From: Aliiroseovarius sp.
GTDB lineage: Bacteria; Pseudomonadota; Alphaproteobacteria; Rhodobacterales; Rhodobacteraceae
Assembly (NCBI RefSeq): GCF_030148435.1
Contig: NZ_JASBTN010000040.1
Location: 40,347 to 104,346 of the forward strand
Length of the DNA stretch: 64,000 bases
Direction: 5' to 3'
Shown here: piece after piece, positions 1 to 64,000 of the stretch
Layout: each line of letters begins with the position of its first letter
Numbering within the stretch: position 1 is the stretch's first letter
Position numbers and translations under genes: made by a program
The notes under the pieces: model-generated
Databases searched by the model: none
The model's input: the letters and a program-made list of their open reading frames with translations, nothing else
Told to the model about the DNA's origin: nothing

Positions 1-2
1 AC

Positions 3-107
3 CATATCGTGCGGCACTATCACTACAGCCATGAAACCATCAATCCGCACAGGATCATTCCGATCAACCCGGTGTTGGACTGGATGGAACCGCACGGACG
101 GGGCTAG
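3..107 (+). CDS. 3' end of an unidentified protein, cut by the window edge and probably by an IS
   Basis: The open frame enters from the left edge and ends at TAG. It encodes about 34 residues rich in His, Pro and Tyr, ending MEPHGRG. I do not recognise the family. Its stop codon overlaps, on the opposite strand, the stop codon of the IS5-family transposase remnant. The final residues are therefore probably read from the end of the insertion element, and the original C-terminus is probably lost. Without the upstream sequence this cannot be classified, and it may be a broken gene. Confidence 0.4.
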   Translation, partial: HIVRHYHYSHETINPHRIIPINPVLDWMEPHGRG

Positions 108-298
108 GTAGTGGACTCATAAGCTCTGGTCCACAGTCTTGCTGAAGCGAGGGCGATTGCGGAAAGGAAGGTGACGGCGAGCTTTTCGAACCTGGTGGCG
201 ATGCGGCGGAAGTGTTTGATCTTGTTGAAGTATCTCTCGAAGAGGTTCCTCTGGCGGTAGATCGCGTGATCCACGGATCGCTGCACCTTCCGGTCGCG
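104..298 (-). pseudogene. IS5-family transposase, C-terminal remnant
   Basis: The minus-strand frame shows the typical IS5-family C-terminal region, with RKVQRSVDHAIYRQRN followed by ERYFNKIKHFRRIATRFEKLA. This includes the YRQRN.xE signature around the last DDE glutamate. The protein is intact to its stop but lacks everything upstream. The ORF-track start (Met at 328) lies in the neighbouring IS1595 sequence, so it is not the original start. It is non-functional. It abuts the truncated frame ending at 107. Confidence 0.8.
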
Positions 299-302
299 CT
301 GG

Positions 303-620
303 GTGGAACTTTCGGCCGAGATCACCACGGACGGCTTCCGGTCCTATGACGGCCTGGTCGAGGCCGGCTTCAGGCGCCTTCACCGGATTACGAAATACTA
401 TGGCAAGGCAGCCCCGGTGTTCGTTCAAGACGGGCGTCACATCAACGGGATCGAGAGCTTCTGGAGCTACGCAAAGCGGCGTCACCAGAAGTTTAATGGA
501 TTGCGCAGAACCGCTTTCCCGGTGTTCCTGAAGGAGACCGGATTCCGCTTCAACACGCGCAACGAAGACCTCTACAAAGGGCTGCTTAAATCGTGCAGAC
601 TGAAACCGCTCAGGCGCTGA
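303..620 (+). pseudogene. IS1595-family (ISXO2-like) transposase, C-terminal remnant
   Basis: About 100 residues match the C-terminal half of IS1595-family DDE transposases: TTDGFRSYDGL, then HINGIESFWSYAKRR, then FNGL and a FRFNTRNEDLY tail. The N-terminal zinc-ribbon and the first catalytic Asp are missing. The GTG start at 303 lies in the junction with the IS5 remnant, so it is an artefact of the rearrangement. The element ends shortly after the stop, close to a sequence resembling the tail of the intergenic repeat found elsewhere in the window. Confidence 0.8.
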
Positions 621-632
621 GCTGGAATAGAC

Positions 633-653
633 CCTTTTGGAAAGATGAAAGGG
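633..653 (+). repeat. Possible truncated copy of the intergenic hairpin repeat
   Basis: The sequence ccttttggaaagatgaaagg resembles the 3' tail of the repeat copies at 7466 (atatttgaagaaagatgaaag) and 29698. The hairpin half is absent; its place is taken by the IS1595 remnant. It lies 3' of smpB in the same orientation as the other copies. The similarity is short, so this is tentative. Confidence 0.35.
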
Positions 654-666
654 AAGGCCGAGGTGG

Positions 667-1146
667 TCAGCCCTTGTCGCGCAGCAGGCGGGCCTTCTGG
701 CGGTTCCAGTCCTGTTTCGCGGCATCGGCGCGCTTGTCGTGGTGCTTCTTACCCTTGGCGATGCCGATTTTCATCTTCGCCAGGCCCTTGTGGTTGAAGT
801 AGAGCACCAGCGGCACCAGGGTCATGCCCTTGCGCTGGGTGGCGTTCCACAGCCGCGCGAGTTCGCGTTTCGACACCAGCAGCTTGCGCTTGCGTCGTTC
901 CTCGTGCCCCCAGGTCTTGGCCTGGGCGTAGGGGGCGATGCGGCCATTGACCAGCCAGAGCTCTCCGTCCTCGACCGCGGCGTAGCTTTCAGCGATATTG
1001 GCGCCGCCCGCGCGCAGGCTCTTTACCTCGGACCCCAACAGCACGATGCCGCATTCGAGGTCTTCCTCGATCGCATAGTCATGCCGCGCGCGCCGGTTTT
1101 CGGCGATCACCTTGTAGTTGGGGTCGGATTTGGGTTTCTTGGCCAT
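667..1146 (-). CDS. smpB: SsrA-binding protein SmpB
   Basis: SmpB binds tmRNA (SsrA) and delivers it to stalled ribosomes for trans-translation and tagging of incomplete proteins. The 159-residue product has the usual order: [24 protein letters not shown], then the OB-fold with [19 protein letters not shown], and a basic C-terminal tail ([17 protein letters not shown]). The ORF track extends 29 codons upstream, but the family starts at the MAKKPK methionine, so the ATG at 1146 is chosen. The tmRNA gene is not in the window. It lies downstream of trmO on the same strand with a gap of about 120 bases. Confidence 0.97.
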
Positions 1147-1266
1147 GGCCGGGATGTAGGCTCCTGAGCGGGCACTGTCCAGACCCGGCGCGCAACGGGT
1201 GCGCCGTTGTCGTTCGCGCGCCATGGTCCGCACATGCCCCCGGTTTCCGGGAGGCGGGGTGTGCGC

Positions 1267-1743
1267 TTACCCCTGCGGCATGTCGATCGTTTCGATCCAG
1301 GGTTTGATGTCCACCACCGGCGTGCCGTCGAAACAGTCGATGGCGTCAATGCCGATCACGCCCGCCTCGATGTCCAGCGAAGTGATCCTGACCGTCGACA
1401 TGGCAATCGGGTTCGGCCGCACCGGGCTGCGCAGGGAGAACACGCCGCGTCCCGCCGCCGTGTGGCGGGGGCTTTGCACGATCAGGTCGCGCCGTCCGCG
1501 ATCCATCCAATACATCAGGATGATATGTCGTCCGACGTCGAGCCCTTGCAGACCCTGGGCATAGCCGGGCTCCAGCTCGACGGTCGCCGCCGCCCCAGCT
1601 TCGCGGGCCGAGCCGATATTGCGCGGCGCATCGCCCGGCTGCCAGCGTGAACGCACGCGACCGATGAAGGCCACGCGCGGTCCGTCGCTGTCGGCGGGAT
1701 CGAAGGGGAGGGCGACCTCCCCCTCGCGTTTCTCGAACCCCAT
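1267..1743 (-). CDS. trmO: TrmO/TsaA-family tRNA (t6A37) N6-methyltransferase
   Basis: The 158-residue product is a single TsaA-like (TrmO, UPF0066) domain. Members methylate N6-threonylcarbamoyladenosine at tRNA position 37 using S-adenosylmethionine. Visible family motifs are VAFIGRVRSRW near the N-terminus, the SPVRPNPIAMS segment, and DAIDCFDGTPVVDIKPW near the C-terminus. The ATG shares its A with the TGA of dapA (TGATG), so translation is probably coupled to dapA. The ORF-track extension into dapA is a shadow. Some members of the family have other or unknown substrates, so the exact target is inferred. Confidence 0.85.
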   Translation of the reverse strand: MGFEKREGEVALPFDPADSDGPRVAFIGRVRSRWQPGDAPRNIGSAREAGAAATVELEPGYAQGLQGLDVGRHIILMYWMDRGRRDLIVQSPRHTAAGRGVFSLRSPVRPNPIAMSTVRITSLDIEAGVIGIDAIDCFDGTPVVDIKPWIETIDMPQG

Positions 1744-2615
1744 CAGACGAGGTCGGCGTGACGCATGGCCGCGTCGATCAGCGCCTTGGTGCTGTCCTCC
1801 AGCTCGGTCAGCGGCGAGCGCACCTCGGTCGAGCAGCGGCCCAGTTTCGACAGGCCGTATTTGGCTCCGACCAGGCCTGGTTCGGTAAAGATCGCCTGGT
1901 GCAGGGGCATCAGCTTGTCGGCGATCTCCAGCGCGCGGGCATAATCGCCGTCCAGCGTCGCCGCCTGCATGTCGGCGCAAAGACGCGGTGCCACGTTGGC
2001 AGTAACCGAGATACAGCCCACCCCGCCCTGAGCATTGAAGCCGTGGGCGGTGGCATCTTCACCGGACAGCTGGCAGAACTCCGCGCCGCAGGTCATGCGC
2101 TGAAAGCTCACGCGGGCCAGGTCGCCGGTCGCGTCCTTCACGCCGACGATGTTCTTATGCTTTGCCAGCTCGCCCATGGTCTCGGGCGACATGTCCACCA
2201 CGGAACGGCCGGGGATGTTGTAGATCACGATCGGCAGGTCCACGGCATCGGCCACGGCGGTATAATGCGCGATCAGCCCGCGCTGGGTCGGCTTATTGTA
2301 ATAGGGCGTGACCACCAGCCCGGCGGTGGCGCCGACGCGCTTGGCGTGTTCCATGAACCGCAGGGTCTCGGCGGTGTTGTTCGACCCGGCTCCGGCGATC
2401 ACCGGCACGCGGCCCGCGGCGGCTTCGACCGTGGCCTCGATGACCGCCTCGTGTTCCTCATGGGTCAGGGTCGGGCTTTCCCCCGTCGTGCCCACCGGCA
2501 CGAGGCCCGAGGAGCCTTGCTCGATCTGCCAGTTGACCAGGTGTTTGAGCGCGTCGAAATCCACTGCGCCGTCCTTGAACGGCGTGACCAGGGCAGGAAG
2601 AGATCCTTTGAACAT
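1743..2615 (-). CDS. dapA: 4-hydroxy-tetrahydrodipicolinate synthase
   Basis: DapA condenses pyruvate with aspartate semialdehyde, the committed step to diaminopimelate (peptidoglycan) and lysine. The product is 290 residues, normal for the family. It carries the GTTGES pyruvate-binding loop at 42-47, Tyr132 in VIYNIPGRS, and the Schiff-base Lys160 in [10 protein letters not shown]. The [13 protein letters not shown] start at 2615 matches the family; the 17-codon extension in the track does not. The next gene, trmO, overlaps it by one base. A plus-strand transglycosylase gene starts divergently at 2748, so promoters for both lie in 2616-2747. Confidence 0.97.
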
Positions 2616-2747
2616 GACACGTTCCTTTGTTGTCCAGTTGGCGGGGCGCGAGTCGCCCCTTTGCAAACGCGGCGGAAATTAGCCGTGTTCGGGGCAAATG
2701 CCAAGTTTGTGTGTTGCCCAGTGACATCGTGACGTTACCTTTTTCCC

Positions 2748-4676
2748 ATGAAACGGATTCTTTGCCTGCTGGCCGCCATTTGGCTGGCCCTGCCCGCCCT
2801 TTCCCAAAATGCCGCCCAGGTCGCCGCGCTGAGCCGCGCAATGGACGCGGTCGAGAACGAGGACTGGCCTGCCGCCACCGAGGCGGCCGGGGCCGGGTTG
2901 CCCGGTGAACTGATCGCCTGGCACCGTCTGCGCGCGGGTGAGGGGACGCTCGGCGAAGCGCGGGCTTTCCTTGCTGACAATGGGGACTGGCCCGGTCTGA
3001 AGCTGCTGCGCAAACGCATGGAGGGGACGATAGCGCCCGACACGCCCGCCGCCGAGGTGCTCGCCTATTTCGCCGACCAGCCGCCGCAGACCGGCCACGG
3101 GGCGTTGCAATATGCGCGTGCCTTGACGGAAACCGGGGCAGGCGAGGAAGCTGAAGGGCAGGTGGTTCTTGCCTGGATTTCCATGTCCCTGTCCGAGGAG
3201 GAAGAAGAGGCGTTCAAATCAGGCTGGCGCGCGGTGCTCCGGGCACATCACTGGAACCGCCTCGACATGCTGCTCTGGCGCGGCCTGACCGAACAGGCCC
3301 GGCGCATGCTGCCGCTTGTGGATGCGGACCGGCAAAAGCTGGCAGAGGCGCGGATTGGCCTGCGGCGCAAGGTCAACGGCGTGGATGCGCTGATTGCCGG
3401 GGTGCCTGCCGCGCTGAAGGATGATCCCGGCCTGGCCTATGAACGGTTCCTCTGGCGGGCGTCGAAGGGGCGCAACGACGATGCGGTGGCTTTGCTCTTG
3501 GAACGCTCCGTCTCGGCGATCTCATTGGGGAATCCCGGTCGCTGGGCCAGCTGGCGCCGCGTGCTGGCGCGTTGGTTGATGCGGGAGGGCCGGGCGGAAG
3601 AGGCCTATCGTCTGGCAACGGCCCATTACCTTTCGGGCGGCGCGAACCAGAACGATCTGGAATGGCTCGCGGGCTACCTCGCCTTGCGCAAGCTGGACAA
3701 GCCCGAGCTTGCGCTTGAGCATTTCCGCAGCTTCCGCCTGGGGGTGCAGACGCCGATCTCGTTGGGTCGGGCAGGGTATTGGGAAGGCCGGGCACAGGCC
3801 GCGGTGGGCAATGAAATCGCGGCCCAGGCCGCTTACGAGTTTGGCGCGGAGTATCAGACCTCGTTCTATGGCCAGCTGGCTGGCGAAGCGGCCGGGTTGC
3901 CGATGGATCCCGACCTGGCGGGTACGGAAACTTTCCCACCTTTTACCGAGGCCGAATTCTGGAACAGCGAGCTGATGGAGGCCGTGCGGCTCTGGCAGGC
4001 GGCGGGAGAACGTTACTGGGCGAGGCGTTTCGTCGTGCACCTGGCGGACGCCCAGACCCGTGAAGGGATCGGGCAACTGGCCGATTGGGCGGGGTCGGTG
4101 AACGAGCCGCATTTGCAGGTCATGCTGGCAAAAAATGCCGCGCGGAAGGGCTGGGTCATACCGGGGCCCTATTTCCCGACACCGGACATCGGACGCGGCA
4201 ACCGGTCGGTGCCGCGCGCCCTTGAGCTGTCGATTGCCCGGCGCGAGAGCGAGTTCGATCCCTCCGTCGTGTCAGGCGCAGGTGCGATGGGTTTGATGCA
4301 ACTGATGCCGGGAACGGCCCGGGACATGGCCGCCGAAGTGGGCCTGTCCTACGACAAGGCCCGGCTGACAACGGATATGGAATACAACACGCGGCTGGGG
4401 TCCGAGTATCTGGCCGCGCTGATCGAACGATTCGACGGCAACCCGGTGCTGATCGCGGCGGGCTACAATGCGGGGCCGACCCGGTCGGTGCGCTGGTCCG
4501 AGCTTTTCGGGGACGTGCGCGTCGCCGAGGTCGATATCGTCGACTGGATCGAACACATTCCGTTTCGCGAGACACGCAATTACGTGATGCGGGTGACGGA
4601 AAGCCTTGCCGTCTATCGCGCGCGTCTGACGGGAAAGGTCGCGCCGCTCTCGTTGTCTCGGGAACTGAAGCAGTAG
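2748..4676 (+). CDS. Soluble lytic murein transglycosylase (Slt70-like)
   Basis: This periplasmic enzyme cleaves the MurNAc-GlcNAc bond of peptidoglycan, forming 1,6-anhydro ends. The 642-residue product starts with a Sec signal peptide (MKRILCLLAAIWLALPALSQ). A long alpha-helical superhelix region of about 450 residues follows, then a C-terminal SLT domain. The SLT domain shows ARRESEFDP with catalytic Glu500, GAMGLMQLMPGTA, and AGYNAGP. Length and order fit Slt70 homologues. It is a single gene, divergent from dapA. A hairpin repeat follows the stop and may serve as a terminator between it and the convergent exporter gene. Confidence 0.93.
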   Translation: MKRILCLLAAIWLALPALSQNAAQVAALSRAMDAVENEDWPAATEAAGAGLPGELIAWHRLRAGEGTLGEARAFLADNGDWPGLKLLRKRMEGTIAPDTPAAEVLAYFADQPPQTGHGALQYARALTETGAGEEAEGQVVLAWISMSLSEEEEEAFKSGWRAVLRAHHWNRLDMLLWRGLTEQARRMLPLVDADRQKLAEARIGLRRKVNGVDALIAGVPAALKDDPGLAYERFLWRASKGRNDDAVALLLERSVSAISLGNPGRWASWRRVLARWLMREGRAEEAYRLATAHYLSGGANQNDLEWLAGYLALRKLDKPELALEHFRSFRLGVQTPISLGRAGYWEGRAQAAVGNEIAAQAAYEFGAEYQTSFYGQLAGEAAGLPMDPDLAGTETFPPFTEAEFWNSELMEAVRLWQAAGERYWARRFVVHLADAQTREGIGQLADWAGSVNEPHLQVMLAKNAARKGWVIPGPYFPTPDIGRGNRSVPRALELSIARRESEFDPSVVSGAGAMGLMQLMPGTARDMAAEVGLSYDKARLTTDMEYNTRLGSEYLAALIERFDGNPVLIAAGYNAGPTRSVRWSELFGDVRVAEVDIVDWIEHIPFRETRNYVMRVTESLAVYRARLTGKVAPLSLSRELKQ

Positions 4677-4728
4677 GGATTGCGCCGTCTCCTCACGCGC
4701 CTCAGGCGCGCTCCTCGACGTCGCGGTG

Positions 4729-4779
4729 TCGAGGGGCCCTGCCCCTCGAGCTCCCCGGGATTTTTTTGGCAATATAAAG
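4729..4779 (+). repeat. Intergenic hairpin repeat, copy A
   Basis: A palindrome TCGAGGGGC-CCT-GCCCCTCGA (9-bp stem, 3-nt loop) is followed by ccccgggatttttttggcaatataaag. The same architecture recurs at 7466, 22588 and 29698. It sits between convergent genes, and the T7 run after the stem suggests termination on the plus strand. Confidence 0.75.
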
Positions 4780-4794
4780 TTGTAGCTGTCCGGT

Positions 4795-5661
4795 TCAGGC
4801 CACCCTGCGGGCGCGGATCTGGTTAATGGTCCCCGCGCCCACGACGATGGCTGCGCCGAGGATCACGTTGGTCTCGATCGTTTCGTTGAAGACGGTCACG
4901 CCCAGCACCGAGACGAAGACCAGTTGCAGATAGGCAAAGGGCTGCACGGCGCTGGCCTCGGCGACCTCGTAGCATTTGATCAGCAGCCAGTGGCCGAAGG
5001 CGCCCGAGAGGCACAGCACGCCCATCCAGATCCAATCCCGGCCGCTCATCGGTTCCCAGAACCAGAGGCCGACCGCCGTCATCACGACCGCGCCGGTCAC
5101 GCCGGTCCAGAAAAAGCTGGTCGCAGTGGTGTCCTTTCGTGCGGCATAGCGGGTCAGAAGCCCGTAGAGCGCGAACATGGCCGCCCCGATCAGCGGGATG
5201 ATCGCGGCCGGGGAAAACACACCGAAGCCCGGCTTCAGGATGACAAGAACGCCGATCAGCCCCACTCCGATTGCCGCCCAGCGTCGCCAGCCGACCTGTT
5301 CACCCAGCACCGGGCCGGACAGCGCGGCGACGATCAGCGGGTAGGAGGCAAACACCGCATGGCTTTCCACGAGGCCCAGAATGGTGAAGGCCAGCACCGT
5401 GACGCAGATCTCGGCGGCCAGGAGCGTGCCGCGAAAGGCCTGCAGGACCGGCTGTTCGGTCGCCGCCGCCTTCCACAGGCTGCCCGCCCGGCGCGCGGAC
5501 AGGGCCATGACGAAGGCGGCAAAGAACCAGTAGCGCACCATGACGACCATGTAGACATTGGTCGCTTCGGCCAGGTGGCGCGAGATGCCGTCCTGCATCG
5601 CAAAGACGAAGGTGGTGGCGACCATGAGCCAGATGCCCAGCCGATTGTCCGTGCCGCTCAT
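4795..5661 (-). CDS. DMT-superfamily (EamA) transporter
   Basis: This 288-residue integral membrane protein has two EamA repeats and about ten hydrophobic helices, the usual architecture of drug/metabolite exporters. The first repeat starts at LGIWLMVATTFVFAMQDGISR and the second at about FGVFSPAAIIPLIGAAMFALYG. The substrate cannot be read from sequence; relatives export amino acids or other metabolites. The ATG at 5661 overlaps the TGA of mnmD (ATGA), so the 78-codon upstream extension in the ORF track is a shadow. Coupling to mnmD is translational and says little about substrate. Confidence 0.85.
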   Translation of the reverse strand: MSGTDNRLGIWLMVATTFVFAMQDGISRHLAEATNVYMVVMVRYWFFAAFVMALSARRAGSLWKAAATEQPVLQAFRGTLLAAEICVTVLAFTILGLVESHAVFASYPLIVAALSGPVLGEQVGWRRWAAIGVGLIGVLVILKPGFGVFSPAAIIPLIGAAMFALYGLLTRYAARKDTTATSFFWTGVTGAVVMTAVGLWFWEPMSGRDWIWMGVLCLSGAFGHWLLIKCYEVAEASAVQPFAYLQLVFVSVLGVTVFNETIETNVILGAAIVVGAGTINQIRARRVA

Positions 5662-6317
5662 CAGCGGTTCCCCACGGTCATGTGGCGTTTGCGGCCATAG
5701 CCGGGGATACGGGCGATCCGGAAACCGGCGGCCTCCAGCGCGCGGCGCACGAAGCCGGCGGCGGTATAGGTCGCACAGGTTCCATTCGGCGCAGTATGGG
5801 TGCCGACGGCCAACATCAACTCGTCGCCCCAAAGCTCGGGATTCTTGGCCGGCGAGAACCCGTCGAGGAACCAGGCGTCGGCCTGCCCTTCCCATTTTGC
5901 CAGGGTCTTGCGGGCGTCGCCTTCCACCACCTCGACCTCGATCTGGCCGACCCGAAAACTTCGTGCGCCCCTGGCCCAGGCGTCCAGAAAGGGGTCGGCT
6001 ATTGCCCGCGCCTCGGGGAAGGCGTTCAGCGCGCGGGCGATGTCATCAGTAGCCATCGGGTAGGCCTCGAAACTGGTGAAACGCGTGGGGGATTCAGCCA
6101 CCAGTGCCAGCGCCAGCATGTTCAGCCCGGTGCCGAAGCCCAGCTCGGCCACGTGAAACCCGGGGCGGAGCCGCGCGGGCAGGTCATTGCCCGCCAGGAA
6201 GACATGGCGCGTTTCTTCCAGCCCGTTTTGCAGGCTGAAATAGGGGTCGTCGAACCGTACGGCCACCGGCGTGGCACCGTCCTTCCATTCAAGCTCTGCC
6301 GTCTGGTCCTGTCCCAT
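5661..6317 (-). CDS. mnmD: tRNA (mnm5s2U34)-methyltransferase MnmD
   Basis: The 218-residue product corresponds to the methyltransferase half of bifunctional MnmC. It transfers the last methyl group to give 5-methylaminomethyl-2-thiouridine at the tRNA wobble position. Visible motifs are the SAM-binding ELGFGTGLNML (58-68) and the DUF752 signature WFLDGFSPAKNPELW (about 149-163). The start chosen is MGQDQTAELEW at 6317, because family members begin just before the AELEW segment. The oxidase half is encoded separately and divergently at 6371, giving a split MnmC. The downstream exporter overlaps its stop. Confidence 0.92.
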   Translation of the reverse strand: MGQDQTAELEWKDGATPVAVRFDDPYFSLQNGLEETRHVFLAGNDLPARLRPGFHVAELGFGTGLNMLALALVAESPTRFTSFEAYPMATDDIARALNAFPEARAIADPFLDAWARGARSFRVGQIEVEVVEGDARKTLAKWEGQADAWFLDGFSPAKNPELWGDELMLAVGTHTAPNGTCATYTAAGFVRRALEAAGFRIARIPGYGRKRHMTVGNR

Positions 6318-6370
6318 GTGATCGCCTATGAGTGGGGGCAACTGGGCGACAATGGGGAAGGATTTGCGCT

Positions 6371-7411
6371 TTGGCAATCACTGATGTGACCGTGATGGGC
6401 GCGGGCGTGTTCGGCTTGAGCGTCGCGTTTGCCTGCGCGCTGCGCGGGGCGAAGGTGCGCGTGGTGGAGCGCACCGGTGTGGCGGCGGGCTGTTCCGGTG
6501 GCGTAGTCGGCATGCTGGCCCCTCACGCGCCGGAAAAGTGGAACGATATTAAAGAGTTTCAGTTTCAGAGCCTGATTTTCGCCGAGGCGTTCTGGGGGCG
6601 GGCGGCTGAGCTGTCGGGCCTGTCCACAGGTTACGGCCGGATTGGACGGTTGCAGCCCGTCGATACCGAGCGCGGGCTGGAGCTGGCGCGCGAGAGGGCG
6701 GAAACTGCGTTGGCCTGTTGGCAGGGCAAGGCGGTGTGGCAGGTGGTCGAGGCGCCCGGGGGTGACTGGTCGCCCGCCTCCGCGACGGGGCTGGTGATTC
6801 ACGATACGCTGAGTGCCCGCATCCATCCACGATCCGCCTGCGACGCGTTGGCGGGGGCCATTCGCGCGCTGGGTGGAGAGGTTGTGATTGGTGACACTCC
6901 TGCGGAAGGCAAAGTGGTCTGGGCCACGGGGCTGGCCGGGTTGCAGGCCCTGTCCGCCGAGCGTGAGAAGCAGGTCGGCAACGGGGTCAAGGGCCAGGCC
7001 GCCGTGCTGGGCCTGGATGCACGCGGCATGGCGCAGGTTGCGGCCGGGCCGGTGCTGATCGTGCCGCATGAGAATGGGACCGTGGCGGTCGGATCGACGT
7101 CCGAGCGGGACTATACGTCGCCAGATGGTACCGACGAGCTGTTGGATGAGATCCTGCTGCGGGCGGGCGAGGTGCTGCCGGTGCTGCGCGCTGCTCCGGT
7201 GGTCGAGCGCTGGGCCGGGCTCAGACCCCGCGCCCGCAGCCGTGCGCCGATGTTGGGGGCCTGGCCTGGGCGGGACGGGGAATTCATCGCCAATGGCGGG
7301 TTCAAGACCGGTTTCGGCATGGCTCCGAAGGTGGCCGAGGTGATGGCGGATCTGGTGCTGGACGGCGTGGATCTTGTGCCGGAGCGGTTCCGGGTGGAGG
7401 CGAGCCTGTAA
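6371..7411 (+). CDS. FAD-dependent oxidoreductase, probable MnmC oxidase-domain partner
   Basis: This is a DAO-family flavoprotein of 346 residues with a Rossmann FAD motif (VMGAGVFGLSVAFA) right at the N-terminus and a C-terminal GGFKTGFGMAPKVAE FAD-binding segment. In split MnmC systems this type of enzyme removes carboxymethyl from cmnm5s2U34 before MnmD methylates it. The divergent neighbour mnmD supports that role, but other amine oxidations are possible. The track starts at GTG 6332. TTG at 6371 is preferred because GGGGAAGGA precedes it by about 8 nt and it places the Rossmann motif at the N-terminus as usual. Confidence 0.75.
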   Translation: MAITDVTVMGAGVFGLSVAFACALRGAKVRVVERTGVAAGCSGGVVGMLAPHAPEKWNDIKEFQFQSLIFAEAFWGRAAELSGLSTGYGRIGRLQPVDTERGLELARERAETALACWQGKAVWQVVEAPGGDWSPASATGLVIHDTLSARIHPRSACDALAGAIRALGGEVVIGDTPAEGKVVWATGLAGLQALSAEREKQVGNGVKGQAAVLGLDARGMAQVAAGPVLIVPHENGTVAVGSTSERDYTSPDGTDELLDEILLRAGEVLPVLRAAPVVERWAGLRPRARSRAPMLGAWPGRDGEFIANGGFKTGFGMAPKVAEVMADLVLDGVDLVPERFRVEASL

Positions 7412-7465
7412 CCCTCAAGAGGGCCTTGTTCAAGCGCCTGTGGTGCTCTCGTCAGGGCCGCTGGA

Positions 7466-7516
7466 CCGGGGGGCGCTGCCCCCCGGACCCCCCGGGATAT
7501 TTGAAGAAAGATGAAA
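7466..7516 (+). repeat. Intergenic hairpin repeat, copy B
   Basis: The stem CCGGGGGGC-GCT-GCCCCCCGG (9 bp) is followed by accccccgggatatttgaagaaagatgaaag. It is placed between the convergent FAD oxidoreductase and dehydratase genes, in the same orientation as the other copies. Confidence 0.8.
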
Positions 7517-7543
7517 GCAGAGGCGCATTTCCATAGGCGGCTC

Positions 7544-8341
7544 TCAAACCTCTGCGGTTGCTTCCATGCATTGGCGCCCGTCCGGGCCCCGCACCCAGAG
7601 GTCGGTGCCCTTTCGGCAAAGCTCGGCGGTTTCCCTATGCACCAGCGGGGCGGTGGCGCGAAAACCAAACGTCTTTAGTGGGCCCAATTCCCGCGCGGCT
7701 TTCAGCATCAGCAACTGCGCCAGCAAGGGGCCGTGCACGACCAACCCCGCGTAGCCTTCGAAGTCGCGGCAATAGTCCAGGTCATAGTGGATGCGGTGGC
7801 CGTTGAAGGTCAGCGCCGAATAGCGGAAAAGCAGTGTGGAGGTAAAGCCGTGGGCCTCGCAGCTGTCTTCATCCTTGCCCGCCTCGGGGGGCAGGTGTTT
7901 GGGCGCTGTCGGGTTCGGGTCCTCGCGATAGACCAGGTCCTGGTACTCGCGCAATTTCACCTCCCCGTCCTGCGTGACCTCGTGGCGCAGGGTGACGAAG
8001 CCAAGCGGGCCGGTGCGACCGACCTTGTGGGACGCTTTCTCTACCCGGCTGTGTTTTTGCGCCGGTTGCCCCACCTGTAACGGCGACAGGAACTCCAGCC
8101 GTCCTCCCGCCCACATGCGGCGTGGCAGACCCATGTCGGGGATCACCCCGCCCACTTTCGGATGTCCGTCCCGCCCTAGCGCATCGGATGGCTGGACGTC
8201 CCAGAAATAGAGATGGTGGAAAAAGGGCGGCAGGATATCGGGCGGCGAACCGGGCAGGCCCAGCGCAGTATGAAGCGCGTGCGCGCGAGCCGGGTCCATC
8301 ACGTCGGAAACGCTTTGCGTTCGGGTCAGGTCATCGGTCAT
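7544..8341 (-). CDS. HTD2/MaoC-like hydratase (mesaconyl-C4-CoA hydratase family)
   Basis: The 265-residue product has a two-part hot-dog layout. The N-terminal FAS1-like dehydratase region contains LYFWDVQPSDALGRDGHP and MWAGGRLEFL. The C-terminal MaoC-like region contains FNGHRIHYDLDYCRDFEGYAGLVVHGPL, which carries the hydratase active-site Asp/His pattern. Relatives include mitochondrial HTD2 (3-hydroxyacyl thioester dehydratase) and mesaconyl-C4-CoA hydratases. The actual acyl-CoA substrate is inferred only. The start at 8341 (MTDDLTRTQ) is preferred to the nine-codon extension. The VOC gene begins divergently 38 bases away. Confidence 0.78.
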   Translation of the reverse strand: MTDDLTRTQSVSDVMDPARAHALHTALGLPGSPPDILPPFFHHLYFWDVQPSDALGRDGHPKVGGVIPDMGLPRRMWAGGRLEFLSPLQVGQPAQKHSRVEKASHKVGRTGPLGFVTLRHEVTQDGEVKLREYQDLVYREDPNPTAPKHLPPEAGKDEDSCEAHGFTSTLLFRYSALTFNGHRIHYDLDYCRDFEGYAGLVVHGPLLAQLLMLKAARELGPLKTFGFRATAPLVHRETAELCRKGTDLWVRGPDGRQCMEATAEV

Positions 8342-8379
8342 GGTGGCACCGTAGCCCCGCCCCGCCAAAAGGAAAACCC

Positions 8380-8775
8380 ATGCGTGTCACATCGCTCGAT
8401 CATCTGGTTCTGACGGTAGCGGACATTGGCGAAACCGTTGCCTTCTACACCAGGGTGCTTGGTATGCAGGCAGAGCGGTTCCAGTCCGCCGATGGCACGA
8501 CCCGCATGGCACTTGCCTTCGGGGTGCAGAAGATCAACCTGCACCAGGCGGGGGCGGAATTCGAGCCTAGGGCCGCCATGCCCGGGCCCGGCTCGGCCGA
8601 TCTGTGTTTCCTGACCGAGACACCGCTCGCTGACTGGCAGGTGCATTTCGTGGCCCATGGTCTGGAGGTCGAGGAAGGCCCCGTGGCGCGCACCGGGGCA
8701 ACCGGGCCGATCCTGTCGCTTTACCTTCGTGATCCGGACGGCAACCTGATCGAGGTTTCCACGCCGCATTCCTGA
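8380..8775 (+). CDS. VOC-family (glyoxalase/dioxygenase superfamily) protein
   Basis: This 131-residue protein is a single vicinal-oxygen-chelate domain. It opens with LDHLVLTVADIGETVAFYTRVLGM and closes with LYLRDPDGNLIEVS, the metal-ligand regions of the fold, with His8 and the late Glu as likely ligands. The activity may be glyoxalase-like or thiol-transferase-like and cannot be decided. ATG 8380 follows AAAAGGAAAA and begins the domain directly, so the ORF-track upstream extension is spurious. It is divergent from the HTD2-like gene. Confidence 0.85.
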   Translation: MRVTSLDHLVLTVADIGETVAFYTRVLGMQAERFQSADGTTRMALAFGVQKINLHQAGAEFEPRAAMPGPGSADLCFLTETPLADWQVHFVAHGLEVEEGPVARTGATGPILSLYLRDPDGNLIEVSTPHS

Positions 8776-8861
8776 GGGTTTGCATTGGTGGGGAGGGGGG
8801 AGGCCGGAATTGGTAACACTTGGTTAACCAAGGTGTGCGACGCTCGGCACAGGAGGCTCCC

Positions 8862-9278
8862 ATGCGCCAGATCCTTGCTTTTGCGTCAATATTTCTGCCC
8901 CTTGCGGCGTGCGACAGTCCCACGCCGGGCATGGCGCGGGCCGAAAGAACGGTAGTTGTGGTCGATGGCAGCCGCTTTTCCGTCTATCGCCGCGATGACC
9001 GGGTCGAGCTTATCCGAACCTCGCGCGAATGGCTGCCGGACTGGGCGGAGGCGCAAGCCAAGGCGGAAATGGCGATCCGTCAGGCCACCGGTTGCAAGCT
9101 GCGCCGCAATACCTTTGCCGGCGATCCGGCCATGGCGAGGGCGCGGCTGAATTGCTCGGGTCGATTGTCGCCGGTCGAACGGATCGGGCCGCAAGCCTAT
9201 GACTGTCAGGTGGTGGCGGATTGGGAAAGTGCGGGGCGCGGGGTGCGCATGACCGAAATCTATTGCGACCCGGTGTGA
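8862..9278 (+). CDS. Hypothetical lipoprotein
   Basis: The 138-residue product has a type II signal peptide ending in the lipobox LAAC (cysteine about residue 17), so it is probably membrane-anchored and periplasmic. The mature part has four cysteines besides the lipid Cys and a final VRMTEIYCDPV. No family recognised. A clear AGGAGG lies 6-7 bases before ATG 8862, which decides the start against the GTG at 8820. It appears to be transcribed alone. Confidence 0.75.
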   Translation: MRQILAFASIFLPLAACDSPTPGMARAERTVVVVDGSRFSVYRRDDRVELIRTSREWLPDWAEAQAKAEMAIRQATGCKLRRNTFAGDPAMARARLNCSGRLSPVERIGPQAYDCQVVADWESAGRGVRMTEIYCDPV

Positions 9279-9452
9279 GCGGCCTCGGACCGGCCTGCGA
9301 AATGCAGAGAGGAGGCCGGGCAGTCCCCCCCACGCGGGAGATCCTGGCAGCCTTTTGAGAGCCCGTGGTTCAAAGGGCGGCAGGGATTGCGGCCAGCTCC
9401 ATACGGGCGCGCATGTTCCGGGCCGCCTGCGAACCGGTGGCCCCTTGCGAAG

Positions 9453-10145
9453 TCACTCCGCCAGCGCCCAGTCCAGGGCCCGTTCGCAATGGATCAGCGT
9501 GGTGTCGAAGACCGGCGCCGCGACATTGCCAGCGTTCAGCAGCATCCCGACCTCGGTACAGCCCAGGATGAGGCAATCCGCGCCCGCCTCGACCAGCCGT
9601 GCCGCGATCTTTTCAAAGGCCGCGCGGCTGTCATCCGTGGTGACGTCCTTGCACAGTTCCTCATAGATGATGCGGTGAGTCTCGGCGCGATCCTCATCCC
9701 CCGGGATCACCGGCTCCAGTCCGGCCGAGACCAGACGGGAGGTGTAGAAGTCCTGCTCCATCGTGAAAGCGGTCGCCATCAGCCCCGGCCGCTTCAACCC
9801 GGCCTCGGTGATCGCGGATGCGGTGGCGTCGGCGATGTGCAGCATGGGAATGCCCACGCCGCCCATCATTTCCCCTGCCAGCTTGTGCATCGTATTGGTG
9901 GCCAGCACGATCAGCTCGGCCCCACCCCGTTCCAGCGCCTGTGCCTCGGTGTTCAGGATGCGACCGGCCTCCTGCCAGTTGCCCGCCATCTGCAAGTTTT
10001 CGATCAGCGCAAAATCCAGCGAACGGATCAGGAGGTCGGGCGAATGCAGCCCGCCCAGCCGCGCCCGGGTCTCGTCGCAGAGAACCTTGTAATAGGTCTG
10101 GGTCGAAGCGGCCGACATGCCGCCCAGAATGCCGATCGTTTTCAA
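9453..10145 (-). CDS. Aspartate/glutamate racemase, L-Asp/Glu-specific (YgeA-like) type
   Basis: The 230-residue product is an Asp/Glu racemase-superfamily enzyme: KTIGILGGMSAAST at the start, then LATNTMH and LILGCTEVGML. The classical pair of catalytic cysteines is here Thr83 and Cys196. This matches the Thr83/Cys197 arrangement known for E. coli YgeA (EcL-DER), which acts preferentially on L-aspartate and L-glutamate. The start is TTG 10145, overlapping the TGA of the barstar gene, with GGAG shortly upstream. It is the third gene of a GNAT-barstar-racemase operon. Confidence 0.82.
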   Translation of the reverse strand: MKTIGILGGMSAASTQTYYKVLCDETRARLGGLHSPDLLIRSLDFALIENLQMAGNWQEAGRILNTEAQALERGGAELIVLATNTMHKLAGEMMGGVGIPMLHIADATASAITEAGLKRPGLMATAFTMEQDFYTSRLVSAGLEPVIPGDEDRAETHRIIYEELCKDVTTDDSRAAFEKIAARLVEAGADCLILGCTEVGMLLNAGNVAAPVFDTTLIHCERALDWALAE

Positions 10146-10570
10146 GGCTTCATCTCCGTTCCACCCGTGCCCAGCAGGGTCAGGGTAACGTTGTCCTCGC
10201 TTTCGCTGCCACCGGGTCCGTGTTCCTGCAGGATCATCACCAGCCAGTCGAACAGCGTATCGCCGCTGCCGCGCAGCACGTCCTCGATGTCCTCCAGCAC
10301 CAGCGGACGCTGCTCGGGCGTCGCGGCCTTCAATTGCGCGCGCAGCACGCGCAGGGTCTCGGCCCGGCCCAGACTGTCCCGCGACAGATCCGCGTTGCGC
10401 CAGACGAGGTGAAACCCCTCTTCCGGCGTGCCGAAGCCGCCGCGCAGGATGTCGTTGAAGGCGTTCAGGTTGCGCCCCCAATAGGTGTCGGGGATCAGTT
10501 GGCGGGAAATCTCGTCGCAGAAACCGTCAAAATCTGCAAACCGGGCTCCGTCGATCTCGTACCGGGTCAC
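10142..10570 (-). CDS. Barstar-family (barnase-inhibitor-like) protein
   Basis: This is a 142-residue protein with a barstar fold signature: YEIDGARFADFDGFCDEISRQLIP, then YWGRNLNAFNDILRGGFG. It contains the acidic surface helix that in true barstar blocks the RNase active site. It has a C-terminal extension of about 45 residues beyond the 90-residue barstar core, as in many proteobacterial barstar-like proteins. The GTG start overlaps the TGA of the GNAT gene (GTGA), and the racemase TTG overlaps its own stop. No barnase-like RNase is encoded nearby, so a simple toxin-immunity pairing is not supported here. Confidence 0.82.
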   Translation of the reverse strand: MTRYEIDGARFADFDGFCDEISRQLIPDTYWGRNLNAFNDILRGGFGTPEEGFHLVWRNADLSRDSLGRAETLRVLRAQLKAATPEQRPLVLEDIEDVLRGSGDTLFDWLVMILQEHGPGGSESEDNVTLTLLGTGGTEMKP

Positions 10571-11019
10571 AGCGCCTTCTCCATGAAAAGCGACGACGAA
10601 TTTTCCTCGTACTCACCGAAAGGCCCGCATTCGGCAAATCCGCCCCGTGCATAGAGCCGGTGCGCTTCCCTCAGGAGCGACCCCGTCTCCAGCTTCATCG
10701 CACCCAGTCCCATCTCGCGCGCCTGCGCTTCCAGCCGGTCGAGCAGCCGTGCCCCGACTCCCAGCCCGCGCGCATCGGGCGAGACGAACATCGACTTCAC
10801 CTCGCCATAGCCGCCCTTGTTGGCCAGGGCTGCGGTGCCCAGGATCTTGTCGCCCTGACGTGCCACGAAGAAGGTGATCTCGGGCTGGCAGAGCTCGGAA
10901 ATATCCAGGAAATGGTTGTCTTCGGGGGGAAACAGGCTCTCCATCAGCGCGTGAGACTGTTTCAGAAGGGCGGTTGCCTGCGGCTCGCGCGGATCGCCCG
11001 TTTCGATGATGACGCTCAT
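10567..11019 (-). CDS. GNAT-family N-acetyltransferase
   Basis: The 150-residue product has one GNAT domain. Motif A is VKSMFVSPDARGLGVGARLLDRLE, with the acetyl-CoA pyrophosphate-binding R/Q-x-x-G-x-G/A pattern, followed by KLETGSLLREAHRLYARGGF. The substrate is unknown. ATG 11019 is preferred because GGGGGTG lies just upstream; ATG 11031 is a possible alternative adding four residues. It is the first gene of the coupled GNAT-barstar-racemase operon and divergent from smc. Confidence 0.85.
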   Translation of the reverse strand: MSVIIETGDPREPQATALLKQSHALMESLFPPEDNHFLDISELCQPEITFFVARQGDKILGTAALANKGGYGEVKSMFVSPDARGLGVGARLLDRLEAQAREMGLGAMKLETGSLLREAHRLYARGGFAECGPFGEYEENSSSLFMEKAL

Positions 11020-11095
11020 TTTCACCCCCATAAGCCGCCCAACACCATTTCGCGCAGGTTGCGCCGGATTTTAATCGCGCACAACCACGATATCT

Positions 11096-11104
11096 TGTGG
11101 ATAA
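11096..11104 (-). promoter_or_regulatory. Perfect DnaA-box sequence
   Basis: TTATCCACA occurs on the minus strand in the divergent region between the GNAT gene and smc. It is a single 9-mer with no cluster around it, so it is not an origin. It might be a regulatory DnaA site or a chance match. Confidence 0.4.
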
Positions 11105-11138
11105 CTCGGCGGATTTCCCCAGATTGTGGGGATCGGCG

Positions 11139-11167
11139 TTGACTCATTCCCAATGCGGCCGAACAAT
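11139..11167 (+). promoter_or_regulatory. Candidate sigma70-type promoter for smc
   Basis: TTGACT and AACAAT are separated by 17 bases, with the start codon of smc about 30 bases downstream. The -10 matches only four of six positions, so this is a weak prediction. Confidence 0.3.
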
Positions 11168-11195
11168 CATCCTTTACAGGAATCACTAACAGGCC

Positions 11196-14100
11196 TTGCC
11201 CCGCGTGCGGTTTAGCAAACTCAGACTGAATGGCTTCAAGAGCTTCGTCGACCCGACCGATCTGGTGATCGCGGACGGGCTGACCGGCGTTGTCGGGCCA
11301 AACGGCTGCGGCAAGTCGAACCTGTTGGAAGCCCTGCGCTGGGTCATGGGCGAGAACCGCGCCAAGGCGATGCGCGGCGCGGGGATGGAGGACGTGATCT
11401 TCGCCGGTGCCTCCTCGCGCCCTGCGCGCAATTTCGCCGAGGTGGCTCTGCTTATGGACAATTCCGAACGGCTCGCGCCGTCGGGGTTCAACGATTCCGA
11501 CAGTCTGGATATCGTGCGCCGCATTACCCGGGATGCCGGGTCCGCCTACAAGGTCAACACCAAGGATGTGCGCGCGCGTGACGTGCAGATGCTGTTCGCG
11601 GACGCCTCCACCGGGGCGCATTCGCCGTCGCTGGTACGGCAGGGGCAGATCGCCGAGCTGATCAATGCCAAGCCCAAGGCGCGTCGCCGGGTGCTGGAGG
11701 AAGCCGCCGGCATTTCGGGCCTGTACCGTCGTCGCCACGAGGCGGAATTGAAGCTCAAGGGGACCGAGACCAACCTGACCCGCGTCGATGACGTGATCGA
11801 ACAACTGGCCGGACAGCTGTCGCAGCTTGCCCGTCAGGCCCGTCAGGCGCAGCGCTACCGCGCCATCGGGGAAGAGCTGCGCAAGTCCGAAGGGCTGCTT
11901 CTCTACCGTCGCTGGAAGGAGGCTGATGAGGCCCGCTCGGCGGCAGAAGCAGAGCTGACCGAACGCACCACCCTCGCTGCCCGCGCCGAGGCCAACGCCC
12001 GCAACGCCACCAAGCTGCGCGAGGCGGCCGAGGACAAGCTGCCCGCCCTGCGCGAGGAAGAGGCGATTGCAGCGGCGGTGTTGCAGCGCCTGCAAGTCCA
12101 GCGCGATACGCTCAGCGATCAGGAGGCCCAGGCGCTTGAACTGATCGAAACGCTGAAACGCCGGATCGACCAGCTGGGCCAGGATATTGACCGTGAAAGC
12201 GGGCTGAACAAGGACGCGGGCGAAACGATCGAGCGGCTGGAATGGGAGCAGGAGCAGCTCGGCAAGGCCAGCGAGGGCCATGACGACAAGCTGGAAGAGG
12301 CCAAGGAAGCCGCACGTGAGGCCGCCGGTGTGCTGCAGGAACGCGAAAGCGACCTTGCCCAACTGACCGAGGATGTCGCACGCCTCGCCGCCCGTCACCA
12401 ATCCGCCCACCGCCTGCTGGAGGACAGCCAGAAGACGCTGGCGAAATCCGAGGTCGAGGCGACCAAGGCCCGTGCTGCCGTGGACGAGGCCCGCGCGTCT
12501 CTGTCCCGGTCGGACGAGGATTTCGAACGCGCCACCGAGGCCCACGAACAGGCCGCCGAAGCCGCCGAGTTGGCCGAAGATGCGCTGGCCGCAGCCGATG
12601 ACGCCCGCGCGGATGCGCAGGCCCGCGAGGCCGATGCCCGCGCCGCGCGTTCCTCCGCCGAGGGTGAGGTGAATGCGCTCCATGCCGAGGTACAGGCATT
12701 GGCCCGTCTGGTGGAACGTGACAGCTCCGAACAGGGCCAGGTTCTGGATCTGGTGCGGGTCAAATCGGGCTATGAAAAGGCGCTGGGTGCGGCGCTGGCC
12801 GATGACCTGCGGGCGCCCGCCATCGACGGCGATGCGCCCTCGGGCTGGGCCACGCTGCCGGTCTATCCGCAGGCGCAGCCGCTGCCCGATGGTGTCATGG
12901 CGCTGACCAACTATGTCACCGTGCCCGAAGTCCTTGCCCGCCGCATGTCCCAGGTCGGACTGATTGACCCGGAAGATGCGCCGCGTCTGCAATCGGAGCT
13001 GAAACCCGGGCAACGGCTGGTGTCCATTGAAGGCGACCTGTGGCGCTGGGACGGGTTCCGCGCGGGCGCCGAGGATGCGCCCTCGACCGCCGCGCTGCGG
13101 CTGGAGCAGTTGAACCGCTTGCAGGAGTTGAAACAGGACCTCGAAGAAGCGACCGCCCGTGCCGACGGCGCCCGCGCCGCGCATGACATGCTGAAAGAGC
13201 AGCTGGTCCTGACCACCGAGGCCGACAAGCTGGCCCGCGAACGCCGCCGCGACGCCGACCGCGCCGTGAACGAGGCCAACCGCGCCCTGTCGCGTGCCGA
13301 GGCCGACCGCAATATCGCCGGCGGCAAGCTGGAAAACCTCGGCCTGGCCGTGACCCGCCACGAGGAAGAGGCGATGGCTGCCCGTCAGCGTCTTGCCGAG
13401 GCAGAACGCGCCGTGGCCGATCTGGGCGACCTGGACTCGGCACGGGGGCAGGTCGAAGACATCAAAATGACCGTCGAGGCCGCGCGCATGACGATGATGA
13501 CGCGCCGGTCGTCCCATGACGAGCTGCGCCGCGAGGGTGAGGCCCGGGTCAAGCGCAGTCAGGAAATCCACAAGGAAATCAGCGGCTGGCGCCACCGCCT
13601 GGACACCGCCGAACGGCGTATCGCCGAGCTGGAAGAGCGCCGCGAGGCCTCGACCGAAGACCTGTATGAAGCCACCGCCGCCCCCGGGGAACTGGCCGCC
13701 AAGCGCGAAGAGCTGTCCTCGGCCATCGACGAGGCCGAAGCGCGCCGCCAGGCCGGCGCCGATGCGCTGGCCGAGGGCGAAAACCAGGAACGCGAAGCGG
13801 CGGGTGCCGAACGCGACGCCGCCCGCATGGCCGGTGAGGCCCGCGAAGCCCGCGCCCGCGCCGAAGCCCGCACGGATGCCGCCCGCGAGACAGTCGCCTA
13901 TGCTGCCGAACGGATCGGCGAGGAACAGGAGGTCTCGCCGCAGGACCTGCTGGACAGTCTCGACGTCGATCCTGACCAGATGCCCGGCTCCGAGCAGATC
14001 GAACACGATGTGAACCGGCTGAAACGCCAGCGCGATGCCCTTGGTGCGGTGAACCTGCGCGCCGAAGAGGATGCCAGGGAAGTTCAGGAAGAACACGACA

Positions 14101-14660
14101 ACCTGGTCAAGGAAAAGACCGACCTGGAGGAAGCCATCCGCGCGCTGCGCACCGGCATTGCCAGTCTGAACAAGGAAGGCCGCGAGCGGCTTCTGACCGC
14201 CTTTGAACAGGTCAACAACAACTTCCGCATGCTGTTCACCCACCTCTTCGGCGGTGGCGAGGCCAAGCTGGTGCTGGTCGAAAGCGACGACCCGCTGGAG
14301 GCGGGGCTGGAGATCATGTGCCAGCCGCCGGGCAAGAAACTCTCGACCCTGAGCCTGCTGTCGGGCGGTGAACAGACCCTGACGGCGCTGGCGCTGATCT
14401 TCGGCGTGTTCCTTGCCAATCCCGCGCCGATCTGTGTGCTGGACGAGGTCGACGCGCCGCTGGACGATGCCAATGTCACCCGTTTCTGCGACATGCTGGA
14501 CGAGATGACGCGCCGCACCGACACGCGATTTCTGATCATCACCCACCACGCCGTCACCATGGCCCGCATGGACCGTCTTTTCGGCGTGACCATGGCCGAA
14601 CAGGGCGTCAGCCAACTGGTCAGCGTGGACCTGAAAAAGGCCGAGGCGATGGTCGCCTGA
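11196..14660 (+). CDS. smc: Chromosome segregation protein SMC
   Basis: The 1154-residue SMC ATPase forms the condensin core that compacts and separates sister chromosomes. Order of parts: head half with FKSFVDPTDLV and Walker A GPNGCGKS (34-41); a long coiled coil rich in Ala, Glu and Arg; a hinge around 525-640 (YEKALGAALADDLRAP onward); a second coiled coil; and a C-terminal head with LSGGEQ (about 1054) and Walker B VLDEVDAPLDD. The start is uncertain between TTG 11196 and GTG 11205; neither has a strong Shine-Dalgarno. The scpA and scpB partner genes are not in this window. Confidence 0.96.
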   Translation: MPRVRFSKLRLNGFKSFVDPTDLVIADGLTGVVGPNGCGKSNLLEALRWVMGENRAKAMRGAGMEDVIFAGASSRPARNFAEVALLMDNSERLAPSGFNDSDSLDIVRRITRDAGSAYKVNTKDVRARDVQMLFADASTGAHSPSLVRQGQIAELINAKPKARRRVLEEAAGISGLYRRRHEAELKLKGTETNLTRVDDVIEQLAGQLSQLARQARQAQRYRAIGEELRKSEGLLLYRRWKEADEARSAAEAELTERTTLAARAEANARNATKLREAAEDKLPALREEEAIAAAVLQRLQVQRDTLSDQEAQALELIETLKRRIDQLGQDIDRESGLNKDAGETIERLEWEQEQLGKASEGHDDKLEEAKEAAREAAGVLQERESDLAQLTEDVARLAARHQSAHRLLEDSQKTLAKSEVEATKARAAVDEARASLSRSDEDFERATEAHEQAAEAAELAEDALAAADDARADAQAREADARAARSSAEGEVNALHAEVQALARLVERDSSEQGQVLDLVRVKSGYEKALGAALADDLRAPAIDGDAPSGWATLPVYPQAQPLPDGVMALTNYVTVPEVLARRMSQVGLIDPEDAPRLQSELKPGQRLVSIEGDLWRWDGFRAGAEDAPSTAALRLEQLNRLQELKQDLEEATARADGARAAHDMLKEQLVLTTEADKLARERRRDADRAVNEANRALSRAEADRNIAGGKLENLGLAVTRHEEEAMAARQRLAEAERAVADLGDLDSARGQVEDIKMTVEAARMTMMTRRSSHDELRREGEARVKRSQEIHKEISGWRHRLDTAERRIAELEERREASTEDLYEATAAPGELAAKREELSSAIDEAEARRQAGADALAEGENQEREAAGAERDAARMAGEAREARARAEARTDAARETVAYAAERIGEEQEVSPQDLLDSLDVDPDQMPGSEQIEHDVNRLKRQRDALGAVNLRAEEDAREVQEEHDNLVKEKTDLEEAIRALRTGIASLNKEGRERLLTAFEQVNNNFRMLFTHLFGGGEAKLVLVESDDPLEAGLEIMCQPPGKKLSTLSLLSGGEQTLTALALIFGVFLANPAPICVLDEVDAPLDDANVTRFCDMLDEMTRRTDTRFLIITHHAVTMARMDRLFGVTMAEQGVSQLVSVDLKKAEAMVA

Positions 14661-14764
14661 CCCGACCTAGCCTGCGCTGGAAACTTTCTGGAATTCCCCC
14701 GTTGCCCGCCTGTCTTGTGCTGCGTAAGCTCAAGCCGACAAGATCTATTCCGGGGAGAGGTTTA

Positions 14765-15232
14765 ATGGATTTCAAGACTGTTCTTGCGGCAGGCGCGCTG
14801 GCGTTCGTGGCGACGGCGGCAAGTGCACAGAACGTGACGGCAAGCAATCCGCAGTCGATCATGGACTACTATTTCAACGAAGGGGTGCCCGCGCGCCTTG
14901 GTCGTGACACCGTTGATGATCCGATGATCACCGTGCGCCAGTCCGGCAGTGAATATACGATCTTCTTTTACGATTGCACGGGGGGGGCCGATTGCGGATC
15001 GATCCAGTTCTATTCGGGCTATAACGCCGATGGGTCCGTGTCGATGCAGATGGTAAACCAATGGAACACCGACCGCCGCTACTCGCGCGCCTATGTGCTG
15101 GATGACGGGGTGACGAAGCTGGAATACGACGTCTACATGGGTGGCCAGGGCATGGATGCTGTGGACTTCGCGTCGGTCGTGGCGCTCTGGGTCGAAGAGT
15201 TCGAGGGCTTTGAGGCGACCATCGGCTGGTAA
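14765..15232 (+). CDS. Secreted YbjN-domain protein
   Basis: The 155-residue product has a Sec signal peptide cleaved after ASAQ (about residue 22). A YbjN-like domain follows: SIMDYYFNEGVPARLGRD, YTIFFYDCTGG.CGSIQFYSGY, and a C-terminal VALWVEEFEGFEATIGW. YbjN-type folds resemble type III secretion chaperones and serve varied, poorly known roles; the function here is unknown. A pair of cysteines in the central strand could form a disulfide. ATG 14765 follows GGGGAGAGG. A strong intrinsic terminator follows the gene. Confidence 0.8.
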   Translation: MDFKTVLAAGALAFVATAASAQNVTASNPQSIMDYYFNEGVPARLGRDTVDDPMITVRQSGSEYTIFFYDCTGGADCGSIQFYSGYNADGSVSMQMVNQWNTDRRYSRAYVLDDGVTKLEYDVYMGGQGMDAVDFASVVALWVEEFEGFEATIGW

Positions 15233-15256
15233 GCCACGCCTGAGACAGGAAACAGC

Positions 15257-15292
15257 AAACGCCGCGGGTTCTCCGCGGCGTTTCTTTTTTTT
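15257..15292 (+). terminator. Rho-independent terminator after the YbjN-like gene
   Basis: An 11-bp perfect stem AAACGCCGCGG / CCGCGGCGTTT with a 5-nt loop is followed by C and eight T residues. It ends plus-strand transcription 25 bases after the stop codon. Confidence 0.95.
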
Positions 15293-15312
15293 GGCGCCCG
15301 GGCTCGCGGCTC

Positions 15313-16494
15313 CTACAGCGCGTTCAGAAGCGCCGGTGTCGGCCAGGCATCCGCGGGCATTCCCAGCCGCTTCTGTTCCGCCTGCACGGCGGCGCGGGTT
15401 TTGGCGCCCAGGATACCGTCCACCTTGCCCACGTCATGACCACGCGCCTTCAGTTTCTGTTGAAGCTGTTTCATCCGCGCCCCAGACAGTCCCGCTTCCG
15501 GGTTGCGCGGGTCGAACACCGGCGCGCCTTCCAGACGGGTGGCGAAATAGGCTGCCGTGGTCACGTAGACGAAGCTCTTGTTCCACTCGAAATAGACCCG
15601 GTAGTTCGGATAGGCGATGAAGGCCGGACCCTTGCGTCCCTGGGGCAGCAGGATCGAGGCCTCAAGGGTTTCCGGCCCGAGGTTGCCATTGCGCGCCGTG
15701 ACGCCCAGCCTGGCCCATTCGCCGACCTTCATCGAGGTATCGAGCCCGGTCCTGGACCAGTCCAGATCGGCTGGCACCACAACCTCCTGCAGCCAGGGTT
15801 CGCCCGCGCGCCAGCCCAGCCGTTTCAGCATATTGGCCCCGGAGAGCAGCGCATCGGCAGGCGAGCGGCGCAGGTCCACCACCCCGTCGCCATCGCCGTC
15901 CACACCCGCCTCGATAATGTCGCCGGGCAGCATCTGGACCATGCCGATCTCGCCCGCCCAGGCGCCTGTCGAAGTGGCCGGGTTGAAATCGCCCCGTTCG
16001 AACAGCTCCAACGCGGCAAAGACCTGCGGCTGGAACAGCTCCGGTCGGCGGCAGTCGTGGCTCAAGGTCATCAGCGAATTCAGCGTATTGAAATTGCCCT
16101 GAAAGCCGCCGTAATCCGTCTCGAAGGCCCAGAAAGCTGTCAGCACCCCGCGCGAGACGCCGTATTGCCGTTCCATCCGATCAAAGATCGCGGCGTGTTT
16201 TTGCAGGTTGCGGCGGCCGTGATCCATGCGATTCTGGCTGATCAACTGACGTGAGAACTCGGTAAAGGTCTTGGCAAAAATCCCCTGGGCGCGGTCCGCC
16301 TTGATCGTGGCCGGGTCATGGCGAACGCCGGCAAAGAAACGCTGCGCGACCCCCCGGTCATGGCCCTTGCGCGCGGCGGCATCGGTCATCTTGGCAACGA
16401 AATTCGAAAAACTGCCGCCACATTGTACGCTGACCTGCGCGCTGGCGGCGCCAGCCACGAAGAGAAGCGCGGCGGCGCTGAGAATGATACGCAT
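15313..16494 (-). CDS. MltB-family lytic murein transglycosylase with peptidoglycan-binding domain
   Basis: The 393-residue product has a signal peptide (cut after AGAASAQ), an SLT_2/MltB catalytic domain and a C-terminal PG_binding_1 domain. Catalytic Glu125 lies in FWAFETDYGG. The PG_binding_1 domain, about 335-390, contains LQQKLKARGHDVGKVDGILGAKTRAAVQ. It would cleave peptidoglycan glycan strands in the periplasm; the absence of a lipobox suggests a soluble form. It is the second lytic transglycosylase in the window, of a different family from the Slt at 2748. It lies convergent to the YbjN-like gene, with a terminator between them. Confidence 0.9.
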   Translation of the reverse strand: MRIILSAAALLFVAGAASAQVSVQCGGSFSNFVAKMTDAAARKGHDRGVAQRFFAGVRHDPATIKADRAQGIFAKTFTEFSRQLISQNRMDHGRRNLQKHAAIFDRMERQYGVSRGVLTAFWAFETDYGGFQGNFNTLNSLMTLSHDCRRPELFQPQVFAALELFERGDFNPATSTGAWAGEIGMVQMLPGDIIEAGVDGDGDGVVDLRRSPADALLSGANMLKRLGWRAGEPWLQEVVVPADLDWSRTGLDTSMKVGEWARLGVTARNGNLGPETLEASILLPQGRKGPAFIAYPNYRVYFEWNKSFVYVTTAAYFATRLEGAPVFDPRNPEAGLSGARMKQLQQKLKARGHDVGKVDGILGAKTRAAVQAEQKRLGMPADAWPTPALLNAL

Positions 16495-16542
16495 GAAACC
16501 CTCTCTGAAAGACGTTGAAGTCAGGATAAAGGGTTTGGCTCC

Positions 16543-17445
16543 TCAGACAACCGCGATGATCAGTGCACCCAGCGCGACCACCGCGAAGAGCAGGGCCCAG
16601 GTGCGCCACAACGCAGACGCCGCGCGGTCGACATCTTCATGGGTCAGCATGCGTTGCCCGCCGATATTGACCCAGGGATACTGCCGAAGCTCGCCGTCAT
16701 AGGTGCGCGGGCCGGACAGGGCGACGCCCAGAACCTGCGCCATCGCGGCCTCGGGCCAGCCCGCGTTCGGGCTGCGGTGCCTGGGTGCGTCCGCCCGCAC
16801 CGCGCGCCAGGCGTCGGGGCGAAAATGGGCGGCCACGATCAGAACTGCGCTCAGCCGCGCGGGAATCCAGTTCAGCAGATCATCGAACCGAGCCGCCGCC
16901 TTGCCGAAGCGCTCGTATTTCGCCGTGCGGTAGCCGATCATGCTGTCCGCCGTGTTCGTCACCTTGTAGATCATGAGCCCCGGCAAGCCCCCGATCAGAA
17001 ACCAGAACACCGGCGCGATGACCCCGTCCGACAGGTTCTCGGCCGCGCTTTCGATCGCGCCGCGGGCCACTGCCGAACGGTCCATGCCTGCGGTATCACG
17101 TCCGACGATCATGGCCACGTTTCGCCGACCCTCGGCAAGCGAGAACCGCAGCCCCGTGGCCACTGCGCGCACGTGCTCGACCAGTCTTTTCTGCGCGATC
17201 AGAATCGCACCGATCAGGACCTCCGCCACCGGGCCAAATGCACTCAGCAACAGGCCCAGCATCCCCGCCGCAACGACCAGAACGGCAAGAACTGCGCCGC
17301 CTGCCAACAGGCTGCCATGGTTGAACCGTTTGTCGAGCCAGCCGATTGCCCGCCCCATCAGCACCGCCGGATGCGGCACCCGCCGCCAGATCCAGTCCGG
17401 TTCGCCCATGAGGGCATCAAGCAGCATCGCAATCACAATCGTCAC
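16543..17445 (-). CDS. cobD: Adenosylcobinamide-phosphate synthase CobD (CbiB)
   Basis: The 300-residue integral membrane protein attaches the aminopropanol (phosphate) arm to adenosylcobyric acid, late in adenosylcobalamin synthesis. Visible family segments are WRRVPHPAVLMGRAIGWLD, RDTAGMDRSAVARGAIESAAENLSDGVIAP, and GLMIYKVTNTADSMIGYRT. The start is GTG 17445, overlapping the TGA of cobC (GTGA). Together with cobC this is a dedicated side-chain module: CobC makes the aminopropanol phosphate and CobD uses it. Confidence 0.95.
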   Translation of the reverse strand: MTIVIAMLLDALMGEPDWIWRRVPHPAVLMGRAIGWLDKRFNHGSLLAGGAVLAVLVVAAGMLGLLLSAFGPVAEVLIGAILIAQKRLVEHVRAVATGLRFSLAEGRRNVAMIVGRDTAGMDRSAVARGAIESAAENLSDGVIAPVFWFLIGGLPGLMIYKVTNTADSMIGYRTAKYERFGKAAARFDDLLNWIPARLSAVLIVAAHFRPDAWRAVRADAPRHRSPNAGWPEAAMAQVLGVALSGPRTYDGELRQYPWVNIGGQRMLTHEDVDRAASALWRTWALLFAVVALGALIIAVV

Positions 17446-18368
17446 AGGGCACGCTCCAACTGATCCCAACCATTCGGTCCGGGCAGGCCCAGCCGTATCC
17501 AAGTTTTCGAGTAGGGAAAGACGCGGGTCAAGACATGGGCTCGGGCCAGGCGGCAAAACCAGGTTTCGGCACTGTCGACCTCATAGAGGCGAAAAAGCGT
17601 CGTGCCCCCCGCCAGCCGGGCCCCTCTCGCGGTGAGCAAGCCGTCCATGCGGGCCGTATCGCGGGTCAAACGGGCGCGGGTTGCTTCGGCCCAGGCCAGA
17701 TCCTCCAAGGCCCGCGCGCCGATCTCCAGCGCCGGACCGGAGACCTGCCAGGGCCCCAGCGCCTCGCGCAGCTTTTCGATCAGGGCCGGATTGCCGATGG
17801 CGAAGCCCAGCCGCAACCCTGCGAGACCCCAGAACTTGCCAAAACTCTTCAGGATTAGCGTGCCGGGCGCGGCGGCGCGGGCGATATGCGTGGCCTCGGG
17901 GGTCACGTCGCAGAAGCTCTCGTCGATCACCATCAAGGGAGCGTCCAGCCCCTCCTGCCACAGCCGCCCGTCCGGGTTGTTCGGGTGCACCAGCACGCGG
18001 GCCGTTCCACTGTCGCCGATCTGCCAGCCCGATCCGGTGAACGCGGCCGCATGTTCGTTATAGGTGGGCGCGGGAATGTCCACCACGCCGGGCGCGGCCA
18101 GCGTCGGCACACGGGCGATGATCGCCGAGGCGCCGGGCGCGGCCAGAACGGCCGCTTGGTCCGGGATCTTCCAGAAGTCGCGCGCCGCCTGTTCCAGCCG
18201 GTCGAAGGCGTTCCGGTCGGGAAGACGCGTCCAGGCTTCGGGCGCCGTTTCGCCGACCGGGTAGGGCAGGGGATTGATGCCGGTGGACAGGTCCAACCAG
18301 TCGTTTGCCCCCCCTCCGAACCGGGCTTTCGCGGCGTCCAGACCGCCGCCGTGATCGCGCTGTGCCAT
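17442..18368 (-). CDS. cobC: Threonine-phosphate decarboxylase CobC
   Basis: This PLP enzyme of the class I/II aminotransferase fold decarboxylates L-threonine phosphate to (R)-1-aminopropan-2-yl phosphate for the cobalamin nucleotide-loop arm. The 308-residue product shows WLDLSTGINPLPYP at the N-terminus, VHPNNPDGRLW, and the PLP-lysine segment LKSFGKFWGLAGLRLGF. The ATG at 18368 (MAQRDHGGGLDAA) matches the family; the 80-codon extension in the track is not real. It is the upstream member of the cobC-cobD operon. A long leader of about 400 bases precedes it (see the next entry). Confidence 0.92.
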   Translation of the reverse strand: MAQRDHGGGLDAAKARFGGGANDWLDLSTGINPLPYPVGETAPEAWTRLPDRNAFDRLEQAARDFWKIPDQAAVLAAPGASAIIARVPTLAAPGVVDIPAPTYNEHAAAFTGSGWQIGDSGTARVLVHPNNPDGRLWQEGLDAPLMVIDESFCDVTPEATHIARAAAPGTLILKSFGKFWGLAGLRLGFAIGNPALIEKLREALGPWQVSGPALEIGARALEDLAWAEATRARLTRDTARMDGLLTARGARLAGGTTLFRLYEVDSAETWFCRLARAHVLTRVFPYSKTWIRLGLPGPNGWDQLERAL

Positions 18369-18769
18369 CCTGTGCTTCCCCCTTATTCCCCGGGCGATTC
18401 TATCGGCCGATTCCCCGGTCCAACCGCTGGCGGAAGTGTTCCGAGGGAACACTTCCCGGTTGAAATTAACCTTTGTTAACGGCAATTGCCCCCCGATACG
18501 CGGGAAGAACAACCTTTGGTCAGGAACCGCAGGTCCCCCGGGGCGAATTTTGCAAGTTGCGACAGGCTTCCTGACGCTATCGACAGGCCCGCCGGGCCAG
18601 ATCGCCAATTCCCGCCCCGGGTTTCAACCCGAATTGCAACGCTTTGTCCATTCCTTTCGCCCTGCCTGACACGCTATGGGCGAGGCCACCCGGGTTTAAC
18701 CAGTTGGAAGGAAACAAATGGAATTTCCGGCGGATTTATGCGACAGTTTAATGAAATGGAGAGGTGGCA
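18369..18769. other. 401-base gap between cobC and the receiver-like gene
   Basis: No convincing gene is seen in either strand. The gap holds the divergent promoters, a perfect 11-bp hairpin at 18432-18456, a TTAAC-cttt-GTTAA repeat at about 18466-18479, the palindrome GGCAATTGCC at 18481, and on the minus strand CAGGAAGCCTG at 18563-18573. The last sequence faintly recalls the 3' box of cobalamin riboswitches, which would suit the leader of cobC. The rest of the riboswitch consensus is not clear by eye. Confidence 0.5.
18432..18456. repeat. Perfect inverted repeat (11-bp arms, 3-nt loop)
   Basis: GGAAGTGTTCC-GAG-GGAACACTTCC lies 64 to 88 bases upstream of cobC. There is no T-run on either side, so a plain intrinsic terminator is unlikely. 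It could be an operator or an RNA hairpin in the cobC leader. Confidence 0.7.
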
Positions 18770-19147
18770 ATGCGCGTTCTGATTGTTGAAAGCAATCAAG
18801 ACCTTGGCGGGATCTGGAAACAGCATCTCGAACGTCAGGACGCAGAAGTGCGGCTGATGGATGGCGAGGAAAGCGCGGTCCGCTACCTGACCGAAAGCGC
18901 CGTCGACGTGATTGTGCTGAACCTTGATCTGGCCCGGGGCGGCGCGCTGACCGTGGCCGATTTCGCCGCCTACCGCCACCCTGACGCCAAGGTGATCTTC
19001 GTGACCGCTTCCAGCTTCTTCTCGGACGGCTCGATCTTTGCGCATTCTGCAAACGCCTGTGCCTGTCTCTCGGCGCAAACGGCGCCGGAAGATCTGGCAA
19101 CCCTGGTGAGCTACCACGGCCAGGCCGGCACCGCTGCGGCCGAATAG
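18770..19147 (+). CDS. Degenerate (pseudo-)receiver domain protein
   Basis: The 125-residue product is a stand-alone CheY-like fold: MRVLIVESNQDLGGIWKQHLE, VDVIVLNLDLARGG, and AKVIFVTASS. Key receiver residues are changed. The acidic pair is Glu7-Ser8, the phospho-acceptor position is Asn51 where Asp is expected, and the conserved Lys after the fifth strand is absent. It is therefore unlikely to be phosphorylated and may signal by binding alone. ATG 18770 follows GGAGAGG at good spacing and is preferred to GTG 18764. No kinase is adjacent. Confidence 0.75.
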   Translation: MRVLIVESNQDLGGIWKQHLERQDAEVRLMDGEESAVRYLTESAVDVIVLNLDLARGGALTVADFAAYRHPDAKVIFVTASSFFSDGSIFAHSANACACLSAQTAPEDLATLVSYHGQAGTAAAE

Positions 19148-19234
19148 GCCCCTGTTTCCGGTAGTGGATTCCGCATCGGCTGCTCTGCTTCTTTTCACAT
19201 TCCCCTTGGTCAAATCCCGCGCTAGGGTCGCGCC

Positions 19235-19879
19235 ATGACACAGACGAATTCCAGGGCCCTTCCCAGACCCGAGGCGGTGATCTTCGACATCGGCAACGTG
19301 CTGATCACCTGGCAGCCCGAGCAACATTACGACCGCTGGATCGGCGAGGAACGCCGCCGCGAAATGTTCGCGACCGTGGACCTGCATCACATGAACGAGC
19401 TGGTCGACCGCGGTGGAGATTTTCGCGAGACGATCTATGGCACCGCCGCCGAGTATCCGGAATTCGAACAGGAAATCCGCTGGTGGCATGACCGCTGGCT
19501 GGACCTGGCCACACCGGTAATCGACCTGTCCGTTCGCACGCTGCGGGTGCTCAGGTCCAAGGGCGTGCCGGTCTTTGTACTGTCGAATTTCGGCATCGGC
19601 TCCTTTGCGCTCTCCGAGAGCCGCGAGGACTTTCTGAGCGAATTCGACCGTCGGTACATCTCGGGCCATATGGGGTGCACCAAACCCTCGGCCCGCATCT
19701 ATGAAATGGTCGAACGAGACTGCGGCGTCGCACCTGAGCGCCTGCTGTTTGTCGACGACCGCGCCGAAAACATCGCCGCGGCCGAGGCGCGCGGCTGGCA
19801 GGGGCATATCTTTACCTCGCCCGAGGGCTGGGTGGCGCGCCTGATCATCGCCGGATTGCTGGAGGAGGGCGAGCCGTGA
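19235..19879 (+). CDS. HAD-superfamily hydrolase (HAD-IA, YihX-like)
   Basis: The 214-residue product shows the four HAD motifs: VIFDIGNVL (nucleophile Asp in motif I), VFVLSNFG (motif II), the KPSARIYEMV lysine (motif III), and LLFVDDRAENI (motif IV). The alpha-helical cap contains the YDRWIGEERRREMF segment. Such enzymes are small-molecule phosphatases or dehalogenases; the substrate is unknown. It is the first of four genes joined by 4-nt or shorter overlaps (19235-22516), which suggests a shared pathway. Confidence 0.85.
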   Translation: MTQTNSRALPRPEAVIFDIGNVLITWQPEQHYDRWIGEERRREMFATVDLHHMNELVDRGGDFRETIYGTAAEYPEFEQEIRWWHDRWLDLATPVIDLSVRTLRVLRSKGVPVFVLSNFGIGSFALSESREDFLSEFDRRYISGHMGCTKPSARIYEMVERDCGVAPERLLFVDDRAENIAAAEARGWQGHIFTSPEGWVARLIIAGLLEEGEP

Positions 19880-20790
19880 GCATCGAAATCGTACCGTTCG
19901 AAGCCGAAGAACACCTGAACTGGTCCACCCTGGGCGACGCCTTTCTGGCCGGACACAAGCTGCCCAGGGCCGAGGTCGGCGATACATTCCTGTATCGTGG
20001 TGAGGACACGATGCTGTCCCGTGCGGCCTGGATCGACGGGCTTGGGTCGGCGGTAAAGACCGCCAATATCGTTCCGGGCAATGTGGCGCGGGGCCTGGGG
20101 TCCATCCAGGGGGCGGTGAACCTTTACAATGATGTGACCGGCGAACTGGAGGCGCTGGTCGATTTCCTGCTTGTGACCAAGTGGAAAACCGCCGGTGACA
20201 GTGTTCTGGGGGCCCGCCTGCTGGCCCGCCCCGACAGCGAGGTTATCCTGATCGTCGGCGCGGGCACCGTCGCGCGCGCATTGCGCGAGGCTTATGGTGC
20301 GACCTTCCCCGCTGCCCGCTTCCTGATCTGGAACCGCAGCCCCGCCGGGGCCGAGGCGATAGCGGCCGACTTCCCCGATACCGAGGTCGCACCCGATCTG
20401 GAGGCCGCCGTGCGCGTGGCTGACATCGTGACCTCCGCCACCATGACCACCGAACCGATCCTCAAGGGTGAGTGGCTGCGCCCCGGCCAGCACCTCGACC
20501 TGATCGGCGCCTACCGCCCGGACATGCGCGAGGCCGATGACGACGTCCTGAAACGGGCCCGCCTGTTCATGGACAGCCGCGACACGGTGCTTGACCATAT
20601 CGGTGAATTCAAGGACCCGCTGGCGCGCGGGATCATTACCCGCGATGATGTGGCAGGCGATTACTATGACGTGGTGAGCGGAGCTTTTTCTCGCAACCCC
20701 GAGGACATTACGCTGTTCAAGAACGGCGGCGGGGCCCACCTGGACCTGATGACCAGCACCTATATCCTGCAAGCGTGGAGAATGAGATGA
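19876..20790 (+). CDS. Ornithine cyclodeaminase/mu-crystallin family protein
   Basis: The 304-residue product has the OCD/mu-crystallin layout: an N-terminal dimerisation part, a Rossmann NAD(P) domain (VILIVGAGTVARALREAYGATFPAARFLIWNRSP), and a late DLIGAYRPDMREADD segment typical of the family. Members catalyse ornithine cyclodeamination, reduce ketimines, or act as alanine or other amino-acid dehydrogenases. The substrate cannot be chosen from sequence alone. GTG 19876 overlaps the TGA of the HAD gene. The stop overlaps the ATG of the dioxygenase. Confidence 0.85.
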   Translation: MSIEIVPFEAEEHLNWSTLGDAFLAGHKLPRAEVGDTFLYRGEDTMLSRAAWIDGLGSAVKTANIVPGNVARGLGSIQGAVNLYNDVTGELEALVDFLLVTKWKTAGDSVLGARLLARPDSEVILIVGAGTVARALREAYGATFPAARFLIWNRSPAGAEAIAADFPDTEVAPDLEAAVRVADIVTSATMTTEPILKGEWLRPGQHLDLIGAYRPDMREADDDVLKRARLFMDSRDTVLDHIGEFKDPLARGIITRDDVAGDYYDVVSGAFSRNPEDITLFKNGGGAHLDLMTSTYILQAWRMR

Positions 20791-21587
20791 GCGCCCCCAG
20801 GATTACAGATCGGATGATCGAGGACTTCCAGCGCGACGGCGTTGTGATGATCCCCGGCGCGCTGACCGATTGGGTCGAGGTGATGCGCGCGGGTGTCGAG
20901 CGCAACTTGGCCTCGCCGGGAGAATATGCGTCGGAAAACGCAGTGACCGAAGGGCGCTTCTTTGACGACTATGTCAACTGGACCCGGATTCCTGAATACG
21001 AGCACCTGATCCGCGAAAGCCCGGCCGGTGAGATCGCCGCGCGGCTCATGCGCAGCGCGCGCGCGCAGTTTTTCCATGACCACGTGCTGGTGAAGGAGCC
21101 GGGCACGCCGAAACCCACGCCCTGGCATCAGGACGGGCCCTATTATTTCGTCGAGGGCGAGCAGACCGCAAGCTTCTGGATCCCGCTCGATCCGGTTGGC
21201 GAGAATTCGCTGCGCTTCATTGCCGGAAGTCACAAATGGGAGCGCATGGTGCGCCCGGTCAGCTGGGCGGATGACAGTGACTTCTATGACGCCGGGCAGG
21301 ACTGGATTGCGGTGCCGGACCCGGATGCCAACCCCGGTGACATGACGGTGCTGGAATGGCCGATGGAGCCGGGTGACGTGGTGGTTTTCGACTATCGCAC
21401 CGTGCATGGCGCGCGTGGCAACTTTGCCGATACCCGCCGCCGGGCACTGTCTCTGCGCTGGATGGGCGACGACGCGCGATACATCGAGCGCCCCGGCCGC
21501 ACATCGCCGCCCTTCCCGGGCCACGGGATGGAGACCGGCCAGCGCCTGCGCGAGGACTGGTTCCCGGTGCTGTGGAGAGCGGCTTGA
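20787..21587 (+). CDS. Phytanoyl-CoA dioxygenase (PhyH) family protein
   Basis: The 266-residue Fe(II)/2-oxoglutarate-dependent oxygenase fold shows the iron-binding facial triad: WHQDGPYYF (HxD) and the distal VHGAR histidine, with an Arg in RRALSLRW likely to bind 2-oxoglutarate. Bacterial PhyH proteins hydroxylate varied small molecules, including amino acids and ectoine, so the name does not fix the substrate. ATG 20787 overlaps the preceding TGA (ATGA); the four-codon longer start at 20775 is less likely. It is the third gene of the HAD-OCD-PhyH-hydrolase operon. Confidence 0.85.
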   Translation: MSAPRITDRMIEDFQRDGVVMIPGALTDWVEVMRAGVERNLASPGEYASENAVTEGRFFDDYVNWTRIPEYEHLIRESPAGEIAARLMRSARAQFFHDHVLVKEPGTPKPTPWHQDGPYYFVEGEQTASFWIPLDPVGENSLRFIAGSHKWERMVRPVSWADDSDFYDAGQDWIAVPDPDANPGDMTVLEWPMEPGDVVVFDYRTVHGARGNFADTRRRALSLRWMGDDARYIERPGRTSPPFPGHGMETGQRLREDWFPVLWRAA

Positions 21588-22516
21588 TCGGCTATGTTTT
21601 CCTTCTCCTCCTGGCGCTGCTTATCGCCGCTCCCTGGCTGATCGAGCGCACCCGCCGCCCGATGGACGCGGCCGCGCGCCGCGATGCGCCGGGTGAGTTC
21701 GTGACCCTGTCGCGCGGCGTGACCCATTACCAGTGGCACGGCCATGTCGACGGGCCGGTGATCGTGATGGTGCATGGGCTGAGTTCGGCCAGCTGGGTGT
21801 TTTCCGGCCTCTTTCACGGGCTCGGCCTGATGGGATTTCGCATCCTGACCTATGACCTCTACGGGCGGGGATACTCCGACCGTCCCGCCGGGATACAGGA
21901 CAGGGATTTCTTCCTCGGGCAGCTCGAGGAGCTGCTGGCGGCTCTTGGCATTCCCGAGGACAGGGAGATTTGCCTGTTCGGCTATTCCATGGGCGGGTCG
22001 ATTTCGACCTGTTTTGCCGCGAAACACCCCGAGCGGGTGGACCGGCTGTTTCTGCTGGCCCCGGCCGGAATGGATTACACGCCCCATCCGCTGCTGAAGC
22101 AGGCGCGCATCTCAGGGCGGTTCGGCACCTGGCTGTGGATGTGCTTTGGCGGGCTGCTTCTGAAGCGTGGCGCGCGGGCGGATGCGGATGGGGCGACGGT
22201 AATCCCCGACCTGCCCGACCGAATTGCAGCCGACCTTCGTACCAGGGGCTACCTGCGGTCGATCCTGTCCAGCGAGCGCCATATGTTGTGCGAAGAATTG
22301 GAGGCGGAACACCGCGAGCTGTCCAGGATGTATGTGGCCGTTGTCTCGATCTGGGGCGCCGAGGATGACGTGATCCCCGCCAGCGCCATCGGCAAGCTGA
22401 CCGTGTGGAATCGCGACGCCTGGAAGCTGGAAGTGCCCGGCGCGGGCCACGGCATTGGCTACACGCACCCGCAGGAGATCATTGCCGCCGTACAGGAAAA
22501 CCTGCGCGAGGTTTGA
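21584..22516 (+). CDS. Alpha/beta hydrolase with N-terminal membrane anchor
   Basis: The 310-residue product begins with a hydrophobic segment (IGYVFLLLLALLIAAPWLI) and continues as an alpha/beta hydrolase. It has the oxyanion-hole VHGLSSASW, nucleophile elbow GYSMGG (Ser), and a late Asp and GAGHGIGY histidine. The N-terminal segment suggests attachment to the inner membrane. Two starts compete: TTG 21584, overlapping the upstream TGA with GGAG about 8 nt before it, and GTG 21572. The TTG fits the overlap pattern of the operon. The substrate is unknown. Confidence 0.8.
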   Translation: MIGYVFLLLLALLIAAPWLIERTRRPMDAAARRDAPGEFVTLSRGVTHYQWHGHVDGPVIVMVHGLSSASWVFSGLFHGLGLMGFRILTYDLYGRGYSDRPAGIQDRDFFLGQLEELLAALGIPEDREICLFGYSMGGSISTCFAAKHPERVDRLFLLAPAGMDYTPHPLLKQARISGRFGTWLWMCFGGLLLKRGARADADGATVIPDLPDRIAADLRTRGYLRSILSSERHMLCEELEAEHRELSRMYVAVVSIWGAEDDVIPASAIGKLTVWNRDAWKLEVPGAGHGIGYTHPQEIIAAVQENLREV

Positions 22517-22587
22517 GGGCGCGCTCCTGCCCCCTTCCCGCGCCTTCGGCTTGTCAGGGGTTGGGCGTGGCTCACTTCGTGAGCCTG

Positions 22588-22646
22588 GAGGGGCGCTGCC
22601 CCTCGGCCTGGCGGCCTCACCCCGGGATATTTTCAGCAAGGAAAAG
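22588..22646 (+). repeat. Intergenic hairpin repeat, copy C
   Basis: GAGGGGC-GCT-GCCCCTC is followed after a short variable stretch by cccgggatattttcagcaaggaaaaga. A second perfect hairpin (GGCTCAC-TTC-GTGAGCC, 22569-22585) directly precedes it. It lies between the convergent hydrolase and 108-residue genes. Confidence 0.75.
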
Positions 22647-22679
22647 AGGGAATGGCGCGGGGTGCGCTGGCCTGTGTGT

Positions 22680-23006
22680 TCAAACCCGTGCCTTCTCCAG
22701 CACCTCCATTTCAACCACGCGGCGCACAAACGGGGCCATGCCCGGCGCACCCGAGGCACGGTCCTTGAGGTGAATGCAGACATCCGGGCGGCGCGCGGCT
22801 ATGACGCCGATCAGATCGCCGCGGATGGTATCGTCCAGCCCGGCGCCGATCACCACCGCGCTGATGCCGGGTTCGGCCTCGAGCTGACGGATCACTTCCT
22901 CGCGGTCGTGGGCGCCGAGCCACTGGATCGGCAGATCCTCGAGCTGGCGCGCCACGTTGCTGATCACGTCCGGCAGGCGCCCGACCAACAGAACAACCGG
23001 TTTCAT
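22680..23006 (-). CDS. Hypothetical protein, possible small Rossmann/receiver-like fold
   Basis: This 108-residue protein is not recognised. It starts KPVVLLVGRLPDVI and has ISAVVIGAGLDDTIRGDLIGVIAARRPDVCIHLKD, an alternating beta/alpha pattern like a receiver or nucleotide-binding fold, but without a phospho-acceptor motif. GGAGG lies 7 nt before ATG 23006, a strong start. It is downstream of the YbaK-like gene on the same strand with a 57-base gap, so the two may share a transcript. Confidence 0.65.
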   Translation of the reverse strand: MKPVVLLVGRLPDVISNVARQLEDLPIQWLGAHDREEVIRQLEAEPGISAVVIGAGLDDTIRGDLIGVIAARRPDVCIHLKDRASGAPGMAPFVRRVVEMEVLEKARV

Positions 23007-23063
23007 TCATATTCCTCCTTCTGGGTTGCCCCGCCGGCAGTCAGGCGGCCGGCGGGGAAAGTG

Positions 23064-23534
23064 TCAGTGCATGCAGCAGAACGAGCCGTGTTTGGCCCGT
23101 TTCATCAAGCGGTCGAAGTCGCGCCCCCGCATCTCGACAAGGGTGCGGTGGTCGCCGCCTTCGAACCAGACTTTGTCGAGCCCGGTAAGGCTGTCATCGA
23201 CCACAGTCGGCACGTCATAGGCCTCGCCGACAGGCGGGGCTGCGCCAAGGTCGCAATCGTCGAAGAGCTCGCGTACTTCCTCTTCTCCGGCGAGTCCCAG
23301 GCGGCGGTGCATCATGTTCTGCAGCGCGTGCAGGTCGACCTGGTGGTTGCTGGGCACGACCGCCAGCATCGGGCCTTCCTCCATGTGGATCAGGACCGAT
23401 TTCGCCAGGTGATCGCCCGGGATATGGGCGGCCTCGGCGCATTCGGCGGTGGTGACGCTGAACGGGTGTTTGAGCGTCGAGTAGGGGATCTCGCGGGCGC
23501 TCAGGTGGTTTTCAAGGCGTGCGGATAAAGCCAT
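23064..23534 (-). CDS. YbaK/EbsC-family aminoacyl-tRNA deacylase-like protein
   Basis: The 156-residue product is a single YbaK/ProRS-editing-like domain: YSTLKHPFSVTTAECAEAAHIPGDHLAKSVLIH, including the conserved lysine of the editing pocket, then VPSNHQVDL and the GEAYDVPTVVDDSL region. Such proteins hydrolyse mischarged aminoacyl-tRNA. Unusually it ends SFCCMH, a short Cys/Met/His tail that could bind metal. The start at 23534 (MALSARLENHL) is chosen over the 26-codon extension. The target tRNA is not predictable. Confidence 0.8.
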   Translation of the reverse strand: MALSARLENHLSAREIPYSTLKHPFSVTTAECAEAAHIPGDHLAKSVLIHMEEGPMLAVVPSNHQVDLHALQNMMHRRLGLAGEEEVRELFDDCDLGAAPPVGEAYDVPTVVDDSLTGLDKVWFEGGDHRTLVEMRGRDFDRLMKRAKHGSFCCMH

Positions 23535-23708
23535 GGTGTCCTCCGTATTCGCGAAGGCGCCCAAGGTGTGTCCAGTGTCTGGCCTCTGTCTGTGCTGCGT
23601 CGATCCTGTCACCGGGCGCCCGGGGCGCCGTCAGTGCTGTGCCTCCAGTGTGCCCCATATGGGGTGAGTCGGGCAAATTGGGGGGAATTGCCCCCCTTAA
23701 AACAACAA

Positions 23709-23733
23709 ACCCCCGAGGCGGGGCCGCGGGGGT
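23709..23733 (-). terminator. Intrinsic terminator of rpsU
   Basis: On the minus strand ACCCCCG and CGGGGGT flank an 11-nt loop and are followed by TTTGTTGTTTT. It lies about 45 bases after the rpsU stop. Further hairpins (GGGGGG-aattg-CCCCCC at 23680-23696; CCCCATATGGGG at 23653-23664) lie beyond it, in the leader of the YbaK-like gene. Confidence 0.75.
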
Positions 23734-23778
23734 CGTCGTGGCGTTCGGGGTGAACCCCTCTGCCGGATGCGTCAGACC

Positions 23779-23985
23779 TCAGAGGAGGCCTTCACGCTGC
23801 GCTTTCTTCCGAGCCAGCTTGCGCTGACGGCGAATGGCTTCCGCCTTTTCGCGCGCTTTCTTCTCGGAGGGCTTCTCGAAATGCTGCCGAAGCTTCATCT
23901 CGCGGAAGACACCTTCACGCTGAAGTTTCTTCTTCAGCGCACGAAGCGCCTGGTCTACGTTGTTATCGCGAACCGAAACCTGCAT
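23779..23985 (-). CDS. rpsU: 30S ribosomal protein S21
   Basis: This 68-residue, highly basic protein ([34 protein letters not shown]) is S21 of the small ribosomal subunit, which sits near the anti-Shine-Dalgarno region of 16S rRNA. The C-terminal half is Lys/Arg rich ([22 protein letters not shown]), as usual. It is monocistronic, divergent from the COQ9-family gene, and followed by a GC-rich terminator. Confidence 0.97.
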
Positions 23986-24095
23986 GTGGTTGTCACCACC
24001 TTTCTAAGTTGGAGTTTGCAGAATTGCAGGAGCGCCTCCCTTAGCAGGCCTTTGTCCGCTTGTCCAGCTTTGCGCCCTGTGCGACAGTCGCCCCC

Positions 24096-24776
24096 ATGAC
24101 GACAGCACAAGACCTTCTGAACGCCGCCCTTCTGCATGTGCCCTTCGACGGCTGGACCGCGGCATGTTTCGACGCGGCTGCCGCCGATTGCGGGCTCAGC
24201 GCAGACGAGGCGCGGGGCATGTATCCTCGCGGCGCGGTGGATATGGCGCTGGCCTTTCACAGGCAGGGCGACGCGGAGATGGTGGCGCGGCTGAAGGCGG
24301 CCGACCTGGGCGAAATGCGCTTTCGCGACCGGATTGCCGCCGGGGTGCGCATGCGCCTCGAACTGGCCGACAGGGAGGTGGTGCGCCGCGGCATGACGCT
24401 CTTTGCCCTGCCGCAGCATGCAAGCGACGGGGCGGCGGCGCTGTGGGGCACCAGTGACCTGATCTGGACCACGCTGGGCGACAGTTCACGCGACGTGAAC
24501 TGGTACACCAAGCGGGCGACGTTGTCGGCGGTCTACAGTTCCACCGTGCTCTACTGGTTGGGCGATGACAGCGAGGGCCATGCCGCGACCTGGGCCTTTC
24601 TGGACCGGCGTATCGACAATGTAATGAGCTTCGAGAAATTCAAGGCCAAGGCGCGCGACAGCAAGCTTGCCCGGGCCTTCATGGCGGGGCCGGGCAAGAT
24701 CCTCGAGACGATCAAGGCCCCCGGCAGCCCACGCCCGAATTACCCCGGACACTGGGAACAGAAGGAAAACCAATGA
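24096..24776 (+). CDS. COQ9-family ubiquinone biosynthesis protein
   Basis: The 226-residue product is a COQ9-type lipid-binding protein with the TetR-like helical fold: LLNAALLHVPFDGWTAACFDAAAADCGLS, GMYPRGAVDMALAFHRQGD, and a C-terminal WAFLDRRIDNVMSFEKFKAK. COQ9 presents polyprenylated intermediates to COQ7-type hydroxylases. The start at 24096 (MTTAQDLL) is preferred over the 12-codon extension. The quinone oxidoreductase ATG overlaps its TGA, so the two are coupled. Confidence 0.88.
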   Translation: MTTAQDLLNAALLHVPFDGWTAACFDAAAADCGLSADEARGMYPRGAVDMALAFHRQGDAEMVARLKAADLGEMRFRDRIAAGVRMRLELADREVVRRGMTLFALPQHASDGAAALWGTSDLIWTTLGDSSRDVNWYTKRATLSAVYSSTVLYWLGDDSEGHAATWAFLDRRIDNVMSFEKFKAKARDSKLARAFMAGPGKILETIKAPGSPRPNYPGHWEQKENQ

Positions 24777-25762
24777 CCCTGCCCACAACCATGCGTGCCG
24801 TCGAGATTTCCGAACCCGGCGGCCCCGAGGTTCTGCGCCCGATCAAGGCGCCCGTGCCCGTGCCCGGTCCCGGCGACATCCTGATCAAGGTGGCGTTTGC
24901 CGGGGTGAACCGCCCCGACGCGCTGCAACGCGCGGGCAGCTACGCGCCGCCGCCGACGGCAAGCCCGCTGCCGGGGCTCGAAGCCTCGGGCGAGGTGGTC
25001 GCTTTGGGCGAGGGCGTGACGCAGTGGAGCCTTGGCGACAAGGTCTGTGCGCTGCTGCCCGGCGGCGGTTACGCGGAATATGTCACCACACCTGCCGCCC
25101 ACGCGCTGCGGGTGCCCGAGGGCATGGGGATGAAACAAGCCGCCTGCCTGCCCGAGACCTTCTTCACCGTCTGGTCCAACGTCTTCATGCGCGGCGGGCT
25201 GCAGGCGGGCGAACGCTTTCTTGTGCATGGCGGCTCGTCCGGCATCGGCACCACCGCGATCCAGCTTGCCAATGCTTTCGGCGCACGGGTCTTCACCACC
25301 GCGGGCTCGGAAGAGAAGTGCCAGGTCTGCCGCGATCTGGGGGCCGAGCGTGCGATCAACTACCGCGAGGAGGATTTCGTCGCGGTGATGAAGCCCGAAG
25401 GCGGGCCGAACCTGGTGCTCGATATGGTCGGCGGCGACTATATTGCACGCAATATCAAGAGCCTGGCGCCGGACGGCCGGATGGTGCACATCGCCTTCCT
25501 TTCGGGCCCCAAGGCCGAGGTCAACTTCGCCCTGATCATGGCCAAGCGCCTGACCGTGACCGGGTCCACCCTGCGCCCGCAGTCGGACCTGGCCAAGGCG
25601 CGTATCGCCGAAGAACTGGCCGAGAAAGTCTGGCCTCTGCTGGATGCGGGCCGGGTGGCACCGGTGATGGACCAGGTCTTTGCCCTCGACGACGCCGCCA
25701 AGGCCCATGCCCGGATGGAGACCAGCCAGCATATCGGCAAGATCGTCCTGCAGGTCGGGTAA
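24773..25762 (+). CDS. Zeta-crystallin-like NAD(P)H:quinone oxidoreductase
   Basis: The 329-residue MDR-superfamily reductase without catalytic zinc has an N-terminal GroES-like domain (MRAVEISEPGGPEVLRPIKAPVPVPGPGDILIKV) and a nucleotide-binding domain (FLVHGGSSGIGTTAIQLANAFGARVFTTAGSEEK). It would use NADPH to reduce quinones or enones. It is translationally coupled to COQ9 (ATGA) and followed four bases later by the PNPOx-like gene. The substrate is inferred from family only. Confidence 0.88.
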   Translation: MTLPTTMRAVEISEPGGPEVLRPIKAPVPVPGPGDILIKVAFAGVNRPDALQRAGSYAPPPTASPLPGLEASGEVVALGEGVTQWSLGDKVCALLPGGGYAEYVTTPAAHALRVPEGMGMKQAACLPETFFTVWSNVFMRGGLQAGERFLVHGGSSGIGTTAIQLANAFGARVFTTAGSEEKCQVCRDLGAERAINYREEDFVAVMKPEGGPNLVLDMVGGDYIARNIKSLAPDGRMVHIAFLSGPKAEVNFALIMAKRLTVTGSTLRPQSDLAKARIAEELAEKVWPLLDAGRVAPVMDQVFALDDAAKAHARMETSQHIGKIVLQVG

Positions 25763-25766
25763 GGGG

Positions 25767-26261
25767 ATGTCCGACAAGGACACAGGCCCGGTCCGCCCCA
25801 CCGACGACGAGGCCCGGGCACTGGCCCGCGGCCTGATCGACGGGGCGGGCTTTGCCGCGCTGGGCGTGCTGGACCCCGATACCCGTGCGCCCTTCGTCAC
25901 CCGCATTGCGCTGGCGACGGACCCGGACGGGCATCCGGTCAGCCTGATCTCGGACATCGCTTTTCACAGCAGGGCGCTGAAGGCGAACCCGGCCTGTTCG
26001 TTGCTGGTGGGGGAGCCCGGAGAAAAGGGAAACCCCCTCGTGCACCCGCGCCTGACCCTGACCGCGCGGGCCGAGTTTCCAGAACGCGAAACCAGCCATG
26101 GCGCCCTGCGTGACCACTATCTGACCCGGCACCCCAAGGCGAAACTCTATGTCGATTTCGGTGATTTCCGCTTCGTGAGATTCGCGGTGGAGGCCGGGTT
26201 TCTGAACGGAGGGTTCGGCCAGGCCTTCAGGCTGGCCCCAACCGATATGGGGCTGGGTTAG
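25767..26261 (+). CDS. Pyridoxamine-5'-phosphate-oxidase-like (HugZ-type) flavin protein
   Basis: The 164-residue product is a split-barrel FMN-binding domain: AALGVLDPDTRAPFVTRIALATDPDGHPVSLISDIAFHSRALKANPACSLLVGEP. It resembles HugZ and other haem- or flavin-reductase relatives of PNPOx, but is too short for a two-domain HugZ. True PdxH function is unlikely. ATG 25767 follows AAGGGG and starts four bases after the previous stop. It is the last gene of the COQ9-quinone oxidoreductase operon and convergent with rlmH. Confidence 0.78.
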   Translation: MSDKDTGPVRPTDDEARALARGLIDGAGFAALGVLDPDTRAPFVTRIALATDPDGHPVSLISDIAFHSRALKANPACSLLVGEPGEKGNPLVHPRLTLTARAEFPERETSHGALRDHYLTRHPKAKLYVDFGDFRFVRFAVEAGFLNGGFGQAFRLAPTDMGLG

Positions 26262-26266
26262 ACCGA

Positions 26267-26737
26267 TCACACCCGGTGATAGGGGCTGCCCGCCAGGATC
26301 GACGCGGCGCGGTAAAGCTGTTCGGTCAGCATCACCCGCGCCAGCATATGCGGCCAGACCATCTTGCCGAAAGACAACTTCGCATCCGCCCGCCCCCGCA
26401 GGCTGGGGTCGATCCCGTCCGCCCCACCGATGACAAAGGCCAGGTCCCCCCGTCCGTCATCACGCCAACGGCCCAGTTGGGCGGCGAAATCCGGCGAGGA
26501 CATCAGCTTGCCGCGCTCGTCCAGCGCGCAGATCACCGCGCCCCTGGGAATGGAGCGTTCCAGCAGAGCCGCTTCGGCGGCCATGCCGCCCCCTTTCTTG
26601 TCCTCGACCTCGACCACATTGGCCGGGCCCAGGCCCAAGGCCCGCCCGGTGCGGTCAAATCGTGTCAGATAGTCGTCGATCAGCTCACGTTCGGGGCCCG
26701 CCCGCAGGCGGCCCACCGCGCAGATATGGATCCGCAT
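26267..26737 (-). CDS. rlmH: 23S rRNA pseudouridine(1915)-N3-methyltransferase RlmH
   Basis: The 156-residue SPOUT-class methyltransferase modifies pseudouridine 1915 in helix 69 of assembled 70S ribosomes. Motifs seen are the N-terminal MRIHICAVGRLRAGPE, the knot region DLAFVIGGADG, and the C-terminal LARVMLTEQLYRAASILAGSPYHR, with the terminal YHR typical of RlmH. It lies six bases downstream of rsfS on the same strand, a pairing widespread in bacteria. Confidence 0.97.
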   Translation of the reverse strand: MRIHICAVGRLRAGPERELIDDYLTRFDRTGRALGLGPANVVEVEDKKGGGMAAEAALLERSIPRGAVICALDERGKLMSSPDFAAQLGRWRDDGRGDLAFVIGGADGIDPSLRGRADAKLSFGKMVWPHMLARVMLTEQLYRAASILAGSPYHRV

Positions 26738-26743
26738 CGCGGC

Positions 26744-27109
26744 TCAGTTGCCGGTGCGCGCGGCGCCCGGATCCAGCCACATCTTTTCAAGCTGGTAGAA
26801 CTCGCGCACTTCCGGGCGGAACACATGGACGATCACGTCGCCCGTGTCGATCAGCACCCAGTCGCCCTGGTCCTTGCCCTCGATCTTCGAAAAGATGCCA
26901 AACTCCTGCTTGATGCGATCCGTCAGCTTTTCCGAGATTGCCGCCACCTGGCGCGAGCTGCGGCCCGAGCAGACCACCATGTGGTCGGCCATTTCCGACT
27001 TGCCCGAAAGGTCGATTGTCACGACGTCTTCGGCCTTGTCTTCGTCAAGCGATTTGAGGATGCGGTCAAGCAGGGCGTTGCTTACCGTGAGATCGGATGC
27101 CGTCACCAT
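26744..27109 (-). CDS. rsfS: Ribosomal silencing factor RsfS
   Basis: RsfS binds L14 on the 50S subunit and blocks subunit joining under starvation. The 121-residue form begins at Met 27109 (MVTASDLTVSNALLDRILKSLDEDKAEDVVTIDL) and shows the family core MADHMVVCSGRSSRQVAAISEKL and GDWVLIDTGDVIVHVFRPEVREFYQLEKMW. The ORF track extends 60 residues upstream; an in-frame GTG at residue 38 of that ORF is a possible alternative. The shorter start gives normal family length and has GGAG six bases before it. It is followed by rlmH. Confidence 0.93.
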   Translation of the reverse strand: MVTASDLTVSNALLDRILKSLDEDKAEDVVTIDLSGKSEMADHMVVCSGRSSRQVAAISEKLTDRIKQEFGIFSKIEGKDQGDWVLIDTGDVIVHVFRPEVREFYQLEKMWLDPGAARTGN

Positions 27110-27360
27110 GGAAGGCTCCGCGTCGGCCGCGTCATCGGCGGCCTTTGTAACATGAGACAGGACATAGTCCTCCTTCACTACACGCCGTCCAGCCCCGGCG
27201 CTGGGCGTACCCTGAAAATAACACCGGGTTTTGCCGATCTCAATGGTTCGCGCGTTCACCAGGCTGCGAGGGGGTGGCAAATCGGCCACGGCTGGCTGAT
27301 CTGGTGCGCATGGAAGACCCTGAATTCCTGCCGAAAACCTCGGTGCCGAGCGGGGGGAGG

Positions 27361-28017
27361 TTAGCTGGCGCGGGCCTGCAAGACGTCGTGGCGGGCGCGA
27401 AAGCGGCGTTCTTCGGCATCGCTGGGGCGGGCGTCGGTATAGACCTCGATGAAATCGGGCATGCGCGCGATACGTTCCGCGCGGTCTTCCTCGATCTGCA
27501 TCGAGATATAGCCGACCTGAGTATAGATCACCGTCATCGCCCGTGCAGTGGCCTGAGCATCGGAAAACCCGAATCGCAGATACATGTCGGTAATGGCCTT
27601 GCGCCGCCGGGCATCCGCGCGGTCGAGTCTTTCCTGCAATGCCGGATCATTGCGCGCCCAGTTGCGAATCGCCAGGTCCAGCCGCGCGTCGAACAGGTTG
27701 GCATCCAGCCAGCAGTCGAACAGGTTGAACATCGCCTCGCAGATGGTCTCCGCATAGGCCTCGCAGCGGGCAATGAGGTTGCCGGTGTTCTTGTCCTCCC
27801 ACCGGGCCACCATGGCTTCGAGCAGCGCGTCGCGATCCTTGAAATGCCAATAAAATCCCGTGCGTGTCAGTCCCAGCCGCTTGGCCAGGGGCATGACCTT
27901 TACCGCCTCCACCCCGCTTTCGCAGAGCACTTCATGGGCGGCGTTCAGCCACATATCCTCGCTGGCCCGGGTCCGGGTTGCTGGTTTTGCGGCGGCGATA
28001 TGTCGTTTTTGGTCCAT
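27361..28017 (-). CDS. TetR-family regulator of the MttB-family cluster
   Basis: The 218-residue product has an N-terminal TetR DNA-binding domain with the helix-turn-helix in VMPLAKRLGLTRTGFYWHFKDRDALLEAMV, and a larger ligand-binding half of unknown specificity. It is transcribed divergently from the methyltransferase operon across an 83-base gap. The gap holds two TTGACA/TGTCA palindromes, one overlapping a likely -35 for this gene, so self-repression and repression of the operon are both plausible. The ligand is likely a substrate of the cluster, but that is inference. Confidence 0.87.
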   Translation of the reverse strand: MDQKRHIAAAKPATRTRASEDMWLNAAHEVLCESGVEAVKVMPLAKRLGLTRTGFYWHFKDRDALLEAMVARWEDKNTGNLIARCEAYAETICEAMFNLFDCWLDANLFDARLDLAIRNWARNDPALQERLDRADARRRKAITDMYLRFGFSDAQATARAMTVIYTQVGYISMQIEEDRAERIARMPDFIEVYTDARPSDAEERRFRARHDVLQARAS

Positions 28018-28036
28018 GGGCGCATTCTTAGAGAAC

Positions 28037-28052
28037 TTGACAGGTATGTCAA
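28037..28052. promoter_or_regulatory. Palindromic operator 1 (TTGACA-N4-TGTCAA)
   Basis: Perfect dyad TTGACA-ggta-TGTCAA. On the minus strand its TTGACA stands 17 bases from AAGAAT, a possible promoter for the TetR gene whose transcript would start almost at the ATG. It is a probable binding site for the adjacent TetR. Confidence 0.65.
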
Positions 28053-28058
28053 TTGTGG

Positions 28059-28072
28059 TGACAGCTATGTCA
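28059..28072. promoter_or_regulatory. Palindromic operator 2 (TGACA-N4-TGTCA)
   Basis: The dyad TGACA-gcta-TGTCA repeats operator 1 exactly 22 bases further on, two helical turns away. It lies 28 bases before the methyltransferase start codon. The tandem arrangement suggests cooperative binding by two regulator dimers. Confidence 0.65.
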
Positions 28073-28100
28073 ACTCAAGTGAATCGTCAGGGAGACAGCG

Positions 28101-29666
28101 ATGAGCGAAGCAACGGTTGTGCGCAAGACGCGGAGGCGGTCGCGCGGCGGAGAGGCCCGGTCCGGCCAGCCCGGTCAGAACCCGCATCTGGAGGTGCCCT
28201 ACATCACGCGCGGCATTCCGACCTATGACATCCTGTCCGAGGAAAGCCTGGATCGGATCGAGGCCACGGCGGAACGGATCCTGGCCGAGATCGGCATCGA
28301 ATTCCGTGAGGATCCGGTCACTGTCGAGCTGTTCCGCAAGGCCGGCGCCGAGGTCACGCAGCTGGACCCGGAACGCTGGAACCTGAAATTCGCGCCCGGC
28401 ATGATCCGCGAGATCCTGAAAACCGCGCCCGAGGTCTTTACCCAGCACGCGCGCAACCCGAAGAACACGGTGCAGATCGGCGGACCGCATACGGTCTTTG
28501 CCCCGTCCTACGGCTCGCCCTTCGTGATGGACATGGACAAGGGGCGCCGCTATGGCACGATCGAAGATTTCCAGAACCTGATCAAGCTGGCGCAGAGCTC
28601 GCCCTGGCTGCACCATTCGGGCGGCACGATCTGCGAACCCACCGACGTGGCGGTGAACAAGCGCCACCTGGACATGGTCTACAGCCACATCAAATATTCC
28701 GACCGGCCGTTCCTGGGGTCGATCACGGCGCCGGAACGGGCCGAGGATTCGATCGAGATGGCGCGCATCCTGTTCGGCGCGGAATTCACCGATCAGAACT
28801 GCGTCATCATGGGCAACTTCAACACCACATCGCCGCTGGTGCTGGACGGTGTGACCACCGCCGGGATCCGCGCCTATGCCGAAGCCGGGCAGGGGTCCGT
28901 CCATCTGCCGTTCCTTCTGGGTGGCGCGGTGTCGCCGCTGACCGTGGCCGGGTCGGTCGCGCAGTGTCTTGCGGAAAGCATGGTCTCCTGCGCGCTGACC
29001 CAGCTGGTGCGCCCCGGCGCGCCAGCGGTGCTGGCCAGCTTCATCAGCTCGATGTCCCTGCGCTCGGGATCGCCCACTTTCGGCACGCCGGAGCCGGCTC
29101 TGGGGTCGCTCGCCTATGGCCAGTTGGCGCGCCGTCTGAAACTGCCGCTGCGCTGCGCCGGGAATTTCTCGACCTCCAAGGCGCCGGACGGGCAGGCGAT
29201 GCAGCAGTCGATGATGTCGATGATGTCGGCGATCCACTGCGGCGCGAACTTCCTGTTGCACTCGGCCGGTTTTGTCGACGGTCTGCTGTCCATGTCCTAT
29301 GAGAAATTCATGATGGACACGGACATCTGCGGTGCGCTGCATGCCTATATGAAAGGGTTCGAGGTGAACGAGGACACGCTGGGATTCGAGGCTTTGGCCG
29401 AGAAGGGACCGGGTGAGCACCTGTTCTCGACCGAGCACACGATGCGCCACTACAAGACCGCCTATTACGATAGCGCGCTGAACGATGACCAGCCGTGGGA
29501 AAGCTGGGACGAACAGGGCTCTGTCGAGATGGCCGAGCGTGCAAACAAACGCTGGAAACAGGCTCTGGCGGAATACGAGGCCCCGGCGCTGGACGAAGCC
29601 GTCGACGAGGCGCTGTGCGATTTCGTCACGCGCAAAAAATCGTCTGTGGACGATATGTGGTACTGA
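28101..29666 (+). CDS. MttB-family (non-pyrrolysine) trimethylamine/betaine methyltransferase
   Basis: The 521-residue COG5598/MttB-superfamily protein shows EVPYITRGIPTYDILSEESLDRIEATAERILAEIGIEF at the N-terminus and FGTPEPALGSLAYGQLARRLKLPLRCAG in the barrel. It is read through without an in-frame amber codon, so it is a non-pyrrolysine member. Such proteins (MtgB, MtpB and relatives) move a methyl group from glycine betaine, proline betaine or similar quaternary amines to a corrinoid protein. No corrinoid protein is encoded nearby. ATG 28101 follows AGGGAGA. Repeat copy D separates it from the flavoprotein gene. Confidence 0.83.
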   Translation: MSEATVVRKTRRRSRGGEARSGQPGQNPHLEVPYITRGIPTYDILSEESLDRIEATAERILAEIGIEFREDPVTVELFRKAGAEVTQLDPERWNLKFAPGMIREILKTAPEVFTQHARNPKNTVQIGGPHTVFAPSYGSPFVMDMDKGRRYGTIEDFQNLIKLAQSSPWLHHSGGTICEPTDVAVNKRHLDMVYSHIKYSDRPFLGSITAPERAEDSIEMARILFGAEFTDQNCVIMGNFNTTSPLVLDGVTTAGIRAYAEAGQGSVHLPFLLGGAVSPLTVAGSVAQCLAESMVSCALTQLVRPGAPAVLASFISSMSLRSGSPTFGTPEPALGSLAYGQLARRLKLPLRCAGNFSTSKAPDGQAMQQSMMSMMSAIHCGANFLLHSAGFVDGLLSMSYEKFMMDTDICGALHAYMKGFEVNEDTLGFEALAEKGPGEHLFSTEHTMRHYKTAYYDSALNDDQPWESWDEQGSVEMAERANKRWKQALAEYEAPALDEAVDEALCDFVTRKKSSVDDMWY

Positions 29667-29697
29667 GTTCCGGGCCGCCCGTGCGGTCCGGCCGGGG

Positions 29698-29751
29698 CGA
29701 GGGGGCGCTGCCCCCTCGCGCTCCCCCGGGAGATTTTCGGCAAGATAAAGA
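29698..29751 (+). repeat. Intergenic hairpin repeat, copy D
   Basis: CGAGGGGGC-GCT-GCCCCCTCG (9-bp stem) is followed by cgctcccccgggagattttcggcaagataaag. Unlike the other copies it lies between two genes of one operon, where it could attenuate transcription or stabilise the upstream mRNA. Confidence 0.8.
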
Positions 29752-29784
29752 GGGGCAATTCGCCCCGAACAGCGAGATGTAGCC

Positions 29785-31827
29785 ATGTCCAAAGATCCCC
29801 TGTTGCAACCCTTTCAGCTGAAGCACCTGACGCTGAAGAACCGGATCATGACGACCAGTCACGAGCCCGCCTATCCCGAGGACGGGATGCCCAAGGAACG
29901 CTATGCCGCCTATCACGTGGAGCGTGCCAAGGCGGGCGTGGCGATGACCATGACTGCGGGGTCGGCGGCGGTGTCCCGTGACAGCCCGCCGGTGTTCAAC
30001 AATATCTTGGCCTATCGCGACGAAGTGGTGCCCTGGGTGCAACGCCTGACCGACGGCGTGCATGAACATGGCTGCGCGGTGATGATCCAGTTGACCCACC
30101 TGGGGCGGCGCACCGGATGGAACAAGGGAAACTGGCTGCCCTCCGTGTCCTCGTCGAAGCACCGCGAGCCGGCGCACCGGGCCTTTCCGAAGCTGATCGA
30201 AGATTGGGATATCGAGCGGATCATCGGTGATTTTGCCGATGCCGCGGAACGTATGCAGGCCGGTGGCATGGACGGGATCGAGCTGCAGGTCTATGGCCAC
30301 CTGCTGGATCAGTTCTGGTCGCCGCTGACCAATGACCTTGTCGGGCCCTACGGGGCGGATACGCTGGAAAACCGACTGCGCTTTCCGATGGATGTTTTGG
30401 ATGCCATTCGCAAACGCGTCGGGTCCGAGTTCATCGTCGGGCTGCGTTATACGGCCGACGAGGCGCAGAAGGGTGGGATCACGGCCGAGGAAGGCATCGA
30501 GATCTCGAAACGGCTGGCCGCCATCGGGCAGGTCGATTTCCTGAACGTGATCAAGGGGCGCATTCACACCGACCCGGCGATGACCGACGTGATCCCGGTT
30601 CAGGGCATGGCCAACGCGCCGCATCTGGATTTCGCGGGTGCGGTGAAGAAGGCCACCGGCATGCCGACCTTTCACGCCGCCAAGATCCCCGACGTAGCCA
30701 CCGCCCGCCATGCGGTGGCCGAGGGGCTGCTGGATATGGTCGGCATGACCCGTGCGCACATGGCCGACCCGCATATCGTGCGCAAGATCGAGGAAGGGCG
30801 CGAAGAGGACATCCGCCCCTGCGTCGGTGCCACCTATTGCCTGGATCGGATCTATCAGGCGGGCGATGCGCTGTGCATGCACAACGCGGCAACGGGGCGC
30901 GAGCTGACCATGCCCCATGACATCCCGCCGGCGGATGAGAAGAGGAAGGTGGTGGTGATCGGTGCAGGCCCTGGCGGTCTGGAAGCCGCCCGTGTTGCCG
31001 CTGAGCGGGGGCATGAAGTGGTGGTTTTCGAGGCCCAGCCCGATCCCGGTGGCCAGGTCCGGCTGACCGCACAATCGCCCCGCCGCCGCGAGATGATCTC
31101 GATCATCGACTGGCGCATGTCACAATGCGCCGCGCGCGATGTGGAGTTTCGTTTCAACACCTGGGCGGAGGCCGATGACGTGACCGCGCTTAACCCGGAC
31201 GTGGTGATCGTCGCCACCGGCGGCTTGCCCAATACCGAACTGTTCGAGAATGGCGAGGCACAGCATGTGATAACCTCCTGGGATATCATCTCGGGCGACG
31301 TGAAACCGGCTGAACATGTGCTGATCTATGACGAAAGCGGCGATCACCCAGGGCTTCAGGCCGCTGAGATCGCAGCGGGAGCAGGGTCCAAGGTCGAGGT
31401 CATGACCCCTGACCGCGTCTTTGCCCCGGACATCATGGCGATGAATCTGGTGCCCTACATGCGGGCGCTGCAGGACAAGGATGTGACCTTCACCGTCACG
31501 CGCCGTCTGCTGGACGTGGCGCGCGAGGGCAACAAACTCGTCGCCACCATCGGCACGGACTATTCCGACCATACCCATACGCAAGTGTATGACCAGGTCG
31601 TGGTGAACTATGGCACCCTGCCGCTGGATGACCTCTATTTCGAGCTTCGTGAAGGGGCGTCCAACCAAGGCGCCGTCGACCATGACGCGCTGATTGAAGG
31701 ACGGCCACAGACCGTGGTGCGCAATCCGGAGGGCAGCTATCAGCTCTTCCGCATTGGCGACGCCGTATCCGCCCGCAACACCCATGCGGCGATCTATGAT
31801 GCGCTGCGGCTTGTAAAGGATATCTGA
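29785..31827 (+). CDS. TMADH/2,4-dienoyl-CoA-reductase-type flavoprotein, probable N-methylproline or dimethylglycine demethylase-like
   Basis: The 680-residue product has an N-terminal OYE-like FMN barrel (about 1-340, PFQLKHLTLKNRIMTTSHEP), an iron-sulfur region, and a C-terminal FAD/NAD domain (VVVIGAGPGGLEAARVAAERGHEVVVFEAQ, about 390 on). Trimethylamine dehydrogenase has four cluster cysteines; here Cys346, Cys352 and Cys364 are present, but position 349 is Ala (CVGATYC). Relatives oxidatively demethylate secondary or tertiary amines such as N-methylproline or dimethylglycine. Position between an MttB homologue and a P5C-reductase-like gene supports a role in betaine breakdown. Confidence 0.83.
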   Translation: MSKDPLLQPFQLKHLTLKNRIMTTSHEPAYPEDGMPKERYAAYHVERAKAGVAMTMTAGSAAVSRDSPPVFNNILAYRDEVVPWVQRLTDGVHEHGCAVMIQLTHLGRRTGWNKGNWLPSVSSSKHREPAHRAFPKLIEDWDIERIIGDFADAAERMQAGGMDGIELQVYGHLLDQFWSPLTNDLVGPYGADTLENRLRFPMDVLDAIRKRVGSEFIVGLRYTADEAQKGGITAEEGIEISKRLAAIGQVDFLNVIKGRIHTDPAMTDVIPVQGMANAPHLDFAGAVKKATGMPTFHAAKIPDVATARHAVAEGLLDMVGMTRAHMADPHIVRKIEEGREEDIRPCVGATYCLDRIYQAGDALCMHNAATGRELTMPHDIPPADEKRKVVVIGAGPGGLEAARVAAERGHEVVVFEAQPDPGGQVRLTAQSPRRREMISIIDWRMSQCAARDVEFRFNTWAEADDVTALNPDVVIVATGGLPNTELFENGEAQHVITSWDIISGDVKPAEHVLIYDESGDHPGLQAAEIAAGAGSKVEVMTPDRVFAPDIMAMNLVPYMRALQDKDVTFTVTRRLLDVAREGNKLVATIGTDYSDHTHTQVYDQVVVNYGTLPLDDLYFELREGASNQGAVDHDALIEGRPQTVVRNPEGSYQLFRIGDAVSARNTHAAIYDALRLVKDI

Positions 31828-31828
31828 C

Positions 31829-32548
31829 ATGCGTATCGGCGTGATCGGCACCGGCACCATTGCCACGGCGGTGGTGCGCGGCATTGCGGGGGACGGGCAT
31901 CAGATCACCGTCTCCGCCCGTTCGGCGGCAAATTCCCGGGCGCTGGCGGCGGAGTTCGAAAATGTCTGTGTCGCGGAAAACCAAGCGGTTCTGGATACCT
32001 GCGACGTGGTGCTGATCGGCACCACCGGGGCTCAGGCAGACGCGGCGCTTGAGCCGCTTTCCTTCCGGCCCGATCACATCGTGGTTTCGTTGATGGGCGA
32101 CCTGCCGCTTGACCATGTGGCCCGACTTGTGGCCCCGGCCGAAAATCCGGTGATGCTGATCCCCTTTCCGGTCATCGCGACCGGCGGTTCACCGGTGTTT
32201 TCCTGCCCGCCGTCCCCCACGGTTCAGGCGCTGGTCGGCGCACGCAACCTGGTCATTGCCTTCGATGATCCCGCCCAGATGGTCCCCTTCATGGCTGCCC
32301 AGGCCACGCTGTCCCCCGCGTTGAAGCTGGTGGCCACGGCAGGGGAATGGCTTGCTGAGCGCACCGGGGACGCTACCCGGGCCGAAGCCTTCCTGACCAC
32401 GCTGATCGCCAATTCGATGAAGGCGGGTTCGCTCGCCGACAGCCTTGCCGCGCTCGACACGCCGGGTGGCTACAACCAGCGCCTGCGCGACCACATGGAA
32501 CCGGGATACCATCTGCTGCGCGACGGGCTGGACAAGCTCCAAGGCTGA
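31829..32548 (+). CDS. Pyrroline-5-carboxylate-reductase-like NAD(P) oxidoreductase
   Basis: The 239-residue product has an N-terminal dinucleotide-binding motif (MRIGVIGTGTIATAVVRGI) and the general layout of ProC/F420-dependent NADP oxidoreductase family proteins: DVVLIGTTGAQADAAL, then LIPFPVIATGGSPVFSCPP. It is shorter than ProC by about 30 residues. It begins one base after the flavoprotein stop, so they are surely co-transcribed. If the cluster degrades proline betaine, it might act on a proline- or pyrroline-type intermediate; this is inference. Confidence 0.75.
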   Translation: MRIGVIGTGTIATAVVRGIAGDGHQITVSARSAANSRALAAEFENVCVAENQAVLDTCDVVLIGTTGAQADAALEPLSFRPDHIVVSLMGDLPLDHVARLVAPAENPVMLIPFPVIATGGSPVFSCPPSPTVQALVGARNLVIAFDDPAQMVPFMAAQATLSPALKLVATAGEWLAERTGDATRAEAFLTTLIANSMKAGSLADSLAALDTPGGYNQRLRDHMEPGYHLLRDGLDKLQG

Positions 32549-32566
32549 CCCTATGCCCCCGTAGGG

Positions 32567-35500
32567 TCAGGTGAGCTCATGCAGCCGCACCTTGGCACAG
32601 GCCGCCTGCGCCAGATCGCGCATGTGGGCGTGGTGGGTCAGATAGATCACCTGCCCCAGCCCGCTCATCGCGGCGAGCAAGCCGAAGGTCGCCTTTGCGC
32701 GCTCATCGTCGAAACTTTCCATGATGTCATCGGCAATGAAGGGCACCGGTCCGTTCTGTCGCACGAATTCATGATAGCCCGCGATGCGCAAGGCGAGGTA
32801 AAGCTGCGCCCGAGTACCCTCTGACAGTTGGCCGGCCTGGCGCGATCCACCCTCGGCAGGAAGGGCTACCAGAGTTTCGCGCTGGCCGTCGGCCTGAGTG
32901 GTCAGGCCGGAATAGCGCCCGCCGGTAATGGTGCTGAACGCCTGCGAGGCGCGGGTCATCATGCCGCTGCGATGCGTGTCGCGGTAGCGTCTCAGGGCGT
33001 CTTCAACCGCCACCAGCCCCAACCGTGCCCGCAGATGCGCCCGCGCGCCCTCCTCGATCTCGATCAGGCAGGTCTGTCGGGTCTCTTCCAGCCGGGCCAC
33101 CTCACCATCGCCGCCCACGGCCGCAAGCGCGGCTGCGGCCTCGCGGAAGGTCGCGTGGCTCTCGTCCTGTGCGCTGCGCAGCGTCGCCAGCTCAGTGTTC
33201 AGGTGGTCGATCTCGGCAGAGATGCTGTCTGCGTCCACCCCCTCCAGCGAGGCCAGGGCCTCTTCCTCGGTCTGCGTGCCGAGGATTTCGCACAATTCGT
33301 CGGCCCGTTCGGCCTGTGCCCGCTTTAGCTGCGCGCGTTGCTCGGCCTGCGCCAATGCAGCCCGCGCCGCAGTCCAGTCCGCAACGCTGAAGAAAGCCGC
33401 GATCTGGTCGATCCGCGCGCGGTGACTGGCGCTTTCCCTGTCCAGTTCGGACAGGTCCCTGCGGGCGCGGTCCAGTTGCGATTGCAGATCGCCGCGCCGG
33501 GTGTCTGCTGCCCGGGCCTGAAGCGCGCGATCGCGCAGCACTCGCCAGGCGTCGCTATACGTAAGGGTATGGTCGAGTCTGGCGTCGCGCGCCAAATCTC
33601 TGACGGCCAGTGCAAACCGGTCGCGGTTTTCGGTCATGGCAGCGATGCGATGGTCCAGCTCGCGCAGTTTCTCTTGCAGGGAGCGCAGCGTGCCAAGCTC
33701 TTCCAGAATGGCGCGCATTTCGGCCGCTTCGGGCAGGGGATCGGCCCAGGCGGTGCCCTGCAGAGCAAGGCTCCAACCTTCCTGCCATTCGGCCAGTGCG
33801 GCGGCAGCTTCCGTTTCCATATGTTGCCGTTCGCTCAGATCGTCACCGGCCTGCCGGGCCGCGTCGGACAGGGTATCCAAACGGGCGGCGGCATCCAGAA
33901 GGGCCTGTGCGGTTTCCAGTGCCGGGGTAAGTCCCGCGTCCTTCGGCAAGGAGCGGCCGGCCCGGTCCAAAGCGGCCAGAAGCTCGTTTCGGGCCCGTTC
34001 CGCCTGACCCACTGCGCGGGACAGCGCGCGGTTGGCATCGTCGCGTATGACCAGGGCGTCGAGGGCCACCGCCACGCGGTCAAGCCAGTCGGTCAAATGA
34101 GAAGCCTCCATGTCGTCGGGCAGGGAGGGGGAGATGGCGAGGCGCAACCCATCCAGTTCTTCGCGCAATGCCTCATGGGCGCGGCGGGTATCTTCGAGGG
34201 TGCCACGCGCCTGACTGGCTTGATGCTCGGCCTGGGCCAGTGCCTGTGCCGCCTCGCGGGCGCGATCGGCTTTGGCGGTGCGATCGGCCAATGTGGCGCT
34301 GATCCGGTCATCCAGGCGCATGGCCTGTTCAAACCGATCAGCGCTGGCCGGATCCAGGCTGGCCCGGTGCGCGGCCCAGGTCGCCTCGCGGTGGGCGCGG
34401 GCCCTGGCGGCTTCCTGGGCGTTCGTACCGTCAGGCGGGGTCTGTTTCTGCAACGTGGCCCGGCGGGTGGCGAGGTCCTGCTCTTGCCGGGTCAGCTCCG
34501 CCTCGGCGGCCCGCGCGTGTTGCGCAGCGGCGTCCAGCCGCTCGCCCAACCGGGTCAACGTGTTTCTGTCCGGTAGGCGCAGGCTGGCCAACTCCGCCGC
34601 TTGTCCCTGCCAGGGCGCCAGTGCCGCAAGGGCCTTGGCCAGGGCGGTTTCCGCCTGATCCCGCTGCGTCAGGGCGCGGTCGGCCGCACCGCGCAGGTCT
34701 TCGCTGCGCAGCATGGCCACCAGCCCGCGCACCTCTCCGGGGTCGGTCGTGCCGCCGCCGGCGTCGGTCAGGCGTTGCGTGGCCTGATCCGCCCGCGTGC
34801 GGGCGCGGAGGAGCTCGCTCCTGGCAGTCTGATGTGCGGCGTGAAGCGAGGCGTGTGTTTCGACCAGCCCGCGCAACTGGCCCATGGTGGCAGCGTCAGG
34901 CAGCAGAACCGCGGGGTCTTGGCCGGGGCGCCCCAATCGGAAGAGGCAGTCCGCCAGACGCGCCGCGTCGCCTTCACGTTCGCGTTCGCGTTTCGGCAGA
35001 TCGGTCTGCGCGGTGTCGTGGGCGGACTTAAGCGCTTCGGCCTCGGCGATCCGGTCCGCCAGAGCGCGGAACTCGGGGTCGTCGGGCACCCGGGACAGGT
35101 CGCGGCTCAGGGCCTCGACCCTGTCGGCGGCGGCTTTGTGCCGCGCGCGCAGATCGGAGTGCGCCCGGTCCAGAGCGCCCGCCTCGCGAAGCCAGTCCGC
35201 AGGGGGATCGGGCAGGTTCCCGAACCCGGTGATCCCTGCTTCGAGCCGGCGAAAGTGGTTGCCGGGCCCCAGCGCGTTGCGCAGGCGTTCCAATTCGATG
35301 CTGCGCCGGCTGGCGATGTCCAGCCGGTTCCTGGAGCTGCGCCAGGTGGTTTCGGCCTGATCGCGTGCCGCGACCAGGCGGGCAAACGCGGTGGCCTGGG
35401 TGTCCAGTTCCTTGATCCGCCGGGTCAGCTCCATCAGGTCCTTGCCCAGCTCCCGCAGCTGTCCCTTGCGCCCGGTACGGTTCAGGAACTCCTGGGTTTT

Positions 35501-36001
35501 TGCATCATGCCCGGCCAGCTGTGCGGACAGGTCGCTCAAGCCGGCGCTGGCCTGAAACAGCAGTTCGCCCAGATCGCCTTGCGAGGCCAGGATGCTCTCT
35601 CCCCCTTCCTCCAGCGTCTGCCGGTTGAGCGAAAACATGGCAGTGTAGCTGCCCCGGCTCATGCCGTGCAGGGCACCGGACAGAAAGGCTTCGCCCACCG
35701 GACTTCCCGTTGCATCCAGAAGTGACCCTTCGCGTTTCTTAAGCCGCGTCACATGATGCGCCCTGCCACCGATGTCCAGCGCCGCGCGGATTTGCATGGA
35801 TTTGTAATCATGCCGGAAATTCATGGTGCTGCGGTCCGGCACGCCAAAAAGCAGGTCCAGCCAGGCGGACAGAAGCGTGGATTTTCCCGCTTCGTTCGGC
35901 CCGTGGATCACATGCAGATCGGGCGCTTTCGCCAGGCCGAAATCCACCATCTGGTCGGTGAATTTGCCATAGCGCGTAAGTTCGAGCCGGTCCAGACGCA
36001 T
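32567..36001 (-). CDS. YhaN-like (SbcC/Rad50-type) AAA ATPase
   Basis: This is a 1144-residue SMC-like protein. The N-terminal P-loop half shows MRLDRLELTRYGKFTDQMVDF and Walker A GPNEAGKST. About 750 residues of Ala/Arg/Glu-rich coiled coil follow, then the C-terminal half with LSEGTRAQLYLALRIAGYHEF (signature) and VPFIADDIMESFDDERA (Walker B). It resembles Bacillus YhaN and Rad50/SbcC, which pair with a metallo-nuclease; the nuclease partner is encoded 3 bases upstream. The convergent P5CR-like gene ends 18 bases away. The role is probably DNA end or structure processing. Confidence 0.85.
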   Translation of the reverse strand: MRLDRLELTRYGKFTDQMVDFGLAKAPDLHVIHGPNEAGKSTLLSAWLDLLFGVPDRSTMNFRHDYKSMQIRAALDIGGRAHHVTRLKKREGSLLDATGSPVGEAFLSGALHGMSRGSYTAMFSLNRQTLEEGGESILASQGDLGELLFQASAGLSDLSAQLAGHDAKTQEFLNRTGRKGQLRELGKDLMELTRRIKELDTQATAFARLVAARDQAETTWRSSRNRLDIASRRSIELERLRNALGPGNHFRRLEAGITGFGNLPDPPADWLREAGALDRAHSDLRARHKAAADRVEALSRDLSRVPDDPEFRALADRIAEAEALKSAHDTAQTDLPKREREREGDAARLADCLFRLGRPGQDPAVLLPDAATMGQLRGLVETHASLHAAHQTARSELLRARTRADQATQRLTDAGGGTTDPGEVRGLVAMLRSEDLRGAADRALTQRDQAETALAKALAALAPWQGQAAELASLRLPDRNTLTRLGERLDAAAQHARAAEAELTRQEQDLATRRATLQKQTPPDGTNAQEAARARAHREATWAAHRASLDPASADRFEQAMRLDDRISATLADRTAKADRAREAAQALAQAEHQASQARGTLEDTRRAHEALREELDGLRLAISPSLPDDMEASHLTDWLDRVAVALDALVIRDDANRALSRAVGQAERARNELLAALDRAGRSLPKDAGLTPALETAQALLDAAARLDTLSDAARQAGDDLSERQHMETEAAAALAEWQEGWSLALQGTAWADPLPEAAEMRAILEELGTLRSLQEKLRELDHRIAAMTENRDRFALAVRDLARDARLDHTLTYSDAWRVLRDRALQARAADTRRGDLQSQLDRARRDLSELDRESASHRARIDQIAAFFSVADWTAARAALAQAEQRAQLKRAQAERADELCEILGTQTEEEALASLEGVDADSISAEIDHLNTELATLRSAQDESHATFREAAAALAAVGGDGEVARLEETRQTCLIEIEEGARAHLRARLGLVAVEDALRRYRDTHRSGMMTRASQAFSTITGGRYSGLTTQADGQRETLVALPAEGGSRQAGQLSEGTRAQLYLALRIAGYHEFVRQNGPVPFIADDIMESFDDERAKATFGLLAAMSGLGQVIYLTHHAHMRDLAQAACAKVRLHELT

Positions 36002-36004
36002 TGC

Positions 36005-37237
36005 TCAGCCCTCCCCGTCCAGACGGGACAGAAGGTCGCGCGCGCCCTTGGCGAGGTCCTCGGTCAGGGTTGCGGCCGTGTCCGCCTCATCCGCGCCGAA
36101 AATGTCGCGCAGCTCCGTGGGCAGTTGTTTGCGCAGGAGCTCGTATTCCGCCTGTACGCGCGGGTCCTTGGGTGACAAGGGGGTCTGCGCAATCATCTCC
36201 ATCAACTCGCCCACCGGACCGGCGGGGGCGGCGTTACCTTCGGCTTGAAGCGCCAGGGTCAGCTTGTCGATCCACAGCCCATCGGTTCCCTCCGCCTCGC
36301 TGCGCGCCTCTTCCAGCAGCAGTTCCGCATCGCGCCCGGCCCGCCAGGCCAGAGGCGTGACACCGCTGAGCACGGGGCGAATGATGCGCTGTGTGTCCCC
36401 CGGATCCACCACGCGCAGTGCCGCCTTCAGCGCACGCACAAGGTCGGTCCAATCCGCCAGACCGTTACAATCCACGTCCAGCCGGTCGAACCGCGCCACG
36501 GCGAGCGGCCGCGCCTCGGTCGTGACGCTGCCTTGGTCCACCCGGACCAATGTGACCGATTTCTCGCCAGCCTCGCCAATGTCCCGGCCCTGGGGAACGC
36601 CGGGCATGACCACCGTTGTCGGGCCTGAGTGTTGCGCCCGCTTGTGGATATGTCCCAGCGCCCAGTAGTCGAAGCCGGTTGCCTGCAGCTCGGCCAGCGT
36701 GCAGGGCGCATAGGGGTCGTGGCCGGGCGATCCGCCCAGGCTGGTGTGCAGCATGCCGATGTTGAAAGCGCCCGGGCGGGGTGTTCCGAACTTCTCCAGC
36801 AGGCTGTCCGGTGCGTGGGGCTTGGCAAAGGAGATGCCATGCAGCGCCACTGGCTGGCCGTTCCAGTCGCGTTCCTCGACACCTGCGCGACCGCCAAAGA
36901 CATGTACACTGTCGGGCAGAACCAGCTCGCGTGTAATGCGTGAGGCGGCGTCGTGATTGCCGCGAATGATGAAGGTTTCAATCCCCGCCGCGTCCAACCG
37001 CTCCAGTTGCCGGGCCAGGAAGCCTGCCGTCTTCATCGAGGTTTGCGCCCCATCATACAGGTCGCCCGCGATCAGCAGCGCCTGCACCTGTTCGGCAAGG
37101 CAGAGGTCGATGATGCGGGCAAAGGTCGTGCGCGAGGCATTGGCAACCATTTCGGCCAGTTCCGCATCGCGCAGCGCCAGGGATTTCAACGGGCTATCGA
37201 GGTGAATATCCGCCGTGTGCACGAAACTGAACGCCAC
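36005..37237 (-). CDS. YhaO/SbcD-like metallophosphoesterase (DNA exonuclease)
   Basis: The 410-residue product carries calcineurin-like phosphoesterase motifs in order: FVHTADIHLDSPL (DxH), LLIAGDLYDG (GDxxD), IIRGNHDA (GNHD), GMLHTSLGG (H), and YWALGHIHKR (GHxH). It would cleave DNA with Mn2+ in a complex with the YhaN-like ATPase, whose gene starts three bases after the stop. The C-terminal 150 residues are less conserved and likely contact the partner. It is the first gene of the pair, about 130 bases downstream of the META-domain gene. Confidence 0.87.
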   Translation of the reverse strand: MAFSFVHTADIHLDSPLKSLALRDAELAEMVANASRTTFARIIDLCLAEQVQALLIAGDLYDGAQTSMKTAGFLARQLERLDAAGIETFIIRGNHDAASRITRELVLPDSVHVFGGRAGVEERDWNGQPVALHGISFAKPHAPDSLLEKFGTPRPGAFNIGMLHTSLGGSPGHDPYAPCTLAELQATGFDYWALGHIHKRAQHSGPTTVVMPGVPQGRDIGEAGEKSVTLVRVDQGSVTTEARPLAVARFDRLDVDCNGLADWTDLVRALKAALRVVDPGDTQRIIRPVLSGVTPLAWRAGRDAELLLEEARSEAEGTDGLWIDKLTLALQAEGNAAPAGPVGELMEMIAQTPLSPKDPRVQAEYELLRKQLPTELRDIFGADEADTAATLTEDLAKGARDLLSRLDGEG

Positions 37238-37370
37238 CTGTATCCCTCACCCGTCAGCACCTGGGCGCAGTTTGCGTCGGGCAGGCGGGGAGGGCAACGA
37301 AAAACCTCGCTGCGTGGCGGTGCGGCGGAGCAAGGAAGGGTCGCGGGGGGCGGGGTGCCCGGCCAGACAG

Positions 37371-37778
37371 TCAACGTCGGGCGTAAAACACCATCTCGAA
37401 CCCATCCTCGCCAGAGAGGATCAGAACCTCGCCCGCGACTTCGGCCAGGGTGACGCGGGCAAGCGCCTCGAAAAAGGCCGCTTCCTCCGCAAGCTCGGGA
37501 CAGGCGCGTCTGGTTGCGGCGATGGGCCCGGCTTCGAACCAGGGATAGGGCGCGGATTGCGTGGCGCTGTAGCCGTTGCAGGGAGCGTCGCCGATGATCC
37601 GGCCTTCCTCGGGAAAGCTGATCGTCGCCCGGGCCGGGTAAGCGGTGCCGCCCAGCGCCTCCAGACTCCAGGTCACGCCCGACGGGGCATACCCGGAAAT
37701 CGTCTCGTCCCTGCCGGATACCTGCAGAAGGACGAACACCGCGACAGCGACGACCAGCAGGGCAAGAAGCTTTTTCAT
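37371..37778 (-). CDS. META-domain (HslJ-like) protein with membrane anchor
   Basis: The 135-residue product starts with a basic-hydrophobic segment (MKKLLALLVVAVAVFVLLQV) that is a signal peptide or anchor. A META domain follows: WSLEALGGTAYP, ISFPEEGRIIGDAPCNGYSA, and AATRRACPELAEEAAFFEAL. The CNGYSA/TRRACP pattern is the family hallmark. META proteins are envelope proteins linked to stress resistance; no enzyme activity is known. The start at 37778 gives a proper signal segment. It follows the small upstream gene by 8 bases. Confidence 0.82.
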   Translation of the reverse strand: MKKLLALLVVAVAVFVLLQVSGRDETISGYAPSGVTWSLEALGGTAYPARATISFPEEGRIIGDAPCNGYSATQSAPYPWFEAGPIAATRRACPELAEEAAFFEALARVTLAEVAGEVLILSGEDGFEMVFYARR

Positions 37779-37786
37779 GCGGACGC

Positions 37787-38092
37787 CTACCACCCACCGG
37801 TTTTCATCACCACATCATGGCCGGTGTTCTGCGGTGCCCCGCCTGCGAAGGCCTTCACCTGGCCGGCAAAAGTCCGGAAATATTCCTGGGATTGCACGTG
37901 GGCCAGGGTTTCGGGCGCGTCCCAGCGGCCCCAGTGGAACCGGGTTACTCCGTCGTCGGCCACGGCCACCTGGTAGGTGAACTTGCCCGCCGCCTGCGGG
38001 TCATTGTCAACGGCGCTGATGAAGTTGTGGATCGCCTGTGTCCAGGTGTCCTCGTCACCGGAATAGGCGTAGGTAATTGTGATCGCACGCAT
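37787..38092 (-). CDS. Small protein, possible dimeric alpha-beta barrel (ABM-like)
   Basis: This 101-residue protein is not firmly recognised. The pattern ITITYAYSGDEDTWTQAIHNFISAV, then FHWGRWDAPETLAHVQSQEYFRTFAGQVKAF, resembles a ferredoxin-like dimeric barrel of the antibiotic-biosynthesis-monooxygenase type. An inverted repeat ATTTAAC-N6-GTTAAAT lies 12 bases upstream of the start, and a TetR gene precedes it on the same strand. It is likely co-transcribed with the META gene. Confidence 0.6.
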   Translation of the reverse strand: MRAITITYAYSGDEDTWTQAIHNFISAVDNDPQAAGKFTYQVAVADDGVTRFHWGRWDAPETLAHVQSQEYFRTFAGQVKAFAGGAPQNTGHDVVMKTGGW

Positions 38093-38103
38093 GGGGCTCT
38101 CCT

Positions 38104-38123
38104 ATTTAACGCATTTGTTAAAT
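38104..38123. promoter_or_regulatory. Inverted repeat operator candidate (ATTTAAC-N6-GTTAAAT)
   Basis: A perfect 7-bp dyad immediately upstream of the 101-residue gene and downstream of the tetR gene. It is strikingly AT-rich against its surroundings. It is probably a repressor site controlling the small gene and the META gene. Confidence 0.55.
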
Positions 38124-38145
38124 GTGGGGCGGCCCGAGGCCCGCG

Positions 38146-38685
38146 TCAAGCGTCCCGCAACGCCAGCAAAGCAGCCAGCAGGGTAGACATGGCGCCGGAA
38201 TTGTCGGCCCCGTCGGCTGAGGACAGCTCTGCCAGCCCCATATGTGCGCCCTGCACGATGCGGGCAAACTCGGGATTGGTTAGATCCAGCTCATCCAATG
38301 TGACCGACAGCATGGTGCGGCGATGGCCGTCAACACGGGCGACGGTTTCGGCCACCGCTGGATTGTCCTGACCCCAGGCGCGAATGGCCTGTTCGGCGGG
38401 ATCGTCGCTGTTGAGCGAGCCCAGCCGGTCCAACCGTTTCACCGCATCCGCTTCCTCCTGCCCGGTTGCCGCCAGCGCCAGCAGCGTACGTTCCTCCCAC
38501 TTTGCCAGCAGGCGCGCGTGGAAGTCGGGCAGGTCGCGGAAATGCCAGTAGAACGATCCCTTGGTGGCGCCGATGCGTCGCGCCAGCGGTTCGGCCTTCA
38601 GCCCCTGGGGGCCCTGTTCGACAAGGGCATCGAAGCCGGTTTGCAGCCAATCATCGGCGTTCAGGCGGGTCTTATTCTTGAGCAT
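38146..38685 (-). CDS. TetR-family transcriptional regulator
   Basis: The 179-residue product has an N-terminal TetR HTH (LKAEPLARRIGATKGSFYWHFRDLPDFHARLLAKW) and an unassigned C-terminal half. Its own upstream region contains a perfect 12-bp inverted repeat (38726-38759), well placed for autoregulation. Targets may include the gene pair downstream, which has its own dyad, or the divergently read methylsuccinyl-CoA dehydrogenase region; neither is proven. The ligand is unknown. Confidence 0.87.
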   Translation of the reverse strand: MLKNKTRLNADDWLQTGFDALVEQGPQGLKAEPLARRIGATKGSFYWHFRDLPDFHARLLAKWEERTLLALAATGQEEADAVKRLDRLGSLNSDDPAEQAIRAWGQDNPAVAETVARVDGHRRTMLSVTLDELDLTNPEFARIVQGAHMGLAELSSADGADNSGAMSTLLAALLALRDA

Positions 38686-38725
38686 GGCGGCCTCCTCGGG
38701 CAGCGGCGAAGGATAGCACCGGCGA

Positions 38726-38759
38726 TTGCAGGTGCAGAAAGATTATGCTGCACCTGCAA
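38726..38759. promoter_or_regulatory. 12-bp perfect inverted repeat upstream of tetR
   Basis: TTGCAGGTGCAG-N10-CTGCACCTGCAA is centred about 57 bases before the tetR start. The size and position fit a TetR operator. Eleven of the twelve bases of one arm recur at 40536-40547 upstream of mcd. Confidence 0.65.
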
Positions 38760-38769
38760 AATAAAACAA

Positions 38770-38791
38770 GCCCCCCGGGGGTCCGGAGGGC
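38770..38791 (-). terminator. Intrinsic terminator of mcd
   Basis: On the minus strand GCCCTCCGG-ACCC-CCGGGGGGC forms a 9-bp stem (one G-U pair) followed by TTGTTTTATTTT. It lies about 25 bases after the mcd stop. Confidence 0.75.
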
Positions 38792-38816
38792 GTGTCGGTA
38801 TGAAACTGTGGCCGGA

Positions 38817-40466
38817 TCACCCCAGCAGGCGTCGGGCAATCACCTGCGCCTGGATTTCGGCGGCACCTTCGAAGATGTTGAGAATCCGTGCGTCGCAAAG
38901 AATGCGGCTGATCTGATATTCCAACGCAAAGCCGTTTCCGCCATGGATCTGCAGCGCATTGTCGGCGCAGGCCCAGGCGACGCGGGCGCCCAGCAACTTG
39001 GCCATGCCGGCCTCCAGATCGCAGCGCTGGTCGTGATCCTTTTCCCAGGCCGAGAAATAGGTCAGCTGGCGGGCGACCATGATCTCGACTGCCATCATCG
39101 CCAGCTTGCCCGAGACGCGCGGGAAGTTGATCAGCGACTTGCCGAACTGCTTGCGGTCCTCGGCATATTGCATGCCGACCTCCAGCGCGTTCTGCGCCAC
39201 GCCGATGGCGCGGGCGGCGGTCTGGATGCGGGCCGCTTCGAAGGTCTTCATCAGCTGTTTGAAACCCTGGCCTTCGACCCCGCCCAAGAGGTTCTCGCCC
39301 TTGACCTTGAACCCGTCGAAACCCAGCTCGTATTCCTTCATGCCGCGGTAGCCCAGCACCTCGATCTCGCCGCCGGTCATGCCTTCGGTGGGGAAGGGGT
39401 TGGCATCGTCGCCCGGGGTTTTTTCGGCCAGGAACATGGACAGGCCGCGGTGGTCGGTGCTGTCGGGATCGGTGCGCGCCAGCAGGGTCATGACATGGGT
39501 GCGCGCGGCGTGGGTGATCCAGGTCTTGTTGCCGGTGATCTCGTAATCGCCGTCCTGCGTCTTGACCGCGCGTGTGCGCAGCGAGCCGAGGTCGGACCCG
39601 GTGTTCGGTTCGGTAAAGACGGCGGTCGGCAGGATCTCGGCCGAGGCCAGTTTCGGCAGCCAGTTTTCCTTCTGCTCATCACTGCCACCGGCCAGAATCA
39701 GCTCGGCGGCGATTTCCGACCGGGTGCCCAGCGAGCCGACGCCGATATAACCGCGCGACAGCTCCTCGGAGACCACCACCATCGAGGCTTTCGACAGGCC
39801 CATGCCGCCGTATTCTTCGGGAATGGTCAGGCCGAACACGCCCATCTCCGCCAGTTCCTCGAGGATTTCCATCGGGATGAATTCGTCCTTCAGGTGCCAT
39901 TCGTGGGCATTCGGCACCACCCGGTCGTCGGCATAGCGGCGGAAGGTCTCGCGGATCATTTCCAGCTCTTCGTCCAGACCGGTGGCGCCGAAAGTGGCGT
40001 GACCGGCATTGCCCTGCATCAACTCGACCAGACGGGCACGGGCGGCGGGCGTGTTGCCACCAGCGATCAGAGCGTCGATCTCGGCAGTGGCCAGCGGGGC
40101 CGCGTCGACATTCATGTCCGACAGGCGGGCCATCTCGTTCTGGCTCATCATCATGCCGCCCTTGATCTGGGCCAGGTATTCACCGAAGGCGATCTGCAGG
40201 ATCAGGCTTTCCATCTCGCCCATCTGCCCGGCCTCGGTCAGGCGGGTGGCCCAGGCCTGCATCTGGCGCAGGCTTTCCACGTAGGTGGCCAGCCACGAGA
40301 GGGCGTGGGCGGCGCTCTGGTTGGCTTCCAGCAGGCTGCCCGAGACACGATCGCCATCCGTCACCATGTCGCGGACCGAAGCTTTCGCGGCCTCCAGCAC
40401 GGTTTCGCAAGGCGCCACGGCGGCGCCGGTCAGGGTCATCAGGTTGTCCATCAGGGCGGTGGTCAT
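38817..40466 (-). CDS. mcd: (2S)-methylsuccinyl-CoA dehydrogenase
   Basis: This FAD enzyme oxidises (2S)-methylsuccinyl-CoA to mesaconyl-CoA in the ethylmalonyl-CoA pathway, passing electrons to ETF. The 549-residue product has an N-terminal extension of about 160 residues typical of Mcd (MTMTTALMDNLMTLTGAA is the upstream form). An acyl-CoA dehydrogenase core follows: AVFTEPNTGSDLGSLRTRAV, KTWITHAARTHVM, and CADNALQIHGGNGFALEYQISRILCDARI. The start at 40466 is chosen because GGAG lies six bases upstream; Met at 40472 sits directly on the Shine-Dalgarno. EtfA/EtfB are encoded later in the window. Confidence 0.88.
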   Translation of the reverse strand: MTTALMDNLMTLTGAAVAPCETVLEAAKASVRDMVTDGDRVSGSLLEANQSAAHALSWLATYVESLRQMQAWATRLTEAGQMGEMESLILQIAFGEYLAQIKGGMMMSQNEMARLSDMNVDAAPLATAEIDALIAGGNTPAARARLVELMQGNAGHATFGATGLDEELEMIRETFRRYADDRVVPNAHEWHLKDEFIPMEILEELAEMGVFGLTIPEEYGGMGLSKASMVVVSEELSRGYIGVGSLGTRSEIAAELILAGGSDEQKENWLPKLASAEILPTAVFTEPNTGSDLGSLRTRAVKTQDGDYEITGNKTWITHAARTHVMTLLARTDPDSTDHRGLSMFLAEKTPGDDANPFPTEGMTGGEIEVLGYRGMKEYELGFDGFKVKGENLLGGVEGQGFKQLMKTFEAARIQTAARAIGVAQNALEVGMQYAEDRKQFGKSLINFPRVSGKLAMMAVEIMVARQLTYFSAWEKDHDQRCDLEAGMAKLLGARVAWACADNALQIHGGNGFALEYQISRILCDARILNIFEGAAEIQAQVIARRLLG

Positions 40467-40666
40467 GGTCATCTCCTGTCCATCATGCGGCATGGATTCG
40501 GCTCCGTAACAAAGGTCCGGGAAGAGATAGCCATTTCGCAGGTGCAGCGCAATAAAAATACGTCACGAATGTCGAACGCGAACGAAAATGACGCAACGAT
40601 GTTTTGCCGTGCGGGGCGGTGCGGAATCCGGTAGGCTGCGGGCAAAGGTGTGAAAAAGGGCGTGAA

Positions 40667-41437
40667 ATGAGTGGGATAGTTGCCGAAATCCCGGTTTGGA
40701 TTCTCCTGGCGGCGGGCGGATTTACCCTGCTGGCGGGCTTCGTAAAGGGCGCGGTGGGCTTTGGCATGCCGATGCTGATGATCTCGGGTCTGGCGACGGT
40801 TTTGCCCGGCGAGGTTGCACTTGCGGCATTGATCCTGCCCACGGTGGTTTCGAACCTGTACCAGAGCCTGCGGCAGGGCTGGCGCGTGGCCTTGTCGGCA
40901 ATCCTTCGGTTCCGGGTGTACCTGCTGGTCATGCTCGGGGTTCTGAGTGCCAGCGCGCAACTGGTGACGGTGCTTTCTCCGCGCGCGCTTTTCATTGCCA
41001 TCGGCTTGCCGGTGGTTCTGTTCAGCGTGATGCAGTTGGTCGGCTGGCGACCCAATCTGCGGCCCGAGAACCGGATGCGTGACGAGGCGGCGATTGCCGG
41101 GTTCGCAGGGTTCTTCGGTGGCATGTCCGGGGTCTGGGGGCCACCCACGGTGGCCTATCTGACCGCGATCGACACGCCCAAGGCGGAACAGATGCGGGTG
41201 CAGGGGGTGATCTATGGTCTGGGCGCGGTGGTGCTGGTGGCGGCGCATCTGCGCTCCGGCGTATTCAGTGCCCATACCGCGCCCCTGTCGGTGCTGATGC
41301 TGGCCCCTGCGCTCATCGGCATGGCCGTGGGCACCTGGGCGCATGACCGGATGGACCAGGCCCTGTTCAAGCGGCTGACCCTGGTGGTGCTGGTGCTGGC
41401 GGGTCTGAACCTTTTGCGCAAGGGTCTGATGGGCTGA
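40667..41437 (+). CDS. TauE/SafE-family sulfite/organic anion exporter
   Basis: The 256-residue integral membrane protein has about eight hydrophobic helices and two TauE repeats, each beginning with a G-x-x-x-G-x-G-G-rich helix: LLAGFVKGAVGFGMPMLMISGL, then AGFAGFFGGMSGVWGPPTVAYL. Family members move sulfite, sulfoacetate or related anions; no sulfur gene lies nearby, so the substrate is open. ATG 40667 follows AAAAAGGGCG. It is divergent from mcd across a 200-base gap. Confidence 0.85.
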   Translation: MSGIVAEIPVWILLAAGGFTLLAGFVKGAVGFGMPMLMISGLATVLPGEVALAALILPTVVSNLYQSLRQGWRVALSAILRFRVYLLVMLGVLSASAQLVTVLSPRALFIAIGLPVVLFSVMQLVGWRPNLRPENRMRDEAAIAGFAGFFGGMSGVWGPPTVAYLTAIDTPKAEQMRVQGVIYGLGAVVLVAAHLRSGVFSAHTAPLSVLMLAPALIGMAVGTWAHDRMDQALFKRLTLVVLVLAGLNLLRKGLMG

Positions 41438-41484
41438 CCGGATCGTGACTGCGCGAAACGGCAACATTGCCTTAGGCTCGCCCC

Positions 41485-41835
41485 ATGCGTTGGCTTGTTT
41501 TCCTCCTGATCTCGACCCCGGCCTTGGCTGACCCGTTGCTCGGGCGGTGGGGCACCCCGGCGCAATGTGCGGGGCGTCCGGTCCTCGAAGGCGGCACGCG
41601 TCTGGCCGCTCCGTTCGAAATCGGCCCCGAGTGGCTCAGGCAGGGTGAGGTCTGGTGCAGGCTCACGTGGTTTGACGCTCAGCCGCAGAGCGGCGGGCTG
41701 TTCCGTGCGGCAAGGGCGCTGTGTGGAGAAGATTCCGTGCGGGGTTACAATTTGGGATTCGTGCTGGAAGGCGAAGCGCTGACGATCCTGTGGGACGAGC
41801 GTCTGGTCAACGGGCCGCTCAGGCGGTGTGACTGA
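41485..41835 (+). CDS. Small secreted hypothetical protein
   Basis: The 116-residue product has a Sec signal peptide (MRWLVFLLISTPALA) cleaved near residue 15. The mature part contains four cysteines and a LGRWGTPAQCAGRPVLEGG opening like other small periplasmic proteins of this group. No family recognised. It follows the TauE-like gene by 47 bases and is convergent with the DUF3859 gene. Confidence 0.7.
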   Translation: MRWLVFLLISTPALADPLLGRWGTPAQCAGRPVLEGGTRLAAPFEIGPEWLRQGEVWCRLTWFDAQPQSGGLFRAARALCGEDSVRGYNLGFVLEGEALTILWDERLVNGPLRRCD

Positions 41836-41841
41836 CGTTTT

Positions 41842-42357
41842 CTAGGACAACAGGTCCGGCCCGTCGCAGATGTCGATGTCCTGCGGGAAAAGGGCGGGGG
41901 GAACAACCGTGAACTCGGCGCGGTGCAACTCGGTTGCGCCGTCATAGAGCGTGATCGACCAGTCACCTGGCAGCATTTCATAGCTGTATTCGAACTCCCA
42001 ACCCACGCCGACCAGCCCGTCCGGGGTCTGGTTGGTGAAGAAGCTCTGCTGCGTCACGCCGTCGGGGCCCATCGGCGGATGGGCTGTGACCGCACGGATG
42101 GGCGAGGTGAAAGAGGGGTCGCGCTGCAGCACGACGCCGATATGGATGCCCTTGGCCGCCGGGGCGACGCGGGTCGGGATGACGCGGAGCAAGTGAACAT
42201 CCATCAGGTCGGTGCGCCCTTCAAGGGTGTCCTCTGCCAGCGCGCTGCCGCTGCCGATCACGCCACACAGAAAACCCGACTGGACCGACAGGACCTGCGG
42301 GTTGGCGCCGGCCGCCGCGGGCACCAGCGAAACGAGAAATAGCAGGAGGCGCAACAT
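41842..42357 (-). CDS. Secreted DUF3859-family protein
   Basis: The 171-residue product has a signal peptide (MLRLLLFLVSLVPAAAGA) and a single domain resembling DUF3859: VQSGFLCGVIGSGSALAEDT, HIGVVLQRDPSF, GVGWEFEYSYEMLPGDWSITLYDGATELHRAEFTVV. It is predicted to be an immunoglobulin-like beta-sandwich in the periplasm; its function is unknown. ATG 42357 with GGAAAG upstream gives a proper signal peptide, unlike the 87-codon longer ORF. It lies downstream of pckA. Confidence 0.72.
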   Translation of the reverse strand: MLRLLLFLVSLVPAAAGANPQVLSVQSGFLCGVIGSGSALAEDTLEGRTDLMDVHLLRVIPTRVAPAAKGIHIGVVLQRDPSFTSPIRAVTAHPPMGPDGVTQQSFFTNQTPDGLVGVGWEFEYSYEMLPGDWSITLYDGATELHRAEFTVVPPALFPQDIDICDGPDLLS

Positions 42358-42467
42358 GGGTTTCTTTCCATGGATCATCTGGCGAAAGCGTAACGCGGGA
42401 TGGTGCAGCGGGGAAGGGCGCGCGCGGCAGATGCCCCATGCAAGCAGATCCCGTGCCTCGAATGCAA

Positions 42468-42494
42468 AACGCCCCGGCGCGTGGCCGGGGCGTT
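42468..42494 (-). terminator. Probable terminator of pckA
   Basis: The 11-bp perfect stem AACGCCCCGGC / GCCGGGGCGTT with a 5-nt loop starts 24 bases after the pckA stop, followed on the minus strand by TTGCATT. The U-run is weak but the stem is strong. Confidence 0.7.
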
Positions 42495-42517
42495 CCAGAA
42501 GTCCGATCGTGACGCGA

Positions 42518-44116
<1,599 letters not shown>

Positions 44117-44469
44117 CTGATTTAACTCCTGTCGCCGGCTCTGGTCCTGTCTGCCGGCGTATGGTTTCCACATGAGAGCACGGAGGGCCATATCCGCGCG
44201 CCGGACCTCATGTGAACGAGGACCGGTGGCGTGGCTATAGCACGACGCTTTGATCAGGGAACAGGTCGCAAACGCAAAGTTAGCGATACCAAACCCCTGT
44301 TTGCGCAACCAATCGGAACGGAAAGTGAGGCATATTAGTCATTATTTTCCGATTTCGGGTGCTCAATAGCCGCAGTCGGGGCTTGATTCGCACTATTTTG
44401 TTGATTCCCAAGGCCGAAACCGGAAAAGTGGGGAAAAACATGAAAACGAGCAGTACAAGGAACCCTCAC
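44117..44469. other. 353-base divergent regulatory gap between pckA and chvI
   Basis: No gene is seen. The gap must hold the pckA and chvI promoters. It is AT-richer near chvI (for example attattttccgatttcggg and actattttgttgattccc) and contains the palindrome TTGCGCAA at about 44304. No riboswitch or tRNA is recognised. A longer chvI start at 44440 would shorten the gap. Confidence 0.6.
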
Positions 44470-45174
44470 ATGTCGAGGATCGCATTGGTCGACGACGACA
44501 GGAACATCCTGACGTCGGTCTCCATGACTCTCGAAGCGGAAGGCTTCGAAGTTGAAACCTACAATGACGGGCAAAGCGCGCTGGACGCGTTCAATCACCG
44601 CCTGCCGGACATGGCTGTCCTGGACATCAAGATGCCGCGCATGGACGGGATGGACCTGTTGCAGCGTCTGCGGCAAAAGACGTCGACCCTGCCGGTGATC
44701 TTTCTCACTTCCAAGGATGACGAGATCGACGAGGTGCTGGGCCTGCGCATGGGCGCGGATGATTACGTCAAGAAGCCGTTTTCGCAGCGCCTTCTGGTTG
44801 AACGCATCCGCTCGCTTCTGCGCCGCCAGGAAGTGATCGCCAATGACGAAATCGGCCAGGTCGAGGAAAGCAAGACCATGGTGCGCGGCGATCTGGCGAT
44901 GGACCCGCTGCGTCACGCCGTGACCTGGAAGGGGCAGGACGTGTCCCTGACAGTGACCGAATTCCTGCTGTTGCAGGCGCTGGCGACACGTCCCGGGTTC
45001 GTCAAGAGCCGCGATCAGCTGATGGATGTGGCCTATGACGACGACATCTATGTCGACGACCGCACCATCGACAGCCACATCAAGCGGCTTCGCAAGAAGA
45101 TGCGTGGCGCGGATTCCGAGTTCTCGGCAATTGAGACGCTCTACGGGATCGGCTACAGATACAACGAGGAATAA
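44470..45174 (+). CDS. chvI: Response regulator ChvI
   Basis: The 234-residue OmpR/PhoB-class regulator has receiver residues ALVDDDRN (Asp8-10), phospho-acceptor Asp52 in [12 protein letters not shown], and FLTSKDD and DDYVKKPFS with the conserved Thr and Lys. The C-terminal winged-helix domain is [24 protein letters not shown] with [14 protein letters not shown]. With ChvG it controls envelope, acid and metabolic genes in alphaproteobacteria. ATG 44470 has AAGGA upstream; ATG 44440 would add ten residues. It is followed by chvG 34 bases later. Confidence 0.95.
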
Positions 45175-45208
45175 CCCGTAACGAACGGGGGAAAATCTGG
45201 AAAGCAAA

Positions 45209-46954
45209 GTGCGAGATACGGTGCGAGATACAAAGTCCTCCGGCTCGGGCGTGGTATTGGGCGAGGACTGGGTCGCGCCCCAGAGCGCGGTGGACAGCGC
45301 GCTGCGTGCACGGCGCGAGCGGCGCGGGGTGATTTCGATCAACCGCTCGCCCCTGGCGCGCAAGATCATCACGTTCAACCTTCTTGGCATGATCGTCATG
45401 GTGGCCGGGGTTCTGTATCTGAACCCGTTCCGTGACAGTCTGGTCTTTCAGCGTGAAACGGCCCTTGTGGCCGAGGCTCAGCTAGTCGCCGACATGTTCG
45501 AAGCCACGCGTGCCCTGGGGCAGCTTGCCGGCACCGGCGCGGTGTCCGGGGGGGAGCTTGCTCGGGCCGAAACGGGGAATGTGGACCCGGCGGCACTTCT
45601 GGCCAACCTCGATCTGTCGCCCGGGGTCGAGGCGTTCGTCTTCGATCGTTCCGAGGCGCTGATTGGCACCACGATGGGTCAGGAACGCGCCGCGCCGGCC
45701 CCGGTCGAGGGGCTGGAACGCGATGGGCGTTCCACCATCATCACCGACCTGCTGAACCGGGTGTGGGAGGGGATATCGTCGCTTGTCGACTCGGGTGAAC
45801 CGGTGCCCTCCGGGGTGGATGCGGAAGGTCAGGCACGCTCTCTTGTCCGTGCCGCACTCTCTGGCACGACCCAGGTATCGACCGGCGTGGACGGGACCGG
45901 CAGCACGGTCTTCTCGGTGGCGACGCCGATCCTCGTTGAGGGCCGCGCGGTGGGCGCCGTCGCGCTGACCAGCGCCTCGGGCGAGCTGGACGCCCTGGTG
46001 CGCAGCGAACGTGAGCAGGTGTTGCAGATGTTCGTCATTGCGATCCTGGTGTCGATCGGTTTGAGCCTGGTTCTGGCATCGACCATTGCCAACCCGCTGT
46101 CGGATCTGGCCGCCGCCGCCGAGCTGGGGCGCGACAAGAACACCAAAAGGGTCAATCCGGGCCGGGTCCGCATCCCGGACCTGGCGGGCCGCCCGGACGA
46201 GATCGGGCGGCTTTCGACCGCCCTGCGCGGCATGGTCGCGGCGCTCTACGACAGGATCGACGCGAACGAACAATTCGCCGCCGACGTGGCGCATGAGATC
46301 AAGAACCCGCTGGCCAGCCTGCGCTCGGCCATCGGCACGCTGCGTTTTGCCAAGCGCGATGACCAGCGCGAGAAGCTGTTGGACGTGATCGACCACGATG
46401 TGCGCCGCCTTGACCGTCTGGTCAGCGACATCTCCAACGCCTCGCGGCTGGACAGCGAGCTGGTGAAGGAGGATGAAGAGGCCTTCGACCTTCTCAAGAT
46501 GCTGCGCAATCTGACCGAATACCTGGGCAACGAAGCGTCGGAGAAGGGCGTGGACTTCATCACCGACCTGCCGCCCGATCCGGTCGTCATCCAGGGGCTC
46601 GAAGCGCGGCTGGCGCAGGTTTTCGTCAACCTGATCACCAATGCGCTGAGCTTTTGCGACGACGGCGACGCGATCCGTGTCTGGGCCCGTCACCGCGAGA
46701 ACCGCGTGCTGATCGTGGTGGAGGACACCGGCCCCGGCATTCCCGACGAGGCGCTGGCGAAGATCTTCAACCGTTTCTATTCGGAACGGCCCGAGGGGCA
46801 GTTCGGCAACAACTCCGGGCTCGGGCTGGCGATCTCGAAACAGATCGTCGAGGCCCATGGCGGTGTGATCTGGGCCGAGAATATCCGCCCGACAGACACC
46901 GATGTCACCTCGGAACCGCTGGGTGCCCGCTTCGTGGTGGGCCTGCCGCTGTGA
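45209..46954 (+). CDS. chvG: Sensor histidine kinase ChvG
   Basis: The 581-residue membrane kinase has two transmembrane helices (about 51-72 and 271-293) flanking a periplasmic sensor of about 200 residues. A HAMP-like linker follows, then the HisKA site His362 in VAHEIKNPL and a HATPase domain with NLITNALSF, VEDTGPGIPDE and GLGLAISKQIVEAHGG. It phosphorylates ChvI. In rhizobia the pair is held off by ExoR; no exoR is seen here. GTG 45209 is the track start; a second GTG at 45221 is possible. The next gene overlaps its stop (GTGA). Confidence 0.95.
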   Translation: MRDTVRDTKSSGSGVVLGEDWVAPQSAVDSALRARRERRGVISINRSPLARKIITFNLLGMIVMVAGVLYLNPFRDSLVFQRETALVAEAQLVADMFEATRALGQLAGTGAVSGGELARAETGNVDPAALLANLDLSPGVEAFVFDRSEALIGTTMGQERAAPAPVEGLERDGRSTIITDLLNRVWEGISSLVDSGEPVPSGVDAEGQARSLVRAALSGTTQVSTGVDGTGSTVFSVATPILVEGRAVGAVALTSASGELDALVRSEREQVLQMFVIAILVSIGLSLVLASTIANPLSDLAAAAELGRDKNTKRVNPGRVRIPDLAGRPDEIGRLSTALRGMVAALYDRIDANEQFAADVAHEIKNPLASLRSAIGTLRFAKRDDQREKLLDVIDHDVRRLDRLVSDISNASRLDSELVKEDEEAFDLLKMLRNLTEYLGNEASEKGVDFITDLPPDPVVIQGLEARLAQVFVNLITNALSFCDDGDAIRVWARHRENRVLIVVEDTGPGIPDEALAKIFNRFYSERPEGQFGNNSGLGLAISKQIVEAHGGVIWAENIRPTDTDVTSEPLGARFVVGLPL

Positions 46955-47379
46955 CCGCCCCGCAGGGCGAGGTCTTTCATGCGACCACCGTTGCGATAAA
47001 CGGCAAGGGGGTGCTCATCCTGGGGCCCTCCGGCAGCGGCAAGAGCGGCCTTGCTCTGCAGTTGCTGGCGCTGGGCGCGGTGCTGGTGGCCGATGACCGC
47101 AGCCGGGTGATCTGTACGGATGGCAGGTTGATAGCCCATGCGCCGCCCCGCATGGCCGGGGTGATCGAAGCCCGCAATGTCGGGCTGATACGGGTGCCGC
47201 ATGTCAAAACCGCGCCCCTGCACCTGGCCGTGGACATGACCCGGGAGGAGCCCGACCGCCTGCCGCACCCCAAAAGCCTCACGATATCGGGAATGGCGCT
47301 GGACTTGCTCTGGCGGGTTGACGCCCCACATTTTCCAAGTGCCATATGGCAATTGGTAAATGGAGAAGCTGTTCGGTGA
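46951..47379 (+). CDS. hprK: HPr kinase/phosphorylase, short alphaproteobacterial form
   Basis: The 142-residue product keeps only the C-terminal kinase domain of Hpr[31 protein letters not shown], with Walker A at 25-32, and [10 protein letters not shown]. The N-terminal domain of the firmicute enzyme is absent, as is usual in alphaproteobacteria. It phosphorylates a serine of HPr (candidate Ser49 of the HPr encoded below). GTG 46951 overlaps the chvG stop, and the rapZ GTG overlaps its own stop. Confidence 0.92.
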
Positions 47380-48299
47380 CGGACAAGAACAACAGGAACA
47401 AGGAGGCTAAGGCACAGCGTATCGTGCTTGTGACCGGGGCCTCCGGGGCCGGGCGATCAACGGCAATTCGCGCTTTGGAAGACGTGGGCTACGAGGCGAT
47501 CGACAACCTGCCGATGTCTCTCATCGAACGGCTTCTGGATGGCGCGCCTCTTGATCATCCGCTGGTCCTGGGCATTGACGTGCGCAACCGTGATTTTTCG
47601 GTCGAACGGCTGTTGGAGCTGCTCGACTGGCTGAGGCGCGAAAGCGGCTGGGAGGCAGAGCTTCTGTACCTCGATTGCTCGCGTGACGTTCTGATCCGGC
47701 GCTTTTCCGAAACCCGCCGCCGCCACCCGCTGGCACCTGAAGAGGCGCCGGGGGACGGCATTCTGCGCGAGGTGGAGCTTCTGGCCCCGGTTCGCGCGCG
47801 CGCATCGGTGCTGATCGACACCTCGGAGCTGTCGGTCCACGACCTCAAGGAGGAGGTGCTGCGCTGGCTCGGCAATGGCGGGGCCGAGATGCTGGCTGTC
47901 TCGGTGCAGAGTTTCAGCTACAAACGCGGCATGGCGCGCGGGCTGGATCTGATGTTCGACGCGCGCTTCCTGCGCAACCCGCATTGGGACCCCACCCTGC
48001 GCGCGCTGGATGGCCGCAGCCCCGAGGTCGCGGCCTACGTGGCCGAAGACGCACGCTTCGACGAATTCTTCGATCGGGTGCTCGGCATGGTCGAATTCCT
48101 GTTGCCCGCCTATGGCGAGGAAGGCAAGAGCCACCTGTCGATCGGCTTTGGCTGCACCGGCGGAAAACATCGTTCCGTCGCACTGGCCGAAAAGCTGGCA
48201 AATGCGCTTGCACAGGCTGGCTGGCAGGTGTCAATTAGGCATCGGGAACTGGAACTCCGGGCCGAAGGCCTGCCCGGAACAGCGCAGCAAGCGGGGTAG
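47376..48299 (+). CDS. rapZ: RNase adapter RapZ
   Basis: The 307-residue P-loop protein shows Walker A GASGAGRS (21-28), [21 protein letters not shown], and a C-terminal domain ending [21 protein letters not shown], the RapZ hallmark. In E. coli RapZ senses glucosamine-6-phosphate and guides RNase E to GlmZ; in alphaproteobacteria the role is less defined. GTG 47376 overlaps the hprK stop, so the ten-codon longer track start is not needed. It belongs to the chvIG-hprK-rapZ-EIIA-HPr operon. Confidence 0.95.
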
Positions 48300-48306
48300 T
48301 GGACGC

Positions 48307-48699
48307 GTGATCGGGATCGTCATTGTCGCACATGGTGGCTTGGCCGGGGAATACCTGGCCGCGGTCGAGCATGTGGTGGGCAGACAGGACGGCATGCGGG
48401 CCATTTCCACGGATGCGGAATGCGACCGGACCGACAAGCGTACGGAAATCCAGGCCGCGGCCGATGCGGTGGACACGGGTGACGGCGTGGTCGTGGTGGT
48501 GGACATGTTCGGCGGCAGCCCGTCGAACCTCTCTCTGCCCGCCTGTTGCAAGAGCGACCGAAAGATTCTCTATGGCGCGAACCTTCCCATGCTTCTGAAG
48601 CTGGCGAAGTCCCGCCACCTGTCCGTGCCCCGCGCCACCGAGGCTGCGTTGAAAGCGGGACGCAAATATATTGACTGTATCGATGGCCCTCAGGAGTAA
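48307..48699 (+). CDS. PTS EIIA component, mannose (Man) family
   Basis: The 130-residue product is an EIIA-Man domain with the phosphorylated His9 in IVIVAHGGLAGEY and VVVVDMFGGSPSNLSLPAC. No EIIB or EIIC is encoded, so it belongs to an incomplete, regulatory PTS rather than a sugar transporter. It would receive phosphate from the HPr encoded 7 bases downstream. GTG 48307 starts the domain directly. Confidence 0.93.
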   Translation: MIGIVIVAHGGLAGEYLAAVEHVVGRQDGMRAISTDAECDRTDKRTEIQAAADAVDTGDGVVVVVDMFGGSPSNLSLPACCKSDRKILYGANLPMLLKLAKSRHLSVPRATEAALKAGRKYIDCIDGPQE

Positions 48700-48706
48700 G
48701 TGACCG

Positions 48707-48985
48707 ATGTCAGACCAGATGATGCGTAAGCTTGAGATCGTGAACGAGAAAGGCCTCCACGCCCGTGCGTCGGCCAAATTCGTTGACGTGGTCGAGAAGC
48801 ATGACGCCTCGGCACGGGTGGAAAAGGACGGGCTGGACGCCGAGGGGGACAGCATCATGGGCCTTTTGATGTTGGCAGCGTCCAAGGGAACGACTATTGA
48901 CGTGCAGACGTCCGGGCCTCAGGCCGCCCAACTGATGGAGGCTCTGGACGCCCTGGTGGCCGACAAGTTCGGCGAAGGCATGTGA
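48707..48985 (+). CDS. ptsH: HPr family phosphocarrier protein
   Basis: The 92-residue product has the HPr histidine site His18 in EKGLHARASAKFVDVV and a second-site serine (Ser49, DSIMGLLML) that HprK could phosphorylate. It passes phosphate from EI to the EIIA upstream; EI (ptsP) is not in the window. It serves the regulatory PTS of alphaproteobacteria. Its stop overlaps the GTG of the acyltransferase gene. Confidence 0.95.
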   Translation: MSDQMMRKLEIVNEKGLHARASAKFVDVVEKHDASARVEKDGLDAEGDSIMGLLMLAASKGTTIDVQTSGPQAAQLMEALDALVADKFGEGM

Positions 48986-49890
48986 AAGACACTCGAGAAG
49001 GCGCAGAATTGGTCGAAAGCACGCAGACATCTGGCACGGGTGACGATGAGCAGGACCGTCAGGCGCAACACTATGACCGCCGCTCTCTGACCTATGCCGA
49101 CAGTTTCGAAAACCCGCTCCAGGCCACCCTTGTGCGGGCGATCGAATGGCTGACCGGCAAGCTGACCATCATCCGCATGGTCCGCAAGCTGGAGCGTCGT
49201 GGGGCGCCGGTGGGTCAGGCCTTCTGGCGCGCCTGTCTGGACGTTATGGGCATCCCGCTTCTGACCCCGCAAGAGCAGCTTGCGAACATCCCCGCCGAAG
49301 GGCCGGTGGTGGTCGTGGCCAACCACCCGCATGGCATGGTCGATGGCATGATCCTGGCTGACCTGATCGGGCGGCGGCGGGACGACTATCGCATCCTGAC
49401 CCGCGCGGTGCTGGACGGGATTGACGAGGTCGCGTCGAGCTACATGATCCCGGTGCCTTTCCCGGATGACAAGGACGCGCAGAAGAAGATGGTCGAGATG
49501 CGCGCCCAGGCCATGGCCCACCTGAGGGCGGGCGGGCTCGTGACCCTGTTCCCCTCGGGGGTGGTGGCCAGCTCCGACACGTTCTTCGGTCCGGCAATCG
49601 AACAGGAATGGAACGTCTTTACCGCCCAGTTGATCCGCCGGTCCGGTGCGCGGGTCGTGCCGATCTTCTTCCCGGGTTCGAACAGCCGCTGGTACCAGAT
49701 CGCCAACCGCCTGTCGGCTACCCTGCGCCAGGCGCTGCTGCTGCACGAGATCGTGCATGCCTGCAACAAGCCCCAAGCCCCCGTCGTCGGCCCGGAGCTG
49801 ACCGCCGCGCAGATGGAGCTTCTGCAGAGCGATCCACGCGGGTTCATGGCCTGGTTGCGCGATCATACCCTACGTCTGGGACGTTCCTGA
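48982..49890 (+). CDS. PlsC-like lysophospholipid acyltransferase family protein
   Basis: The 302-residue product is a glycerolipid acyltransferase-type protein. The catalytic motif appears as VVVANHPHGMVDGMILADL, a variant of the NHx4D box with one extra residue, followed by the substrate-binding VTLFPSGVVASSD segment and RVVPIFFPGSNSRWY. It probably acylates a lysophospholipid or ornithine-lipid precursor. It is membrane-associated but lacks a clear transmembrane helix. GTG 48982 overlaps the HPr stop (GTGA), so it is read with the PTS operon. Confidence 0.82.
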   Translation: MKDTREGAELVESTQTSGTGDDEQDRQAQHYDRRSLTYADSFENPLQATLVRAIEWLTGKLTIIRMVRKLERRGAPVGQAFWRACLDVMGIPLLTPQEQLANIPAEGPVVVVANHPHGMVDGMILADLIGRRRDDYRILTRAVLDGIDEVASSYMIPVPFPDDKDAQKKMVEMRAQAMAHLRAGGLVTLFPSGVVASSDTFFGPAIEQEWNVFTAQLIRRSGARVVPIFFPGSNSRWYQIANRLSATLRQALLLHEIVHACNKPQAPVVGPELTAAQMELLQSDPRGFMAWLRDHTLRLGRS

Positions 49891-49921
49891 TCACGCGGGT
49901 TTCTGCTGTGCCGCGCAGATG

Positions 49922-50797
49922 TCAGCGTGTCGGCACCGGCGTGTCGCCACGATAGTCATAGAAACCGCGTCCGGTCTTGCGGCCCAGCCAGCCGGCTTCG
50001 ACATATTTGGTCAGAAGCGGGCAGGGCCGGTACTTGGTATCGGCCAACCCGTCATGCAATACGTTCATGATTGCAAGACAGGTGTCGAGCCCGATGAAAT
50101 CCGCCAGCTCCAGCGGCCCCATCGGGTGGTTCGCGCCCAGTTTCATCGACTGGTCGATCGAGTTCACGTTGCCCACACCTTCGTAGAGCGTATAGACCGC
50201 TTCGTTGATCATCGGCATCAGGATGCGGTTCACGATGAAGGCGGGGAAATCTTCCGCAGAGGCTGCGGTCTTGTTCAGGCTCTCCACCACGGCCAGGCAG
50301 GCCTTGTAGGTCGGCTCGTCGGTGGCAATGCCGCGAATCAGCTCAACCAGCTGCATCACCGGCACCGGGTTCATGAAGTGGAAGCCCATGAATTTTTCCG
50401 GCCGGTCGGTGCGCGAGGCCAGCCGTGTGATCGAGATCGACGAGGTGTTCGAGGTCAGGATCGTGTCGGGTTTCAGATGCGGGATCAGGTCCTCGAAAAT
50501 GGCCTGTTTCACCGTCTCGCGTTCGGTCGCGGCTTCGATCACCAGGTCGGTCGGCCCCAGGTCGGTCAGGGTCAGCGTGGTGCGGATGCGCCCCAGTGCC
50601 GCGTCGCGGTCCGCCGCGCTGATCGCGTCGCGCGTCACCTGGCGGTCCAGGTTCTTGGCAATGCGCGCTATGGCCGCGTCCAGGCTGTCCTGGCTGATGT
50701 CGTTCAAAAGAACCTCATACCCCGCAACAGCCAGAACATGGGCAATGCCGTTGCCCATCTGGCCTGCTCCGACAACACCAACCGTTTCGATCGCCAT
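49922..50797 (-). CDS. 3-hydroxybutyryl-CoA dehydrogenase
   Basis: The 291-residue product has an N-terminal NAD-binding motif (VGVVGAGQMGNGIAHVLAVAGYEVLLND), the catalytic histidine in MGFHFMNPVPVMQLVELI, and a C-terminal helical domain ending EAGWLGRKTGRGFYDY. It interconverts acetoacetyl-CoA and 3-hydroxybutyryl-CoA, as in PHB turnover and the ethylmalonyl-CoA pathway. ATG 50797 follows GAAAGGGAAA. It lies downstream of the ETF genes on the same strand but with the DUF6473 gene between, so the operon is broken here. Confidence 0.93.
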   Translation of the reverse strand: MAIETVGVVGAGQMGNGIAHVLAVAGYEVLLNDISQDSLDAAIARIAKNLDRQVTRDAISAADRDAALGRIRTTLTLTDLGPTDLVIEAATERETVKQAIFEDLIPHLKPDTILTSNTSSISITRLASRTDRPEKFMGFHFMNPVPVMQLVELIRGIATDEPTYKACLAVVESLNKTAASAEDFPAFIVNRILMPMINEAVYTLYEGVGNVNSIDQSMKLGANHPMGPLELADFIGLDTCLAIMNVLHDGLADTKYRPCPLLTKYVEAGWLGRKTGRGFYDYRGDTPVPTR

Positions 50798-50957
50798 GGA
50801 TTTCCCTTTCGTAAGTTGCTCACACCCTATGCGGCAGTGCGGCATGGGTGCAAGGGTTAAGCGGGGGTTTGGAAAGCAGAACGAATTGTAAGTTTAGCTC
50901 TTCCTCAAGCTTTCGCTGCGAATCTCGGATTCGGGTGAATTAGAAGGAGTGGGTGGA

Positions 50958-51785
50958 ATGGTCTATCAGAACCTGGGCAGGGGAGCCCTTGACTATTATC
51001 CGTGCCGGTATGGAAAATCCAAACTGCTGCTGCGTGGGCCGAAGCGCAAGCTCGACGGGCCATACGTGGCGGTTCTGGGGGGCACCGAGACCTATGGAAA
51101 ATTCGTCACACGCCCCTTTCCGCAACAAATTGAAGAGATGCTGGACCACAGGGTCGTGAACTTCGGATGCGTCAATGCCGGCATCGACGTTTACGTCAAT
51201 GACCGGACAATCCTGGAGGCTGCCAGCAAGGCCGCCGTGACCGTGGTGCAGTTGACCGGGGCGCAGAACCTGTCGAACCGGTTCTATGCGGTGCACCCGC
51301 GGCGCAACGACCGGTTCTTGCGCGCCTCGAATCTGTTGAAGACGATCTACCGCGATGTCGATTTCACCGAATTCAGTTTCACGCGCCACCTGCTGACCAG
51401 CCTGCACAGGGTGAGCCCCGACAGGTTTGCCATGGTTGAACAGGAATTGAAGGAAGCCTGGGTTGCGCGGATGAAGACACTGATTTCGAAGATCGACGGC
51501 AAGATCGTGCTTCTGTGGATGGCCGATCACGCGCCCGCAGGCAGCGAAAGCAGTTCCATCCAGGGTTCGGATCCGCTGTTCGTGGGGGGCGAAATGATCA
51601 ATGAGTTGCGCCCCTTTGTCACCGACGTGGTCGAGGTCCGGGTGACTCAGGCGGAAATCGAAGCCGGGCACGAAGGCATGGTCTACTCCGAACTGGAAGA
51701 GCCCGCCGCGCGGGCCATGTTGGGCACCGTGGCCCATGCGCGGGCGGCGGACAGTTTGGAAGCGGCGCTGCGCCCGCATCTGTAG
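50958..51785 (+). CDS. DUF6473-family protein (SGNH-hydrolase-like pattern)
   Basis: The 275-residue product belongs to a group known from Rhodobacteraceae as DUF6473. It starts [28 protein letters not shown] and then [14 protein letters not shown], with [14 protein letters not shown]; this spacing recalls the GDSx and GxxN blocks of SGNH hydrolases, though the nucleophile Ser is not evident (Gly-Thr-Glu instead). Function unknown. ATG 50958 has AAGGAG eight bases upstream, preferred over GTG 50949. It is inserted between 3-hydroxybutyryl-CoA dehydrogenase and the etf genes in the opposite direction. Confidence 0.68.
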
Positions 51786-51868
51786 CTGGCGGAGGCGAGA
51801 CACAGGACCGGTGCCGGCAGGGCCAATCTAGTGTAAAGAGTAGGGGGCCGGTTGCCCCGCCGCAAAAG

Positions 51869-51896
51869 GAAAGGCCCGCCGATTGGCGGGCCTTTC
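51869..51896. terminator. Bidirectional terminator between the DUF6473 gene and etfA
   Basis: A 12-bp perfect stem GAAAGGCCCGCC / GGCGGGCCTTTC with a 4-nt loop lies between convergent genes. U-rich flanks are present on the minus side (TTCCTTTTG). Confidence 0.85.
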
Positions 51897-51915
51897 GCAT
51901 TCTGTCTGACCGTGC

Positions 51916-52841
51916 TTACAGCTGGTCGGTCATGGCCGGAACGGCGTCGAACAGGTCGGCGACCAGGCCGAAGTCGGCAACCTGGAAGATCGGCGCTTCT
52001 TCGTCCTTGTTGATTGCGACGATGACCTTCGAGTCCTTCATGCCCGCGAGGTGCTGGATCGCGCCCGAGATGCCCACGGCGATGTAAAGCTCGGGGGCGA
52101 CGACCTTGCCGGTCTGACCCACCTGCCAGTCGTTCGGGGCGTAGCCCGAGTCGACAGCGGCGCGCGAGGCACCGACGGCGGCGCCCAGCTTGTCGGCCAG
52201 TTTCTCGATCAGGGCGAAGTCCTCTTCCGAACCCACGCCGCGACCACCGGACACGACCACGCCGGCCGAGGTCAGTTCGGGGCGGTCCGATGCGGCGACC
52301 TTGTCTTCGACCCATTCGGACAGGCCGGGGTTGTCGGCAGCCGAGATGGTTTCAACCGCGGCCGAGCCACCCTCGCCAGCCGCGTCGAAGGTCGAGGTGC
52401 GGAAGGTCACGACCTTCTTGGCATCCGACGACTTGACGGTCTGGATCGCGTTGCCGGCGTAGATCGGGCGCTCGAACGTGTCGGCGTCAACCACGCCGGA
52501 CGCGTCCGAGATCACCATCACGTCCAGCAGGGCAGCGACGCGCGGCATGACGTTTTTCGCATCGGTCGTGGCCGGGGCCACGATGTGCGAATAGTCACCG
52601 GCCAGCGACACGATCAGCGCAGCGGTGGGTTCCGCCAGGCGGTGGCCCAATGATGCGTCCTCGGCGACCAGCACCTTGGCGACACCGTCGATCTTGGCGG
52701 CGGCTTCACCGGCAGCAGCGGCAGAGGCGCCGGCGGCCAGAACGGTCACGTCACCCAGGGCTTTCGCGGCGGTGACGGCCTTGGCGGTGGCGTCCAGCGC
52801 CAGTTCACCATTGTTGACTTCGGCGAGAAGAAGAACAGCCA

Positions 52842-52842
<1 letters not shown>
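51916..52842 (-). CDS. etfA: Electron transfer flavoprotein subunit alpha
   Basis: The 308-residue EtfA (FixB) subunit binds FAD in its C-terminal domain: [77 protein letters not shown] are the classic segments. With EtfB it carries electrons from acyl-CoA dehydrogenases (for example Mcd) to ETF:quinone oxidoreductase. Its ATG shares a base with the etfB stop (TAATG). A strong terminator follows. Confidence 0.97.
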
Positions 52843-53600
<758 letters not shown>

Positions 53601-53764
53601 TGGCGGATCTCTCCCAGTTTTGCCCCGAAGGGCGGACATGCTCTCGCACATCGTTTAGCGTTTCATCCCATCGGAAAACAGGGCAAAATCGACAGGAAAT
53701 TGCGCCGCGACGTCGCGTTTCGTGACTTCGGCGGAAATTGGTAGCGCGAACAAGGAGGAAGTGC

Positions 53765-54136
53765 ATGCAAAAGGTGCAGGGATTCGGCGGGTTTTTCTTC
53801 CGCGCGGCAAACCCCGGGCTGTTGGCGGCCTGGTATGAGAAACACCTGGGCATCAATCCGGTGCCGACTTCGGTCGAGGAACAGCCCTGGCAGACCGGTG
53901 GCGGGGCCACGGTGTTTGCACCCTTTCCGGAGGACACGGATTACTTCGGCGATCCGGACAAGCAGTTCATGCTGAACTTCCGCGTGGCGGATCTGGCGGG
54001 GATGGTGGCGCAGCTGCGCGATCAGGGCGTGCTGGTCGAAGATGAGGTCGAGATGGAAGGCATCGGTGCCTTTGCCCGCATTCACGATCCGGAGGGAAAC
54101 CCGATCGAGCTGTGGCAACCGGAGGAGGGTGGGTGA
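53765..54136 (+). CDS. VOC-family protein
   Basis: The 123-residue product is a vicinal-oxygen-chelate domain: GFGGFFFRAANPGLLAAWYEKHLGI, MLNFRVADLAGMVAQLRDQGV, and RIHDPEGNPIELWQPE with the late Glu ligand. The first ligand position is not His (FGGFFF), so metal chemistry may differ from glyoxalase I. ATG 53765 follows AAGGAGGAA, a very strong ribosome site. The GyrI-like gene starts inside its stop (TGATG). Confidence 0.82.
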   Translation: MQKVQGFGGFFFRAANPGLLAAWYEKHLGINPVPTSVEEQPWQTGGGATVFAPFPEDTDYFGDPDKQFMLNFRVADLAGMVAQLRDQGVLVEDEVEMEGIGAFARIHDPEGNPIELWQPEEGG

Positions 54137-54618
54137 TGGTCTCCCTGCCCATGCCCGAGTTCGTCGATGCCCCGGCGCGCTGTTTCGTCGGTCTGTCGGA
54201 CCGGTTCACCCCTGAGACGCGCGATCGCATCCCGGCGCTTTACCAGCGGTTCTTCCAGGCGCAGCTCTGCCCGGAGCACGGGCTGTGCGGGGCGCTTTTC
54301 GGACTGTCCTACAATTCCGCGCCGGAGGGGTTCGACTATGCGGTGGCGGTCGAGGTTTCGGGCAATGGCGCGGTTCCGGACGGGGCCTGCCGCGTCGGCA
54401 CACCGGCCGGGCGCTACGCGGTGTTCCGTGCACGGGGCCCGGTAATGGAAATCCCGCAGATGTTCGATGCGGTCTTGCAGGACTGGCTGCCCGGGGCAGG
54501 GGTGGAGCTGGCCGAGGGGCCGGTGTTCGAATGCTATCCGGACGACCCGGACTGCGAGGCCTCCGAGGAAAACGGCATGGTCATGCGCTACGAGATCTGG
54601 GTGCCGGTAAAAGACTAA
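54136..54618 (+). CDS. GyrI-like (SOUL/AraC effector-binding) small-molecule-binding protein
   Basis: The 160-residue single-domain product resembles the GyrI-like effector-binding fold: FVGLSDRFTPETRDRIPALYQRFFQ, AVAVEVSGNGAVPDGACRVGTPAGRYAVFRARGPVMEIPQMFDAVLQDWLP, and FECYPDDPDC. No DNA-binding domain is attached. It may sequester or sense a small compound. It is coupled to the VOC gene by a one-base TGATG overlap, so the two may act on the same toxic or signalling molecule; this is inference. Confidence 0.75.
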   Translation: MVSLPMPEFVDAPARCFVGLSDRFTPETRDRIPALYQRFFQAQLCPEHGLCGALFGLSYNSAPEGFDYAVAVEVSGNGAVPDGACRVGTPAGRYAVFRARGPVMEIPQMFDAVLQDWLPGAGVELAEGPVFECYPDDPDCEASEENGMVMRYEIWVPVKD

Positions 54619-54762
54619 CCGCGCACCAAACGCGGCACTGAAACCGGCCCGCCCTGCTTGACGCGTGGCGGGCCCTGGACATTCACCGGTTCGCGCCCGC
54701 CCCAAGGGGCCGGGGCTCCGCCCTTCCGGTCGCCGATCTGTCCGCAGGACAGACCGCCGCTT

Positions 54763-55353
54763 TCAGCGGTTCGCGCCCGGAACCCACAGCACGTCATGTT
54801 CGCCGTTGCCATTGGCAATGCGCGAGGCGACGAAGGCCCAGTCGGACAGGCGGTTGAGGTATTTCACCGCTTCGGGGTTCACGTCACCCGGCTCGGCCTC
54901 GGCCAGGCGGGTCGCCATGCGTTCGGCGCGGCGCGAAACGGTGCGCACCAGATGCAGATGCGCGGCCAGCGGGGTGCCGCCGGGCAGGGTGAAGCTTTTC
55001 AGCGGCGAGAGCTTCTCGTTCATCTCGTCGATTTCGGCCTCGAGGCGTTCGACCTGCGAGGCGAAGGTGCGCAGCGGGGTGAATTTTGCCTCATCGTCCT
55101 TGTCGATATTTGGCCGCGCCAGGTCCGCGCCCACGTCGAACAGGTCATTCTGGATGCGACCCAGGGCTTCGTCCATCTCGGGGCGACCCTCGGCAGCGCA
55201 ATGCAGGCGCGCCAGGCCAATGGTCGCGTTGGTCTCATCGACATTGCCATAGGCGTCGACGCGCAGCGAGTGCTTGGCCACCCGCGAGCCATCAGAGAGC
55301 GAGGTTTCGCCCTTGTCCCCCTTGCGGGTGTAGATCCGGTTCAGAACGACCAT
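54763..55353 (-). CDS. ATP:cob(I)alamin adenosyltransferase, PduO type
   Basis: The 196-residue product shows the N-terminal YTRKGDKGETSLSDGSRVAKHSLRVDAYGNVDETNATIGLA and the active-site helix HLVRTVSRRAERMATRLAE of PduO-type enzymes. It makes adenosylcobalamin, the cofactor of methylmalonyl- and ethylmalonyl-CoA mutases. This complements CobC/CobD encoded at 16543-18368. The start at 55353 (MVVLNRIYTRKGDKG) matches the family; the 112-codon extension in the track overlaps the twin-TM gene and is a shadow. It follows that gene by two bases. Confidence 0.95.
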   Translation of the reverse strand: MVVLNRIYTRKGDKGETSLSDGSRVAKHSLRVDAYGNVDETNATIGLARLHCAAEGRPEMDEALGRIQNDLFDVGADLARPNIDKDDEAKFTPLRTFASQVERLEAEIDEMNEKLSPLKSFTLPGGTPLAAHLHLVRTVSRRAERMATRLAEAEPGDVNPEAVKYLNRLSDWAFVASRIANGNGEHDVLWVPGANR

Positions 55354-55355
55354 GT

Positions 55356-55559
55356 TCAGTTGCCTCCACGCATGTAGATGAACAGGAGGATGACGGCGAC
55401 GGCGATGGCCTGGGCGATCACGCGATACCTCATCATCCGGTTGGAATGTTTGCGCGCCAGTTCGCCGCCTGCGCCGAAAGTGCCGATCCCCAGCATGAGG
55501 ATCACCAGCACCGCCAGCACGGCTATGACAACAAGGATGAAGAGGGGGTCCTGGAACAT
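55356..55559 (-). CDS. Small twin-transmembrane protein (HIG1-like)
   Basis: The 67-residue product has two hydrophobic helices (PLFILVVIAVLAVLVILMLGIG and YRVIAQAIAVAVILLFIYM) joined by a loop with ELARKHSNRMMRYR. This is the layout of twin-TM/HIG1-domain proteins common upstream of PduO genes in Rhodobacteraceae. HIG1 proteins associate with respiratory complexes in mitochondria; the bacterial role is unknown. ATG 55559 is used; the longer ORF start has no support. Confidence 0.75.
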   Translation of the reverse strand: MFQDPLFILVVIAVLAVLVILMLGIGTFGAGGELARKHSNRMMRYRVIAQAIAVAVILLFIYMRGGN

Positions 55560-55725
55560 GTCCGGTCCTTTCGCGCGCGTTTCGTGAGGGGTGTGATAGC
55601 GCGGGCAAAGCCGTTTGGCGAGGCTTATCGCGCCCCGCCTTGAACGGCATCGCCAATACCCTGCCACGCCTGCGGCGTTCTCGGGACATTGGCGTCGAAG
55701 CGCTTGCCGGGAAAGACGGGGCGCG

Positions 55726-56559
55726 TCAGCTGCGGTCGATCAGCGCATCCATCGCCCAGGTCGGCAGAAACCGCTTGCCAATGGCGGCGATCCAGGTGGC
55801 CTTGGTGACGAAGTACTTTGGCCTCGGGCGGGTGCTTTCCAGCGCGTGGATCAGCTTTTCGGTCACGGCGGAGGGGGGCAGCTCGAACGGGTCGGGGCCG
55901 AGTTTTTCGTTGTAAAGCCGCTTTAGCAACGTGTCCTCGTACTGGGTGCGCCGCGCCGAGTTCTCCCAGTCGATCCAGCGTTCGAAATGCGGGCGCGAGT
56001 TCTCGCGGATCCGGGTCGGGATCGGCCCGGGCTGAATCAGGATCACCTTGATCGGCGTGTCGCGCATCTCGATGCGCAGCGTGTCGGTCAGCCCTTCCAG
56101 CGCGTATTTGGTTGCCACGTAGGCCGATCGCCACTTGTAGGTGGTAAAGCCCAAGACGGACGAGTTCTGCACGATCCGCCCGTGACCCTGCCTGCGCATC
56201 ACGGGAATCACCCGCCGGGTCAGTTCGTGCACGCCGAAGACATTGGTTTCGAAGATCGACCGCAGCCCCTCCGTGGGCAGATCCTCGGCAGCACCCGGAA
56301 GGCCGAAAGCACCGTTGTTGAACAGGGCGTCCAGCGTGCCGCCGGTGCGGGCCAGCACCTCGTCCAGAGCGGCGGTCATGCTGTCATGATCGGTATAATC
56401 CAGCCGCAGCGCCTCCAGCCCCTCGGCGGCCAGCCGGTCCACATCGGCCTGTTTGCGCGCGGTCGCAAAGACGCGCCAGCCGCGCTTGGCCATGCCATGG
56501 GCGGCGTCATATCCGATGCCCGACGAGCACCCGGTGATCAGAAGGCTACGCTGTGTCAT
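55726..56559 (-). CDS. Short-chain dehydrogenase/reductase
   Basis: This 277-residue SDR has TGCSSGIG cofactor motif (10-17), NNGAFG (81-86), catalytic Ser133 or Ser134 (QNSSVLG) and the Tyr147-x3-Lys151 pair (YVATK). The C-terminal end is longer than classic SDRs and contains RPKYFVTKATWIAAIGKRFLP, a hydrophobic-basic stretch also seen in fatty-acid or steroid-type SDRs. The substrate is unknown. It is followed by no gene on its strand for 166 bases and is divergent from parC. Confidence 0.88.
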   Translation of the reverse strand: MTQRSLLITGCSSGIGYDAAHGMAKRGWRVFATARKQADVDRLAAEGLEALRLDYTDHDSMTAALDEVLARTGGTLDALFNNGAFGLPGAAEDLPTEGLRSIFETNVFGVHELTRRVIPVMRRQGHGRIVQNSSVLGFTTYKWRSAYVATKYALEGLTDTLRIEMRDTPIKVILIQPGPIPTRIRENSRPHFERWIDWENSARRTQYEDTLLKRLYNEKLGPDPFELPPSAVTEKLIHALESTRPRPKYFVTKATWIAAIGKRFLPTWAMDALIDRS

Positions 56560-56724
56560 GCCCCTGACCTAGGGCAGCGCGGGCCTGTCGGCAAGCGCAG
56601 GGGAGGTTCGTTCCCCGGAGGAAGGGCGCTTAGCCCCTCAGGCAAGGGCAGAATGGCGGGGAAAAGCGGTCAAGTTTTTCCGCATCGCCTTGTTCGGCCC
56701 CGCGCGGGCCGGTAAAACGCATGC

Positions 56725-59055
56725 ATGAGTGAGAGCAGCGATAACAACGAACACATCCGCGAAACCGCCGAGCCCCTGCGCCGCGCGATTGGCGAGAGAT
56801 ACCTGACCTACGCCCTGTCGACGATCATGCACCGGGCGCTGCCCGATGCACGCGACGGGCTGAAACCGGTGCATCGGCGTATCCTCTACGCGATGAACCG
56901 GCTGAAACTGGTCTCGAATGGCAAGTTCCTGAAATCGGCGAAGATTTCCGGCGACACCATGGGCGATTTCCACCCGCATGGCGACGCGGCGATCTACGAC
57001 GCCATGGCCCGTCTGGCGCAGGATTTCGCGGTGCGCTACCCGCTGGTCGATGGGCAGGGCAACTTCGGCAATATCGACGGCGACAACCCGGCTGCTTCGC
57101 GTTACACCGAGGCACGGATGACCTTCATCGCCGAGGCGATGTTGCAGGGGTTGGACGAAAACGCGGTCGATTTCCGTGACAATTACGACGGCCGCCTGAC
57201 CGAGCCGGTCGTGCTGCCAACCGAGTTCCCGACCCTTCTCGCCAATGGCGCGGCGGGCATCGCCGTGGGCATGGCGACGAACATTCCGCCGCATAACATT
57301 GTCGAGCTGATCGACGCCTGCCTGCATCTGATCAAGACCCCGGACGCGCGCGATGACACGTTGCTGAACTACGTGCCCGGCCCTGATTTCCCGACCGGCG
57401 GCGTCATCGTCGAGCCCAGGGAAAACATCGCCAAGGCCTATGCCACCGGGCGCGGCAGCTTCCGCCTGCGGGCCAAATGGGAGGTCGAGGACCTGGGGCG
57501 CGGCCAATGGCAGATCGTGGTCACGGAAATCCCCTATCAGGTGCAGAAATCCAAGCTGATCGAAAAGATCGCCGAGGTGATCCAGCTCAAGAAAATTCCG
57601 ATCCTGGGCGATGTGCGCGACGAATCGGCGGATGACATCCGTCTGATTCTGGAACCCAAGTCCAAGAACGTCGATCCCGACCTGCTGATGAACATGATGT
57701 TCCGCAACTCTGACCTCGAGACGCGGTTTTCCCTCAACATGAACGTGCTGATCGACGGGGTGACGCCCAAGGTCTGTTCGATGAAGGAAGTGCTGCGCGC
57801 GTTTCTCGACTTCCGCCGCGACGTGCTGGGGCGCCGCTCGCGCCACCGTCTGGGCAGGATCGACAAGCGTCTGGAAGTTCTGGAAGGCTTCATCATCGCC
57901 TTCCTGAACCTGGACCGCGTGATCGACATCATTCGCTATGACGACGACCCCAAGGCCGCCTTGATGCGCGAGGACTGGGGCATCTCCCATGTCCGAGCCA
58001 CCTCCGAGGCGGATTACCGCAGCCCGGCGCCAGGCGAGGGCGAGCTGTCCGAGGTCCAGGCCGAGGCCATCCTCAACATGCGCCTGCGCAGCTTGCGGCG
58101 ACTCGAAGAGATGGAACTCAAGCGCGAGCAGGAAGAGTTGATGCGCGAACGGGCCGAGATCGAGGATCTTCTGGCCAGCGAGGACCTGCAATGGACCCGC
58201 ATCTCCGATCAGTTGAAAGAGGCGAAAAAGAAATTCGGCAAGGATTGGGCAGGCGGCGCGCGCCGCACCCGGTTTGCCGAGGCCGCCGAGGTTGAAGAGG
58301 TGCCGCTGGAGGCGATGATCGAACGTGAACCGATCACCGTGGTCTGTTCGCAGATGGGCTGGATCCGCGCCATGTCGGGCCATATCGACCTCAATCGCGA
58401 GCTGAAATTCAAGGATGGTGACGGTCCGCGCTTCATCTTCCACGCCGAAACCACAGACAAACTGCTGGTCTTCGCCTCGACCGGGCGGTTCTACACCCTG
58501 TCGGCGGCGAACCTGCCCGGCGGGCGCGGCATGGGGGAACCCCTGCGCCTGATGGTGGACCTGCCCAACGAGGCCGAGATCATCGACCTGTTCATCCACA
58601 GCGCCGGTGCGAGGCGCCTGGTGGCCTCCAACGCGGGCAACGGTTTCGTGGTATCGGAAAGTGATCTGCTGGCCCAGACCCGCACCGGAAAACAGGTTCT
58701 GAACGTCGGCGAGGACGTGGCAAAGCTCTGTGTGCCGATCACCGGAGACCATGTCGCGATCATGTCGGAGAACCGAAAGATGCTGGTGTTCCCGGTGTCC
58801 GAACTGCCCGAAATGGGCCGGGGCAAGGGGGTCAGGCTGCAGAAATACAACTCGGCCCGCGGCAAGCAGGGGGTGTTGGAACTGGATGGGGGCCTGTCCG
58901 ACGCCAGGACCTTCAACCTCGCAGAGGGGCTGAGCTGGCCCGCCGCCGGCGACCGCACCCGAACCGAGGTGGACATGTCCCCCTGGATCGGCAAACGCGC
59001 GGGCGTGGGCAAGGCGCCACCCTACGGTTTTCCGCGCAACAACAGGTTCGAGTAA
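56725..59055 (+). CDS. parC: DNA topoisomerase IV subunit A
   Basis: The 776-residue ParC is the breakage-reunion subunit that decatenates daughter chromosomes. Visible: [48 protein letters not shown] (QRDR-like region), and catalytic Tyr127 in [11 protein letters not shown] coiled-coil gate follows around 420-510, and then a short C-terminal beta-pinwheel with fewer blades than GyrA, which separates it from gyrase. The parE gene is not in the window. It is followed three bases later by the DUF898 gene. Confidence 0.96.
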
Positions 59056-59058
59056 GAA

Positions 59059-60249
59059 ATGACACCCCTTGCAACGGAATATGTTGGTGAAAGGGGGGTG
59101 CTGTTCCGGCTGGCCCTGAAGGCGAGCGTGCTGACCGTTCTCACGCTTGGCATCTACCGTTTCTGGATGAAAACCCGGCTCAGGCGCTATTACTGGAGCG
59201 CGATTCGCCCTGGTGGTGCGCCGCTGGAATATACCGGCCAGCCGCTGGAAAAACTGCTGGGCTTCCTCGTCGCCGTGGTGGTCATGGCCTTCTACATCGG
59301 GGTCGTGAACCTGATCCTGATGTTTTTCAGCTTTGCCCTGTTCCAAGGCAATGTCACCGCCTATGCGCTGAGCTTTATCGGCGTGCTGCCGATCATCTTT
59401 TTCGCCCAGTACCGCGCGCGGCGCTATATCCTGGCGCGCACCCGCTGGCGCGGCATTCGTTTCGGGCTGGAGCCCGGCGCCTGGGGCTATGCCTGGCGTG
59501 CCATGTTCTACTGGGCGCTGGCAATCGCGACGCTCGGGCTGCTCTATCCGCTCAAGGCGTTCCGGTTGGAGAAATACCTGATCGACCGCACCCATTTCGG
59601 CTCGATGACATTTCAACAGGGCGGGCGCTGGACCATGCTATATGGGCCGTTGAAACACGCGTTTTACGCAATCGCAGTTCTGGCCGTGTCGATCGGCGCG
59701 GCAGTTTTGAGCGACAATGAAACCTGGCTCGCGCTGGCGGTGCTGGCCGCACCCTGGGCCGGGTTCGCAGGGGCCTATTGGCGTGCGCACAGCTGGCGCC
59801 TGCTGACCGATCACAAGGAGCTGGGCGAGGTGCGCTTTCGCTCCACTCCGCGCGCGGGGCGGGTGCTGGGCATATGGCTGCTGGGCGGCTTTCTGATCTA
59901 TCTCAGCGTGCTGGCCATCATATTTGCGTTGCTGATCGGCGTGGTGGCCCTGCTGGCCGCCAGCGCCTCGGTCGAAATGATCGAGTTCCTGAACAACCTC
60001 GAAGAAAACTTCGACACCATCCCCGCCTGGATCTTCACCCTTGCGGGCATTGGCATCTATTTCAGCTTCTTTCTGCTCGGCAGCGCGCTCAGCCATACGT
60101 TCATCACCCTGCCGATGGCGGCGCATTTCGCCAGCCAGACGCAGATCCTGAACCCCGAGGCGCTGGCGGGCATCGACCAGAGGGCGCGGGACGAGTTTGC
60201 CGAGGCCGAAGGCTTTGCCGACGCTCTGGATGTGGGGGCCGCGTTATGA
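59059..60249 (+). CDS. DUF898-family (YjgN-like) membrane protein
   Basis: The 396-residue integral membrane protein has several hydrophobic helices and the DUF898 signatures: RGVLFRLALKASVLTVLTLGIYRFWMKTRLRRYYWS and GQPLEKLLGF, with the second repeat beginning RWTMLYGPLKHAFYAI. Function unknown. The next gene, an M48 protease, overlaps its stop by four bases (ATGA), a pairing that suggests the two membrane proteins work together, perhaps as protease and adaptor; this is inference. Confidence 0.85.
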   Translation: MTPLATEYVGERGVLFRLALKASVLTVLTLGIYRFWMKTRLRRYYWSAIRPGGAPLEYTGQPLEKLLGFLVAVVVMAFYIGVVNLILMFFSFALFQGNVTAYALSFIGVLPIIFFAQYRARRYILARTRWRGIRFGLEPGAWGYAWRAMFYWALAIATLGLLYPLKAFRLEKYLIDRTHFGSMTFQQGGRWTMLYGPLKHAFYAIAVLAVSIGAAVLSDNETWLALAVLAAPWAGFAGAYWRAHSWRLLTDHKELGEVRFRSTPRAGRVLGIWLLGGFLIYLSVLAIIFALLIGVVALLAASASVEMIEFLNNLEENFDTIPAWIFTLAGIGIYFSFFLLGSALSHTFITLPMAAHFASQTQILNPEALAGIDQRARDEFAEAEGFADALDVGAAL

Positions 60250-61607
60250 GCGAGATCATCCTGCCGGAACCGCCGCCGCCGCCCCCGGACCCGCCCGGGC
60301 CGCCGGGTCCGCCCGACTCCGACCGATTGTTCGCCTGGTTCGTGGATGGCATAGATGCGCGCTGGCAGCGGGTCGAGGTCGAGCTGTCCGCGCCGACGGG
60401 CGGGGGGCGTCCGGATCGGCTGCGCCTGACCCTGCCCGATGGCAGCCGGCTGGACTGGCCGCTGTCGGACCTGCGCGCCTTGCGGGATCAGGCCGGGGCA
60501 AAACAGTCCATCGTCTTGCGGCAGGACGGGCGCGACCCCGCCCGCCTGATGCTGTGCGGAGCAGAGATCGTGGCGCATGTCCGCAGCGTCGCGCCCGCGC
60601 TTGATCGCCGTCCGCCGGTCGAGAACCTGGGGCGGCTTCTGAAATGGTCCGTGGCCGCCGTGGCCTCGGTCGCGCTGATCATTTTCGGCCTGGTCCCGGT
60701 CCTGGCGGCGCAACTGGCGATGCTGCTTCCGCCGGAGGGGGAAAAGGCGCTGGGCGACGCCACGCTAAGGCAGATCCGGGTCGCGCTGAACGAAGCGGGG
60801 GCGACGCCGCTGCCTGCCTGTTCCAGCCGCGAAGGCGATGCGGCGCTTCTGGCGATGCGCGGGCGGCTGAACGCCGAGGGAGAGCTGCCCTATCCGCTGC
60901 AGCTCCACGTGCTGGATCACGAGATGATCAACGCCTTTGCCCTGCCGGGCGGCCATGTGGTCCTGTTCCGCGGGTTGATCGACGCGGCGCAAAGCCCGGA
61001 CGAGGTCGCCGCCGTGCTCGCGCACGAGATCGGCCACGTGGCTCATCGTGATCCCACCCGCGGCGCGCTGCGCACCGCTGGGTCCATCGGGGTGCTGGGG
61101 CTGCTGCTGGGCGATTTCGCGGGCGGCACCGTGGTTTTGATGATGGCGCAAAGCCTGATCAACGCGAGCTATTCCCAGGCCGCCGAGGTCAAGGCGGATG
61201 ATTTCGCCTACGGGGTGCTGACCCGGGCCGAGGTCAACCCGGCCGCTCTGGGCCACTTTTTCGAACGGCTGCGCGAGGAATACGGGGATGCCGAAGGGAT
61301 CGTCGCCCACTTTGCTTCGCACCCGACGCATGAGGAACGTATCCGGGCCGCGCTGGAGGCCGAGGCCGCCGCCGGGATCAGCGCCACACCGGTGATCCCG
61401 GACAGCGACTGGCTGGCCTTGCGCCGCATCTGTGGCGGCACGCGCAGCGGCGTGCTGGAAGATGTCGGGCGCGAGGTTGGCGAAACTCCGGGTGGGACCG
61501 CCGAGGCGCCCAGGAAAGGCGGCAAGGGGCGGGCAGGGGAGGCCCCGGCTGACACCGGCGTTGCCCCCACCGGCAATCTCGACCAAAGCGGGTCGAAAAA
61601 GGACTAG
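60246..61607 (+). CDS. M48-family membrane metallopeptidase
   Basis: The 453-residue product begins with a Pro-rich stretch (PPPPPPDPPGPPGPP) and a domain of about 130 residues. One transmembrane helix (about 140-165) and an M48 protease domain follow, with HEIGH at 260-264 and the third-ligand region AEVKADDFAY. A disordered Gly/Ala/Lys tail ends the protein. It resembles HtpX/Oma1-type proteases for membrane-protein quality control. ATG 60246 overlaps the DUF898 stop. It is convergent with the P450 gene, and their stop codons overlap at CTAG (61604-61607). Confidence 0.87.
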   Translation: MSEIILPEPPPPPPDPPGPPGPPDSDRLFAWFVDGIDARWQRVEVELSAPTGGGRPDRLRLTLPDGSRLDWPLSDLRALRDQAGAKQSIVLRQDGRDPARLMLCGAEIVAHVRSVAPALDRRPPVENLGRLLKWSVAAVASVALIIFGLVPVLAAQLAMLLPPEGEKALGDATLRQIRVALNEAGATPLPACSSREGDAALLAMRGRLNAEGELPYPLQLHVLDHEMINAFALPGGHVVLFRGLIDAAQSPDEVAAVLAHEIGHVAHRDPTRGALRTAGSIGVLGLLLGDFAGGTVVLMMAQSLINASYSQAAEVKADDFAYGVLTRAEVNPAALGHFFERLREEYGDAEGIVAHFASHPTHEERIRAALEAEAAAGISATPVIPDSDWLALRRICGGTRSGVLEDVGREVGETPGGTAEAPRKGGKGRAGEAPADTGVAPTGNLDQSGSKKD

Positions 61608-62962
61608 GCGCGGCTGACCCTCAGCCAGACGCCCCCCACCGGGCGCAGGCTCAACACCATTTCGGGGCGCGGGTCGCGGTCGGGGATGGCCTCGAACCGA
61701 TACCGCGCGAGCAGGGTCGAGAGGATGATCACCGCTTCCTGCATCGCGAAACTCATGCCGATGCAAACGCGCGGGCCGGTGCCGAAGGGCAGGTATTGAA
61801 ATGGCGGGATCGCGCGCGGGTCTTCGAAACGATCCGGGTTGAAACTGTCCGGGTTGTCCCACAGCTCGCGGTTTCTGTGCAGCGCGTAGATCGGCAGCAT
61901 CACCGTGTCGCCGGTGCGGATTTCTCGATCACGCAACTGATCCGGCGCCAGCGCCGTTCGGGTCAGCAGCGCGGCGGGCGGGTAGAGCCGCATCGCCTCG
62001 TCGATGATCTGGCGAAAGAAGGGCAGGGCAGGCACGTCTTCCACCGTCGCCGCCCGGCTCCCCAACACCTGCCGCGCCTGATCCCGGGCGCGGGTCTGCA
62101 CCGCAGGGTCGAAGGCAAGCAGGTAAAGCGACCAGGACAGTGCCAGCGCGGTGGTTTCATGCCCCGCCACAAGGAAGGTCAGCACATTGTCGCGCAGTTC
62201 CTCCGTGGTCATGCGACGGCCCGTGTCCGGGTCTTCGCTGGCCATCAGCATGTCGAGCAGGTCCGGGCTGTCCACTTCCATGGTGCGCCGCGCCTCGATC
62301 GCGGTGACGGCGGCGGATTTCAGACGCTTGAGATCGCCGCCCACCATCAGTCGGGCCGGGCGGGGCACCCATTCCGGCAGGCCAAGGAAATCGAACAGCG
62401 AGACCCGTCCGGCGCCCGCCAGATAGCGTTCGATGGCGCGCCGCGCGAGGTCATGGGGAATGCCGTCATTGTGGCTGAAGCAGACCTGCCCGATCACGTC
62501 GAAAGCGGTCAGCAGCATCTGGTCGGCCATGTCGATCTCGGCCGTCGCGGTGCCGTCCAGCGCAGCATCGAGCCGCCCCGATACGGCCCGGGCCGCGCGG
62601 GTCATCACCGGGCCGAGCGTTTCGACATTGCGACGGGAGAACACAGGCGCGGCGGCGCGGCGCTGCCAGCGCCAGTGATCGCCGTCCGAGGTAAACAGCC
62701 CGCGGCCGATGGCCGGGCGCAGGATCGCGCCCACCTCGGGGGATTTCGGGTATTGATCGACCCGGTCCCGCAGGATCACGCGCAGGCTTTCCGGATCCTG
62801 TACCATGTGGAACCGCCTGACCACCTTGCCCGACACGATCGGCTGTTTCAGGCACAGCGCCGGGATGATTGCCAGCGCATTGCGCCGGGCCTCGGCCAGT
62901 ACGCGCAGAAAGCCGCGCTCGCGGGTCGACAGGGCGACGGAGACGGGCAGGCTGGCGTGCAT
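61604..62962 (-). CDS. Cytochrome P450
   Basis: The 452-residue soluble P450 shows the I-helix AGHETTALAL, the K-helix EAMRLYPP, the PERF-region equivalent FNPDRFEDPRAIPPFQYLPF, and the haem-binding FGTGPRVCIG with Cys400. The C-terminal layout is like CYP102-type or CYP4-like bacterial fatty-acid hydroxylases, but no reductase domain is fused and no ferredoxin gene lies nearby. Substrate and redox partner are therefore open. It is a single minus-strand gene; the next gene rightward is divergent. Confidence 0.9.
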   Translation of the reverse strand: MHASLPVSVALSTRERGFLRVLAEARRNALAIIPALCLKQPIVSGKVVRRFHMVQDPESLRVILRDRVDQYPKSPEVGAILRPAIGRGLFTSDGDHWRWQRRAAAPVFSRRNVETLGPVMTRAARAVSGRLDAALDGTATAEIDMADQMLLTAFDVIGQVCFSHNDGIPHDLARRAIERYLAGAGRVSLFDFLGLPEWVPRPARLMVGGDLKRLKSAAVTAIEARRTMEVDSPDLLDMLMASEDPDTGRRMTTEELRDNVLTFLVAGHETTALALSWSLYLLAFDPAVQTRARDQARQVLGSRAATVEDVPALPFFRQIIDEAMRLYPPAALLTRTALAPDQLRDREIRTGDTVMLPIYALHRNRELWDNPDSFNPDRFEDPRAIPPFQYLPFGTGPRVCIGMSFAMQEAVIILSTLLARYRFEAIPDRDPRPEMVLSLRPVGGVWLRVSRA

Positions 62963-63078
62963 CGGGGCTCCTCCTGAGGGCAGTCTATGCCCGGAGCGGC
63001 GCGCTGCGCAAATCGCGCATTTGCGCTTGGTGCGCCTACACGGTATTCCTGCTGGGACCGACCCAAGGGGAGCTATCC

Positions 63079-63747
63079 ATGTACCGTATTCTGACCGCGC
63101 TGACGCTGGCTCTCGGCCTGAGCGCCTGTGGAGAATTCAAGGACCTGCAGGAGCCGCCCGAACCGATGGGCGATTTCCTGCTGGGCCACAATATCGTCGT
63201 GGCGCCGGACCCGGTGCCCGGGCCGCTCACCCGCCCGGCCACCGAGGAGGAATGGCAGGAAAGCATTACCGCCGCGATCGACGAGCGCTTCGGGCGCTAC
63301 GACGGAGACCGCTATTTCCACATCGCGGTCAAGGTCGAGGGATACGTGCTGGCCCTGCCTGGTATCCCCTTGGTGGCAAACCCGAAATCCGTTCTGATTG
63401 CCGGCGTGACGATCTGGGAAGACGAGACCCAGAGCAAGCTCAACGAGGAGCCCAAACGCTTTACCGTGTTCGAGCGGGCCTCGCCCGAGACCTTCCTGTC
63501 CTCGGGTCTGACCCAGAACCGCCATGCCCAGCGGCGCAACCTGGCGCGTAACCTGGCGAAGAAGATTCACGACTGGATGCTGAAAAATCCCGAATGGTTC
63601 GGCGGTGAGCCGCTGGAAGGCGTAGAGGAAACGGAAGAGCCCGAGATCGACCTCAGCACCGTGAACGTGCCGATCGACCCGGAAACCGGCGAACCGATCC
63701 CTGTTCCGGGCGAAGCAGCCCCCGAACCTCCCGCTGAGGGTGGTTAG
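63079..63747 (+). CDS. Hypothetical lipoprotein with acidic proline-rich tail
   Basis: The 222-residue product has a lipoprotein signal (YRILTALTLALGLSAC), with the lipidated Cys near residue 18. The mature domain contains YFHIAVKVEGYVLALPGIPLVANPKSVLIAGVTIWEDE, suggesting a beta-rich fold. It ends in an acidic Pro/Glu tail. No family recognised. It is immediately upstream of tuf but separated from it by 112 bases with its own promoter region. ATG 63079 follows AAGGGGAGC. Confidence 0.75.
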   Translation: MYRILTALTLALGLSACGEFKDLQEPPEPMGDFLLGHNIVVAPDPVPGPLTRPATEEEWQESITAAIDERFGRYDGDRYFHIAVKVEGYVLALPGIPLVANPKSVLIAGVTIWEDETQSKLNEEPKRFTVFERASPETFLSSGLTQNRHAQRRNLARNLAKKIHDWMLKNPEWFGGEPLEGVEETEEPEIDLSTVNVPIDPETGEPIPVPGEAAPEPPAEGG

Positions 63748-63859
63748 GGGCGGGCTGACGACAAGTCCCGCTTGATTTTCTCCGCGCAAAGAAGTAACGA
63801 GCGCGCGATGATGAACTGGGTTCGTTCGAGCCCCCCAACAGACAAGGCTTACAAGGCGT

Positions 63860-64000
63860 ATGGCTAAGGAAAAGTTTGAACGCGGCAAACCGCACTGCAA
63901 CATCGGCACCATTGGTCACGTCGACCACGGCAAGACCACTCTGACGGCTGCGATCACCAAGTATTTCGGTGATTTCAAGGCCTATGACCAGATTGATGGC
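63860..64000 (+). CDS. tuf: Elongation factor Tu, N-terminal part (cut by window edge)
   Basis: The first 47 codons encode EF-Tu: [20 protein letters not shown], then the GTP-binding P-loop GHVDHGKT (19-26) and [12 protein letters not shown]-Tu delivers aminoacyl-tRNA to the ribosome as a GTP complex. The rest of the gene lies beyond the window. AAGG precedes the ATG by a few bases. Rhodobacteraceae often carry two tuf copies; which one this is cannot be told here. Confidence 0.97.

Follow-up and report, generated by a model that had tools for sequence, protein, structure and literature searches.

The four overlapping genes analysed here encode a HAD phosphatase, a protein of the OCD/mu-crystallin family (OCD), a PhyH-family oxygenase and an alpha/beta hydrolase (ABH). 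They lie in a 64,000-nucleotide stretch of Aliiroseovarius sp. (the window), and are probably its version of a conserved modular operon of the Rhodobacteraceae, whose genes are co-expressed and tend to move together but are not obligate steps of one pathway (we give this reading a probability of about 0.6). The ancestral segment would have had the order (MbfA)-AEC transporter-FghA-(SthA)-YaiI-(DMT)-HAD-OCD-(ABH). A MysH-like PhyH oxygenase would have entered the OCD/ABH slot, apparently once, and would mostly have been kept in the clade concerned; in the lineage of the window, HAD-OCD-PhyH-ABH may then have been relocated as a unit to a site between a response-regulator gene and coq9. The operon is apparently a previously undescribed patchwork of ordinary enzyme families: a description of the four-gene arrangement was sought in the open-licence literature, and none was found.

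Table 1. Genes of the four-gene block, with positions counted from the first nucleotide of the window.
Gene product	Position	Strand	Start codon and length	Family match
HAD-IA phosphatase, YihX-like	19235-19879	+	ATG, 214 aa	PF00702, 43.5 bits; NCBIfam HAD-SF-IA-v3 above cut-off
OCD/mu-crystallin family ketimine reductase (predicted)	19876-20790	+	GTG, 304 aa	PF02423, 143 bits
PhyH-family Fe(II)/2-oxoglutarate oxygenase, MysH-like	20787-21587	+	ATG, 266 aa	PF05721, 109 bits
Alpha/beta hydrolase (ABH), N-terminal membrane anchor	21584-22516	+	TTG, 310 aa	PF00561, 76 bits

The original prediction had described four coupled, overlapping genes of the HAD, OCD-like, PhyH-like and alpha/beta hydrolase families, and in both respects it holds: Pfam assigns the ORFs to Hydrolase/HAD_2, OCD_Mu_crystall, PhyH and Abhydrolase_1, and the start and stop codons, read directly from the sequence, overlap by 4 nt at each junction (GTGA at 19876, where the OCD start overlaps the HAD stop, ATGA at 20787, and TTGA at 21584). 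An alternative ABH start, GTG at 21572, would give 314 aa. Gene overlap alone is ordinary and no strong sign of a joint pathway, because about a third of the same-strand pairs in the window (11 of 33, by a rough gene call) have possible 4-nt or 1-nt overlaps, and among relatives 32 of 55 fghA-yaiI pairs overlap as well, although fghA and yaiI encode products of unrelated function. Three successive overlaps are less common than a single one. In relatives, overlaps are conserved at 77 of 90 HAD-OCD and 31 of 35 OCD-PhyH junctions, counted with the start nearest to the stop, a choice that favours overlaps. The four genes are probably co-expressed; a search of the region for a sigma-70-like promoter found none, and terminator-like sites are no commoner there than in shuffled sequences.

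The wider setting of OCD was surveyed in 121 genomes of the family, one per genus, which are not phylogenetically independent. An OCD ortholog is near-core, present in 92 of them (93 if a genome with weak paralogs only is included) and usually in one copy. At 89 OCD loci, the same-strand neighbours are YaiI (64), HAD (62), FghA (59), an AEC transporter (43), ABH (30) and PhyH (3); since 30 of these loci are short (~3.9 kb), the figures for genes further away are minimum values. Over longer stretches, the colinear order is MbfA-AEC-FghA-(SthA)-YaiI-(DMT)-HAD-(OCD)-(PhyH)-(ABH), beyond which many loci have an MFS gene on the opposite strand and then ZapE. SthA, FghA and ZapE exceed their curated cut-offs; AEC, EamA/DMT, DUF188/YaiI and the rubrerythrin-VIT1 protein were identified by Pfam. 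The wider operon thus includes genes of unrelated roles (FghA, YaiI, SthA, AEC, MbfA). A related case is the Rhodobacter-group fghA-yaiI-OCD operon of Cereibacter azotoformans pORIO5, in which an orthologous OCD, 63% identical to that of the window, directly follows AEC-fghA-yaiI; however, no HAD, PhyH or ABH is found there, whereas the window block has no fghA or yaiI alongside. Outside the Rhodobacteraceae, the neighbours of OCD homologs are mixed.

HAD, OCD and ABH are tightly linked, yet any of them may be missing. Among the 121 genomes, HAD and OCD are adjacent in 64 of the 69 that have both, HAD and ABH in 33 of 33, and ABH adjoins HAD or OCD in 38 of 39. Conversely, HAD-ABH occurs without OCD in six genomes and OCD-ABH without adjacent HAD in five; two loci carry YaiI-HAD-ABH without OCD (L191/L192), and two others HAD-OCD-PhyH-ABH (L189/L190).

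The spread of the complete block was followed through its oxygenase. When the PhyH protein was scanned against 84,980 species genomes and the best 80 loci were kept, those with a PhyH of at least ~70% identity nearly all had HAD-OCD-PhyH, many with ABH as well; below ~70%, PhyH mostly lies elsewhere. The order HAD/OCD-PhyH(-ABH) occurs in 33 loci besides that of the window and in many Rhodobacteraceae genera, so it is not a peculiarity of this strain: carriers include Aliiroseovarius, Marinosulfonomonas, Pseudohalocynthiibacter, Litoreibacter, Halocynthiibacter, Kandeliimicrobium, Frigidibacter, HTCC2150 and several MAGs. The genome of the window has a single PhyH of this kind. In its lineage, HAD-OCD-PhyH-ABH lies between a response-regulator gene and coq9, and Aliiroseovarius-type relatives likewise keep coq9 and a zinc-type quinone oxidoreductase-like gene downstream.

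The immediate surroundings in the window are as follows. A stand-alone response-regulator receiver domain of 127 aa (18764-19147) lies 87 bp upstream of the block, and several Aliiroseovarius-type relatives have a similar-sized gene (cluster c22) at this position, matched by size and place only. Downstream, coq9 and the zinc-type quinone oxidoreductase-like gene occupy 24060-25762, with a 4-nt overlap. On the minus strand, a 108-aa ORF without a Pfam match (22680-23006) adjoins a gene for an aminoacyl-tRNA editing domain (23064-23612).

In a quick tree of 92 PhyH proteins, built without bootstrap and weak at many forks, the 35 operon rows (the window, the 33 other loci, and L091, which repeats the genome of L021) belong to a single group of 39 rows (support 84; stem length 0.48), which otherwise holds three Amylibacter-type rows outside the operon and one contig-edge row. 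The operon label changes 3 times on this tree, versus 28.1 times in shuffles, and PhyH adjoins HAD/OCD in 35 of the 38 non-edge rows of the clade, across many genera. The PhyH tree is consistent with one entry into the operon and one departure, in Amylibacter, where SthA-YaiI-HAD-OCD is kept and PhyH is located elsewhere. The OCD tree shows PhyH scattered over its branches: 14 changes of the label are needed, of which 5 or more are forced, so that repeated loss or cassette transfer must be assumed. Moreover, OCD and PhyH occur independently of each other in the 121 genomes: 43 have both, against 44.1 expected (Fisher p=0.68), and in only 3 do the two genes adjoin. L030 and L034 come from genomes in which no OCD was found at E 1e-20 but HAD-PhyH-ABH is still present. 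A divergent LysR gene lies within 500 bp of non-operon PhyH in 28 of 50 rows, but in 0 of 34 for operon PhyH; neither LysR nor the other neighbours of non-operon PhyH (plasmid ABC, TRAP, carnitine and ring-hydroxylase genes) gave a consistent substrate clue.

These observations bear on the claim, central to the original prediction, that the four genes form one joint four-step pathway. The claim is only partly supported; against it stand the independence of PhyH from OCD, the apparently later arrival of PhyH, the two genomes that retain PhyH without OCD, and the unrelated roles within the wider operon. In addition, the active-site motifs of OCD, compared in 124 aligned relatives, do not differ with or without PhyH. 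The independence of the two genes, the two genomes without OCD and the unchanged OCD active site also make it unlikely that the block is a dedicated pathway to a modified cyclic amino acid, in which OCD would make L-proline or L-pipecolate, PhyH would hydroxylate the product in the manner of proline 3/4-hydroxylase H11, and HAD and ABH would strip phosphoryl and acyl groups from a precursor. The stable HAD-OCD-PhyH linkage inside the operon clade argues for such a pathway, as do two features of the oxygenase itself. First, its fold matches include the amino-acid oxygenases H11, GriE and EctD; however, these are distant, at 15-19% identity. Second, operon and other PhyH proteins differ at seventeen positions, five of them within 156-162, just after the GSHKW motif, and residues 156, 158, 159, 161 and 162 each have a nearly fixed state in the operon clade and other states outside. 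By homology, the segment is expected to line the active site. It is nevertheless decidedly doubtful that PhyH shifted its specificity on joining HAD-OCD-ABH, with new states nearly fixed at residues 156-164 and 221/225, and that its present substrate for hydroxylation is the cyclic amino acid or imine handled by OCD.

As an enzyme, PhyH appears intact. H114, D116, H207 and R218 are invariant in 46 aligned homologs, which gives the HxD...H facial triad and the 2OG-binding Arg of the class; the predicted model (pLDDT 90.9) has the double-stranded beta-helix, and its fold matches MysH, SnoK, PhyH and EctD. MysH, of cyanobacterial palythine biosynthesis, is the best match in both sequence and fold and has the HxD...H motif and the Arg in common with PhyH, but identity is 28-29% and the segment after GSHKW is longer in PhyH. 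MysH is also the closest relative of solved structure, and a part in the formation of palythine has been reported for it (PMC10510106). None of the mycosporine genes mysABC(D) was found among the genes scanned near the block, at 14762-26261, and the score against NCBIfam ThpD (ectoine hydroxylase EctD) is 11.6 bits, with a cut-off of 336.5. Ectoine, phosphonate and mycosporine pathways were rejected on family scores or for lack of suitable genes among the neighbours scanned. In the modular operon favoured here, PhyH would hydroxylate a small amino-acid-like molecule.

The assignment of OCD as a ketimine reductase is the best-supported functional assignment in the block, the others being at class level. 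The original prediction had proposed imine reduction or cyclodeamination; the former agrees with the predicted function, and the latter is unlikely, because the position of the catalytic Asp is Tyr or Phe in 124 of 124 aligned relatives. In ornithine cyclodeaminase (D228 of Pseudomonas OCD), an Asp stands at the place equivalent to the Asp of alanine dehydrogenase (D219 of 1omo), within the GAD motif (NAD domain). The corresponding region reads IGADGPGKQELD in 1omo and IGAYRPDMREAD in the OCD of the window, with Tyr in place of Asp. The protein thus lacks the residue characteristic of ornithine cyclodeaminase and archaeal alanine dehydrogenase proper, and it resembles P. putida OCD weakly (49.6 bits). 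The predicted model (pLDDT 94.9) has as its top Foldseek matches the Pyr2C reductase 6t3e, mu-crystallin (4bv9) and the Pip2C reductase 7rbp of Medicago. With 6t3e, 7rbp and CRYM, the OCD protein shares the fold (TM-score 0.83-0.89), the Rossmann GxG motif, the conserved residues Arg49 and Lys61 and the absence of the cyclodeaminase Asp; it differs from them in an identity of only 24-29%, in its own KNGGGAHLD motif and in lacking a hydroxyproline cluster. Its best NCBIfam match is the Pyr2C/Pip2C reductase PRK06141, at 239.5 bits and thus under the cut-off of 322, so the assignment is at family level: the protein would work like the family without being a member of the equivalog. Relatives in proline-betaine clusters miss this cut-off likewise (267-276 bits). 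Members of the OCD superfamily have been proven to be NADPH-dependent Pyr2C reductases (PMC4113996), and OCD relatives of ~52% identity adjoin genes for proline racemase-family proteins and flavin-type N-methylproline demethylase or a similar flavoenzyme. OCD is likely to reduce cyclic ketimines (delta1-pyrroline- or delta1-piperideine-2-carboxylate) with NAD(P)H to L-proline or L-pipecolate, presumably in a salvage role.

A source of such ketimines could be trans-3-hydroxyproline breakdown, with OCD as its pyrroline-2-carboxylate reductase and the remaining genes as bystanders. In keeping with this reading, the genome has just one further OCD-family protein, and that is a true ornithine cyclodeaminase of the PRK07589 type (L188, contig C82, 6011-7102, minus strand; 572 bits, cut-off 350). 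It is improbable, however, since OCD co-occurs neither with the dehydratase nor with its superfamily: by hand count, 24 of the 36 family genomes with a trans-3-hydroxyproline dehydratase over cut-off hold OCD (27.4 expected), and OCD and proline racemase-family genes occur together in 38 genomes, versus 41.1 expected. The dehydratase was therefore dropped as a partner of OCD, and no metabolic source of the substrate was identified. Furthermore, two genomes with all four genes of the block (G003 and G036) lack proline racemase-family genes altogether, and a further reductase candidate, an Ldh_2-family protein, is encoded in the genome of the window. The genome of the window also has two adjoining proline racemase-family genes on another contig (C80:111925-113936, inside L187), and no pyrroline-2-carboxylate reductase was found among the few neighbouring ORFs scanned.

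The two hydrolases can be placed by class. HAD aligns to E. coli YihX, an alpha-D-glucose-1-phosphate phosphatase, over the DxGNV motif I and the S/T-N, K and DD motifs, and S/T117, N118, K150, D174 and D175 are kept in 97 of 97 homologs by pairwise count. Both proteins are of the HAD-IA type with DxGNV and Gly at +2, but the pairwise match is only 39 bits, and the score against the YihX equivalog PRK09456 (46.8 bits) is far under the cut-off of 295. HAD would dephosphorylate a small metabolite; for the breakdown of a phosphorylated amide, which had been suggested, no evidence was found. ABH has the GYSMGG nucleophile elbow (GxSxG), and S135, D261 and H289 are invariant in 20 homologs. Its N-terminus is hydrophobic and followed by RTRR, a charge pattern which suggests that the anchor is oriented with the catalytic domain in the cytoplasm. 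ABH is likely to be a membrane-attached serine hydrolase acting on an ester, thioester or lactone.

At the other extreme from a dedicated pathway, the genes might share an operon for expression level alone, with no functional link whatever. The similarly tight overlaps among neighbours of unrelated roles (FghA, YaiI, SthA, AEC, DMT, MbfA) and the gain and loss of genes one at a time are in keeping with this, but the nearly constant adjacency of ABH to HAD or OCD and of HAD to OCD, together with the intact relocation of the block in the lineage of the window, makes it very unlikely. A formaldehyde link, with demethylation by PhyH feeding FghA, was rejected, as it rests on adjacency in the ancestral operon and FghA is not beside the window block. 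The persistence of PhyH beside HAD/OCD within its clade and the joint move of the Aliiroseovarius-type block speak for some functional tie. A four-step pathway may exist in the PhyH clade, but nothing demands it.

For the Rhodobacteraceae, a major marine bacterial family, the survey corrects the name of a near-core protein, whose public annotation as 'ornithine cyclodeaminase' is at odds with its residues, and supplies a map of the operon around it. It also cautions against taking gene overlap for a shared pathway. If the specificity shift of PhyH were true, it would imply a new hydroxylated metabolite of the proline/pipecolate type in a marine clade of this family.
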